64,000 bases of DNA from Pocillopora verrucosa. Its lineage: Eukaryota; Cnidaria; Anthozoa; Scleractinia; Pocilloporidae. Location: positions 17,189,598 to 17,253,597 of the forward strand of contig NC_089321.1 of assembly GCF_036669915.1 (NCBI RefSeq), given 5' to 3'. The translations under genes were made by a program, and so were the position numbers. Below are positions 1-64,000 of this stretch, piece after piece. The notes under the pieces were generated by a model. The model made no database searches. It saw nothing but the letters and a program-made list of their open reading frames with translations, and had not been told where the DNA came from. The stretch's first letter is position 1. Every line of letters begins with the position of its first letter.

Positions 1-1869
1 CCTTTCTTGGCGTGATCTTTGTTTAAAGCTTTTTTCTGTTTGCAATTGGAAACAAACCCCTCAGCCTCCTGCTTCGAACGATGAACGTATTTTTTGTGAT
101 TGAAAGTTTTTGTTTTGTTTTGTTTTGAGTTGTGTTATGTTGTGTTTTTGTTTGTTTTTTTGGGTGAAATTAAAGATTTGCGGCAGTGAATTCCACCAGT
201 TTTATTTCCTGGAAAAACCTCAGGATTATTCTCTTCTGCAGAATTGTTCATTGAAATATTTACATAAGATAATTGAATTATATCAATCAGCCAATGAATT
301 TTAGCTGTTCCCACGACTGGTGTTTTTAGACGCTGAGTGTTTAATAGCCTATTTGTAGTTCTCTTCACAGCCAATTTAGCAAGGTCAACATCTTTGCAGA
401 AAATTTCAAAATTGATTTGTGCGTGCCATCAACAAGCAAGCTGTTTTAACTAGTTTTAATTTCCAAGTTTGTTTTCTAACCAGCAGCTGAGAAGAACTGC
501 TGTTGTTTTAGTTATCTGAAAGTATTTATTGATTTTAGTTCAGCACAAATTTGTTTGAAAATTATTTAGGTAACCAACGATGTGTACTTCTTCTCCGAAC
601 CTGATTAACTCTTATAGAACACGCGAAACAAGCAGAGAAAGAAAACTGCTAGCGAAAGAATGAATCTAACAAACAAAGACTAAAGAGTTAAAAAATAACT
701 GGATTGATTACTTGATTTTTGTTCTGTAAATTTGACTTGGACGTGGCAAAGTCTACCCGGCGATTCACAACAGAATACCCGCCGGAGCTCCAACAAGTGC
801 CGGGTGTCATTTGAAAGCACTGTATTTAAGAGGTCTTTATCCCACAGTCTCTGCACGTTCCCGTAGTTGTGCCGCATAATTGACCAAGGGAACCCGAAAC
901 CATACAAGAAAAAAAGAAAACCACGGGGCAAACCAAATGTGAGAAAAACCAAAAACTGCAACAGACATCAAGTTTACAGTGAAAACCCGATCCAACGGTG
1001 GGCCAAAACCCAAAAATCCTACTGTGTTGAGAAGGAGTTTGATCACGGTCTTAGCTGGGCCTCTGGAGACCGTCAACTACGCCGCGGGAAACTCTAGTGT
1101 TTCTCTCGTACTCTCCAAGCTTCCCGCGCGCATCCATACTTTTCGATAATTGATAATTTTTGATGAGTCAATCTCGGCAATCTTATATGCCTCTACCGCT
1201 ATTGAAAAACCAACCATCCCCTACATGAAGTGATCTTAACAAAAAGAATCTGAAACGTGACTAATTTTAGCTCAAGACTGTTCCTTTGCCAAATTTAGAC
1301 ACAATGGAAGGAGAAAACAACATGGACCCAAAATTGCCGGGGCGAATCAGCTCTGAAATCTCTGAAATAAAAAACTTACCAAAGTTGCCCTTGACGCAAA
1401 ACTCTCCGGGTGTAACTTCCGATGCTTTGCTCGACTAGTGCAGGCAATTACGACCTAACGGTTTCAAGGTTACTACAATTTTGGCACCTGACTGGAAGTG
1501 ACCATTAAACATAAGCACAGCGGTCGATCTGAGGGCATGCGCATAAGGATTAATTTCAACCCCCCGCGTGCCTTACTTCCCGCCCAAAATCACAAAAATA
1601 TGTCAAAGGCTTGAGAATTTAGAAGCCCTGATTTATCCCAAATTCCACGAGAAAAATTCATGTGATTACTTGTTAATTATGTACATGCAAAGTGTTGTTA
1701 CCGCAGTCGTCGGGGTTTTGTCGCAATAATTTGTTCCGAGCTAAACTTTTAGTCGGAACATAGTTAGTAGAGGAGACTCTACTAACTATGGTCGGAAATA
1801 GTTGATTTTTTGTACTCTTTCTCAGTTAGAATTCTCTTAATAGCAGTAACCAGTATACGAAGACCATCA
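1..1869. other. Gene-free stretch at window start
   Basis: I see no host coding sequence here. The open frames are short, have no recognisable motif and occur on both strands. The first 170 bases are rich in T runs and TGTTTT-type simple sequence. The part around 1070-1130 is locally GC-richer with TTCCCGCG-like sequence, which could belong to a promoter of a gene outside the window, but I cannot tie it to a transcript. A short perfect palindrome at 1759-1790 is listed separately. Confidence 0.5.
1752..1797. repeat. Perfect palindrome flanked by 7-bp direct repeats
   Basis: Positions 1759-1772 (CATAGTTAGTAGAG) and 1777-1790 (CTCTACTAACTATG) are exact inverted copies with a 4-base loop, GAGA. 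Directly outside them is GTCGGAA on both sides (1752-1758 and 1791-1797). That is the arrangement expected of a tiny hairpin insertion that made a 7-bp target-site duplication. It may be the solo terminal part or a minimal non-autonomous derivative of a DNA transposon. The structure is seen directly; the transposon origin is inferred. Confidence 0.55.
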
Positions 1870-2395
1870 CGCTTGTAATTTAACCCCTGCGGCTTGGGGT
1901 CAAGCTGCCAAAACCCATTTAAAAAAAATCCTCGTGCTTCAAAAACGAGCCCTTCGTTTGATGTATTTTTCTGAACCTAGAGCCCATGCTGTGCCTTTAT
2001 TTATTTCCTCGAAAATTCTACCCCTACAAATGTTATATGCTGAAAAAGTATCTTCTATAATGTTTGACGTTTCCTGCATGAATGCTCCGTCTAACATCTG
2101 TGATTTCTTCACTAAAGCTAATTCAAAGCACAGGCATGAGACCAGGTTTTCTTCGTCTGGAAATTATTATGTTCAAACTTCAAGACTGAATCTAAATCAA
2201 GATTCTTTTTCCAGGTTTGGAGCTAAACTTTGGAACGCAATTCCTAACGAATTTCGTCAACTCTCCAAAGGAGCTTTTAAGAAAAATTTTCATGACTTTT
2301 TGCTCTCGATAATGGAAGCAGAGGACGATTATGTTGAAGTGCCCATTCTCCTACAAAAAATGGCAAATTCTGCATCCTCGACTCAATGTATATAA
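1870..2395 (+). mobile_element. LINE reverse transcriptase, C-terminal fragment
   Basis: The frame that is open to 2395 can be followed upstream, without a Met, to about 1870. It encodes the C-terminal segment typical of non-LTR retrotransposon polymerases in cnidarian genomes: a block AWGQAAKTHLKKI...LQKRALRLMYFSE, then ILPLQMLY, then the FSRFGAKLWNAIP motif with the usual R-x-L-x-K-x-x-FKK continuation. The palm and the endonuclease domains are absent, so this is a 5'-truncated copy, as expected for LINEs. The A/T-rich sequence after it to about 2860 is probably the element's tail. It is not a host gene. Family assignment (CR1, RTE or Jockey-like) is not possible from this piece alone. Confidence 0.75.
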
Positions 2396-2936
2396 TTGAT
2401 AGTTCTGTTAGTAGTAAATTTGATTGTAATATCATTCTGTAAGACTATATATTTTGTAACTTTAGCTTGTTTTTTTTTTTTTTTTTCAGTAGTTCTTATT
2501 TATCCAGATAGTTTATTTAGTTACTTTACAATTATTATATTATCTGTTATGACTGCTGTAACCTTTCCTCTCCGCCTGCCTCGTCTAGCTTTTGCTATTT
2601 GCGGGTGGAGATGGCAAAATGATTTGCATGAAATAAAGTATAGTGTGTGATGGTTTCCCTGTCTTTCGTAGGAACTCCTAAGGGATTTTGTTCAGGGAAT
2701 CCGGTTTCTACATTTCAGTACTTTTGCCATAGCTGTTTTTGGAGGCCGACTTTGAACCAGTTTGCTTTGTTAGGTGTTGTTTTCTTTTTCAGGATTAAAA
2801 CGTTGTTACTTTCTCCTGACCTGCTTGAGTTGCTTTCGCTACTCTCCTGTCAATCAATTTAATTGGTATCTGGTCAACTCGCCACCACCACGAGGAACAG
2901 AGTCAACACGCCACCAGTGGTAAATTGACTTCTATC

Positions 2937-2968
<32 letters not shown>

Positions 2969-3200
2969 CAAAAATTACCTGTCGACCAAACATTGGGAAA
3001 ATAGAAATCACCATACGAGAATGAAAAACTCTTATGCGAGATTTAAATTACCCATCAAGAATGAAAAAACATTAATCTAGAAAAAGACTGATATAGCAAT
3101 ATAGCGAGAAATAAGTACTGAGAATGAGAAATTGTAGCGGTAGAAAGAGAAATCACTAGGCGAGAGCTAGCCTTTCATAATTTAGCTGACATTCTCAGTT
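2396..3200. other. LINE tail and intergenic DNA
   Basis: This follows the LINE fragment and precedes the first stress-protein gene. It holds a long T run near 2470, two small open frames without motifs, and from about 2875 a CCACCACCACGAGG-type stretch. Around 3000-3170 there are degenerate GAGAATGAAAAA / GCGAGA-type repeats. I find no coding or RNA gene in it. Confidence 0.4.
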
Positions 3201-3203
3201 GCG

Positions 3204-3244
3204 TGACACGTCAGAGCCTCAGACAGAAGAGGACACGTGATTGG
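3204..3244 (+). promoter_or_regulatory. Candidate promoter elements of the first stress-protein gene
   Basis: Within 160 bases of the ATG at 3362 lie TGACACGTCA (3204-3213, inverted TGAC/GTCA half-sites like a CRE/ATF bZIP site), CACGTG (3234-3239, E-box) and ATTGG (3240-3244, a reverse CCAAT box). Such elements often occur in proximal promoters of stress-inducible genes. The motifs are seen; their use as binding sites is inferred and short motifs occur by chance. Confidence 0.3.
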
Positions 3245-3361
3245 TCAGTTCTCTTTAGTCCTGACCCAGTGTCTCACACCATCATCAAGTCGACTCACTC
3301 GCTGATGAACTGACCTCGTTCTGTAAATTCTTATCACGCTATTTGTTCTCCATAATAAGCA

Positions 3362-6300
3362 ATGGCTGGGAGTGAAGAAAACGTGAGAAAGATAGTTTTG
3401 GGTGTAGACGGAAGTGAACACTGCGAGCGAGCTCTTGAATGTAAGTAAATTATTTCGAGATGACTTTTTCGGTCGAACCATAATTATTCAGGTCAGGTTC
3501 AAGCTGGTCGAGGGTTGTGCAGTATTTTTGATCGGAAAAAGCCGCAGAGTATGAGTTGTTTTTTTAAGGATATCTATCTGGCAAACGTTTTGAGATCTGG
3601 ATGTGAAAAGAATCAATCATCTTTTGGGTCGTGTCAGGATTCACGTACTTCCCCACAGTTAATCATGTGTAACTGAATACATTAATTTCGCGATGGAAAT
3701 ACAATTTGTAGGAGCCGCAGGGATTCGGAGAGAGTTCGAATGCTCGGAATAAAATCATATAAATAGTTTTGAGGTGGACCGGAGTCATTTGAGCTCGTTG
3801 TGTTCTAGAACAGAGATTCACTTAACAAGTAGTACGCTACAAATTTTATTACTAATTTTCTTGAGTAGAGGATTACAGGTACTTTGGTAATTGTCATGTG
3901 ACTTCTCGTGAACTGTCAGAAACATGAAGCCTGTCACGTCTAGCGGATTTCTCATCATTACTAGGCATTTAACAGTCAATCTCTCGCATTTTCTTGATTC
4001 ATTTTTCGTTGTAACATACTTAGTGGTGACTATTTTATTTAGAGAGAAAAAGAGCTGTACAAACACCTCAGTGATATCTAATGAACCATCTCTTCATCTG
4101 AATCAAACAAAATCCAATTCTTCAAATGGTTTCTGTGGCTAGTTTGTTTAATGATGAAACTTTCTCAAATTTTCCAGACAAGTTTGCCCTAGATGTAAAA
4201 AAAAAGTCATGAGAATTGTGCTACCTTGTCGTCAAATTTAGGACCCCTACATACACTGAATGGATTTAAATAAAGAATGGATGGTAACACCCAGTAGTTA
4301 ATGTATATTATATGATCCAGGGTAAAGATGTTGTTTACATTTGCTTCACAATAATAAGTATTTGATCTATATGCCATACTTGGCTTAATCCATTTATTTT
4401 TCTCTTAAGCAATTAGCTTCCATTTCAAGCAAGAACTTTTTCATGCACTAAGGAGATGTCATCACTTGGGAATATGTTATCCTTATAAAGTGTGTACTCC
4501 ATGATTTCTTGCTCATTGTTAAAATAATCATTAGAGCAAAATTTTCAGCCTTTAACATTTTGTTCTCTTATTTTATTTTGCCTCTCTCTACACAGGGTAT
4601 GTCAAAAATCTCTCTAACAAAAAAACTGACAAGTTATTTATAATCCACGCACAGGAGCCTCCAACAATTCCAGCAGCTCCCTACCCCTGTAAGTAGAACT
4701 AAACCTGTAAGTACCCCTGTACATGGAACTAGACCTTAGTTATAGAAGACAATGGTTCAATGAAGGTAATTGTAAAATGTTATGATTATTTGGCTGTCAA
4801 GCATGATGTAATGGAGTTTTTATGTAATTTGTGTGGCTATCATCGCACGGATTACAAATAACTCAACAGTTGAGAGGTGTATGTGATAGTCTTGCAGATA
4901 TTGTATATACACACACTGTTGGTTTTATGCACTTAAATTTTGCAAAAATAATAACCCAAAACCTCTAGGCCTTGCAAAGGTTGGTTTTGATTCAAATATA
5001 AATATCAGTCCAATCCCTAGTTATACTACTGTCACTTTTAAAGTTCTGGTTTGCATTCTTTTTTTATAACTGGCTACCAAAGAGTCCTAAGTAAGCCTAA
5101 TGTTCAGATATGGGCAGTTTTTCTTACAGCATTCTCATCTGTCTAGAAAACCCTTCAACCTTTTCAGTGACCTTGATAGTCTTGAAATTACCTTTTGGTC
5201 TTGTTCCTTGAATTTGATTGAGTAACATTCTTAACCTTGAAAAACCCTTTGATTTTTAAATTACAGTTTGGGAATACACTTGCATGGTTTTTTTCTTTCA
5301 ACCCTTTCACTCCTAAGATCTCATAAGTAATTCTCTATACTGACTGCTGTACAATTCTTATGATTTTAGTTCTGAGAATTTGTTACTGGATCAACTGATA
5401 ATCCCCTAATTGATATTTCTCTTTATTCTCATCACTTGTTTGCTTGAAATTACATGCATATTGTTGGGAGAAATTCTTTCTTGGTCACTCATAGGAGTTA
5501 AAGTGTTAAATACAATTGCTGAGGTGATTATAGTGATGCCCATGCCCTTATGGTTGAGGATTGTCCCTATAATAAACTGAAAAATATTACTAAAACAACT
5601 ATTTGCCTTAAGCTCATGGAATGTGGTTCAATATTCCCTTGACTTTGTCATAGGGAATATTCAGCAATAATTACCTTGCCTCTGGCAAATAACGTTAATA
5701 AAAATATTACATGATCCATGGGCAGACTGCTCCCTCAACCAATCTGAGAAACCTAAACTCATGGTGAACCAATTGTGCAGATAATGAACTCGGAGCTTTA
5801 ATTTTTTTTTATAAAAGCTTATTCATTTGATTGGTAATTTGCAGACTGAAATGTTGAAATGTTTAATCTTATTTCAGATGGTTATGCATACTATGAGGAA
5901 TGGCAGCATTTACTTCAGAAAAGTGATAAACATGCCAAAGAACTGTTGGAGAGCTTTGGAGCAAAGTGTAACCACCACGAGGTTTGTGATTTTTTTATAT
6001 ATACATTTCGCTAGTGAACTGTTGGATAAAGGGTCAATTTAAAAAAAATCCTTAGGATTGTGCTGGTGAAGCAACATTGAAGGTAAGTAATCTGCTTATT
6101 ATTTAAAAAAAAACTCTGGATAAGGACTTAAATTAGAAGATAGAACACTGTACTCCTCTTTGCTTTTCATTCTGAAAGTGCATATGTAGGGTGAAAATTC
6201 CATGATGAGAGTTACTATGCCCTCCTGAAAATAATTTGTTTCCAGGTCACAGTGCCTTTTTTTGCAGCATCCTTTTCTCCAGAAAATCCATAAATTAGGA

Positions 6301-6848
6301 GTGGTTAACATGGTGACTGGAAAGTTTTGTTGCATAGGCCTCAAATGGCATCAAGCAGACTGACTGAAGTCTTAGAAAGCAATGATTAAAAGTGTCTTCC
6401 CTGGCTGCAGACTGAATGCTATCCACAGGCTAATGGGAACAATTTTCACAGAAATGTATGCACCCTAGCTTTTCTAGAAATGTATGCACCCTAGTCTCAG
6501 TTTTGGACTAATTGCTGCATGTTGCCAGCCAAGTTGTTTAGAAATTATCTCTGCTGCTAACTTTGGCAGCTCATAAAACCATCTTATTTCAAAGTAAGGG
6601 ATTTGCTTTTATCTTGGTAGCTGAAGTTCAAGTTGTACAAAGAAGAAAGTAACAGACCTGGGGAAGTGATTTGTAAGCTGGCAAAAGATGAGGGTGCAGA
6701 TATCATTCTTATTGGTTCACGTGGTGTTGGAACTCTGCGCCGCACATTTCTTGGTAGTGTTAGTGACTACTGTGTGCACCATACCCATATTCCTGTGGTG
6801 GTTATTCCACCTCAAGATTCACATGGTGACCATGCCCATGCACATTAA
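3362..6848 (+). CDS. Universal stress protein (UspA family), copy 1
   Basis: I join four exons: 3362-3440, 4596-4688, 5878-5981 and 6621-6848, giving 167 residues with all junctions GT/AG and in phase. The product is a single Usp domain of the usual ~150-170 residue size. The N-terminal strand ends in VLGVDGSEH. The C-terminal ATP-binding signature is complete: G124-x2-G127-x9-G137-S138, followed by VSDYCVHH and the last strand PVVVIP. The signature places it with ATP-binding (MJ0577-type) Usps, which are thought to act as cytosolic nucleotide-binding stress regulators; the exact function in animals is not established. A histidine-rich tail (HGDHAHAH) ends the protein. An optional 27-base exon may lie at 6056-6082. 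It is the first of a tandem pair with the gene at 8555. Confidence 0.9.
5302..5510. repeat. Short inverted-repeat element, family A
   Basis: An approximately 205-bp element in intron 2 of the first stress-protein gene. It begins CCCTTTCACTCCTAAGATCTC and ends ...CACTCATAGGAGTTAAAG, so the ends are imperfect inverted copies of a CCCTTTMACTCCCA terminus. Further copies lie at 10506-10674, 11428-11590, 25168-25374 and 39360-39556, in both orientations. Copy number, small size and terminal inverted repeats make it a MITE-like non-autonomous DNA element. Confidence 0.6.
6056..6082 (+). CDS. Possible 27-nt in-frame micro-exon of stress-protein copy 1
   Basis: Between exons 3 and 4 a 27-base segment is bounded by CTTAG on the left and GTAAGT on the right. 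It sits at a phase-0 junction and would add nine residues, DCAGEATLK, without changing the frame. The paralogue at 8555 has no equivalent that I can find. It falls in the loop before strand 4 of the Usp fold, where length varies between family members. It could be a genuine cassette exon or a chance match to splice signals. Confidence 0.4.
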
Positions 6849-8433
6849 TTATATATTTTACCTTTGAAGAGTCCAACTCTCATGTGAAGTGTGTAACACT
6901 GATTGTAGAGAGGGGTAATCATTCATGATCTCCAAGTGCAAAAGGGGCACAAAACAGATAATGATTGAAAATTTCACAGGAACCTGAAGGCATTTGAAAT
7001 AGAAAACTACAATTGTTTTTTTCTTTTTCAACAATAAGTCTTCTTAGGGTTATAAATATCATCAAATTGATTATTTTCTTGAATTTTAACTTTTGATTCA
7101 CTGTTAGTAACTTAAATATACTCAAGTTTCTGCAATCTAACTGTTTTCAATATCTTCTGTGGAGATTAAAAGGATAGAAAGGTATTCTGTTGTGGCAAGA
7201 GTGTTATTAATGCATCTATCAATTTGAAGCATTAAATTTCTTTCTTTCCCCCCCCCCCTCCCAAGCAACCCTCTAGGAATTTGAGTTTTGAAGATAGGTT
7301 TGTTCAAATTCACAGCACCTGGGCCGAAATTGCATTCAAATGACTTACCCTGGTGCAGGATTTGATGGTCAATTTTTTTGTAAAGGCAAGATCAGTGACC
7401 ATGACTTTCTTGTAGCCTTTTTCTCCTGAGCCATCTGCTCCTGAACATAAACTCTTACCCTTAGAAGGGGTGTTTTCTGCTGGAAAGAAATGACAGCTCC
7501 AGTTCAAATTTCCTACCCCACACAGGCAACAAACAAATTCCCCACCCCCTGGAGCACAGAATGCGACAAAATACTGTTAGAAGTTTGCAGGCATAAATTC
7601 ACGGGCTGCATTAAGGAGTGCCAAACATGTACACATGCAATTGAACTAATCCCAATGAGGGCACTAGTAATGATCTAATAATAATATGCACATTCAGGGT
7701 TGTCAGTTATTTGTGGCTTTCACTAACTGCATGGTTTATGTTGGAGTAATGAAATGAGCTTTTTTTAACCTAAACTCATTGTTACACAGACAACAGACAA
7801 ATGCCCGTGGGTTTTATGAATCAAATAAACATGACATGCATGAAATTAAAAATCCCTTAGGACAGTACAAGGTTCCACTTCCTTGTTGAGTGAATGAACT
7901 GAAAACAGTTTACCCCAAACAACCATCAATTACAGAATAATATCAAATACTCTACCTTTTTTCTTCGTTGCATTTTCTAACTTTTTTCAGCTATCATTTT
8001 GAAGTAGCAACAGTGGTCAATTACAGAAATCAAACCTAAAAGTTACCTCCACAGCCAGTCAGAGTAAAGGAAAATATCACATGACTGTTAAAAAAACAAG
8101 TAAACTGCGAGCAAGTAATCAAGTTGAGTTTCATTTTAGTTTTGCTTCTGATTGATTTATACATATAGGTTGACATAAGTTTACAAACCAAGAACCGAGT
8201 AAAGAAAAGCCTCATAAGATCACTCTTTTACACTCAATTGACTCCAGTATGTCACCTCATTGCTTACATAGTGGCACAGATTTCCTTTAAAACAATGTGA
8301 TCCCATATAGAGCGTGGTTCAGGAATGACAAGTATTTTTAAACCATTTTAAAAAATTATTGATTTGAAACGTCACTATTAAAAAAAAAAAAAAAAGCCTT
8401 CCCCTCCCTTCATGAGCTTCACTGAGGAGAGAT
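6849..8433. other. Spacer between the two stress-protein genes
   Basis: No gene is seen. The spacer contains a family G repeat (7205-7680, listed separately), a C-run at 7250-7260, and an A-run at 8380-8395. The first stress-protein gene must end here, but I cannot single out its poly(A) signal among several AT-rich candidates. Confidence 0.4.
7205..7680. repeat. Dispersed repeat, family G, copy 1
   Basis: This matches 10785-11150 over several blocks: an AATGCATC...CAATTTGAAGC start, a CAACCYYC block, GTTTGTTCAAATTC, the block around CAAATG, and a CAAATTCCCCAC block. One copy lies after the first stress-protein gene and the other inside intron 2 of the second. It is therefore a dispersed repeat and not a simple consequence of the tandem duplication. 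No coding capacity is evident. Confidence 0.5.
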
Positions 8434-8441
8434 TCTCGCGA
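8434..8441 (+). promoter_or_regulatory. TCTCGCGA core-promoter-like motif
   Basis: TCTCGCGA lies about 115 bases upstream of the second stress-protein start, in a GC-rich patch (8430-8520) that stands out from the AT-rich surroundings. TCTCGCGAGA-type elements mark TATA-less promoters in animals. This copy matches the first eight positions only. No TATA box is obvious. Confidence 0.3.
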
Positions 8442-8554
8442 CTTTCGTGTGGAATCGAGCGTCTTCCCGCGCCCACGCGTGTTGTTCGTGGGTTCTGGAT
8501 GAATTTCCGACAGGTACCAGTTCATTTTGTCCACGTCCAAACGTGAAAGTCAAC

Positions 8555-11500
8555 ATGTCAGCTGAAGCAAGTGAATGCACTGCGAGGAAAATTCTCATTG
8601 CAGTCGATGGAAGTGAACATGGTGATCATGCATTCGACTGTAAGTATATCGTGGAAATACGGCGTTCATAAGTGTATCTTTTTCATTTCTCTGCTGAGAG
8701 AAGGTGACATGTCCTAAACGTTCGACGCTGTCTTACGAGGTCTTTGCGTGATCGAGATCACGCACATTTTCAAATGAGTCTCCACTCTTCCTTCTAATAT
8801 TCGAAGTAATCAGGAACTTTGAATTTTTTGGTGCAAAAGAAACGCCATACGTAGCCATCGAGAAAACGAGTCATTATTTCATTTTTGCCCTTTTTGGATC
8901 TGACAGAGGGCCTTCTCTAAAAGTTGGCCTAGTGGCACTGAGGCAACGTTTGTACGTTTGTTAGTAAGTGGTAAACGCGAACTGGCTTACGGAATTTCAC
9001 AATTTTGTTCCAGCGCATTTTCATACATTGAAAGGCTCCTAACGCAGTAAAACGTATCAGGGTACTCAGCACAAAAATAAATTCTCAAATACCCAAAAAT
9101 GATCAATATTAAACTTCTCCTTACGGTGACCATAGTAAACAGGCTTGAAACAGTCGATAAACTCATCAGCTGGAGGATTTTACATCAGTTAAACTCCAAT
9201 TTTTTTGGGAAGTTATGGACAGGAAAATGGGTCTGGCCAAGAAGAAAGGATTCTGAAGTAAATCTGTTGAGTACATAGTTTAAAGTAGGCTCCCCAACCA
9301 ATTTTTTGGCCACAGGGAGAAATACATGTGGGGTCCTGTTTAACACTGCCTGGATTATGAAGTGTTTTTCTCATGTGAATTGTAGATGTTCTTATATAAT
9401 GAAATCAAAACCTTTTTTGATGGAGTAGTTGAGCGGCAAGGTGATTGGAAGTGATTTCGTTAGAAATCGGCCTTAACTCTAGAGAACCACTATAACTGTT
9501 ACTCTTTAAACCCTTTATGCCCATCAGTATTTTGACCCAGGCAGTCAAAGTGATGTCTTCAGGACTAACAAAAAAAAATGATTTTCAAATAGTTACAGCT
9601 CTATATATAAGATTATTGCCAAAGATCAAACAGGTGATTGTATACATTTTTAATAATGAAATTTTAATTCAAGGGTACATGGAAAAGATTCATTCTGCTG
9701 GAGATTCTGTGATTGTGTTACATGCATTTGAGATTCCTTCTCTTCCATATTCATCTGGGCCATGTGAGTATACTCAAATGTAGCACTTTTGTCCATTATA
9801 AACTCTTTTATTGGCATGCAGAGTATAGGTTGGTAGCTAGGTCATATTTATGGTGTGCACACAAATGAAAGGGGAAATATTCTTGGGCCCCCAAGGCAGG
9901 GAAGGGAAGGGAAGGGAGGGTGTTAAAAATTAAGGTGGGTAGTGCAGCAACCCCATCCTTTTTTCAGCCAAAAGCAGATATTGTCCCCACCTTATTTTAT
10001 ACATGAACAGCCAACAAAATAATAATTCTGAAAAATATCAAATTCAACTCGAAACCCACCAGAGAGTGTGCTTAGCCGTAAATGGCTACAGCCCTACCTA
10101 ATTTTAGACCAAAGCAAACACAGCTGAACCTCTCTGTAAAGGCCAACCTGAAAACATCATCATAGTTTGAGGTGGGGTGTGATATAACACCTGGTTTATT
10201 TTGGACAGTTACAACACATTTGTTTTTTTAAACCACATTTAAAATTGTGTTCATAACAGGATCTGAGTGTGTATTGCAAACCAGTTTGCATCATCCAATA
10301 GCAGTGAAACAAAACACTGTGGTACATATTTAAAAAATTTTATTGAAAAAAAAAAACCAATAAGGTGTAACATGTAACTTCACCAATGAAGGGCAATTCA
10401 TGTAGAGCAACCTTTTTGCTAATGTCAAATGAAATGATGGAGATTGTGCTTGAATTTGGTTCATCAGTAGTATCACTGCAACTTGTAAAACTTGAAACTT
10501 GTTCACTTTAACCCCCATGACGATCATGACAGAATTTCTTCCTCACAATAGACAGAGAAGTGATGAGGGATTATTGGTTGATCCAATACCAAATTCTCCA
10601 AACTAACATGATAAGAATTTTACTGCAGATGGTATAGAGAATTACTAATGAGATCTGGAAGTGAAAGAGTTAAAAAGTTTTTTTAATTGTTTATTTCATT
10701 TGTTGCCTGATTTTTTTTTGTAGAAAAAACATTTTTAAAGTACAAGCAATACATTTCTGCAAAGTATACTACAAAATAATTATGTTCCTGGTAATGCATC
10801 AACCAATTTGAAGCTTCAACATTCCCTCTTAGCAACCTCCCACCCTGGGCATTTTAACTGTTTAAGATTAGTTTGTTCAAATTCCTGTCCCTAGGGGCAA
10901 AAATTGTGTTCAAATGCCCCAACCAATTTTTTTTTGTAGAAAACAACATCAGCACCATGACCTCCCAAACATTAATAAAAAAGTAAAAACCTAGATTATG
11001 TAGATCTTTACTTCAGAGTCATTTGCTTGCAAAGGTGAACCTTAATTAAACACTTAACACCTTCAATTCAAATTCCCCACCACACCCAGGCAGGGAAAGC
11101 AGTGACATATGACTGTGGGTTGCACAGAAAAAGGAGGGATTTTAGAGCTTTGAATTGATTGGCACATAAAACTTTTAGGATTTAATCAACCATTATCAAG
11201 CTTTTTGCAATGTACAAACATGTTAATTTTTTATGGCAGTTGTGTTTGCTTACTATGAGGAATGGAGTGAAATGGTCAATGGTCTTAGAGAACAGGCAAA
11301 AGAGATGATGCTGGGGTATGAAGAGAGATGTAAAGAGAAAAAGGTATTTTAATATCCAGCTCTCACAACTTGTTATTCTTTTATTAAACCCAATCAACAC
11401 AGAGCAGTTTTGTCCATCTATTGTCAACCCTCTTTTAAACTCCAATGAGTGAACAAGACAGAATTTATCCTCACAATATCAATACAGCATCAAGCAGACA

Positions 11501-12633
11501 TGTGATGAGAATAAAGACCAATATAAATTAGGGTTGTTCTTTGGTCCAAAACCAAATTGTCCAAGTTAACAGAAAGATTTCCAGATTTCATGGAAAAAGA
11601 GAAATAAAACACAAAACGATAGGACAAAATCATTACATGCTTAGTTTATTTGAAAGTATTTAAATGGGGATCCAGGTGTGCCAAAGGGGAAAGGAGGTTG
11701 TTGTTACATTCAGAAAACTTTTGTCTCTTGTGTTCAAGACATAGCTCCTTTACATTTAGAGAACTATCAATTGAGGGTGTCTTTTAGGAGCGATGATGAA
11801 GTGATTACAGATCACTACATCCACATGTGACAACATTGAAAAATCAATTAAGGTAGCAAGTTACAGTGTAGTTGGTCATCCCTTTTATCTCATCAAGGTT
11901 ATCATTTTAAGCCCAACAAGATTGGCCAGTGATGGAGGTTTAAATTATAATTTTTATGACTAAAATGCTCATCATGGGAGTCATAATAAACATAGGTGAT
12001 TGTAGCTGATTAGTCAGCAAAGTGGACTGACCAACTGAGTAATTTGGTCTCATCAACTGAGTTGATAATGTAATTAAATCAGCCAATAGCGATTACAAGT
12101 AAGGGCTAACACAAAGGGTTCACTCTTGAAACATCAGCTTTAGAACTGATGGTGGCCAATTCACATCATCAATTCAGTTTACATACATACATACATACAT
12201 ACATTTATACATACATACATACATACATACATACATACATTTAACATACAGTTTTTAAAACCAAATTATCTTTTATTGCCCAACACTGATGCAGCACCAC
12301 AGTTTCTTTAGAAACATCTCTGTTATTCATTAATCAATTGAGTAGCTTATTATTACTGTTTTGTAGGTCCATTTTGGTTGATTTTTTTTTTCTTCAATTT
12401 TATCCTTATTATTTTAGTTACATTATGAGATGATCCTGATTGCTGGTAAGCCTGCAGGTAATGTGATATGCAGTGAGGCTAAAACACAGAAGGTGGACCT
12501 TGTTATAACTGGTTGCCGTGGACTGAGCAAAGCTAGACGTACAATCCTTGGAAGTGTTAGTGACTATGTAGTGCACCACAGTGGCCTTCCTGTCTGTGTA
12601 GTACCTCCTCCTTTAAAAAAACATGACCAATGA
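8555..12633 (+). CDS. Universal stress protein (UspA family), copy 2
   Basis: Four exons, 8555-8639, 9674-9763, 11240-11343 and 12418-12633, join in phase to 164 residues. Intron phases are 1, 1 and 0, and intron positions in the protein match those of the gene at 3362, so the two arose by tandem duplication. The N-terminal strand is ILIAVDGSEH. The ATP-binding signature is intact: G125-x2-G128-x9-G138-S139, followed by VSDYVVHH. The copies differ clearly in the middle, especially in the third exon, and this one ends in a lysine-rich PPPLKKHDQ tail instead of histidines, so the duplication is not recent. The role is presumably cytosolic ATP-binding stress response, by family. Confidence 0.9.
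10506..10674. repeat. Family A element, reverse orientation
   Basis: A copy of the CCCTTTMACTCCCA-ended element in intron 2 of the second stress-protein gene, reading CTTTAACCCCCATGACGATC at its left end and GAGATCTGGAAGTGAAAGAG at its right. It is about 40 bp shorter than the copy at 5302 and carries several substitutions, so it is an older insertion. Confidence 0.5.
10785..11150. repeat. Dispersed repeat, family G, copy 2
   Basis: The second copy of the repeat described at 7205-7680, in the same orientation, just upstream of exon 3 of the second stress-protein gene. It shares the GTTTGTTCAAATTC and CAAATTCCCCAC blocks with that copy. Confidence 0.5.
11428..11590. repeat. Family A element, degraded copy
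   Basis: Begins CCCTCTTTTAAACTCCAATGAG and continues with the family's AAGACAGAATTTATCCTCACAATATC block and the AATTGTCC block. The right terminus is lost or strongly diverged. It lies in intron 3 of the second stress-protein gene. Confidence 0.5.
12113..12180. repeat. Family E repeat, decayed fragment
   Basis: The sequence around CTTGAAACATCAGCTTTAGAA...TGGTGGCCAATTCACATCATCAATTCAG is a diverged match to the block at 26325-26405 (CTCGAAACGTTCGCTTTAGAAAC...GGTGGCCAATATACGTTATC). It is one of several copies of this dispersed family in the window. Confidence 0.5.
12181..12243. repeat. Microsatellite (ACAT)n
   Basis: An interrupted ACAT/TACA tetranucleotide tandem repeat of about 60 bases, broken once by TTTATACAT in the middle. 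It directly abuts the decayed family E fragment. This is a likely polymorphic locus. Confidence 0.9.
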
Positions 12634-14087
12634 AAAATATTCAGGTACACAGATCTGATTCCAGCTGCAATTAGACATACTGCTCCAAGAGAAAAACACT
12701 TTTTGGTTTACACATGAGGCATTCATTTTTCATAAACGTCTTAATAACTGAGAGTGAGGGCCATACTAGGGAATATTGGCCTGAGGTCCATACCAAAATG
12801 GCTAAGGGCCAATATTCCCCAGTACAGCTTGAGCAAGTGAGGTTAGTAAGTAGTTATAATTATATGGCACCCAGACAAATCTTGTTTATTTTCAATTTGC
12901 AAGCTTTCCCAAACTTAAATAAGTAACTGTCGGTATGGCAAAATCCTGACCAAGTAAGGGCCAATCAGAATGACTGGATTTACCTCAAGAATTCATATGT
13001 ATCTTGTAATGTAATTAAATTGAGTATTTTAATTGGGCCTGTTTCAAATGCCAAGCTGCAGTCACTAGAAACTGGCATAGATCACAACTTGTTTGATCTG
13101 TGTAGATGATCAAAAGGGTTACAGCTCTGCAACTGAGAAAATGCATTACCACTGAAAAGGATACTTATTAAAATATTGTAAGTAGTCTGAGAAGATTTTA
13201 ACCAATTATTATCAAAATAGGGGTTTCACTGGTCATATAACCAATCGTTTAAACATTATGAACATGCAAACAATTTAAACTATTTCTGGTTCAAATTTTC
13301 TCTGCATTATCTAAATGGTTACAGAAACTTTACCAGAGTTATGGAGATTTAGATTGCCGTAACTAAAGATAATTATCATTTTAAAGGTCCATTTACCATT
13401 GCAACTTTCAGTCACTGTCTGGTACTTAAAAATTTTTATCTAGGCTACATCAAATTTCCATGATTACAAAGTTTCTCAATTTTGGATCAGACTCTTTCAC
13501 GTGTGTCTTCAATTATCATCAAGATAATAATTAACAACTATTCACCAAAGTGGAGCTAGGTTGCCGCGAGGTTAATATCCACTGCAAGCCACAGCCATAG
13601 AGGTGAACAATTATCTTAGAATATACTAGATCAGTAAGATAATATTGCACTTAAAGATGATTTTTGTTCCTGCAAGATTACAATATTTTCTGCTGCAAAT
13701 CCCATGTTAGTCACTTGAAGGTTAATGACAAAGGATATTTTTAGTTTGAGTACCCAATCAAGAGTGTGCCTTCAATGCCATCCACTGATTTAGTATATAC
13801 TAAATGTCAATTACAGACCCAGTTTACTAAGTGCATTCAGAAGTTACAATCATCCACATATCACACAATCCTCTAAGATATTTTAACTATTGCCACTTGA
13901 CATATGGTAAGCATAGAGGTCAGTAATATTATTAAGGTAATTTAATTAATTGTACTAAGCTACAAGTATTTACATACTGTAACTGTAGAAGAATTTTACT
14001 ATTTTGAGGTTTAAAAAACTGCCCAAAAGTATTCTTGCATAAACATTGAAGTTAAGTGATGTTAAATTTCAAAACTGGACTGTCCTT
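12634..14087. other. Convergent intergenic region
   Basis: Lies between the 3' ends of the second stress-protein gene and the RdRP-helicase gene. It contains a small inverted element around 12752-12845 (GGGAATATTGGCC...GGCCAATATTCCC arms with CTGAGG) and a family D element at 13542-13612. I see no coding sequence. Confidence 0.5.
13542..13612. repeat. Short inverted-repeat element, family D
   Basis: ACAACTATTCACC at the left and GGTGAACAATTATC at the right are inverted copies around a TGGAG...TTAATATCCACTGC core. Better preserved relatives are at 33015-33098 (AACTATTATCCACC...GGTGAATAATTGTT) and in part near 36145-36175. This is a MITE-like family. Confidence 0.5.
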
Positions 14088-14093
14088 TTTATT
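14088..14093 (-). terminator. Poly(A) signal of the RdRP-helicase gene
   Basis: AATAAA on the minus strand, 56 bases past the predicted TAA stop at 14149-14151. It is the nearest canonical signal and supports exon 6 as the terminal exon. Confidence 0.5.
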
Positions 14094-14148
14094 TCTGTGG
14101 TTTGTTATGCTTTGTCCTCCAAACTATAGCCTTGCAGATTTTCCTAAT

Positions 14149-14324
14149 TTAAGATTTTTCTGAGCGAGAACTGGCACTAGATGTTTCTTTAGCCCCGCTC
14201 CGTCTCCTTCTCCCCAGCCCTCGCCGTGAAGCACCGCGGCCTCCTCTTCCTCTTCTCACTGATGAACTTTTGGTAGGACTTGGTGACTCTAAATCATGAA
14301 CAAGAAAATTCGCATCTATAACTT
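14149..14324 (-). other. Exon 6: RG-rich C-terminal tail
   Basis: The acceptor CACCAG places this exon in phase 1 with exon 5. After EVIDANFLVHDLESPSPTKS the tail is strongly basic, with RRGRGGRGASRRG and then RRRR, and it ends in a Ser-rich RSEKS. RG/RGG tails bind RNA and are arginine-methylated; they occur in germ-granule and silencing proteins. An alternative acceptor, TTTAG at about 14295-14299, would shift the frame, so I prefer 14324. Reading through the exon 5 donor would give a shorter protein ending at 14447. Confidence 0.65.
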
Positions 14325-17300
14325 CTGGTGAGAACTTGAAAGTGTGCTTGATAATGATGAACTCTCACTCTCTCTCACTCTCTTCAGGTATTTCATCTTT
14401 TTTTTTTCCCTCTTTTTCGATTTGTATTTTATACCACTGTGATACATTAAAAGTTGAATGACGTGAGATTGAGTATTACTGAGAATTCACCTGTCATGTT
14501 TTCTTGGGGACAGTCACGAGCTAGTTTATTCTCGTCAACCCAGTTGATCCACGCTTTCCATAATTCACAATGTTCAAGGGTCTTCTTGTTTCCAATCACA
14601 ATCATTCCTCTACGGGCTCGAGTCAAAAGCACGTTCATTCGTTTATCGTCATTCAAAAAACCGATGAACCCGTGCTCGTTGCAACGTACGGCGGAGAACA
14701 CGATAACGTCACGTTCTTGTCCCTGGAATCCATCCACTGTTCTGACTGAGACATTTCCAAGATTTTTTTGTTTCATCTTATCCAAGATCAACTTAAGCTG
14801 CGCTTGGTAGGGTGTAATTACACCTATCCCGTCACTAGTCACGTCTCCTGCTTTGAGAAGATCACTGACCAATTCACACACTAGTCCGGCCTCAAAATCG
14901 TTCGACTTGGACGACCCCTTGCTCTTTTCCATTGCCGAATGTGGCGTGTTAAGGAGTGCTACAGGCATCTTCTCGTTTGGCCATATGAATCCAACAGGGG
15001 CTTTCCTCTCCGACTCAGTCACACCATCCTCAAGCTTATCATCATAAAATTGACATGATGGAAACCGCGCTATGGATGGGTGCATTCTGTATTGAATACT
15101 GAGCATGCGTACAGGAACTCCCACTTGGCGAAGCCGTGAGAACATGGAACATGTCAGCTGGTCTGGACCTTTAGCAAACTCGCTTAGCACCATAGGAGGA
15201 AGCTGCTGATCATCTCCTTAAAGATGCGGAATAAAACAGATTGAGCTTACAACACTTTAACTATTAAAACAGATGTGTTGCAAAGAATCTACAGATCACG
15301 TTTTGCATTTCGATTTTGGTTGTTGCAAAAAGGCGGATCAAACCATTTATTACTAAGCTGCTCTAAGGAAGTCATTGCTCTTCTCCCAAGAAACGTCCCC
15401 TCCCCTGAGAAAAACATTCTTTATTCTCTTATGATAGATTTGTTTCGGTATCGTTTGCCAACGTTCGATGATCACTGGCCAGAGTTACATTACTCATTTC
15501 TTCAAGTGGGTTTTGTGGGGAAGAGAGTAACTACTTTCTAAAAAAATCATAGAGAGAGAGAGAGATTAGCATCGCCCCCAATTTACTTTCCCTTTGTTTT
15601 TTACCCTCGCCAAGAAACAAAATTATCCTCCTCGATTTCTCCATCAGTGAGAGGGTTTTAATGTGATAATCTGGTTTCGTCATTTCAATAGAGACTAGTG
15701 GTTATTCTTTGGCATTCAGATTTTCAATTGCTCGGTAGCTTTGGATAGAGGAATATCGGCTCCAAGAAATTGCATTCAACTGAATTAGGGTGTGGGTTTT
15801 AAGGCACTACATGGGAGAAAGAGCTACGTTTGCATCGTCCCTAATACTTTATGTGAGAAAACAGCGGATTTCTCTTATCTCTTCTCAGTAACTTACCCAC
15901 TAATACAAGCTTCTCGCAGCCATGTGAAAGAGGAACAAGGATTGCTGGTTCGGTAGCCTGTGAGGCCTCATCGACCAAAACTCGCTTGAACACGAACCCA
16001 TCAAGTAAGGACGACCCTGCACTAATAAGAGTAGTGCAAACAATTTTGCAACTTTCCAGAATCTTCCTTGCCATTTTTTTGTCGATTCGGCCATTGGGGT
16101 CTTTCTTTCCAGACTTTATTTGCGAGTATTTAAACTCAAAGGTCAAATGATTTATGTCCTTGGACACTTTCCACCCTGAGCTTCCAAAGCGAACAATCTC
16201 CTCATTTTGTAAGCCATGATCCAAAAGCTTCTTTAAGAGGTTGTCGACACCCTCGTTTGTCTCAGCTACAAGAAGAACTTTGTCATGGCTGCTAAGAAGC
16301 CAGCGTTTCACAATCTCTGCGCTCGTGATGGTCTTCCCAGAGCCCGGAGGCCCCTGTATAAGGGTTATGGAGGCGTCAGTGCAAGTGGCATCCTGAACAG
16401 CTGAATTTTGACTTTTGTTACCAGACCACTTTGAGAAGGAACAAGCTGATGAAAAAGTGCTGGTTTCTCCATCTGTTCTCACGACACTTGGACCTGAGAA
16501 AGAGAAAGTTTTTGACATCTTCAACTATTAACTGCATGCAAGAATTACTTTCTTGAAAGTTTTTTTCAGTTTTCATTTGAAACTGAGAGTTCACTAAGAT
16601 GTGATAGAAAGGGACCCAACTCACGATAAGATCGCTGCCTTTTGCTATGTTGTATCGATAACATTAGCACCAATTTGCATTATGCAAAGATCTTGGTTTT
16701 AATAAGCGAAAAAGTTCACATTTTGCCATGCTCTTGAAAGAAACAGGAAGACATAATTTGATGAAACCGATACTGGAAAACATACCAATCTTCGTTGTAG
16801 AGCCTTTATCTACTTGCTTCCTTGAATCTTGACTTGAAAGGTCGTCAACACAGAAACTGCCGACGATTCCTTCAAGAATATTCTGCCCATATTTCGTTGC
16901 GCCTTGAAGAGCTTTCAGTGCTGCTGAAGTGCGTCTGTATCCAACAAGACTAGGAAATTTGTAAAGATACCACCTTCCTTTAAGAATGTTTTCCCTTGAA
17001 GAGTCATCTGAACTTGTTGGCCACACTATGTCAACTGTTAGTATTGTTCCACAGATTTCTGTCACTTCACCGATGTATTCACGTTTTGAAATATCTGATC
17101 GACTGAGGGCCACGCCATCTCGCACACGGAATGATTGAGTACCTCTTGTAATTACCATTGTAAATTTTAGTTCTTGTTCATTACATGGAGTAGCTTCAGC
17201 CGTGATACGGTAACGTGAGAAGACTCCTTGAGATGCTATAACTGCTTGCTGCACCTCCTCTAGTGACTCTAAAGTTACCAGGAAAATCCAGTGCAGAAAG

Positions 17301-20300
17301 TACGGTAAGGCATTCGGGTGGCAAGTGAAGCCTTCCAAGGGCAGATGACCTACATGCAAAATTTAAAAGGATTCAATTTCTTTCAAATTAAAATCTATCA
17401 CAGAAGTAATTTTTTAAACCCGCACATTTGTTGGTGTTCCCGGAAGAACTCGCTTTCATGACCTGACAATGCTTAGGTTTAACCGCACCGGAAAAAGTTT
17501 GAAGTCGTCTAGGTCGATTACTTTCTTGCATGGTAAAGCAGCACAGACATAATCGATATAACGTAGATTGAGAATGTGATTTACCATCTTTTCCCTTCTT
17601 TGTTAACCTCTTGTTATGTTTGTCGGATTTCATCACATGGGTGTAGCACAAAACTCTTTGCTCCCCGGTTGGTTACGATTTTATCGTTAGTCTTCTCTCT
17701 ATTTGGTGTCGATAAATTATGTGTTATTTTACATATTTTAGAATTCCTGGACGTACGATTGTGACTTTTATCATTGTTATCATTGTTACTGACTTACCTT
17801 TGCAGATGACTTGAACAACGCGGCATCCGGTGGAATGGTCATTTCCAAGAAGCACAGCATCGAATACCTTATACATTTGATCGACACTGAAAATGACCTG
17901 TCTCTTCCATAAAGACTCGAGACATCGCTTAAATCGTGCGAGAAGCGTGATGTGAACATTCTCGCCGAGGACAACGTCAAGATTGAGTTCCTGTAGCCCG
18001 CTAAGCAAACAGATTAGGAGATTTTTGTAATGGTCGGGTGTCCCTAATGAAATATCTGGAGAGGACCGCCAAAGAACGGACTCCAAATGGCAAGCTATGT
18101 GATGCTTCTCCTGCACAAAATATCAAAGAAGGAAACAAGGCTTCTTAAAGAACTTGTTACCATGGATCATGAAATTAGCGGTAGTCAAGTCTTAACACAA
18201 TAAATGATAATATATCTGCCCCCCCCCCCTTGCTCAACATGCAAGAAAAACAAGTCATTTAACGTAGACCTCGTTCAATTGATGCCACGATGGCAGATAA
18301 AAAGGGAAGAACGGGCTATTTTTATCGCCGGATGTACTATAACTCTTTGCTTCCGCCACCTTTACAAATCAAATATTGCCGAAATGCAGAAAACGACTAT
18401 TACAAACCTTTTCGTCAGATGAAGAAGTCATTCTGTCGCATATTTCTTCCAAATGACTAGTTTGTAAACATCCCCTTTCCAACAGGTCTTGAACTCTTAT
18501 GATATTTCTGTCCAAATCACTAACCGACTCTTCAGGGTCACACTGAAGGTCTGGAAAATTACTCCTGTGGTAGACGAATTCTTCTTGCTTTTCGTTACTT
18601 CCAGAAGGTGTTTGGATGTTTGATTCACCCTCTAGTGAGTCCGCATTTCCAACGGATAGTTTTGAGGAAAGTTTCTGAATCTTGTGACCAGGATCGAAAT
18701 GATCATAAACACAGAAAGCCTCCAACTCAAGCAACTTCTCTCTTCGAAGTCGAGTTTGAAAATCTCGCGGCAAACTCGACTTAAAACGATCAAGAGCCAC
18801 ACTCATGATGGGTGCACGATCGTTTTCATCTTCCTTTAAACAGATAAACGTGTTCTGTTTTTTTCCTGTGTAGATGTCTAGTCGTCGACCATCCAAAGCA
18901 AAACTGTAGCCGGCATTTAGCTGCAGAAAATGTCTCTCTGATGACTGAACATGTACTGAACAAAAGGCCTGAGCGACGTTTTCCTCCTCATCTAGAGTCA
19001 GCACTTCACAAAGGTTTAGTGGAACTGACATCGCCAAAGAAATGACCCACTGTATATCTCCAAGCAAAAATTTGAATACGAGCAGTTTTTCAAGGGACGA
19101 GATCAGGATATTGTGAAGTACCTTCCAAGACAATTCTTCACCCTCTGTTCTGTACAGAAGACGCCAGCGCTTCTCGTGGCCACGTCTAACTTTGATAGTT
19201 CCGATGTCGTCTCTAGAAAGAATTCGAGATTGGTGAAGGGGATTGAGAAGGGACTCTAGATCCGCCATTGGAATGTCTGCTGGTAGACATCTGCACTGTT
19301 CCCGACTAAACCGGGAGAAGTCAATTAGGTGAATGTACTCTTCAATGCATCTTTCTTTGTTGGGTTGCTGGCACCACTTGTATAGATACCGAAACAATCT
19401 GTACTCACTAAGCCGTGACTCTTGGTTGGATAACAAAGCAAGCATGTCTTCCTCCTCAAAATCCTCCACCTTTCCAGTCGCTACATCTTCTATCATCTGG
19501 TCTCTTTCGAATAATTTTGCCCTTTGGTACAATTTTTGCCAGACGAATTCTTCATTTTTTCCATCCTTTGTCGGAGCTTGCAAAATATGTTCCTTGATTT
19601 CAACTCTCTCGCCAGTTTTAGCAGCGTCAATGGCACGAGAGAACAAGGCTGCGACAATCTTACATTCTGTAGAGTTGATTCCTTTACTATCCGCCCATTT
19701 GTCAAACAAATTGTCCAGCTTGCCAACAACAGCATTACTGTATTTAGCAAAATACTTCAGAAAATCATCTTGCGTGAGATTTGTTCTTTTAGCAGAATTA
19801 GCTGCAGGATATTGGCTTGGCTCTGTTCCTTTTTTCGGAACGAGTTCTTCATCCCAGCAAACGAAGAATTTGTCCCCATCAAGATCACTTCCAGCAATCT
19901 CATCGGGGTGTGGACGACTTCCTTGTGTTGGAAAAACAATGCAGTCTACTAGATGACGGCATTCAGGAATGTCGGTGCATCGCAAAATCCGGATATCGCC
20001 TGGATGATAGCAAGGATTTTTAACCACCACCACGCGTGTTTCTGTCAAGATCTTGGGGCTTCCTCGTATCGTTGGCTGAAAGAAGACCGTTGTGGCTCTC
20101 AACTGCCCTGATGGATCGCAAATGCCGTAAACATTCCTTGATTTCTCAATGGGAATTTTCAGCTTCAATGCAGCAGACTTTTTAGTTTTGTGCAATGGAT
20201 TCGGTTTAGATGGTTGAGGTTCCCTGACCCGGTTACGCAATTTTATAAGTTGTTTCTTAGTTTTCGTGTCTATTTTTCCTGTTTTTAACAAATTCTCTGC

Positions 20301-21317
20301 CAGTTCAAACTCTTCATTTGCGCACAAGAACTTAAAAGCAACTTCATGGGCTGTGGTAATCTCTTTAAGTTCCTTGAAGTACTCTTCTTGCTTTTTCAAG
20401 AAGACCTCATCGGAAATACCAAGCGCTGATAAAAGCATGATATACTGTTTGTTCAACGAGCCAATTTCATTCGGCCTTGAGAAGCCCCGGTCGACAATGC
20501 CAAGGAGATGGGGTCCAGAAAGTTTCCACGCAAATTTCTCCATTGAAGGGCGGATTTGGATTCCCTCTTCCAAGCAATCATTGTGGCATAGTACTCCTTT
20601 GCATCCCTTCAGGCGGACCTGAAATACTGACGGTATCGCTGGTGACTTGATGCCTTCATACAAAGTTTCCAGGTTCAAACTCTCAGTCACTTTCAATGCG
20701 CATTTAGTTGATATAAAACCACATCCGTCGGTAAAATTGTACTTGTCTCGTTCTACGTCATCCACAACGCCTATTTGATCTTCGGGAATACTGCACGCAG
20801 GCTTTGCAGTCGAGAACAGCAACCCGACTCTAGCAGCTCTTTTGGCAACATCTTGAATTTTCTCAAAGTTCCCAAAACGGCTCAAAATCTCCTTCACGCT
20901 ACCTTGCTTCTCGTTGTAAAGAACACAAGTTCTTTCTCGGAGCTGACTGGCACTGTGGCCAAAGAATGTAAATCTCTCTTCAGTAAAATCCTCTTTACAT
21001 CTAAGAATGACGCCGTGTGTAAGGAACTTCGACACGGCATCAAACCGCGTTGAAGGGCCGAAGTGAACAACCAGAAAGTTGGCAGGATCATACTCACGAT
21101 ACAAAGGGCAAGGGCTGTTTTTTGTATCATGTACAACTTCACAAGTGAAATCCTTCCATTCCAATTTCTTGTCATCTCGAGCTCGTCTGCTAACATTTAC
21201 TGTTATGGTTTTTACTGCAATACATTGACTATCTGCGACACCTCTTTCCTTCCGCCGTGGGAAGTCAATCAAGGGACGAACATCATCTTTACTTTTCACC
21301 ACTTGCTTAAATTCCAT
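14149..21317 (-). CDS. RNA-dependent RNA polymerase fused to UPF1-like SF1 helicase
   Basis: Six exons on the minus strand: 21317-18408, 18110-17798, 17349-16786, 16493-15897, 15216-14491 and 14324-14149. All introns are GT/AG, with phases 0,1,1,1,1. They join to 5286 nt, 1761 residues plus TAA. Residues ~75-640 are a cellular (QDE-1/EGO-1/RDR type) RdRP. Residues ~1130-1700 are an SF1 helicase with UPF1/IGHMBP2-like 1B and two RecA domains. Residues ~1705-1761 are an RG-rich tail. All catalytic motifs of both enzymes are intact. An in-frame TAA 12 bases upstream makes the Met at 21317 the first possible start. The predicted role is synthesis of dsRNA on RNA templates, with helicase-assisted template handling, in small-RNA silencing or antiviral RNAi, probably cytoplasmic. 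No AATAAA or new promoter-like start separates the two halves in the 297-nt intron between them. The fusion is inferred from the sequence; a transcript spanning it would prove it. Confidence 0.85.
14491..18110 (-). other. Exons 2-5: linker and SF1 helicase module
   Basis: Exon 2 and the first half of exon 3 (about residues 971-1130) encode a helical linker of unknown function. Exon 3 then has a 1B/stalk-like segment (VRDGVALSRSD...YIGEVTEICGTILTVD...GYRRTSAALKAL). Exons 4 and 5 carry the full motif set: Q-motif NKSQNSAV (1288-1295), motif I GPPGSGKT (1310-1317), motif II D1437-E-A-S, motif III GDDQQLPP (1462-1469), motif IV-like Q1503-Y-R-M-H-P, motif V region D1623-GFQGQE and motif VI NVLLTRARR (1656-1664). 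These are UPF1-like SF1B signatures (the UPF1, SETX, IGHMBP2, ZNFX1, Hrr1 clade), distinct from the SF2 Dicer-type helicases fused to Dictyostelium RdRPs. Confidence 0.9.
15217..15896 (-). other. Intron 4 of the RdRP-helicase gene
   Basis: A 680-nt intron with donor GTAAGT and acceptor TTTAAG that splits the helicase between motifs II and III, inside codon G1462. It contains an AG dinucleotide run near 15553-15565. An 88-codon plus-strand frame here has no recognisable motif and I do not treat it as a gene. Confidence 0.7.
18408..21317 (-). other. Exon 1: complete cellular RdRP module
   Basis: A single 2910-nt exon encodes residues 1-970. After a short, non-conserved N-terminus of about 75 residues it has the order expected of Pfam RdRP (PF05183): FFGHSASQLRERTC (~118-131), KRAARVGLLFST, FTDGCGFIS (195-203), NPCYHPGDIRILR (434-446), DCIVFPTQGSRPHPDEIAGS and the metal-binding D478-L-D480-G-D482. 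This double-psi beta-barrel type active site is that of eukaryotic silencing RdRPs, unlike the GDD palm of RNA viruses. Residues ~640-970 are a C-terminal extension with no motif I recognise. Read without splicing, the frame stops 12 codons after the donor, at 18369. Confidence 0.93.
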
Positions 21318-22589
21318 GAATTCTAATTAGCTGAGCCAACTCCTGATTCAAAGAAAGTGTGCAGTATTTTAAGCTTCGCCTGTCTGCAACACCGTATAGA
21401 GCAGATACTGTCTCTATCGATCGACAGTACGGGTGTCATGCAATGAAGATAGGCATCAACGTAATCAGGTAGAAACAGTAGCTAACAGTTTGAGACATGA
21501 TATTGAAGTTTGTCATTTGCATAATCAACACTGTTTTGGATCCATTACTCAGGATATAATTACCAAAATTTATCAACGGTTACTGATGTTATTACCCCGT
21601 TTTGACCGACGATTTTGCATTACTGAGCATTTGAAGAGAGTTTACTCTTTCCAAATCAACTTTAAATTTTCTTTTGTCAGAATTTTAGCATGTTTCGCTT
21701 TAGCGAAAAATTATTCCAGCCGCATGAAAAAACTGCTCAGATATTGTAAACGTTAACTTACCAAACTAGTTAAAGATTCCCGAGGAAATCCTTGACGAAA
21801 GGATGGGGGCAACCGCGTAGCGTGGAATCAAACGCAATGAAATCGGCTCAATTCGTTAGCAGTTTCCCATACGCGGAAGTTCTTTGGCTACTGAAAAGTT
21901 CCTTGAAATCACTGAAACTACAAAACACAACTACTCGATCACAGGATTAATTCCCCAAAAGATGATGCGAGATATCTGTTATTTCATCGCACTCGGTTAA
22001 ATCTTTTAAATGATAAAATATTATCAAGTCTTTCCGGGAAAAAAGATTGTGTTCTATTCCCCGAAATCACGTGATGTTTTGAGACTTCAATCTAAAGATG
22101 AGGGTCGGGTAAGTGAGGATTTCGGAACCTGAATACATCAATATCGTTGATGTTTTGATATCTTCTATCTGAGTAAATTACTGATAATAGTGCGCGATTG
22201 TAGAATTAATAGGATAAAAGGCAGTCAAGAAATCTCGGTACATCAATTCTTCCTTATCGCGTTTTGCCCTTCCGGGTGGTGGTGAGTGAGTTGATTAACG
22301 ATTTTACATATTAAATGTCAGTTTTCAAACCTGCTTACCAAAGCGTAAAGGGAAAATATCGGGGAAAATAACAGGGAAATAACAGAGAAAATAGAACCAC
22401 ATAGGATTTAATTTTCGATGCACAAATTTATAAAGGTGTGCTTCGTTTATTAATACCGGTTTATGATTGATATTTGATGGCTTGATAAATGGTGGTAAAA
22501 TTTAAAGACTCTTCAAACAATCCGGCTTTGTGGCTACAACCAGTAAGTCGAAACTAGTTATACTTCAACTGCTGCATTTCGTGTTCACA
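21318..22589. promoter_or_regulatory. Divergent promoter region, RdRP-helicase / P-loop gene
   Basis: The RdRP-helicase gene starts leftward at 21317 and the P-loop gene rightward at 22590, so 1.27 kb contains both promoters. I see no TATA box in a convincing place. A CTTCCGGGTGGTGGTGAGTG stretch at about 22268 has an ETS-like core (TTCCGG) and could be the end of a 5' non-coding exon of the P-loop gene. A 107-codon frame at 21433-21756 has no motif and is unlikely to be coding. Confidence 0.35.
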
Positions 22590-24785
22590 ATGCTTCGAGT
22601 CTTCATCTGTGGAGCTCACAGTGTTGGTAAAACAACCTTAGTGAACGAAGTTGGAAAGCGGTTAAACTTACATGTGGAAGCTGAAGTTGCTCGAAAAGTG
22701 ATCACGGATTTAAATCTTCGACGAGAAGATTTTGACCCAAAGACTAATCCATCGAAGTTCGAAGAGCTTCAGGAAAGAATTCTCGAAGCACAATGTAAAG
22801 TCGAGGAACAGCATTCGAGAAGTGGGACGCCGTACATAGCAGATCGAGGAATTGATCCATTGGTTTATTCTTTGATGTACCTGGGAGAAAATAGCATGAA
22901 AGGACTGTTGAGTTTGCCGTCAAGCCAAGAGTGCATAAGCAGGTGAGCTTTACAATCATGTAAAATACCAAAAATAAAAGTAAGAATTCAGTTAAATTCT
23001 TTATTGATAACAGTCAGTTAAGGCTTGATAGGCTATTTGACTATGAAAGATTCTCAAAGTAAGAAGTTTGTTTATTGTCATGGTAGTTTCTTGACGATGG
23101 TGGTCCGACATTTCCTGATGTTACGCGTTCTCCAACGAAGCGGAAAGCTCATCATATGATAAGCCGTTGACACACATTATTACATAACTAAAATAAAGTT
23201 CACATGATGATCACTTCGCGTTCTGTCTAATTGACATGTTTATAGTGATGCTTTGACTCAGAGAAAATCTATCGAGACGGAAAAGAAATAACTCTGAGAT
23301 TACACGCTCAAATTATTCAATGCTTCAAGTGCATTTGCATATACAAAACCGATCATTCTTTTTGACAACAAAGTCTGCTTTTCTCTGAGATGTACGAGAT
23401 GCTGTTTCGCTACACTTGCTAGAGCTAATTAAAGTCAGGCGAGCTATAGTTTAATAACAGACGATAAAATCTCCTGATACCTGTAACAGATTCACCTAGT
23501 CGAAACAATAGATATTATCTCTCGAGGTTCTACATTTGCTTGATTTGCTCCAAAGACGTTACTATAAACTTGAACTTGAGCGATCGTCAATTTCTAGCAT
23601 ATGGTTCACGCAAATCTCAATTTTCCGAATTTTTAAGGACAGTATCTTTCCCCTTTTAAACCTATCGTAGTATAATCAGTATTTCCATCTGATGGCTCAT
23701 CATTAACAAGACACTTCAGTCATGGGGTTTTTATGCGACACTCAAAGTTTCTCTGAAGGAGTCTTATGAGACTACAAAAACAATTAATATAACAATAAAA
23801 GTTGCTTAAGAGCATTAGACACCACACAGATAGATCATACCTCCGTGGGCTTTGTCTTTAAGGTTTTATTTTTAGAGCTCGACTTTCGTGGTGGCCTGGT
23901 CTGCGTTTGTCAGCTGACATTCCCAAAAGTTTCTGGTTACCTTTAACTTCGTGCTCGATGAATGTCATTCAAAAGGGAACATCAAGTGTTTTTGTGGTTC
24001 ATTTGCGCAAGTCTCGTAAAAGTATTTGGATTTGTGCTCTTATAGGAGATGTTAAATTTTTCAATATCAATAAGCCCACATGCCCATTTGTGAGGTATAA
24101 AAATGGAAACTCGAGCCAGAAGACGAGATAAATGGATCAACTGATTAGGGTATTATACTGAAGTTCCAGCAGGTATACAGGCAATGTAAGAGTTGAAAAG
24201 ACAGGCTTAGTAGACTTCTGATGTCTTCTGCGAAGCGTGATTCAGTCCAACGGCTTTTCACCTATGTACATCTCAACAAAAAATTAATCGAAATATAAGC
24301 CAGTTGATTCTCGAGTCTAGTGATGGCTACGATGTCAGATTATATTAGCTGAATCAATTGAAAACAAGCCGAGCTGTGAGGAAATACGTAGTATTCAAAG
24401 AACGTTGCCAAACGGGATCATAACAGGGGCATATCCGGTCATGTGACGCTTTCAGACCAATCGCTTACGAGAAAAAAATATTTGACGGATTATAGTGCTT
24501 CTTATGTTTTATTCCAGGTATAGGACTTCCTTAGTGTTCGTAGTGCGACCCTTCCCAGAATGCTTGCAGACCGATAGCATTCGCCTCGTTCCGAAGATGG
24601 AGGACCTGCTAAACTTCACAAACCTGATGGAGGAAGTTCTTCAGGGCAACAGAATCCCGTATACCGTCATCGACGTGTTAGACCTGAAGAAAAGAGTTGA
24701 TATTATTCAAGAGAAAATAATGGAATGCGGAAGCCTGAGAGTTGTTGCAAGGACGGATGGAGACACCTTAAATCGAGATGATTAG
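22590..24785 (+). CDS. P-loop NTPase, AAA_28/NadR-like
   Basis: Two exons, 22590-22942 and 24518-24785, joined within an Arg codon (AG|G), give 206 residues. The first ATG is at 22590, since the open frame upstream starts only with GTG. The protein opens directly with the nucleotide-binding loop: VFICGAHSVGKTT, Walker A G8-x4-GKT. It then has a helical segment ending EEQHSRSGTPYIADRG, where the DRG corresponds to the AAA_28 catalytic/Walker B-like region, and FVVRPFPECLQTDSIRLVP in the second exon. AAA_28 (PF13521) includes the ATP-binding domain of NadR ribosylnicotinamide kinase and uncharacterised eukaryotic proteins. I infer a small-molecule or nucleotide kinase-like cytosolic enzyme; the substrate is unknown. 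The gene is divergent from the RdRP gene but no functional link is evident. Confidence 0.75.
22943..24517 (+). other. Intron of the P-loop gene
   Basis: A 1575-nt intron, donor GTGAGC and acceptor TATTCCAG. No open frame with a motif and no element from the repeat families seen elsewhere in the window. I see nothing else in it. Confidence 0.6.
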
Positions 24786-25167
24786 GTATCCTATCCAGTG
24801 GCAAGATACCATCACGTGATTTACTTGCGTGATATCGATGGTGAATACAAAACAGTGTGGATTCATTTGAAAAATAAAGAAGCTGCGTTTGTGCTCTCTT
24901 ACTTTAATAATTGCACACGATGCAGCGATCGCACGAAAAACGTTTTAGGGAAACACGAGATACAGTCGCGTATTTTTCACGTCTTCTTGATTGTCCTCAT
25001 TTCTACGTTCACTTTCAGTCTTTTTTATATGGAATTTATTACTTTCTTACAAGGAAGCTTGCAACTGTTTATATTACAGACATTGCTGTGGGTAGCTTAA
25101 GCTCTGGCTAAGTTGTGCTTTTCTAAATCAAAATATATTCATAGTGTCATCTTTTAGAGATCTATTA

Positions 25168-25374
25168 ACCCTCTAACTCCCATGAGTGATCAAGACAGAA
25201 TTTCTCCTTACAATATCAAGACAATATGAAGAAGACAAGTGAGGAGAATACAGAAAAAATATCAATTAGGGGATTATTGGTTGATCCAAACCCAAATTCT
25301 CCCAACTTAACATTATGAGAGTTGTAAGGGAGACAGAAAGGAGAATTACTTATGAGATCTTGGGAGTGAAAGGG
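25168..25374. repeat. Family A element, well-preserved copy
   Basis: Starts AACCCTCTAACTCCCATGAG and ends GAGATCTTGGGAGTGAAAGGG. The two ends are near-perfect inverted copies over about 14 bases, which best shows the terminal inverted repeat of the family. Orientation is opposite to the copies at 5302 and 39360. Confidence 0.65.
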
Positions 25375-26153
25375 ATAATTACGCATCACAGCAGATAGTG
25401 TCTGTGTAGAGAGAAAAGGAAAAAAAACAAAAAGTGCTTACATGGAACCTATAACCACAAGCTTAATAGATCCACCGAAATAATTATTTGTACAAGATAT
25501 CAAAGCTTTTTGATGGAAAGTCTCTGGGCGTTGTCTCGTGCTACAGAATTTTGTAAATCTAATAACACCGGTACCTTCATGTTTATCTCTGAAGTTGCTA
25601 TGCGACCCATGCGAATGTCTTTTTCACCTGCTGATTTTGTGTTACTCTTTAGATCGCCTGTCACTGAAAATCAGCGTTGTAATCTTAGTGACATGACAGA
25701 CTTAGAAATTTCCTTTTCAAGGTATCACAGAAGTCAAACTGTTATCCTATAAAAGTATACATTTTCTTAAAAGCTTAATAAACACAGATTTCGGATATTT
25801 CATTTAATTTTATAACTTTTACCATCGAACAGAGTGGGAGGTTACTCTTTTACGCCGAGACGTTTAACAAGATAAGTTTATTTGACGACGCATTTTAATC
25901 AACGTCTCTTTCTTATCGGAACGAGATCTGCACACACGCCTGTATTGGAAGAAAAGGAGACCTTTCCCTCTCTCCTCTTCGCGGCCTCCGGCCAAAAGTA
26001 ATTTCGTAAGGAGACACTTCAAGCGGCTCATGAGGGCGGAAAAATACCATAAATGCGCGGATTAGCATTTCATTTAACTTTATTGAGATATTCAAACCGA
26101 AATATGCAATTTTCAGAGCATTATTCATAAACCTCATAGATTTTGTTAGTCTC

Positions 26154-26415
26154 ATGTCAACAATTTTTAACCACGAACACAAAGTGTGGTCTGCCTGTGC
26201 CCACGGTATCAAGGAACACTTTTCATTCGACTTATGTATTCTTTTGTTTTCACGTTACCATGTTCTCACAAATAGCGTAGCTCCATCTTTCTGTGTGAAA
26301 GACACACAACTTACAATTCCTCTCTTCGCTCTGACGAAGGGCTAACGCTCGAAACGTTCGCTTTAGAAACTTTTTACGGTGGCCAATATACGTTATCAAA
26401 TCAGTTGATAAAATT
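26154..26415. repeat. Dispersed repeat, family E
   Basis: Contains the block CTCTGACGAAGGGCTAACGC followed by CGAAACG, CTTTTTACGGTGGCC and a TTGATAA motif. The reverse complement of this block occurs twice in introns of the PAN-EGF gene (48870-49030 and 49312-49470), and a decayed copy lies at 12113-12180. It may be the 3' part of a retroelement, perhaps Penelope-like, but I see no associated polymerase here and leave the class open. Confidence 0.5.
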
Positions 26416-26552
26416 GATAAAACACTTAAACACAAGGAGAGGTCGGAAGAATTAAAGAAAGCTATTCGAACTCGAGACGAGAATTCTCAAAACGTATTGT
26501 CCTTTCTTGTCTTCCGTATTGACATATACTTTTAAAAAACAACTTGGTTCAG

Positions 26553-26720
26553 CCTTTACACCGTAACATCAGCATGCATATTTTCCATACTGTTCTCTAT
26601 ATGTTTGTTAAGGTGCTGACGAGGAGAATTTGGTTAGCAATGTAGAGCTTCTTTAGTTGGTGATCATTCATGCGCATCTCTCTCTCTTTAGCACCCAGTA
26701 ACCTTACGTTTAAACTTTCA
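26553..26720. repeat. Family B inverted-repeat element, degraded
   Basis: Begins CCTTTACACCGTAACATCAG and contains the family's TGTTCTCTATATGTTTGTTAAGGTGCTGACGAGGAGAATTT-like core, then decays. Better copies are at 36306-36510 and 38492-38700. Confidence 0.5.
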
Positions 26721-27739
26721 TAATGCGTTCTGGCTTTCAGGATAGCATACGTCATTTTGCAGGAGAACCTAGTGTTATAGCTATTCATATTCCAAACCTG
26801 ATTAAAAAAGGATCAAAGACCGAAAGTAAAAGTTGGCTGTGAAACTTAGGTACATAACACTACAAGTTGAAGGGTAATTGTATTAGACAGCTTGATAAAG
26901 TCTTTCAAAAAAGGACTTGAGTTCTCATTAGTTAAAGCAGATGAAGGTAACTGTTCTCATGGCTTTCCTCTGTAAATTAAGTAAGGGTTGCAATATTGAC
27001 TGAAGTTAAACGATAAAAAAGGGGCTATATTTAATCTGAAATATCGTAAGGGTTTCCTTATATTGGTGTCGGGGAAAGGAAAGGAAATATTATATTACTT
27101 TTAACCATTCCTGCAGGGAATTATAAAAAAAGGCAGGTTGATTACTTTTTATTCCTTTTGAAAGCCTTATCTTAAAGGTAGAGTTTGGTCACGTTTTCCT
27201 CGTTATGATAGTGAAGTTGACATGGAAACAGTTACTCAGTTCTACGGTAATTAGAACTCGTGATAGTGTCTTGAGAAAGCTTTGTTATTAATTAAGTTAA
27301 TTTTTCAGTCCAGGAAGAGTGAATCTCTCTGGAAAAAGGTCACTTTCGACACCTCTCGTTCTTAAAGGTGTGAACGTGGGGCACCTTCATGTTTTGCAAT
27401 TAGAAAGTTATTATGACTAGCACGTAGCAACTTGGGGGGGCGGTACTTGTGAACGCCCCTTCTTCTCCAACTTTTGTAATCATGATGTTGTTATGTAACG
27501 GTCTTCTAGGGCAATTTTCTCTTAAGATACCCCTTTAGATGTGAATAATATTCCGTCAATAGGATAGTTATGATTTTTATATTACCAATCTCGTTTCTGT
27601 TCGTTAGTGTCACTTTATAAACGGTGTCCCTTACTTTTCTCATAAGATAGGAGTCAGTCCCCGTTGTAACAACTTGAGAAGAAAAGAGATTAAAAAAGAA
27701 TCAACCAAACAAACAACGAGTGTTAGAGAATTTACTTCT

Positions 27740-28330
27740 AACACTGATACACTGGGATTACTCCATGCAATTATGCAATAAATTAAGAATGGCTCCACCA
27801 AGGCACGATACAGGGACCATAAGGTTTTTGTGTTGAGGAACTAGCGAAGCTTTTTGAGAATACCAATACTTCTTTTGATTTTTATGGCTAGATAGTTAAT
27901 GTCACTGTTCTAGCTAACATTTGAATATACGTATCAGTTTGGATTGCAAAAGCATGCCCGCTATGTTGCAAAATTGACAGTTAGTTTTATGTCCTGCCAA
28001 ACCTTAGTTAGTGGATGAACACCCTGTGGTTGAAGGGCGGTTGAGATTCCCAAGCAGCAGGCTTAGGAGGGGTTCTAAAACATGATGGTACCTAACGGAA
28101 CTCTCTTGGATTAATAATTGGTTACTGATAAAGAGCGTAACCTTTTTGGGACTCGATTTTTAACGGGGTGAATAATTACACAATTTGACTTTTCAATATT
28201 TAGTGAAAGCTTGTTTCCAGATAGCCAAGTATGGACGTCATCAAATTCACTGTTAATTACACTTTCAAGTGTGCTAATGTATTCATGCTTAAGAACTAAA
28301 TTTTCATCATCTGCAACTAGGCGAAAATAA
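27740..28330 (-). mobile_element. LINE reverse transcriptase fragment
   Basis: Translated on the minus strand from about 28320, the sequence reads LVADDENLVLK, whose ADD (28306-28314) is the catalytic motif of a non-LTR polymerase. It is followed by the typical WLSGNKLSLNIEKSNCVIIHP thumb-proximal block. After several stops and frame changes it continues with RSIGILKKLR and SLYRALVEPFLIYCIIAWSNP. The order matches a LINE polymerase, but the frame is broken many times, so it is a dead, old fragment. The piece is not from the same part of the element as the fragment at 1870-2395. Confidence 0.75.
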
Positions 28331-28678
28331 AATATTATTGAGCAAGGATGAAAATCCGGTGCAACCAGTTAAATGTCTGGTATTCAGCTCCACTGGTCTC
28401 CACTTGCGTTTGCCAATTTTGGTCGAGGGAGAATGTTGCCCAATAGCTTGCCGAACTGGCAAAATTCTTTCTTCTGATTTGTTGTTGTTGTCTATCATGA
28501 CGACGTTCAAAGTTTTAAGAGGAAGCACATACCTTGAAATTCGAGCGGATCATTCTTCTTTCGTCATGCCTAAATTATCTTTGAGATCACTGTATCCAAG
28601 CTTTTGTGTAAATTGCTAATTTCCATGAAATTGTTTGTTTTCGCGACCGATGTAATGAGCCTTTTTAGCAATGACGCG

Positions 28679-28758
28679 CTGACTTCCGGTGTATTCGATA
28701 GTTACTATTGCTAGCTAACTTAGTCGCCTTCGCAGCCGTTCTCTGACGTGACGTGACG
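28679..28758 (+). promoter_or_regulatory. Candidate promoter of the BTB gene
   Basis: ACTTCCGG (about 28681-28688, an ETS site) is followed by TGACGTGACGTGACG at 28744-28758, three overlapping TGACG/CRE-type bZIP half-sites. About 280 bases downstream is a good splice donor, CAG|GTAAGAG at 29039/29040, which could end a 5' non-coding exon spliced to 30220. The motifs are seen; their link to the BTB gene is inferred. Confidence 0.35.
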
Positions 28759-29039
28759 AGTCTGAGAAGATTTCAGCTGGCTTTGATCGATACACATTCA
28801 TTTAACTGAAGGCCTCTTACACTCTTGTCATTTGTTTAGTTTTGACTGATCTTTAATTATCAGTAGGACCTCACCTCTACCGGTGGATTGTACATACTTC
28901 CTGTGAGGGTTTCCTTAGAGCGAATCAGATCTCAGCTGATCTATTACGTCATGCTATTCTTCTATAAAATTCGCGTGACGAAATAACGGAGGCATATTTA
29001 CTCTGCTGATGTGGTCGAACTAATATATTTTCTTGCCAG

Positions 29040-30219
29040 GTAAGAGTGAAAATGAATTCTCAGTTAAAAAAAATCCGAAATAGGTGTATAAAGTATACTA
29101 TTTATAACATTCTACCGTGGCTTTCAGTTCGTTTAAACGGTCACATCGAAGCGAATGACTCAATCGTGAAGGTTGTCATCTTTGGTCGTGGTTTTGCCGG
29201 TCTTAAGTTTTCTTGCTAAGTCAGCAAGTGTGTAACACCAAGATGAAAACGAAATCAAAATTATTTCTCTTCAGTGCATTATAGATCTAACCGTCGGAAT
29301 ATTATGCCTTGATTGCTGAAGCGGAGTTACCTCTACAGGACTTATTATTACAATCTAATTGCAGACTCTCTCCTTATCCGAACTGAAATGATTACAGATA
29401 GTTTGTTAGTTTTCACTTCAGAAACTATTTTCATCCGATCCCCTTTCAAATATAATTTCATTTTATGTACACCCGTTTTCAAAAACGATGCAATATGAAA
29501 AAGAATATACGAAATTGATACATTTTTTTCTCTCATCAAAACGTTTCTCTTTGATGAGAAAACGAAAGTATATGTATTGCAAGTGTTAGGGCTACTGTAA
29601 CTGCAAGTAACATTAATCATATATGGTGTTACACAGAACCTTCTATATGATAATATATACACACAAGCATTTACAGGTTTTTTCTGATTTTTGGCCATAC
29701 ATCCTGACTCAAACATTTCATTATGACAACAAAGGATGTTAAATAAGACTATGGGAGGGGATAGCACATTGGTCAAAGTGCCCAACTCCCCTCCTCCTCC
29801 CCCTACTTTTGTTAGAGTCTGATTCCTTAACCTGGGCCCAGTTGTTCAAAGGCTGATTGGTGCTAACCCAGTGTTAAATTTAATCCAGGTTTCTATATTT
29901 CTCTGTTCAAAAGTCCTTTTGGAATAATTTTACTCTTTGTTTTGAGAGCATTTAATTATCAAATTGTAGTCAAAAAGAAATAAACTGAATTTGCTCTTCA
30001 AGCTTTCAGATCTGAGATGAAATTTCACACTAACCCCAGGTTATCTTAACCCAGCTTTGAACAACTCAGCCCTGGGGTCTATTCATCTCAAGGGCCCAGT
30101 TGAAAGGCCCTTTTTTGCACTTACCAATGAACCTGAAATACATTGTCCATGTCAAAATAGCACAAGGACAAGTCTTTAAAAGCCAACAAGAACTGGTAAT
30201 CTTTTTTTTTTTTTCTCAG
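29040..30219 (+). other. Probable 5' UTR intron of the BTB gene
   Basis: Donor CAG|GTAAGAG and acceptor (T)n-CTCAG bracket 1180 nt directly upstream of the BTB start codon, which lies only ten bases into the next exon. The interval contains a hairpin MITE at 29831-30077. There is no other coding signal. Confidence 0.4.
29831..30077. repeat. MITE with long terminal inverted repeats, family C
   Basis: The left end CTGGGCCCAGTTGTTCAAAG and the right end CTTTGAACAACTCAGCCCTGG are inverted copies. Inside them, GCTAACCCAGTGTTAAAT and CTAACCCCAGGTTATCTTAACCCAG extend the symmetry. Length is about 247 bp, with no coding capacity. Terminal inverted repeats and small size define it as a MITE. Confidence 0.7.
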
Positions 30220-30229
30220 ATAAACCCCA

Positions 30230-31030
30230 ATGATGCAGAAAAAGGGATCTGAGCCTGATTTTACAGAGCCATGGCATCTTAGTGATTCTGTCCTTGTTGT
30301 TGAGGAGAAGAAGTTCCATGTTCACAAGGGTACTTTATCCATGTGGTCACCAGTGTTTGAAAGAATGTTCTCCTCAGAGTTCAAAGAAAAATTTGCAAGT
30401 GAGATTCCTCTTCCAGGAAAGAATGCCTCTGAAATAAAGGAGCTGTTGCTTGTCATTTACCCAACATCAAAACCAATTGGTGAAAACAACTGTTACTTCC
30501 TTCTTCCCTTGGCAAGAGAGTATCAAATGGAGCAACTCACAGAACGCTGTGAAAAGTATCTGCTACAGAGAGAAAAGACTCCTCACCAGGCTATTGACTT
30601 CCTTGTATTAGCTAATGAGTTTAACATGGAGGAATTGTGCAAACAATGTGTTGAAATTGCTAAACACATGTCAATATCAGAAGTGCGACGTCATGAGAAA
30701 TATGCCATGATTGCTCCAGAGGAGGGCAGACAATTGGCTGAAAGGAGAGTGGAGTTACTTGAGAACAAGATGCAAAGCAGTGAGCAAAGGGTGAATTCTG
30801 TAAAGAAAGAAGTCAAAGATGTGTGTGAGTGGGGAGTAAGGGAACTGGGACGGGTTTTGTATCAGAAGAAATACCCAGAAGGAAGACGAATTCCACGTGC
30901 TGTTAGTGATTGTACAAAGCTTTTAGAGGAAACAGCAGTGGAAAGTGTCGAGGTTGCTGTCATGATACAGTTGGTACAACATCGCCTTCGAAGTATCTAT
31001 GAGCCAATGTACAGTAATAATCAAAAATAA
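30230..31030 (+). CDS. BTB/POZ domain protein with coiled coil
   Basis: A single coding exon of 266 residues; the start is the first of two adjacent ATGs, ten bases after a strong acceptor. Residues ~15-115 form a BTB/POZ fold: the DSVLVVEEKKFHVHKGTLSMWSPVF core, then FKEKFASEIPLPG, and the usual C-terminal helices LPLAREYQMEQLTERCEKYL. Residues ~116-160 look like the start of a BACK-type helical region. From ~165 there is a heptad-rich coiled coil (RQLAERRVELLENKMQSSEQ and on). No MATH, Kelch or zinc-finger domain is present. Such short BTB proteins commonly act as homodimeric adaptors, including for cullin-3 ligases; the partner here is unknown. The gene converges on ORC2. Confidence 0.85.
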   Translation: MMQKKGSEPDFTEPWHLSDSVLVVEEKKFHVHKGTLSMWSPVFERMFSSEFKEKFASEIPLPGKNASEIKELLLVIYPTSKPIGENNCYFLLPLAREYQMEQLTERCEKYLLQREKTPHQAIDFLVLANEFNMEELCKQCVEIAKHMSISEVRRHEKYAMIAPEEGRQLAERRVELLENKMQSSEQRVNSVKKEVKDVCEWGVRELGRVLYQKKYPEGRRIPRAVSDCTKLLEETAVESVEVAVMIQLVQHRLRSIYEPMYSNNQK

Positions 31031-31867
31031 GTGGACAGTTTTAACTTAAAACTCAGTCCTTGAATTTATTGAGAATCAATGATCAAGAATCTGGGCTCAA
31101 ATAACAAATCCCCATCTTTTTCAGGAGCTATGTAAAGGCAACAGATATTGTAATGCTATTGATGTAAGGTGCCAATACAAATGTTAGCAAGTTCTCTCTT
31201 AAGGCAGATCAAAGAAATATGAAAGTACATGTAGATGGTTCAGAGAGGGTTTGTGTTTCTTTCCATCTGTGCCTAGGGTAACAATTCTTTTGTTGTTTAG
31301 AACATGTTATGGTAAACTCAACCCTTTTTTTCACTTTCATTTAGTAGGAATGCTTACTAGATAGCTTATAGGACACCATTTTTTCACAGAGAGGTAAAAC
31401 AGTTTAATTAACAGAAAAAAAAGCTTATTGGAAATATAGTATAAAAGTAGAAAGTGCATGCAAAAAACATAATAAATATATAGCAAAAGTTAACGTGCAA
31501 GCAGAGAATGTAAAAATGAACAACAAATGAGGTACTGAGTCAATCAGTTTTATTAACAGTATTATAAATATTTTCCTTTTCCCATTTCCTTTTCCATTAT
31601 GTCAAGAAACATCTGCTTTAGTGAGTTGTCACAAAGGTACTAAAGGGTCTGGCAAAAGTGGATGTTCTGGGAAGGTGACTGTTGAAAGAGTTTCAATTAT
31701 AATACATGTATATACACTGTACAGACAAGACATTGATCAAATTTATCCTTTATTGTTCCAAAAATAATATTCTATGAGCACCAAGACTTTTAAATTCATG
31801 TACAATTCTAATACATATTCATTGTGACAAGTATTTGGCATTTCACTATAGTTTCAAGACATTCTTG
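31031..31867. other. Convergent 3' ends of the BTB gene and ORC2
   Basis: Holds the 3' untranslated regions of both neighbours. AATAAA occurs on the plus strand near 31470 and on the minus strand near 31550 and 31747, giving each gene a plausible poly(A) signal. The transcripts could overlap tail to tail. No other feature is seen. Confidence 0.5.
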
Positions 31868-34800
31868 TCACAAGTTGTTGTTCTGTTGATCTTCTACAAA
31901 CTGCTTCAATGTTGCTGGGTCAACTGGGATATACAAATATTCTACACCATCAGCACCCTGCAATCAATGACAGAGAACAAATTACAAGACTATTAATAAT
32001 AACTTTATTTTATTTTAAAATTGTCAGTTTTGAATTATTAAACCTTTACACTCTTACATGAGTATTAATATTCTCCACACTAATCTTTTTATGTTTCCTG
32101 TGGTACTGAGAAAGATCACTTGATTGACAATCGGGAGCTGAAAATGGCAATCATTTCCTTTATTTTTGTGGCCTACATATTTTATTCAAGGGTGATACTA
32201 TAAGGAAAAATTAGAAGATAGTCACTCTGAGGGGTTTAAGGGTTGATTGGCATGATTTTTCACCAAGAACAAGGCATGTGAAACTGTAATTTGAACTGAC
32301 TTTTTGCATATGATGTTGTACAACAACTCTTGAAAATACAAAAATGTCCAGTGCAGTGCTTGGTTTCAACAGAATGACAATTATTGTGTTTAACAAACCT
32401 AATAAAAATACTGGCAAGTATAAACCACTAGTGATTGATGGCTTGTCATGCACATACAGAAGTTGCTTCTGAAAGGAAGCATTGGCTGAGTCAAAAAGCC
32501 AAAACATAAATGCCAGAAATATCACCTTCTTGGAAGTTATAAGTTTGTGATCACGAAATTCTATCAGTTGAGCTTTCAGTGTTGAGTCACTGTTTACAAG
32601 GAACTGTTCACGGCATTTGGAGTAACAAGAATTAAATGACAGCCCTGTGAAAGAACAAGAAGTGACTCAAACAACTGCAGTTAAATACCACCTAATTATT
32701 CTATAACAGCTTCAGAGAGAGACAGGCAATGTACTGAAGCCATCTCTCAACCACTGAGCTATAGAGAGCTCATTGTCAAACCAGGCCTAGTATTTTATTA
32801 CAGTGGTGGTTCACATGTGACAACCTTCTTAAACAAGGCGCTTAAGAAAGATGGTTACTTAATTAACCTTCACTTATGCCCAAAGTTTTAACTTTGAATT
32901 TGGTTGAATGACAAAGTTTTCTTGTCCAATCACAGAGAAAGACAAAGCAAAACCTGCAAGGCAATCTAGGATTACTTATGACACTCAAATGGAGATGACT
33001 CTAACTTGCAAATAATTAACTATTATCCACCAAACTGGAGGTGAATAGTAGTGGATATTCACTGACACTGAGGTGAATAATTGTTTTGGTATATACCACA
33101 TCAGTACCAAAAAGTTAGTTTCTTTCACTCAATAAATCAAAAAAGGTGGAAAATTAAGCTCTTGACGCACAGTTTTGTCCCTTTGGCTGTTCTGAGGTGA
33201 ATGCTCCTTGCTAACCACTTCCAAACTGGCCAATCAGCATGCACAAAAGGCACTAATCACTTACATGGTACATGTATATACCAAAAAGGGATATAAATAA
33301 GGCCTTTCTTTCTTCATTCCACACAAATAAGGAGTAAAGACAAAGCCATCGACTAAAAAGTGATACCTTGATATGAAATTAAATTAATTTGAAGGGAAAC
33401 ATTTGTTAGCTACAAAGGAGAATTACTAATCAGATGCTGAGGTTTAAAAGCTTCACACACCAATAATACAAAAAGGTCTCTTTATGTAAATGTATCTTGG
33501 AACTCATTAGTACCAGGATTAACCGTAACATCAGTACGCAAATTCTCCATAATGTTCTCAATATATTTCCTAAGGTCCTAATAAGGAGAATTTGTTTGAC
33601 AATCAAGAATTTTCACAATCTAAATGTTTGATTCAGGACTAGATGCTAGTAACTCTTACTAGTTAATATGTTAAGAACTGCTTACCAATATAACTACTGT
33701 TATCCTTTTCATCAAGCTGATGCTGTGCTATTAAGATAAAGATACCACGGGCATTAGGAGTCAAACTACGGAACACATGAACTAACGAACTAAGTGCCAG
33801 AGCCCCTGTGTGCTGGACCAACAGTGAGTTCTCATATGATGTCTCTTCCCTATATGGTTCAAAGGATGTAACATCAAACCAGGACCAGTTAAAACGGCTC
33901 AGCTGAGTATGATTCCAGACTGAAAAGATTCCAACTCAATAAATAAGTAATCAACTCAGCAACAGCTACATAAATTATTCATAATTATCAATTTAAGTAT
34001 CCTAACTGATGGTTCATCAGCTAAGGCAATGCACCTAAACTTTTCAGAAATATTTCATTATTTTGATATCTTCATCAAAAATTATTCTATGTATTTAAAT
34101 ATCATTCTTGAGATAATATTTACATATTAAACTATTTTAATATCTTGAGATTTCCAAGCAATGATATGACAAGTAAATCAGAGACACAATTCCTTCAATT
34201 CTGAAAATCTCTTTTTTGCATCATGATTATTTTTCTCCTGGTAGGTAAAAAAATATGTAAAATATGAAATGATTTAGAGAAAAAAAGTGAAAACAATTGG
34301 CTTTTCCTTTTTCATGCTGTATGGGTTCTTTCATCAAGAAAATATGTGATGTACAAGTTTGCACACTAAGTACTGTAATGCCATGACACAATACTTATTA
34401 CGTAATAAAGTGCTGAATGTACATGTCATAAAGAATGCAAGTTCACATGACTATTGCAAAAACACAACAAAGCAGATTGATAACAAAAAAACACAGAAGT
34501 CTCTTCTTTAGTTAATCACCACTACAATGACTGCACTGTCAGTCTAAACAAAACTAAATGATTGTACTAACTTAGAGGTGCATTGATGTGATCAATACTA
34601 GCAATGACATGAAGAGTATCCACCTCTGCAAGAAGGCTCAGAATTGTCTGAGTCTGAAACCAAACAGAAATAAATTTTTTTGAAAATCTGCCCTAACTGC
34701 TGAATGGCTGTTAACTTCTTCCAGTATTAATACAAACAAATTAAGATAAACTATGGGGGAAGATAACTTGTTCGGCTGAGCAATGGACTGACAGCACATC

Positions 34801-37800
34801 TACCATGTACAATTTAACTTATAATCACCACTCCTCCATCTAAAATTAAATCAACTCAAACCCTTTGACTGTCAAACATAAAAAACCATGAATACCTGAA
34901 TTATTTTGGGAATGTTGTGGCCTTAAAACAAATAACAATTTTGGGGATCAAGATGTGGGGACAAACCCCAATGCCACAAAGTAATACCATCAATGACAGT
35001 AATAAAACAGTTACACTATTGTATTTTTCTTGCATATGCCATGATGGCTTATTCTTGACTAGTTTTAGTGTGGACAGTTTTCTGAGTTCCAAAGCAACCC
35101 TACCACTAACAATGCTTGATTGGAAAAACAATAATGTATAGAACCCCAGGTAAAAATTTATCTTGTATGAGAACAATAGCTAGACCATACACATACACAT
35201 TACTTGGCCCATTGAATTTGGGTCATGTCCAAAAATAGAAAACAGAGGCTATAACACTAGCATAATGCTGTGAGCCTATCATTGGGTTTTAATAGCATGT
35301 GGAGAGTAAACAAACCTTTTTGGATCTTAACATGGAGCCATCAATATTATGAATAACCAGAAAAATCTCCTCTGAACCTAAAAAAATAAATGTTAGAAAA
35401 ACTTATAATCAGGCACATTATAAAGTCCGTAATTCTGAACACTTAAATTTAAAAAATAGTGGCTTTGGAATCACCATCATAATACATTTATGCACTTATC
35501 GGAAAATTTAGAGAAAAATGCTTTGTCATAAGTTATAAATATTCAGGACAGATATCCACTGAACCTAAAAAATACATGTTAGAAAAACTTAAATAATACA
35601 TTATCATATAATATCATTATTATGTAGTTCTTAAAATTTTAATATAAAAATGATGGCTTTGGAATCACAATAAATGTGTCAAGCACTTATTGGGAAATTT
35701 AATAAATACCCCCATTATCCTAACCAAGCTTAACTCACATTTGTCACTGCAAAGGTTCTGTTTTATGTAGTCACACTGATCTGTCACACTCTTGAAAGAT
35801 CCATCATACATAAGAACCTCTTCAGTTAAAATGTTTAGAACCTTCAAGAGTAAAAAGAAATTATTTGTCTCTGCAAGTAAATAATTATAATAAAAAATAA
35901 CCATAATAATAACAAATAATAAATATAATATTAAACAATTATATACCACACAGGTGATTAGTGCTTTTTAAACACAATCAGATTGGCTAGTTCAGAAATG
36001 ATTAGCAAATATTCTCCTCTGAGAAGCCAAAGAGACAAAATAGTGACAAGAGTTTCATTTTAGACTATTATTTGTTACAGTCAATTTGACAACAATAAAC
36101 CAATTTTCTTTTTTTTGTTTCTGTGTGGTATAAACATTGTACTAAGACAATTATTCACCTCTGTCAGTGTCTGTGAAAAATAATTGCTGGTATACATTAG
36201 GTAAATGTAAAAGAACAACACAAGTAGGGTGTCTCTCCAGTGGTTTAAACCTGATTGATTGAATGGTCAATCCTGCTCCCCAATTTAATCACCATGCACT
36301 TTTAACCCTTTACACCCTAACATCAGTATCCATCTTCTCCATACTCTTCTCTATATGTTTCTTTTGGTACTGACAAGGAGAACAACCTAAGAATCAAAGC
36401 TTCTCAGGTTGGCGATCATTTCCTTTATTCTCCTGATCTTAATGAATGGATTAGCAGTATTACTGTAAGGAGAATTTAGGTGCTAGTCACTCTCAGGGTT
36501 TAAAGGGTTAATAGAACTACAAAGTTGATCCAAGTTCACCCAAGGTTATCAATACCATGGATCTAAAGTTAGTACATCTACAGGTCCAAATTTGTAACCA
36601 CAGATTGATCCAGAATTAGACATACAGTTATTAATCCCAAACTAAGGATCTACAAGTGCAACATATCCAAAGTAATGCTATCACTACATAACTAGCAATC
36701 CAAATTTATCACTACAAATCCATAAATACATGTAAAGCTAAGGATTCCAAGTTATTAAATGAAAGCTAACTTTGGATCCATAATTATCACAGTAGATCCA
36801 TGGTCACTGATACTGATATCCTCATTTTTTGTTACTTTAGAATAGCACTTCCAAGTCACTTAAAATGAGAATAATTCATGTAAGAGAGAAAAAAACCCAA
36901 ACAATTTAAACAAAATGTACCTGATCTTTTAAGAAATAAAATAGTTTTTAGTAATGATCACACAGTTCTTTTATAAACAAGATAGAGCTGTAACTTACAA
37001 GTACTAATTGTGATAACATTCCACAACTTATAGATCACTTACATTTTTTATGGTGAGACTGGGGAAAAATCCATTAACAACAACTTGAACACTTGAAGAA
37101 AGTTTAGATGAACGGAATTGATCAAGGAGAACTCTTTTGGATCCAAGGCCATAGAGAAGAATGTTGAATCCATTTCTATGTAAGAATCAAAGCAGTATGC
37201 AATGTTCAGTGAAGTTTGCAATACTAAAAACCAACAGAAACTAACTGGGTGGGTTATGAAATTTACCAAAAAGTGCATTCTGAGCTATTAGCTCATATTA
37301 CACCTTCATTTGCCATTTCCAAAATAATGCACAGCTGCACATGTAGTTATTTTGTTTGTAGGTTTTTCAAAGGACAGAAGAGGCCATACATGGAAACCAA
37401 AAAGTGTGACCTGTGACTTAAAATGGTGGCACTCAAAATTCCAATTATATCAAAATAGCTGTTACCTCTCTGAACTTTTGGTCACATTTATGCTCTTATC
37501 TCCTTTATGCTCAGTTGACTTAATGTTTATTCATGGAACATTTTTGACAATAGAACAAAAGTCTTCTCAGCAGTTGAAGTTTCATACAAATATACATATG
37601 AGCATTCCTCATGATAAATTTGATGAACATCAGATAATTTATTGCAAGAAGAAAATTTCGAAAGGTGACTCTTCAATACCAAAAGTAATTGAAGCTACAG
37701 GTAATTTTAAATTAATAATGCCAATAATCAAGTTTTTTTTTTACTCTCTTCCAGTTGCAATACATATTCAAGGAACTCTTCAAAAGGATAAAAGCAGTTT

Positions 37801-40800
37801 ATAAATAATAGTAAAAGTATGTTGAGTTTGCGATAACTTTCAGGAACAAATGTGAAAGCAATCTTTGCAGTTAAGTGGTGAAAATAAAGCCTGACAAAAA
37901 AAAATGTCAGGCCTATACAGGATTTTAACCCATGACCTTTTCAATACTGGTGCAATGCTCTACTAACTGAGCTAACAAGCTAACTGGGAGCTGGTCATTT
38001 TTTGGGATTGTAATAAACTCATAAAGTGACGAATCAATGACTGTGAATATATAATAGTCATATAATAGTATGTAAACTGCCTTTTGAGGAATGAATGTGA
38101 AAGCGATCTTTGCAGTGATGGACACAACTCAAGCCTGCCCTGCTCACCTTAAATGGAATATCCACTTGTCAAACAGACCTTGCAATTTGTGATACAACTC
38201 AAATCTTTCCTTAGGGTGTGAGCTGGATACTTGATTTAAATGCAACAACAGTTTCTGCCAAAAAAAAAAGAATGGTGATTGTTTATAGAAGCCGCTTCTG
38301 CTAAATAAACAATTTCTAACACAGGCTCTCAGCAGATAGGTTTACAGACCACTGAGAGAAAATTCCTTTCCTGAATATATACTTACACAGAAAGACCAAG
38401 AGGAACCTTCAAAGATTAATAACTAACGATCATTTGAGTATCATTATATTGACAAGGAAACATTACATGTCGGTATAACATGTTAAAGATTAACCCCTTA
38501 CACCCTAACATCAGTATTCATATTCTCCATACTGTTATCTGTACATTTACTAAGGTGCTGACAAGGAGAATTTGTTTAACAATCAAGAGTTTTTTTAGTT
38601 GGTGATCATTTCCTTTATTCTCATGACATTAATGTGTGATTCAGTGGCAGTATTGTAAGGAGAAATTAGATGCTAGTCACTGTTGGGGTTAAAGGGTTAA
38701 CAGAACATTGCACTTACTTGTTGATCCATTCGTGGCATATTCAGTTTGGAGAGTGTATGATCAGACGTGATACACTTAGAGCTTTGTTGCTCAAAGAACT
38801 CTTCATGAGCATCTTCCAGCTAGAGAACAGTAATTCCATGAACTTTTAATTAGGAATACTTTCAGTCATTACTCTGTTAGTTGACTGCACACTGAAATGA
38901 AACCGCCACTTACTTTTTACACCTTTTTACTGCAATATATAAGAGCCCATTGGTTTCCCTCACAGAATGTACAACACAATAATTTATACTGTCTCATACC
39001 TGGTTTGAATTTCCTTTGGTGCCTTTCTTGTAAACTCTAAAATATCAAAAAGACTTCAAATGCTCTATCATATACTACCTTAAAGTTTGTATATTTATTA
39101 ATAATTAAGCTTTTTGACATTGATATAATTGCAAAAATGTACCAAAAATTAACTGCATTAATGTTAAATGGTTAGTGTACCTTGTTGGTGTTTCATCAAC
39201 AGTCCCTGATCCACTGTCAGAATCATTATCATCTGTATCAGATTCATGTTCAATACCTGCAAAATAAATTCAACATGTAACACTGAAGTCCTATGATTTA
39301 ATCTGTGATCCACCCATTTGGCAGCAATACAAACATACTTGTACAACATACATCTTAATCCTTTTTCTCCCAAGATCTCATCTTAGCAATTCTCCTTACT
39401 GTCTGCCATACAATTCTCATGATGCTAGTTCGGAGAATTTGGTATTGGATCAACTAATAATATCCTAATTGACATTTTTCTTTATTCTCATCACTTATCT
39501 ACTTGATATATTATGAGACAAAATTCTGTTCTTGGTCATTCGTGGGAGTTAAAGGTTAAAGTAAGTTACTGTATTTCCTTGAATAAGCACCATGCACTCA
39601 TTTGAAATTTCAGCTACATGTAAAAGGAGTGGTGCTTATTGGAAGGGGGGCACTTAATCAAGGGGGCTCTTATTAAGAAACTATTAAACTGTACTGATTC
39701 CACTGTAGCTGACACTTAAAAAAGTTATAAATTAAGTGGCAACAGAGACAGGTTTTTGCTGTATCCCTGTATTTAAGAAAGTTAGGGAGGAGGGCACTTA
39801 TTCATGAGGAGGAGTTAGTTTGCATTATAGCCTAAAGGGTGGAAATATAGTGCATGTAAAAGAAATTAAGCATTTAATCAAAATAACATTCATATTATAT
39901 TTTGTTGCATGTACATTCTAAAGTAAATGGTTAAAAGCAATTCACTTAATACACCACATGTATTTACATTCCATAGGCTTCAAATTGCTCCCCGTTGCAA
40001 TTTTTGGGCAAGCAATAAGTTATTACATTTACCATTAAGTAGACCTTCCCATCAGTGATGCACTGCCCAAAAAAAAGCCCCATGTGAGTGAGTAAAAATA
40101 TCTTCAAAGCACCCTTCTTCTCACCGAAAACAAGACAGTGCAAGAGCAATATGTGAAAATATTAATGTTTCACTGTTAACATTTCCTTATCATTGGAAGA
40201 CAGACCTTTTAAAAGAACAGCTTTTCTTCTATGACGCAAAGAATAACTACTTCTCTTGTTTTCATCTTGAGTTCCAGTTGCTGGGTTTTCCTGCAAAAAA
40301 TGTAAACAGTGTTTAACATTTTTTTTGGTTTCATTTACAAGAAGAGTTGTTTAATAGTTTCACAGAAGCCCTGAAGAAGTTCAGAAATAAAGGTTATATA
40401 AAAATTTACTTTATCAAGACATGTATACTGCAGTGTTACACAAGGATTTCCAGTCCTGAGAAAAGCTGTAACAACACATGTGAAAAAATATCTGAGTTTT
40501 TCAAGTGTGTTTGATGTTGCCAATCAGCTGATGACACATTACTCGCATTCTGTGCTACTCGGTCAGGTTGATGAATGAACCACAAAACCCTCACCATTCT
40601 CAATCCAAGGTCATTTGAATGTCTGATTTTTTTTTATAGATTATGGTGACAAAACATGGAAAAATCTGTATTGTATTCTAAAAGCAATTTTGTTATCTTT
40701 CACTTTCCTATGTTTCAGAAAACTTTAATAAAAACAAAACTATGAAAAATCAAAATCAAACCCATTTCAAGAATTTAAAACCTTAGAAATAATTGAACCA

Positions 40801-43361
40801 CAATGTATTATGCTTTTGACTTTCACAAATTTAACACTCTCTTAAATATACAAAAATAAGTTTTCAAAGAACTGTAGTAACAGTGTAAGCACTCCATAGA
40901 TCATTGTCTACAGTTAGACAGACAGAAAAAGCCAAGAAATTTTTCTCAAAATCAAATAAACAATTCTGACCCAAAGGTCACTTTCTCTCTTATTCAATGT
41001 AGATTAACCACAATTTTTTTTGCTGATATCAAATAGGGGAATTCCTTTTAATACATAAAAATTGAATTAACTTCAGTTGACAATCTATATTTGGTATACA
41101 CTTGAAGTTCAATAAAGTTCAATTAAAAAAAGAAAAAAGTTACCAATATTTAATATCTAATCATGATCTAAACATACCTTACCTTCTCAATATTTGACGA
41201 TGCAACAGTCTTTTCAGCACCTTGAAAATGGTAGGAGAAAAAAAAACACATTAAAAAACTGCACTTAGCAAATTGAACACCACTGGAATAAGAATAATTA
41301 TGCAATATCTTCCCTTGAATTCAAATATCTATCAGCAAAATGAAATTTCTTAGACAGAAATCTTGATTTTTAGGTCTCCTGTGAGGAAGAAACATGGTAA
41401 GTCTGTTTCAGTATTAAGATTAAACACAATTTGTGTTGGCCAGCAGAACCATAATTATCACAAACTGAATTAACCACAAGTGTGCAGTAGATAAAACCCT
41501 TAGACTACCTAGGAATTAATTACCAACTTGGGTTGTGAATGCACAGCCTTCATTGAGTTTTAAATACCTTTTGTTATGGTATGAAGAAACAATCAAACTA
41601 CTCAAGTGTGTAAGTATTTGTGTTTCTGTGAACATTCTCCAGCATCACTGTAACTAAGACTAACCATTACCCCTGGACAGCCAGTTTAAAGATTGGCTAG
41701 TCACTAAATAAACCAAACTGAACCTGCATGTTTCACAATCCACAAATTTTTTTAGGTACAAATTTTTTCACACCAGTTTAAGTTTTATTTCTTCCAAGTT
41801 ATTATAATAAATACTGGATAAACTGAAGAAAAACATAAACCAAAACATATCTGTAAGAGAAACATCTTGTTTTTCTCTTATAATGATGCTATTAATGGAA
41901 GATCTCCATTTTGCTAACAACAATGCTTAAACAACATCTTTATATCATTTAACTCATGAAAAAAAGAAAAAAATTAGAATTAGGTTTGAGAAGATATCAG
42001 ACATACACCTTTGCTTTTCTTGTTGCTCTTCAGGGTTTTCCTTCTGTCATTTGGCTGTGTGCTCTGAGTATGGTGAATTGGAGTTTTGTTGTGAATTGCT
42101 GACATTGCTAGGAGGAGAAAACTAACAAATGTTAAATACATAAACAATCAATGGCTAAATTCATTCATATATAAAACACAATTCCACATAATGCTCCTCT
42201 GTTTTCTTCTCTGTTGTCATTGTTTTGCTTTTGTTGTGGTTGGTTTTTTAGTTCTTTTCTTTTCTTTCCTGTAAGGCACATTACACCTATACATTTATAG
42301 TGGACTCTTCCACATAAATCAAGAGAACCAAAAGTTTAAAGTAGCAGCCCTTCCCAAACCACTTCCTTTCTTGTGACACCTAGTAACCAAGGTAGACCCC
42401 AATTAAACCTAACTCTGATGGTCTCATTTAAAGAATTCCTTTCAAACAAATTTGAATAATTTGCGAAAAGGTGGTAACATGATTGTTTTCCCAAATGTTC
42501 TCCTTAACTGTTTTGGTATCAGTGATGACATTTGTTGTTTTTCTTCTTCCTTTCTTCTTTTTGCAATAGTACAAGTTTAGTGACACAAACTAAAAGATAA
42601 CATAAACTCATTGGCAATACTTATCGTGAAAATTAAGAGCAAATACATTTAATACAATAATCATAATCCTTTGAAATAGTTCTGGCTGCAGATACGCCTT
42701 TGCAAATTTGCGAAATATCTGATACATATGATAAAGTGAATTTGGGTTGATGACGAACCAAAACCGAGCCAAGACTACCTCGACCGGGCCAGTGTTTTAC
42801 TAAACAACCCAATTTTCTCTTTTCTTCTTTTCTTTTGAACACCAACATTTAACAACTTACCAGCTTCAGCCAATGCACCACGACGCCTGGGAGTATGAAA
42901 ACCAAACAGTGTTGATCCACTGACTGGTGTGTCATCTGAATATTGCAAAAAGAGAATAATGACTTGAACTTTCGGAGCTGTATTCAATCATGAACAGTTA
43001 TGATACATCATTGTTAAAGAGAAGCTGTTATAACTTTATAAGCAAGGCTATTTCATCAAAATATCAAGGATACTTGGGTGAATAACTTGAGGAATAACAC
43101 TATTACAACAGTTTCTATTTTACTTGGTGGGTAAGTTGCGAGAAAGTCGCGGTATATAATGCAAGTTTTCACGTGCGTAACTTTCGCAAATTGATTTAAT
43201 AGAGTCTTTAAGTTGACAAGCACTGACTCGACTGTACTGACTACAGTTAGGGCATATAAAGGCACCTGATATATTTTTCGAAACCTACCTGTCGGTCGAA
43301 ACCCACATTTCTTAAAATGTGGGACATCTTCATCGCTTACAAATTCAACTTCTTCCGCCAT
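31868..43361 (-). CDS. ORC2: Origin recognition complex subunit 2
   Basis: Sixteen exons on the minus strand: 43361-43289, 42935-42861, 42107-42009, 41220-41183, 40290-40206, 39256-39181, 39036-39000, 38819-38718, 38254-38148, 37175-37043, 35841-35739, 35377-35316, 34653-34572, 33919-33686, 32644-32526 and 31957-31868. All are GT/AG and in phase, giving 504 residues plus TGA (human ORC2 has 577). The N-terminal ~160 residues are charged and poorly conserved, with an acidic [12 protein letters not shown] stretch. The core is unmistakable: [78 protein letters not shown] and a winged-helix C-terminus ending [16 protein letters not shown]2 is an AAA+-like subunit of ORC that loads MCM helicase at replication origins in the nucleus. 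It is a single complete copy with no frame error. Confidence 0.95.
32043..32242. repeat. Family B inverted-repeat element
   Basis: Starts CCTTTACACTCTTACATGAG and ends AGTCACTCTGAGGGGTTTAAGGG. It lies in the ORC2 intron between the last two exons. Confidence 0.55.
33015..33098. repeat. Family D inverted-repeat element
   Basis: AACTATTATCCACC at the left and GGTGAATAATTGTT at the right flank an inner inverted GGTGAATAGTAGTGGATATTC. It lies in an ORC2 intron and is the clearest copy of the family in the window. Confidence 0.55.
33522..33615. repeat. Family B element, left-end fragment
   Basis: AACCGTAACATCAGTACGC followed by TTCTCCATAATGTTCTCAATATATTTCCTAAGGTCC matches the left half of the complete copies at 36306 and 38492. 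The right half is missing. Confidence 0.5.
36306..36510. repeat. Family B inverted-repeat element
   Basis: About 205 bp, with ends CCCTTTACACCCTAACATC and AGTCACTCTCAGGGTTTAAAGGG, which are imperfect inverted copies. The core contains CTCTTCTCTATATGTTTC and GGCGATCATTTCCTTTATTC. It lies in an ORC2 intron. Confidence 0.6.
36530..36790. repeat. Degenerate repeats of a GATCCA-containing motif
   Basis: Short, imperfect blocks resembling GATCCAAAGTTA / GATCCACAAATT / ATCCAAATTTATCACTA recur roughly every 30-45 bases. They are not exact enough to give a clear unit. It looks like an old, diverged minisatellite inside an ORC2 intron. Confidence 0.35.
37838..38130 (-). repeat. tRNA-derived SINE
   Basis: On the minus strand, AGCTTGTTAGCTCAGTTAGT then AGAGCA forms an A box. 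About 35 bases on, GGTCATGGGTTAAAATCC is a B-box/T-arm, followed by a hairpin GCCTGACATTTTTTTTTGTCAGGC. This is a tRNA-like head plus a body, with a partly repeated GTGAAAGC(A/G)ATCTTTGCAGT block at 37850 and 38097. The pseudo-tRNA is too diverged in the anticodon arm to be a working tRNA. It lies in an ORC2 intron, in the same transcriptional orientation as ORC2. Confidence 0.6.
38492..38700. repeat. Family B inverted-repeat element, best copy
   Basis: Ends CCCCTTACACCCTAACATC and CACTGTTGGGGTTAAAGGG are inverted copies; length is about 209 bp. It lies immediately upstream of the ORC2 exon 38718-38819, within 20 bases of that exon's splice donor, on the intron side. Confidence 0.65.
39360..39556. 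repeat. Family A inverted-repeat element
   Basis: CCTTTTTCTCCCAAGATCTC at the left and TTCGTGGGAGTTAAAGG at the right, same orientation as the copy at 5302, with the CATACAATTCTCATGATG and GGATCAACTAATAATATCC core blocks. It lies in an ORC2 intron. Confidence 0.6.
39568..39820. repeat. Repeat with CCTTGAATAAGCACC motif, family F
   Basis: TATTTCCTTGAATAAGCACC with GTGGTGCTTATTGGAAGGGGGGCAC and a TTAAGAAACTATTAAACTG block. Related sequence lies at 52075-52330 and 57885-58260 downstream of the PAN-EGF gene copies. Complementary AATAAGC/GCTTATT parts give it partial inverted symmetry. No coding capacity. Confidence 0.45.
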
Positions 43362-43500
43362 TTTGTCGCAGTGTCATACCCAGTCGATCTCATTCACGTT
43401 TTTGGTGTGAAGTAGGAGGGAAGAGGGACTAGGTAGAGTGGGAAAGAATGCTTTTTTCCCACCAATGAAAGCCAAGAGGAGATCGTTTACAAGAAGTATA
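43362..43500. promoter_or_regulatory. ORC2 upstream region
   Basis: The DNA directly before the ORC2 start codon. The 5' untranslated region and promoter must begin here, but I see no TATA box or clear E2F-type site. The duplicated block begins about 140 bases upstream of the ATG. Confidence 0.3.
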
Positions 43501-46300
43501 TAACGTAGTCCATTTTCTACCGTGGTCACGTGTAATTTTTTAGCAAATTATATAAGAGCAAGACTACTTGAATGTTACCAAATGTCGTCATCACACTGCA
43601 ATATTCAAATGAGGATCTTGGAAATTTTGACACGGAATTCCGAACTATGATTTAGAAAGCTATCCGATGGTGAGAGAAGCTAGAAGGGAGGGTTGGGACC
43701 CACCGACCCATGCCTGGATCCGCTCCTGATTGATATTTTTGGCTCTTAAAGGAGCCTTTTTTGCAGGTCCTGCGACGGTAGCATTACAGGCTTTCTAAGA
43801 TGGAAAGTCTTGGATCTAGTTTGGATAGATTTTTCACGACCATAGAGTTTCGAAATTGAATAATCGCGGCTGAAAAGTTGAGGTCTTACCGCGGAGAGTA
43901 AGAAATTGATTTATGTAAAATTGTGGTTATATATGGCACAAACACAATGAAAAAAGAAAGTCAATATTGAGTATCTAGCTATATCCTGGAAAATTTAGAT
44001 GGATGCCTTCATGTATATGAAATGTCTTAAAAGTAGGACCTGCAATCCGAGCCTACTAAAAGCTGTAAAAGCTTTCAGTGGAAGTAGATGTTCAGAATGA
44101 TTATTTATTACAGGCCCTCTATGTGCACTACACTCCCCCCCCATGATTTCATAAGTACCTGCTTTAGCAGCCTTAAAAGATTTGCAAACGATTGCATGAT
44201 GTTGTTGTGCCTCAAAAGTTTCAAAATTTCAAACAAGGGGTTTATAAAAAATACTTATTTCAATCCTGGGTGGCATCAGCCGACAGTAAAAGCATCTGAC
44301 CTGGCTGTACGGTGAAAGACTATCTTTTGTTTTTCATTTACTTTGTTTTAACAAATTAACCATAATGGCTTTCCACGTAAAAAACATTTCTTTTTGGTAC
44401 TTCCATCTTCAAATTTTTTAATTTAACTTGTCGATACATACTTTCTAATTTCTTTTTTTTTGTGTGAGGATTACGTGGTTCTCAACGGTGATATTTACAA
44501 AACGTTCCAACTTTAAACAAAGGAAAAGTAATTAGGACCCCTTTATTCTTGTGAGGTGCCACAAAGAGACCTGAAAATTATCTTATTGTATAAAATTATG
44601 TTTTTTTCTTATCGAACATACTGAGATATTGGATAATTCACGAACATTCGCGAAAAGACATTTATCACCATCACAACTTTCTGTTATCCATAATTTAAAA
44701 TAATCTCAATTACATATACTCGTAACATCATAGAATTGAGCTTCCTGTCACTTCCATAGTAATCCAGTGATTATAATCGCATTAAAAAATACACATAAAA
44801 ATGAGGATAAAATATTTACCTTATTTCAATGAAATTTTGACAAAGTCTTTTGCAGGTCCCTAATTTTTGGGAGCTTAGCAATTTCAAGGGAAGTCAAGGG
44901 AAGTCAAGAAACACTGTAATATTCGCTTAGATGGTTGTGTGAGGGTAGAAGAAAACTGATCCTTGTAATTAAGGCCAAGAGATTATAAACTGTTCATGGA
45001 TAATCATTCGCTTGAACGGTTTGAAAACAACTAAAACGAGTCGGTTGGTTTGGTGACAATGTCCTGCAGAAAGAAAGTGCTAGATGCCTTAGTTCCTTGC
45101 GGAGTTAAACATGAAATGGGGACCCAACTTCAAATAGTTTAAGTTTGTTTAGAAGCAATTCGCTGGCTTCCTAGTACTAGGTCTGAATCCCCCCATCGTT
45201 TGCTCAAAATTATGGTTTAGCCTCACAACTGCACTTGAAAAGAAGGTTTTTATGGAAATGGATCCTAAAATGGAACGTAAAATGGAACCTAGGGGAGCCT
45301 GGTGAGCAGAACCCCAGCTCCCTCGGTGTCTCTCTTAATGCGCCCATGTTGTGTTCATGTTTTGGTGCAATGGAACTTTGAAAGCTGTGCGGTAAAGACC
45401 CCGTTTTTGTTAGCGTAAAGTTTTCCTAGTGTGAGGGGCATTTTAGACACAAACTACTTTCGCCTATACGTTGACATAATGTTAAAAACAGCTGCTAAGA
45501 TATTTTAGGCTTATCATTTACTGATAATCAATCATTAAAAACATGAAAGGAATAAGTATTGATAAACATTTTATATAGAGCTTGTGTATCTCCAGTCTTA
45601 CATGTTAAAAAATGGTTTTCAATTGACTATGAGGGTTTATTGTGTAATCACTTTTTTGTTTCCGCTGATCAGAGTAAAACTAAGTGCAGATTTTGAATTT
45701 TCATACGATCAGTTAGACCCAGTATCTCTTAATTCTGCTCTTCGGACCGACTTAATTTTCGCACTTAACAATTTTTTTTTTGCATGAAGCACATCGCACA
45801 TTGGCATTTGGGACAGAAAGAACAGCGGTAATCCGCATAAAAAAATGACGGATAATGACAAGGAAAAAGAGCCCGAGCACCAGTTTTAAGCGAGCGCTCT
45901 TCGAAGTCAGTTTAGTGTGGTTAGAGTCATTGATCAATTGTTCAAATGTTTGAAAGCCCTCGATTGATTCTCAGACACTCAGATTATGCAAAAAAAAAAA
46001 CTCTTCCTTAAAGATATCGTTAATTATTCGCTTCGTCGATTGGCATAGGTCTAATTTCTAATAAATGTTTTGCATTAAAAAAGATTTTGCGTGCATTATG
46101 CATAATCGAGTTATCAACCAACTAAATCCCAAAGTAACTAATTCAAGTACGAAAACAACTGAGAACCTCATAAATAATAAAGGAGTGGAGTATTTCAACG
46201 GAGATCAAACTTGAGCTGTCATATTTTGCGTGATGTTTCCCTCATGTTTGAAAAACTCACTGTGGCTGTTCGCTAGAGTTATAACTGGTGTTCTGAGAAC
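43500..46300. repeat. Duplicated upstream block U, copy 1
   Basis: Non-coding DNA upstream of the PAN-EGF gene. It recurs, with small insertions and deletions, at 55580-57850 (U2), partly at 54290-55140, and at 60540-62636 (U3, which lacks the part equal to about 43700-45350). Landmarks shared by the copies are GGAAATTTTGACACGGAATTC, CATACGATCAGTTAGACCC and TCTTAATTCTGCTCTT. In all copies the open frames are short and not conserved, so I call it non-coding. Confidence 0.7.
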
Positions 46301-49300
46301 ATGCTCTCTGTACTCTACTACTTCGTTCTCATTGTTTTGGCCTCCCTAATACCGGAAGGACAAGGTAAGATTTTACCACAGTTATGACTTTGTTATGGTT
46401 TGAGTATATTTCAAAGTTTACCAAGGCGATAAATTTTTTTTTTCAAAATTTTTTTGTTTACAACAACGGCTAAACTTACAATAATCGCACAAGCTTCTCC
46501 TACTAATATCAAATGTAATGAATTATTTCATCTAAATTCAAAAAGGAGGGGCGCTTATTGGAGTATCTTAAAGCAAAGTTAACTTTAGAAATAAAACAGT
46601 CACTGTCTCTTCAATGAATTGAAGTCTAGAGACGTGTTCGACTTTTTTGATTTGCACGATGGATGAGTTGAATACTATAAGATTGAGAGGCTCATTTAAA
46701 CTCAACTGAAATGGCTCGGCTTGTTCAACTAAAACTTTATACAGGAGTAAAGCTTTTAATTCTTAGTAAAGAAACCTTTTAATTCGTCACAGCAAAGCAA
46801 ACAAAACGCATTGTTAGAGCAGTGCTTCAAACTTGGCACTTAACATATTATCTGTGGAAAAACCTGACTTTTTTTGCACAATCAGCTCCAAAGTTGATCT
46901 AAGTTTTGGTTCATATTTCAAAAAACCTAAATCGAAGACTGAATTTGTGTATTCCAGCGAGTTGGTAGAACTATGGCATAAGTTATAATGATCCACCCCA
47001 GAAAGGAAGTTCTAACTTAGTCTGAGGCAAAAACAGGTGATTCAAATAAAATATTTGTTTAACAAAGACGATAGTTGACATTTTAGGATTTTTTTCTTCC
47101 GTCATACTCAATTATCCCCTTGGGGTGTGCATGCTCGAGGGTAAATTTCAGCGTTTCGCCTTTAGTGCTCGTTAATACACAGTATGCATAAAAAAACTTT
47201 TGTTACATCTTTAGAAGTAGAAAGCCAGGACATAGATAGTGTAAAAAGAGTTTGTCAAAATTGCTTGACGTACCATGGAGTTCATAAAGTTGAGAGGCTT
47301 GATTTTTATACGCGAGCGACTAATTTTGTTTCTCGCGCTTTTCATAATACGCATATTGGTCGAAAGCTGAAGTCACGCGACATAAAAACAAACGCTTCTC
47401 ATGAATTGACCAAACAAAAAACTTCACGACACGTTCCGATAATACCTTTTTTAAAAGAACCAAACATGCTCAAACGAGAGGACCATTGATAAACACGACT
47501 TACTCTATATATCAACAAAGTTGTTTATGGATTTCGGGAACAATCGATCGATCACGATAGCTGATCACAAACCAAGGAAGATAAACATGATAAGTCAGAT
47601 TATTAATATAAATCACTCTCCTGGTGTTAAAACAAAGCAATAATTCAGCAGTAACACTGCTCTACAATTCCAGTCTCAGTAGAGGTGCTCAATGCCAAAT
47701 AGCAACTTTCTTAATATAATTGTTCACCAGGCAACTTCCGCAATTTGAAGTTTACCAGTTTTCCTAAACCTGGCTACAGGTTGGAGATCACACGGTTCGA
47801 ACTATTGAAGTATTCGACGAGGATCTCTGCAGGTTACAATGCTATCTGGAACCTAACTGTGTCAGTTATAACTTCCATAAGCTAAGACAGGCGTCTGGAA
47901 CACACAAGTGTGATCTGAATAACGCGACCATTGAACACGATGGAGAACTGGTAAAAAACGAAAAAGTTACATTTACCGCGGAGCTGAGGAGGATGACGTT
48001 TTTAAGCCAAGAGTATGAGATTTTTACTCGTTGAGGCTTTTTAAAAGACTAAGACTAAGCATCCCTCAGCCTCTGCCACTCCTCTAAATTCTCCTTCCAC
48101 CCACCAGAATATAGGTTACGATAATTGAACGTTTAAATTTTGAAATAAAGAATTAAGAGAGGCATATTTTGTTATTTAAGAATGACCGCTTCTGGAGCTG
48201 TTTTTATACATTTATAAGATACACGCAGATTTTGCTCTCGCTCTGAACAGTGCCACGCTTGGAACGGGAACAAATGTGCTCAACACAAACATTTGCGTAA
48301 ATAACAAAAAAGCTTGCGCGAAATACATGGACATGATGGAAGACGCGCAGATTTCACAAACATGCATAACATTCAGAACTCGCAAAAACATGAATGCACG
48401 CAGCAGAAGACAACAAACATTGAAGTGGTAGTGGTCATTCTTTTTCTTCTTAAGAATGCTTGCGCCAGTAATCCTTGCAGAAATAATGCAACATGCCAAG
48501 CTGGCTTTACACACAGAGATTATCAGTGTTTTGTGTGCTTTTGGGATCTGGATTTGAAGGCCACGATTGTGATAAAGGTGAGGAATCCTCTAAATTTTTT
48601 TGTAGTCAGTAAAATGAATGTGTGGCCATTTCTTATCTGACAACGGGGAACGTTAGCATGGAGGCGAAAACACTTGCGGCCAGAGCACGTCAAATACACA
48701 CAAACCCTTATAAATGTGGCGCTCATTTTGTTGTCTCAGACATAGATGAGTGTTCTAGTGTGAAACAAACTGTGATGAGAATGCGGAGTATAACAATACC
48801 CTGGGATCTTACAAGTGCATCTGTAAAGATGGATTTCATGGAAATGGAACTAACTGCAAAGGTAATTTAGTTGTATCAAGTGAGTTGATAACGTAAAATA
48901 GGCCATTGTTGCGAGTTTAAAATCTGAAGTTTCGAGCGCGTTAGTCCTTCGTCAGAGCAAATGGGGGAATTATGGGTTGTGTGTCTGTTTATATGCGGAA
49001 TATGGAGTTACGCTATTGGACGGGAACATGGTAACGAGAAAATTAGAATAAAGTAGCTGACTATAACATCCCAAAAATCTACTAAAGTAAACAAACGAGA
49101 AAACAATAAAAAACCACAAAACACAAGATAACAAAATAAAAAACAGGTTCCGTATAAAAGATGCTTCTTTTTTATCTCTAGACTTGGACGAATGTGCTGA
49201 GGGAACACACAACTGTGTGATGAATGCTGAGTGTAACAATACCTGGCATCGTACAACTGCACGTGTAAAGATGGATTTCGTGGAAATGGAACTAGCTGCA

Positions 49301-51992
49301 AAGGTAATTTGGTATCATCAAGTGAGTTGATAACGTAAAATAGGCCACTGTTGCGAGTTTAAAATCTAAAGTTTCGAGCGTTAGTCCTTCGTCAGAGCAA
49401 ATGGGGGAATTGTGGGTTGTGTGTCTGTTTATATGCGGAATATGGAGTTACACTATTGGTGGGAGCATGGTAACGATACAACAAAAATAAAATAGTTGAC
49501 TGTAAGATCTCAAAAAAAATTAAAGCAAACAAACGAGAAAACAACAACACCACAAAACACGAGAAAAAAAACAAAACAGGTTCCGTATAAAAAGATGCTT
49601 CTTTTTTAATTCTCAAGACTTGGACGAATGTGCTGACGGAACACACAACTGTGATGTGAATGCTGAGTGTAACAATACCCGGGGATCGTACAATGCAAGT
49701 GTAAAGATGGATTTCGTGGAAATGGAACCAAATGCACAGGTAACTGTTTATAACATATCATTCTATCTTATCTCTCCATATTTTTCTGGTGGACATAGCA
49801 CCAGACTTAAACTTGTACAAGAGTGTAATGTCCCTAATTTCTGTACGGTATTCTACCGGCAGCAGGCCCAGCAGAACGAGCCCATCAGCATAAGAGACGT
49901 TATTCAGTGGGTAATTAAGAATAAAACTTAGTCAGAGACCTTTGGATTTTCTCAATTAATGCTCCATGTATGACTGTATAATAAAGAGACCCATAGGCAG
50001 GAGCATTATTCAAGTTTGGGTCTGACCACAGGACAGCACAGCAGCTTCCTTATCTAAACGTCATTGACATCGCGGAAAACTCGCCTGATTCACGAAAGGT
50101 TTTGTTGGCCTTTGAGGTGATTTCTCTGCATGCTCTGCCCATTGGAGATCACGGGAATCAGTGATGCTTAGGTCTTAAGCGTAAGGTACACACTCGAGCG
50201 ATGTCCATCAAGGTCAACCAGGAGTTTTCTTCTTAAAGATGTGAACGAATTTGCATTTTGCAGCGTTGAAAGCTATGCAGCTTGGTAAATTTACCAGTTT
50301 CCGAGGAGTTACCAGCAAGAGTGACAGCATATTTGCGGTTGAAAGTAGATTCTATGTTCATTACCAGAGCCAGTGCGAAGATACCGTCATGAAGATAACC
50401 ATATCTGCCGAATTTACAGGAATACTTTTTTTTAGTGGGATTAGCTGGTGTGCAACTTCGTTGGCAATACCCAAAGCGAATTTGACAATTAATTTCTTAG
50501 CAGTACGATGCAAATTTACCCCTTTCATTTTTGCGATAACTTTCCCTTTCATTTTGCGATATACAGGATTTACAGCAGTGTTTACAACTCTTGGTAAGAG
50601 TGGAACTACGGGTCCAGTCCAAATTGGAAGTCACTACGCAGGTCAGGATCACGACGGGCAAAGTTACATTGTCCAGCGGTATTCAACAATGGACTGTGCC
50701 ACACACTGGCGAATACAGAATAGAAGCAATAGGAGCCTCAGGGGGGTACGGTGAGGACAGTATCATCAAGAACGGTGGAAGAGGGGCACGAATGATTGGA
50801 AACTTTATTTTGACCAAAGATGAGATCATTCATATACTTGTTGGTCAAAAGGGGAAAAAGAAGGAAAAAAAACTTAAAAACTGCTGGAGGTGGTGGAGGT
50901 ACATTTGTTGTGAGACGAAACAAACACGCCTTTAATCATAGCTGGAGGTGGAGGGGGAATCAAAAATATGTCAGAACAACATCCGGGATGTGATGCGTCC
51001 CATAAACACCACTGCAAATGCAGGGAACAACTCGCCACTGGGATCAGGGGAATAGAAGGACAAGGAGGACTTACTAATGGTGTGAATTCTGGTTGGTGGA
51101 GAATTTGCTTTTTATAATATACTGAGAAATTTGTTGCATTCTACTGCCATCCTTCACTATCTCTAACCCAATGATAGAGTAAGTCGCTGATAATCAGATT
51201 TTGAAGGATGTATAAAAACCGTAATTATCAAAATTCTCAATGTTAATTTTAGTTATTAATTAAGATTTTTCTTTGATGATTCTTGGAAGTGCCTCCTACA
51301 AGACTTAAGATTCTGTTAAATTTTGCTCTTTTCTTTTCAAATTTCCTGCATATTTATATAATTATCGACATCGATCCGCGAATATACCGCAGGAGATGAC
51401 ATCGAAAAACTTGACAAGCTTCTCATTCGTCAGTTGCGGATCTGGATTAAACAGAAGCATTAAATAAAGAGTTAATTGCAGCATTTTTACGCTGACTTTT
51501 GTCCTCATAAGCTTTTTTGTTACTAACAATCTCCACTAATTAAACTTTCCAAAAATCAAGAACTAAAGTACAGTTTCGGAACACTGCGGATCGTCGTTTG
51601 ATCGCAAGAAATTAAATTTATGGGTGCTATTTGTAAGAGAATCACTGATCACTTTTTGATTGTACTGTAGGTGGTGGTGGTGGCGGCTTCCATAGTAATG
51701 GACATGATGCAACGAGCTCTGGTAAAGGAGGGGGAAAAGGAGGTTCAGGATATCTTCAGGGGGGGGGAAGGGTGGAGGGTTTTTTGGTGGGTTCGGAGGT
51801 GGCGGTGGTTTACATTTTTTCAACAAGGGACCGGGCGGTGGTGGTGGTTACACTGGGGGAAGTGGCGGGGCTAATGATGATATTTCCTGTGGGGGAGGGG
51901 GAGGATCTTTTAACAATGGAACAAATCAACAAAATGAATGTTGCTATAATAGCGCTGGTCATGGTTGGGTAAATATTACATTTCTCCGATGA
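46301..51992 (+). CDS. Secreted PAN-EGF-glycine-rich protein, frame-broken
   Basis: Exons I can place: 46301-46364 (signal peptide MLSVLYYFVLIVLASLIPEG), 47731-48012 (PAN/apple domain, with DLCRLQCYLEPNCVSYNF and CDLNNAT), 48455-48577, 48740-48861, 49182-49303 and 49618-49739 (EGF-like, three of them calcium-binding D-(I/L)-DEC type), 50567-51079 and 51671-51992 (ALK/LTK-like glycine-rich domain: QQWTVPHTGEYRIEAIGASGG, GGGGGYTGGSGG, GHGWVNITFLR then TGA). Most junctions are canonical and phase 1. Yet each exon after the first contains at least one single-base frame break (for example near 47785, 47970, 48535, 48762, 49240, 49693, 50661, 50870, 50932 and 51768). Cysteines and splice sites are conserved, so the breaks may be assembly errors. 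The intact form would be an extracellular or matrix protein of a kind common in anthozoans; the role is unknown. Confidence 0.7.
46365..47730 (+). other. Intron 1 of the PAN-EGF gene
   Basis: The donor GTAAGA and the acceptor TTGTTCACCAG are shared exactly with the second gene copy at 62704-63999. A 101-codon frame at 47184-47489 is not kept open in that copy, so I treat it as chance. Confidence 0.7.
48862..49181 (+). repeat. Duplicated EGF intron with family E repeat, copy 1
   Basis: This intron and the next (49304-49617) are near-identical over most of their length, including the GTTTCGAGCG...TTAGTCCTTCGTCAGAGC block and GGTTCCGTATAAAAGATGC before the acceptor. With the flanking EGF exons this defines a tandem repeat unit of about 436-442 bp. 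Confidence 0.8.
49304..49617 (+). repeat. Duplicated EGF intron with family E repeat, copy 2
   Basis: The second copy of the intron at 48862-49181. It differs by scattered substitutions and small indels only, so the exon-intron unit was duplicated recently compared with the other exons. Confidence 0.8.
49740..50566 (+). other. Intron between the EGF and glycine-rich exons
   Basis: Donor GTAACT, acceptor ATATACAG. A 167-codon frame starting at 50251 overlaps its right part, but only its final third (from GFTAVFTTLGKSG at 50567) has the glycine-rich domain's lead-in. The remainder has no motif. I see no further EGF-like exon. Confidence 0.5.
51080..51670 (+). other. Last intron of the PAN-EGF gene
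   Basis: Donor GTGTGAATT, acceptor TACTGTAG, joining AAT G|GT in phase 1 within the glycine-rich domain. AT-rich; nothing else is seen. Confidence 0.6.
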
Positions 51993-52079
51993 AGAGCACA
52001 TAGCAACTCTTGTTAACGTGCACAAAAAAAGTTGTCGGTCAGTTTTTAATATTCTTGTGCATTTCAATCATCCATATTT

Positions 52080-54290
52080 CCTCGAATAAGCACCGGCTCT
52101 TATTCAAAATTTAAGCTTAAAGGGGAAGGGGGGGTCGCTTTACTAAGAAACTATTCTAGCTGCAGCTCAGAATGTTGTATATAACGTGGAGAATAAAATA
52201 TAGTTTTTCCTCGTATCCCAACTTTTTTGAAAAGCGAGAAAAAAGGAGGGGGACTCTTGTTTCATATTATGGGGTGGTGCCTATGAGGGAGGGGGCTTAT
52301 GTAGCGTTGGTGTGGTTCCTCGAGGAAAGACGGTGTTACATATATCTAAAAGTATTTTTCAATTGACTGGTGAAAGTTTTACATAGAAAATCACTTTTTT
52401 TTCCTTTGATCCGCATACACAAAACGAACTCAAGTTTTAATTTTTACTAACGACCATTTAGGCCCATTATTTGGCTTTGTTCCGCCCTTGGGGCCGCCTG
52501 AATTATCCTCTGCCAGTGACGCTTTTTGTAAATTACCCTAAAACATAAGGGTTCGGTTTGTGTTTATTGTATGGCGTCCTTGGTTACTATATCAACCAGA
52601 ATCCCCATGTTAAATGTTAAAGTATTTTTACGATTTCCAATCAAGTGGAAAACGTTCTCCTTCACCTCTAACGGTTCCTGCAAAATGGAAAACCGGCACA
52701 GGGTTGATACTGACTTGTAAGATTTGACCATGATCAGTGTTGTGTTGTCCCTGAGGTATACAGGTGGGGAGAGAGGGTAAACAAAGGACAATATTTACAG
52801 ATATTAACATATGTTACTAACAGATGTTAAGCGAGTTTGAGTCTGCGGCGTTTTAAAACCTAGACTCAGTCATCGTTTAAAGTGGTCCGGATGAAATTCC
52901 ACCAGACCTGTTTCCTTTTTCCATAATGCAGGGTAGAAGAGCAGTTATATATACCAATTTTTCTTAGTTGCTAGAGATTGTTATTTCCATGATCAACATC
53001 CAGTATAAGTTTCAAAAGGCACTTGTTGCTCGTTCACTGAAGTGGAGGAGCATGCTATAATTAGCAGATTGAGAAAAGACGTTTTGTGCTTGAAAACGAC
53101 TAGAAATTACATGTTTGAAAATTTTCATGTTAGAAAGCCTGATGCTCTCAGTTTTAAGAAAAGTTTTGGATAGAATAGTGTTTGCTCATAACCTTAATTT
53201 AATTCACTATGGTAAATTTTGATAACCATAGTTGATTTTAGTCAATAAACGAATTTTTTCCCGGTATTTATAGTTGTTTTGGGGTTGTATGTTATTGTCA
53301 GAACTCTGGATTATAGTATTTGAGACTTCTGTAGTGTCCCAGCGAAATTCCTTTGAAATTGGCTATCTTTTCAAAAGGTCACAACAACTAGCGAGAATAT
53401 GAGTTACTTTCAGTCTCCTTCGCAGACCTTCTCTTGGCCTAGGAGACTGGGCGGACTATAACTCAGCGCACTTAGTAATATTCAAGTAGGCAAAAAAGCT
53501 AGCGATAGGTAGGGAGGGGGGGAGGGGCGAGTTCAATGTTGGTCCTCCTATGTTTTTGTCAATGTTCTGTTACTTGCTTTAAGATAACGCAGCCACAAGT
53601 TTGACGCTTAAACTATAACACCTGGGGTGGGGTGGAGCACTTTTTTATTCGTATCACCAAAAGTGGCTCAAATGGGGTCGACAATTGGCGAAAGAATCGA
53701 CTGTCACGGGTAGGGTTGGTATATCGCCAGGACTTTCTGTTTCCTTCACTTCCATCCACTTCCATTCCTCTTTCAGAGTGAGGCAGAACGTCAGACCTAT
53801 CGTCAGAACAGTTGAAACGCAGGACCTTCACGCAAGACTTGTTGAACATGGCTATACTCGAGACGGCATCTTTACTACAGGCTTTTAAACACTCCAGTCA
53901 TCTGAAATAGATACCTTTGCCTTTTTACTTTCCCATGCGTTATGTGTCATAACTAGCTCATGATGGCCGTATGTCCAGAGAATTACTTTAGTTTTCAAGG
54001 CCGAGGAGTTCAAACCACAAATATTAATTAACCTCAATCATGACTTTTCGAAGGGTTAAACCATTTTGCAACGCTAGCCTGGTATTCCCTTTGCACCGGC
54101 AGACGATTCCGGCTATTGCTATGAAAAACCTCAAATTGTCGACACTCACAACAAGTGTCCGGCTTTTATTTCCACATTGATAACAAACGTCCGTGCCCCC
54201 CTTCCCCTGCCCGGCCACACAGAAAGGACCATAAGTTAATAATTAAAGGTAACACCAACGTTTGCTCTTTACGACTTTACGACTTAGAAA
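52080..54290. repeat. Duplicated downstream block D, copy 1
   Basis: Non-coding DNA downstream of the PAN-EGF gene, matching 57880-60540 (D2) in order. Shared landmarks are CGTTCTCCTTCACCTCTAACGG, GCAAAATGGAAAACCGGCAC, CATAATGCAGGGTAGAAGAG and GGTATATCGCCAGGA. It contains the family F repeat at its left end. Short open frames are not preserved between copies. Confidence 0.7.
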
Positions 54291-55580
54291 AATCCGTGAT
54301 ATTGACAGTGTGCATGTGTTATTTTCCAGCAGAATGATTTAAGAAGCAAGAATACCTTTGAATGTTACAAAATGTCGCCATCACCACATTGTCTTATCTC
54401 ACTCGTGAATCCTTGAAATTTTAAACATGTGCAATATTTTATGTAGGATCCTGGAAATTTTGACACGGAATTCCGAACACTTGATGTCAGAAAGCAAACA
54501 ACTCTTTCACGTTGTAGCCCAATATAAACATGACAATCATAATCAAGAGTAAATATTTGATATTTCATATTGATTGGTATAACCAGGTCAAATGCAATCT
54601 TGTAGTTGCAAGAATTTAGGGGTCATACAAGTAGCCAAAAAAAAACAAATTCCACTCATGCCACAGGGCCGATGGTGATAGAAGAGAGTTGTTGGGACCC
54701 ACCGACCAATCCCCTAAAGTCCGCCCTTGATTGGTGGATTTTTTGGCTCCTAAAGGAGCAGTTTTGCGGGTCCTTTAATGGAAGAACGTCTATCCCCATC
54801 ACAACGTTCCTGTTATCCAGAATTTACAATAATATCCATTACATATACTCGTGACATCATAGAATTAAGCTTGCCTTTCACTTCAGCATATGTAATGTTC
54901 ATAGTCTAGTGGTAATAATCACAGTCGAAAATAACACAACAATGAGAATAAAATATTTACCTATTTCAAAAAAATTGGCAAAGTCTTATTGTAGGTCCGT
55001 AAGTAAAAAGTTCCATTCTTGAGAGTCAAGCAAGTTCAGAAGAAGTAAAAAAACCCTAATATTCGCTGAGATGGTTGAGTAAGGTTATACGAAACCTCAG
55101 CCTTGTAGTTATGGGCAAGAGTGCTTGAAAACGTCAAATTTTTGAAATTCACCACTTACCGGCTATTTATGTCCAAATTGATAACAAAATTCGTGCTTTT
55201 CCCCTACCCAGCCGCCAACACAACAGATTCTAATTGAAAGGAATAACTAACTTTGCTGTCTTACCTGTTCTTGTAGTTCTTTTGATTTAGTTGTGATAAT
55301 TTCAAGTTTAGTTCCCAAGTCGCTCCATTCTAAATTTGTTGGTTCGCCTTTCGTTTATATCAGGTATCACTTTCAATGTACGATACTCATTTTTCTAAGA
55401 CTAGAAGTTTTTTGCTGAAGGAATTCTGCTAGATCGGTCCAGGTATCTGAACACGGAAAGGACCATAAGTTATTGAATTAAAATACATACCGTTTGCTAG
55501 GAATAAATAGATAACGGCAGCAATATAGGACAGTTGCCTTATCGTAGGAGAGTGTTTGATGCATTTAAAAAACCTTTGCG
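54290..55580. repeat. Rearranged partial copies of blocks U and D
   Basis: 54290-55140 matches parts of block U (the start, a short piece around 43720, then from about 44660 to 45000) with internal deletions. 55140-55580 resembles the right end of block D (CGGCTATTTATGTCCAAATTG, GGACCATAAGTTATTGA). It looks like the scar of earlier unequal exchange in the array. Confidence 0.5.
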
Positions 55581-57850
55581 ACTTCAGAGAAATCTTTGGG
55601 ATATTGACGGTGGTCATGTGAATTTTTCAGCACATTCGATAAGAGAATAATACTTGAATGATACAAAATGTCGTTCATCAACACCTGCACTATTTAATGT
55701 GGTCGATCCTGGAAATTTTGACCCGTGAACTCCGAGCACTGATTGAGAAAAGAACTTACTCTTTCACACTGTAACCCAAATAAGCCTTTTTTGCTGGGTC
55801 TTGCAACGATAGTATTACAGGCTTTCCTAGAGGGAAACTTCTGGACCTAATTGGATAGATTTTTCATGACCATAAAGTTTCAAAATGGGATCCAGTGGCT
55901 CAAAGTTGAGGGTCTTAACACCGATGAGTAAGGAATTGATTTATGTAAAATTAAAATTTGGCTAGATATGTTAAAAACACAATAAAAAAAAAGAAAGTCA
56001 ATCTTGAAATCTATATCTAGTAATTTTAGATGTATGTTTTCAATGTATGTTAAATGTCAAAAGTAGGACTGCCGTCCCGAGCCCACTACCTGATGTATCA
56101 ACGCTTTCAGTGGAAATTGGTGTTCATAATGAGTATTTATTGTATCACCCTCTATACTCACTACCACCTCCCCGCCCCCACCCCCCATGTTTTCATAAGT
56201 ACCCTAGCTTTAGCAGCCTTACAAGATTTGCATACGAGTCCATGATATTTTCCTGCCTCAAAAGTTTCAAAATTGCAAATAAGGTGCTTCTAAAAAAATC
56301 GATTCTTTGCAATCCTAGGTGGCATTAGCTGACAGTAAAATGCACCTTGCCTGGCTGTACGGTGAAATAATTATCTTTTGTTTTTTCGTTTACTTTGTTT
56401 TGTAAAATCAAATTAACCCTGATGGCTTTCCTCCGCATGAAAAACATTTTTTTTTGGCTACTTCCAACTTCAAGTTCTTCAATTTCACTTGTCGATATGT
56501 ATTGTCTAGTTTCTTTTTTCGGGGGTAGGCGAGGAGTATGTGGGTATCAACATTGATATTTTAGAAAACGTTCCAACTTTAAACAAAGGAAAAGTAAAAT
56601 TAGGACTCCTTATTTCTTGTGAGGTGCCACAAGAGACATGAAAGTTATTTTAGGGTATCAATTTGTTTTCTTTGTTTTATCGAACAAAGATATTTGATAA
56701 TTTACGAAGATTCGCGGAAAAGAGGGTTTATCGCCATCACGACTTTTTGTTATCCAGAATTTAAAATAATCTCACTGAATTCCATATACTCGTGCCCATC
56801 ATAGAATTGAGCTTCCTGTCACTTCGACATTATGTATGTTATAGTCCAGTAATTATAATCACAGTATAAATACAAATAAAATGAGAATAAAATATTTACC
56901 CTATGTTCAATGAAATTTTGGACAACAACTGCTAACATTCTTGGGAACTTAAAAATTTCAAGGGAAGTCACAAAACACTGTAGATATTCGCTTAGATGGT
57001 TTGTGGTGAGGGTTATAGCGAAAACTCATCCTTTTAAGTAAGGCCAAGAGATTATAAACTGTTTATGGATAATCATATCCGCTTGAACAGTTTGAAAGTA
57101 GCCTACAACGAGTCGGATTGGTTTGGTGACAAATGTACTCCTGACAGAAAGAAAAGTGCGAGATGTACCTTTTAGGAGGTTCTTCTGCTCTTTCACTTGG
57201 AGTAAAACACTTTATTCGCAATGTATTTGGCAAGACTGTGCGGTAAGACCCCGTTTTTGTGGCCCGTGAAGTTTTCCTAGTGTGACGGGCATTTTAGACA
57301 CAAACTGCTTTCGCTTATACGTTGACATAATGTCACAAAACAGCTGCCAAGATATTTAGGCTTATCATCCACGGATAATCACTCATTAATTAACTTGAAA
57401 GGCATTAGTATAGATAAATAGTTTATATAGAGCTGGTTTATCTTCAAGGCTTCACATGTTAACAAATGGTTTTCAGTTGACTATAGAGGGTTTATCGTGT
57501 CATCACTTTTTTGTTTCCGTTGATTTGAGTAAAACTAAGTGGCAGATTTTGCATCTTTTTCATACGATCAGTTAGACCCAATATCGCCGTAATTCTGCTC
57601 TTAACTTTTCTTTTTTCGCATGAAGCAGATCGCACATCGCACGGGCACCTGTGACAGAAAGGACATCGGTAATCCGCATAAAAAATGAAGGATAACCACA
57701 AGGCAAGAGCGTGAGCACTATTTTTAAAAGCGCGCTCTTAGAACTCAGTGTAGTTTGTTTAGAGCCATTGATCAATTGTTCTAATATTTTAAACCCCTCA
57801 ATTGATTCTCAGACACTCACCCGATTTCTATTACTCCTACAGTTTATATG
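55580..57850. repeat. Duplicated upstream block U, copy 2
   Basis: Collinear with 43500-46000 over its whole length. At about 57850-57890 it changes directly to block D sequence (CCTCGTATCCCACTTTTTTGA, as at 52208). The whole PAN-EGF coding part present in copy 1 (about 46.0-52.2 kb) is therefore missing here. Confidence 0.65.
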
Positions 57851-57879
57851 GTTCAATGATTTCCCACACCCTAGATTAA

Positions 57880-60540
57880 ATACCGGTTTTCCTCGTATCC
57901 CACTTTTTTGACAAAGTTAGAATAAAGGAGGGGGCGCTTGTTTGATATTATTGGTTAGGGGGTGGCGCCTTTTGGGGGATGGGGCTTTATAGGGATGGAG
58001 TAGTTACTGCCAGGAAATACGATATTACACTAGTCTTCAACTAATAAACTATTCTAACTGAAGCTTAAAAAGGTCTATAAAATGGAAATGAACACAAAGG
58101 TTGTCTTCGCAATCCAAAATGTTTGAAAAAGTGGGAGAAAAGGAGGGGTAGGGGCGCTTGTTTGATTTTAGGGGCTGGGGCGTGGCCGCTTATTGGGGGG
58201 GAGGAGGCGTATTAGAGCGTGGGTGGTAATTCGAGGAATACGTTATTACATATAACTAAAAATGTAGTTTCAATTGACTGTGAAAGTTTATTATGAAATC
58301 TTTTTTTTCCTTGATCAGCTCAAAACTAACCTCAATTTTCAATTTTTATACGACACAGTTAGGTCTTTGTTGTTCCTCCTTTGGGCCGACTGTGAATTTC
58401 CTCTGCCATTGGCGCTGGTTGTAACTTATCCCTCAAAAATAAGGTTCGGTTTGTAGTACGAATGGCGTCCTTGTTTGCTATCACCTGAGTCCCCCATTTG
58501 GCAAATAATAAATTTGGTGTTGCGATTCCCTTCCAATCAATGGACACCGTTCTCCTTCACCTCTAACGGTTTTCTGCAAAATGGAAAACCGGCACAAGTT
58601 TTTATAGCCAACTTGTAGATGTGACGCATGAGCAATGTTGTGGTTCCCTTACGTATACAGGGGGGGGGGAGAGGGTAACAAAGGACATATTTTACAGATA
58701 GAGATGTACTGAAATACATTAAATCCGCTCGAGTTAACCGAGTTTGAGTTTGGGGCGTTCTAGAACGATACTCAGTCATCGTCTCAGTGGGGAAAATGAA
58801 TATTCCCAGAGCTGTTTCCTCTGTCCATAATGCAGGGTAGAAGAGCAGTTGTATATACACCAAGGTAATGGTAACTTCAATTTTACGCAAAATTTTATTT
58901 ATTGTGTTTGATTGTTTTTTTTTATGCTCAATAGTTAGGCGAGAGTTTTGCCAGGAGGCATCTTGTGCTCTTTCACTACAGGTGGAGGAGAATGGCTATA
59001 ATTATCATATTGGGAAAAGACGTTTTGGGCTTGATAACGACTAGAAATTAATGTTTTGAAAAGTTTTAGTCTTCAAAACTTAGAAAATTGCTTTTCAAGG
59101 AGTTACAGGAAGGGAGCTCTCAGTGGTCGTGTGTGAACGAATAGTACTTGCTTCATAACCTTAATGGAAGTCACTATGGTAAACAATGTGGATAACCACA
59201 GTTAATTATTACTCAATAAACTGATTTTGTTGGCTATTGATAGTTAATTTTGTTGTTGTTTTGGTCAGAACTCTGATTATAGTGTTGGAACTTTTCTGTA
59301 GTTTCCCAGCGAAATTCCTTTGCAACTGGCTATCTTCCCAAAGAGTCACAATAACTATCGAGAAGACGAGTTTACTTCCAGTCTCCTTCACAGACATTCT
59401 CTGAACGTACGAGACCCAGGCGACCTATCAATACGGCGAATTTAACGAAATGATAGATAAAATTCATTTTAAAGCGGTTTTTTTGACACTTCTTTGCCAC
59501 TTGTCGACACTATTTTTTGTATTTCCTTTAACTTAAATACATTTGAACAATTTAAAACAGCGCCAATTGTTGCCCCCTCCCAAGGGCCAGAAATGACAAC
59601 ACAGTAAACATGAAATAAACAGCCTGTTTCGAAATAGTGTTTATGTCAACCCATTATCTTCACCGCCCTTGTTCTTGTATTTCTTGGAGATTTCGTTTTT
59701 TGAGAAAATCTGAAAGAGGAAACTTGCTAACGATAAATACATGAGTTTAGAAAAGGCGGTAAGACTGCATATTGTGAATATATAATATCATGATGACCTA
59801 GTTAATCAGGTCTCACAATGGACTTTCGGCCTGTATACTTGGAGTTGGGTGGGTTCATTTTCCTACCGTATTAACCAAAAGTGACTCAGATGGGGTCGTC
59901 AATTGGTCCACAGAATAGACTGTCACGGGTATGGTTTGGTATATCGCCAGGAATTCTATTTCTTGTCACTTCCTGTCCTCTGTTCAGAGTAAGGCAGAAG
60001 GCAGAGAATCAGACACATCTCAGAACAGGTGACACGCAGGACCTTTAACGACAGACGTGTGGAACATGGCTATACTCGAGACTCGCATCTTTACGAAAAG
60101 TTTTTTAACTCTTGTCATCTAAAATAAGACCTGGGCTCTTAATTTTCCAAGGCGTTATGTGGTCTAAGTAGCTCATGACGACCGTTGTCGCAGCAGATAC
60201 TTTTAGTGGTTCAAAGCCGAGGATTTCAAATAATAAAAAAACAAAATATGACTTTCGAAGGGCCTAGCCATTTGCACGCTAGCACTTTAGTCCTTTGGCA
60301 ACCGGCAGACGAGTTCAGGCTACTGCTTGAAACCGTCAAATTGTCGAATTTCAACACTTATACGGCTTTTTATTTCCAAATTGAGAACAATTTTTGGGGT
60401 GCTTCCCATACTCGCCGACCCAGAACGGACCATAATTTATTGATTAAAATCACACAAACACTTGCTCGCAATAAATAGAGTAACGGCGGCCATGCGATCG
60501 CTGCCTTATCGTAGGAGCTGTGCGGATGCATTTAAAAGAC
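57880..60540. repeat. Duplicated downstream block D, copy 2
   Basis: Collinear with 52200-54290. It starts with the family F repeat (GGAGGGGGCGCTTG-type sequence) and ends with the ATGCATTTAAAAGAC stretch before block U3. No intact open frame is shared with copy 1. Confidence 0.65.
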
Positions 60541-62636
60541 TTTAACGCCTCCACAACTCTGTGCTATTGACAGTGGTCATGTGTAATTTTCAGTAACTTA
60601 TATTAGAGCAAGAATACTTAAATGTTACCAAATGTAGTCATCATGTTGCAATATTTAAGAGGTGATCCTGGAAATTGGGCTCGGAATTCCAAACATCTTG
60701 ACTCCGAACGCAACTTACATTTTTAACACTGCAGCCCAAATAAACTGACAATAATATCAAGTCAAGTAACATTTTATCAACATGCGATATTTTGGTTATA
60801 AGAATCTGGTTAAGGTGCTTTGGTGTAATGTAAGCTTTGAAAGCTGTGTGGTAAAGACCCCATTATTTGTGAGCGTTAAGTTTTCTTAGGGTGAGGGGTA
60901 TTTTAGGACACAAATTGCTTTCCGCTTATAGGTTGACATAATGTGAAAAACAGCTACCGAATATAGTTTTAGGGTTATTGATCCACTGATAATCAACTTT
61001 TTAATATAAATGAAAGATCTATAATCGATAAATATTTTATAGAGAACTTGTGTATCTCAAGTCTTATATCGTTTAAAATGTTTTTCACTTGACTAATGAG
61101 GGTTTATCATTCAATCACTTTTTGGTTATTTGTCACGGATTAGAGTAAAACCAACTTCGTCGGATTTTCAATTTTCATACGATCAGTCAGAGCCAGTATC
61201 CCTTAATTGAGGGTGGCAACACAGGTGTGGCGTTTCAATCACACCACATGCACGGAAGTAATTATGTTAACCTAATTTTTTTTTTTTTCAGTCGCGTCCA
61301 CTTAAAAAAGGAGGTACGTACGCTAAGCTTATAATATAAGAGTGTCTAAGCTATCGGGATGTATTATCAACAAATTATCTTGCATCTTTTTTTTTTTGTA
61401 CTGGAATGAATTGCATCTCACTTGTCATATTGCTTTTTGTTTGACAAATAAAAAAGACTTACTTGTTGAAACTTGACGCTCTGCGAGCGCTTACTCGTCT
61501 GGGCATCCTATAGTCATCATAGTTTGAACTCATATATGGCTAACTAGTTATCCCGCGAGAACTAGTATGAACTTTGCTAATTTGGAAAGAACGGATAAGA
61601 CCAGAATACAATGACACGGATGCCACGTTTTAGTGATCTTCGTTATGACCCTATTTACTTTTGATGATTGGTATCCTTCTAGGTTAAAGGGCGTTCACTT
61701 ATCACGGAATTCTAATAAGAAGTCTTGTAAATCACGCATCATGCGCTGGCAAAATAGCAAATCACGCATCACGTTGTGTTGTCCGGTCCCGCGTCACGCG
61801 GATAATTTGAGTTCAATCACGCGTCACACTGCAAATTTTGGAGCCATCAAAATACCTTTTTCCACCCTCTTAATTCTGCTCTTTGGCCCGACTCAATCAC
61901 ACCTAACATCTTTTTTTTTCGCATGAAGCAGATTGCACATTGCACGGGCATCTGGGACAGAAAGAACAACAGTAATCCGCTTAAAAGATGACGGATAATG
62001 ACAAGGAAAAAGAGCTTGAGCACCAGTTTAAAGCTTGAGCGCTATTCGAAACTCAGTTAGTGTGGTAAGAGTCATTGATCAATTGTTCAAATGTTTTAAA
62101 GCCCTCGATTGATTCTCACACTCAGCTCTCCGATTTCTTTCACTCCTACAATTATGGTTCAAGGATTTCCAATACAATTTCTAATGTAACGGAGCAGTCA
62201 CAAGATCCTAAAATAATTGACACACTTTCAGAAAATGTCAATCATTCATCACGAGTGGACTCTTTTCCAGAACGGAAGCACACTGTAATATTGGCTGAGA
62301 TGGTTGCGGGTGATTATGTTAAAAAAACACTCTTCCTAAAAGATACATATGGTTAATTACTCGCTTCGTCCATTGGCATAGGTCCAATTTCCTAAGAAAT
62401 GTTTTGCATTAAAAAAGATTTACGTGCATTATGTATAATCGAGTTTTATCGACCAACTAAATCCAAAAGTAACTAATGCAAGTACGAAAACAACTGAGAA
62501 ACTCATAAAATAATAGATGGAGTAGAGTATTTCAACGGAGATCAAACTTAAGCTGTCATATTTTGCGTGATGTTTCCTTCATGTTTAAGATACTCACTGT
62601 GGCTGTTCGCTAGAGTTATAACTGGTGTTTTCTGAG
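60540..62636. repeat. Duplicated upstream block U, copy 3
   Basis: Matches 43500-43680, then jumps at about 60820 to the sequence equal to 45350-46300 (GAAAGCTGTGYGGTAAAGACCCC onward). It is interrupted at 61209-61869 by a transposon insertion. It leads directly into the third gene copy's signal-peptide exon. Confidence 0.65.
61203..61875. mobile_element. Non-autonomous DNA transposon with TTAATT target duplication
   Basis: The element spans 61209-61869 (661 bp). It begins GAGGGTGG and ends CCACCCTC, an 8-bp inverted repeat, with TTAATT on both sides (61203-61208 and 61870-61875). The empty site is present at the equivalent place in copy 1 (TCTCTTAATTCTGCTC near 45727) and, slightly changed, in copy 2, so insertion and boundaries are directly visible. 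Internal AAATCACGCATCA-type short repeats occur at 61729-61820. There is no transposase. A TTAA core in the target would fit piggyBac-like integration, but the family is not proven. Confidence 0.75.
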
Positions 62637-62639
62637 AAC

Positions 62640-64000
62640 ATGTTCTCTGTACTCTAATACTTCGTTCTCATTGTTTTGGCCTCCCTAATACCGGAAGGAC
62701 AAGGTAAGATTTTACACAGATCTGACTTTGTTATGGTTTGAGTATATTTTCAAAGTTTACCAAGGTAATGAATTATTTTTTTCATTTCATATATTTTTTT
62801 GTTACAACAAATGAATCTTAAAGTAATCGCCTAAGCTTCTCCAATTAATATCAATATAATTAATTATTCATCTAAATTCAAAAAGAAGGGGCGCTTATTG
62901 GAGTATCTTAAAGCAAAGTCAACTTTAGAAAAGAAAAACAGTCACTGTTTCTTCATGAATTGAAGTCTAGAGACGTGTTCGACTGTTTGATCATGCACGA
63001 TTGATGAGTGGAGAGGCTCATCTAAACTCAACCAAAATGGCTTCTCTTGTTCAACTTAAAACTTTACACAGATGTAAAGCTTTTTGATTCTTGGTAAAGA
63101 AACCTTTTAGTTCGTCACAGCGAGAAACATAACGCACTTAATCATGTTATCTGAGGGAAACCTGACTTTTTTTTTACAATCTGGCTCCAAAGTTGACCTA
63201 CATGTTGGTTGATATTCAAAACACCTAAATCGAGGAATGAATTCGTGTATTCGAGCGAGTTGGTAGAACTATGGCATAAGTTATTTATGATCCATCACAG
63301 AAAGGAAATTCTGACTTAGCTGAGAAAAAACAGGTGGTTCAAACAAAAGATTTGATTAACAAAGAAAACAGTTGACAGTTAAGGACTTTTTTCTCATATC
63401 GTACACAGTTATGCCCCTATGGTGTGCATACTCAAGAAAAAATTTCAGCGTTTCGCCGTTTAATGTACAGTATGCAGTGAAAACTTTTGTTACATCCTTA
63501 AAAGTAGAAAGCCAAGAGCTAAATTCCGTACCATGGTGTTGATGAAGTTAAGAAGCTCGTGAGTTTTGCGTGAACGACCAATTTTGTCTTCTCGCGCTTT
63601 TCATTATTAATACGCAGTTTGGTTGAAACCTTAAGTCAAGCGACATAACAACAACCGCTTCTCATGAATTCACGCAATAAAAACTTCACGACACGTTCCG
63701 ATAATAACCCTTTTTTTACAGAACCAAACATGCTCAGACGAGTGGACCATTATTATTATATAAACACGATTCATTCTATGTAACAACAAAGTGTTTATTG
63801 ATTTGTGCAATACTCGTTCGATCACGATAGCTGATCACAACCAAAGGCAGATAACATGATAGGTCAGATTATCAATATAAATCACTCTCTTGGTGCTGAA
63901 CTAAAGCAAAAAGTCAGCAGTAACACTGCTCTATAATTCCAGTCTCAGTAGAGGGGCTCAATGTGACATACCAACTTTCTTAATATAATTGTTCACCAGG
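62640..64000 (+). pseudogene. PAN-EGF-glycine-rich gene, second copy (partial, stop in exon 1)
   Basis: 62640-62703 is equal in length (64 nt) and phase to the signal-peptide exon at 46301-46364 and has the same GTAAGAT donor. Its sixth codon is TAA where the first copy has TAC, so the reading frame ends at once. Intron 1 follows and is collinear with 46365-47730. The window ends at the acceptor TTGTTCACCAGG of exon 2, so the rest is not visible. It is either a pseudogene, a single-base error in the assembly, or a gene using another start. Confidence 0.6.

Follow-up and report, generated by a model that had tools for sequence, protein, structure and literature searches.

A coral RNA-dependent RNA polymerase predicted in one chain with a TLDc-fold domain and a UPF1-like helicase, and a divergent kinase gene beside it

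RNA-dependent RNA polymerases (RdRPs) of the Dictyostelium type are fused to a Dicer-like SF2 helicase, whereas the RdRP of the coral Pocillopora verrucosa described here is fused to an SF1 helicase. Plant RDR2 and fungal QDE-1, which share the polymerase fold with the coral RdRP part, have to our knowledge no TLDc, helicase or kinase part, and we know of no TLDc protein (NCOA7, OXR1/2, mEAK7, TBC1D24 or Rtc5) that is joined to a polymerase, nor of any member of the fusion family whose activity, product or localisation has been described. An RdRP works with an SF1 helicase, as in the coral protein, in Rdp1-Hrr1-Cid12 of S. pombe and ZNFX-1/EGO-1 of C. elegans: Hrr1 partners an RdRP, and EGO-1, likewise an RdRP, co-purifies with ZNFX-1 (PMC9276528). 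As far as the accessible text of that paper goes, however, these are separate proteins with a helicase of the ZNFX1 kind, whereas the coral has a single chain whose helicase is nearest to UPF1 in the PDB. The combination of an RdRP with AAA_12 is already known from amphioxus, where it was shown in passing in 2019 for Branchiostoma lanceolatum BL02069 (Fig 1B legend, Pinzon et al., PMC6396948). That legend names AAA_12 alone; the available text of the paper does not use the word "helicase" and makes no mention of TLDc, of the kinase or of a spread across animals. The same text holds that animal RdRPs outside nematodes are common and often lost, and that those of amphioxus are not tied to RNAi. 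A literature search directed at other terms returned no description of TLDc or kinase parts of animal RdRPs.

Within the window, i.e., the whole 64,000-nucleotide stretch of NC_089321.1 that was analysed and in which all positions are counted, a minus-strand gene runs from 21317 to 14149 in six exons, with all five introns GT...AG. Exon 1 (18408..21317, minus strand like every feature of this gene) codes for residues 1-970, which hold the RdRP, BACK-like helices, a TLDc-fold domain and the start of a linker. The linker, which belongs to no known family in exon 2 (17798..18110), continues into exon 3 (16786..17349) together with the region N-terminal to the helicase core. Exon 4 (15897..16493) carries helicase motifs I (GPPGSGKT) and II (DEAS), exon 5 (14491..15216) the motifs GDDQQLPP, QYRM, VDGFQGQE and LTRAR, and exon 6 (14149..14324) an RG-rich C-terminal tail and the stop. 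Translation of this predicted splice pattern gives 5286 nt of joined exons, in frame, and 1761 aa with a single terminal stop, in agreement with the preliminary description, which had proposed six in-phase exons and one 1761-residue protein. The joint between exons 1 and 2 (18408/18110) is uninterrupted in two relatives, the Stylophora prediction P0002 and P0003. The latter, 68% identical to the coral protein, is an open frame of 1764 residues on a contig of 5860 bases; since this contig has no room for such introns, P0003 is probably a spliced cDNA. Three of the five junctions (after residues 970, 1074 and 1461) align cleanly with relatives, while that after residue 1262 lies inside a variable loop of the alignment, and the exon 5/6 junction (after residue 1703) is the weakest, its sole support being the RG-rich tail in common with relatives. 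Overall, the predicted gene model and the frames of relatives confirm that the fused coral protein is real. Chance or a chimera as the source of the fusion is ruled out by the joined frame, the motifs and the continuous relatives.

The RdRP domain (PF05183, residues 70-582, 19572..21110, minus strand) is matched by Pfam at E 9e-115, with 385 bits against a cut-off of 23.8. Its catalytic DLDGD occupies residues 478-482 (19872..19886, minus strand), and D478, D480 and D482 are invariant in an alignment with 38 relatives. In the predicted structure, residues about 12-615 take the fold of plant RDR2 and QDE-1, including the two-barrel polymerase fold. The cellular RdRP read earlier in residues 1-970 is thus borne out by Pfam, motif and fold, which indicate an intact enzyme for which RNA-templated synthesis is predicted. 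At the other coral RdRP loci (L002-L008), no helicase, TLDc-region or kinase match was found within 3.4-4.6 kb at each.

The second enzyme in the chain is a full SF1 helicase, as had been claimed, with a complete motif set (GPPGSGKT starting at residue 1310, DEAS at 1437, GDDQQLPP at 1462, QYRM at 1503, TVDGFQGQE at 1621 and LTRAR at 1659) and Pfam matches far past chance to AAA_11 (E 7e-43) and AAA_12 (residues 1483-1673, E 5e-60). Against PDB chains, its bit scores are 248.7 for UPF1, 168 for SEN1, 143 for SMUBP-2 and 132 for ZNFX1 (chain 9q9z, which falls under UPF1, SEN1, DNA2 and SMUBP-2), a comparison by bit score among the chains matched, of which Hrr1 is not one. No NFX1-type zinc finger is among the seven Pfam families found in the coral protein, and the zinc-binding domain of UPF1 is likewise absent among its Pfam matches. 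These data classify the coral helicase, by sequence, as UPF1-like SF1. Free-standing helicases of this type, like UPF1 itself, share all core motifs with it but carry no fused polymerase; the best of them match at 326-347 bits, and the ten among 114 that have an organism name are all archaeal. PADLOC applied to P0003 returned 12 families, every one inside the helicase part. A candidate 1B-like domain in exon 3 was dropped, with no Pfam match and an alignment to a free-standing helicase of -3 bits.

Residues 691-873 (18699..19247, minus strand) have a TLDc fold by Foldseek and VIA-align, in common with NCOA7, OXR1/2, mEAK7, TBC1D24 and Rtc5, at 8-17% identity in the structural matches. This is the fold of the V-ATPase-binding proteins NCOA7, Oxr1 and mEAK7; binding by NCOA7B, mEAK7, Oxr1 and Rtc5 is taken from how their complexes are titled in the PDB. 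The Pfam TLD gathering score is missed (15.9-19.2 bits vs 24.5). At E 1 the family matches 3 of 16 pieces of the region, and at E 0.05 no more than 5 of 30 full-length proteins; profile A4 searched against the PDB by sequence found no TLDc chain, only one ribosomal chain (E 0.78). Based on the score below cut-off and the 3/16 matches, this is a diverged TLDc-fold domain and not a standard member. Immediately before it lies a tentative BACK-like helical segment (residues 622-690, 19248..19454, minus strand), suggested by helices in the model and by a weak Pfam BACK match (E 0.15) in one of 16 members. An RdRP head at residues 583-860, considered at first in the analysis, was rejected on the fold search. 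Both the TLDc-fold domain and the neighbouring kinase gene had been missed by the first reading of the sequence.

The kinase gene (22590-24785, plus strand) is divergent from the fusion gene and codes for 206 aa matching AAA_28. Exon 1 (22590..22942, plus strand) contains the P-loop GAHSVGKT and ExAR and DRG motifs, and exon 2 with the stop (24518..24785, plus strand) completes a NadR-like nucleoside/nucleotide kinase fold. The 1272 bp between the two start codons (21318..22589) possibly act as a shared promoter. In a structure model built for P0122, which is 88% identical to the coral kinase, fold and P-loop match NadR ribosylnicotinamide kinase, thymidylate kinases and deoxynucleoside kinases at 9-20% identity; the NCBIfam NadR equivalog, which models the longer NadR enzyme, is missed at 38.7 bits against a cut-off of 341.15. 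Of the 102 RdRP-helicase proteins, 60 carry a relative of this kinase at their N-terminus. Such fusions occur in sponges, bivalves and a bdelloid, whereas corals have the kinase as a separate divergent gene. Among the 60 fused kinases, 51 show the P-loop pattern and 45 the DR pattern; part of the set may thus have diverged or lost activity. None of the kinase matches listed is named as amphioxus.

The preliminary description could not tell whether the architecture was already catalogued; it is widespread among animals, in addition to the amphioxus RdRP with AAA_12 drawn in 2019. RdRP followed by helicase was found in 102 of 121 proteins examined, from corals, an octocoral, amphioxus, crinoids, rotifers, bivalves and sponges. 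Ten of 15 organism-named matches are labelled uncharacterized protein, and members thus become immediately recognisable among the proteins of corals, Branchiostoma, sponges and rotifers. Reversed domain order, considered for distant matches with about 45% coverage, occurs in 0 of 102. No relative with RdRP and helicase as separate genes was seen among the 120 matches listed, 17 of which are frames of exon-1 length with the downstream DNA beyond view; an 18th match, P0024, contains two segments of RdRP but nothing that matches a helicase. No viral or prokaryotic relatives were found by tblastn in 12 viral and 64 genome stretches selected by pattern, a search that reaches pattern-bearing sequences only. 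The RdRP and helicase trees have one deep split in common (clades A and B), and therefore the two parts travelled together. When UPF1 and ten free-standing helicases are included, the fusion helicases form a single group with weak support (62/56, mixture model), so a single fusion event is likely from these sequences, yet not demonstrated by that tree. Clade labels in the careful helicase tree were taken from earlier trees of the same proteins. EukProt P0031, which lacks two helicase patterns, moves from clade B in the quick helicase tree to clade A in the careful one, and Adineta P0069 belongs to neither clade in the quick RdRP tree. The amphioxus fusions P0018, P0019 and P0021, one of which is presumably BL02069, group with the coral protein in one clade.

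UPF1 moves 5' to 3', and by kinship the coral helicase should do the same. From the observed protein, domain order, motifs, folds, conservation and kinase link, we infer a direction of work, a docking, a product and a purpose. The polymerase part would copy an RNA template, and the tethered helicase, travelling 5' to 3' on the product, the same way as the polymerase, would peel the product off or strip proteins from it, making a long-copying enzyme. The TLDc part may dock the enzyme on a platform of membrane or protein, the enzyme may have as partner a NadR-like kinase of small molecules or nucleotides, and the output would feed a dsRNA/antiviral response, not secondary siRNAs of the C. elegans type. 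We give a probability of about 50% to this reading, i.e., an old animal multi-enzyme RdRP with polymerase, BACK-like helices, TLDc fold, UPF1-like helicase, RG-rich tail and NadR-like kinase partner that works as proposed.

Alternatively, the protein could do in one chain what the RdRP complex does in fission yeast, its helicase acting as Hrr1 or ZNFX-1 while secondary small RNAs amplify silencing. The precedents of Hrr1 with an RdRP and of ZNFX-1 with EGO-1 speak for it, as do the joint rise of RNAi genes and RdRPs upon poly(I:C) in Nematostella, and the RdRP-dependent small RNAs reported in the accessible parts of the tick study (PMC10062562) and inferred in that on dust mites (PMC5805368). 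Against it are the ZNFX1 score far under UPF1 and the missing zinc finger, and the available text on Nematostella, which has four RdRPs with the fusion member not singled out, reports no secondary siRNAs detected (PMC12768352), while that on amphioxus reports no siRNA-like population (PMC6396948). We find it unlikely, although an analogy of role may exist. Of the "covalent Rdp1-Hrr1 in an animal" first proposed, one fused protein with both motif sets intact stands, but homology to that pair is not supported because the helicase scores as UPF1-like and not ZNFX1-like, and the secondary small-RNA role is disfavoured by the cnidarian and amphioxus reports.

It is rather improbable that the helicase clears the template instead, by unfolding or by removal of proteins or ribosomes without peeling off product, so that long dsRNA feeds Dicer or RIG-I-like receptors. 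UPF1-type helicases do remodel RNA-protein complexes, but a 5'-to-3' motor on the template would oppose the polymerase, and no product is known. A receptor of this kind, RLRb, binds long dsRNA in Nematostella, according to the accessible part of PMC8476169.

That the kinase is an unrelated coral neighbour gained independently elsewhere, with the TLDc fold a spacer and the core RdRP plus helicase, appears equally doubtful. The fusion and the kinase of the octocoral Dendronephthya lie on scaffolds differing in length, no standalone kinase outside cnidarians is found by name among the kinase matches listed, and the TLDc sequence is highly diverged. But chance would hardly place one kinase family both beside this enzyme and within it, the standalone kinases align with the fused ones across the domain in a single tree (66 rows), and the TLDc region is retained in both clades of fusion proteins. 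Finally, two neighbouring transcripts taken for one is a highly improbable source of the gene model: the in-frame stop at 18369-18371 inside the first intron means that retention of this intron would yield a 982-residue RdRP-TLDc-only protein, but P0003 (on a contig of 5860 bases) and P0015 (5453 bases) have uninterrupted frames, and named fused models are known from several phyla.

Beyond the preliminary description, the analysis adds the TLDc fold, the divergent kinase gene and the common deep split of the RdRP and helicase trees. A more specific version of the multi-enzyme reading, which we hold to be a long shot, is that animals inherited a kinase-RdRP-TLDc-helicase system that docks via TLDc on V-ATPase endolysosomes, copies viral or symbiont RNA to dsRNA or antisense, and arms RIG-I-like and RNAi defences without secondary siRNAs. 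The conserved architecture makes the question of what RdRPs do in animals testable, and gives a concrete handle on the role of RNA-copying polymerases in most animals. With a helicase in its chain, the enzyme should make a product unlike that of a bare RdRP; the fused or adjoining kinase predicts a co-factor with few candidate substrates, and for docking through the TLDc fold a specific partner, the V-ATPase, can be predicted beforehand.

In the window, six minus-strand exons (21317-14149) with GT-AG introns join in frame into a protein of 1761 residues with a single stop. Pfam places an RdRP at residues 70-582 (E 9e-115) and AAA_11/AAA_12 within the C-terminal third, and DLDGD and the helicase motifs are all intact, which bears out the in-phase RdRP plus SF1 helicase protein of the preliminary description. 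Of all RdRP matches in the genome (353 Mb, 52 contigs, with the window on C10), the one at 19572-21110 is the strongest. Among the matches listed, the closest one bearing an organism name comes from Stylophora pistillata, at 86% across 88% of the length. The exon 1/2 joint (18408/18110), previously held doubtful, is unbroken in the alignment of P0003, P0015 and the Stylophora and Dendronephthya models. P0003 is an open frame of 1764 residues on a contig of 5860 bases, with 68% identity over 99% of the window protein, and P0015 has 1745 residues on a contig of 5453 bases; both contigs are too short for introns of this kind and were therefore taken for cDNA. The least certain of all joints is that of exons 5 and 6 (14491/14324). 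Intron 1 holds an in-frame stop at 18369-18371; a transcript retaining this intron would encode RdRP and TLDc but no helicase, which may be a second isoform.

The architecture is not unique to the coral; RdRP-helicase fusions occur in anthozoans, amphioxus and further phyla. Among 121 proteins (exon 1 and 120 listed of 415 significant matches), 102 carry RdRP followed by helicase, and the order is broken in none. Named carriers among the matches listed include Stylophora, Dendronephthya, three Branchiostoma species, Anneissia and Antedon, as well as Brachionus, Adineta, Ephydatia, Dysidea, Oopsacas, Mercenaria and Mya; one further carrier is a EukProt entry. The other 19 comprise exon 1, the crinoid protein P0024 (Anneissia japonica, 1730 aa) and 17 frames between 968 and 1051 residues long, most likely genomic readings of relatives' exon 1. 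P0024, a predicted protein, has two RdRP segments, each followed by a TLDc-region match, and no helicase match; it may reflect tandem duplication or a merged gene model. Pattern scans found both DxDGD and motif II in all 102 fusion proteins, Walker A in 99, Q.RM in 97, QG.E in 96 and TRA in 98, with all six patterns together in 88/102; some misses are due to truncated models (P0002, P0029) or the strictness of the patterns. Amphioxus RdRP plus AAA_12, there a domain name, appears in a 2019 figure legend (PMC6396948).

Judged by its sequence, the helicase is UPF1-like. Against PDB it scored 248.7 bits with UPF1, 228 with NAM7, 168 with SEN1, 153 with DNA2, 143 with SMUBP-2 and 132 with ZNFX1, which gives no support to the ZNFX1/Hrr1 kinship proposed earlier. 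In a larger search (best 120 of 1147 matches), the top six probably represent fragments of fusions, and the remaining 114 (P0171-P0284) are free-standing helicases at 326-347 bits, above human UPF1; all 10 of these bearing an organism name are archaeal. The fusion helicase apparently forms a subfamily of its own.

Mixture-model trees of 33 rows chosen from 103 separate clade A (cnidarians, amphioxus, crinoids, Brachionus, EukProt), without the fused NadR-like kinase, from clade B (sponges, bivalves, Adineta and others), with it in 15/20. This split is supported at 100/100 by RdRP+TLDc and at 94/99 by the helicase; the deepest split is therefore the same in both halves. With eleven helicases as outgroup (UPF1 plus ten free-standing ones, of which three are archaeal by name), the fusion helicases group only weakly under the mixture model (62/56); a quick tree gave 92. 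Considering also the common domain order and TLDc region, one fusion event is the simplest reading of these sequences, though not proven. The helicase of P0170 (Nymphon striatum, a sea spider, 817 aa), annotated as Regulator of nonsense transcripts 1, falls within clade A, and P0170 probably represents a fragment of this fusion. P0069 from the bdelloid Adineta steineri has the complete order kinase-RdRP-helicase. Bdelloids are described as having a mean of 38.9 RdRP copies, the majority in clades of unclear origin (PMC7943196), and these divergent clades may be this fusion family. Exon 6 (14149-14324, minus strand) encodes an RG-rich C-terminus; such tails (4-9 RG per last 60 residues) occur in 7/10 clade A proteins examined, namely the window's protein, P0003, P0015, P0016, P0018, P0019 and P0023, but not P0021, P0026 or P0031, and in 2/10 of clade B.

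The coral genome contains 35 exon-level RdRP matches, including a cluster of RdRP-like genes (L002-L006) at C2:14468322-14543228 (genome G000) and further loci on C11 (17.66, 17.94 and 17.96 Mb) and C1 (36.12 Mb). Within the window, a BTB/POZ reading frame (30224-31027) lies downstream of the separate kinase gene, and frames matching universal stress protein, calcium-binding EGF and ALK/LTK glycine-rich sequences lie at 12418-12633, 49524-49928 and 50540-50932, respectively.

The secondary small-RNA machine envisaged in the preliminary description sits poorly with the literature, as far as the consulted portions of these papers go. Nematostella has four RdRPs, yet secondary siRNAs were not detected (PMC12768352), and no siRNA-like population was found in amphioxus (PMC6396948). 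On the other hand, small RNAs are reported to be tied to RdRP in a tick (PMC10062562), and such a tie is inferred in dust mites (PMC5805368). Three of the four Nematostella RdRPs are induced by a viral mimic (PMC8476169).

We suggest that the fusion enzyme may act as an RNA copier whose helicase part would handle the product or the template of copying. The known polarity of the UPF1 helicase provides the basis for its direction: if shared, the helicase would move along the product strand with the polymerase and on the template against it, so that product release would be its more natural role. The TLDc part may dock the enzyme, and the output would serve a dsRNA response.
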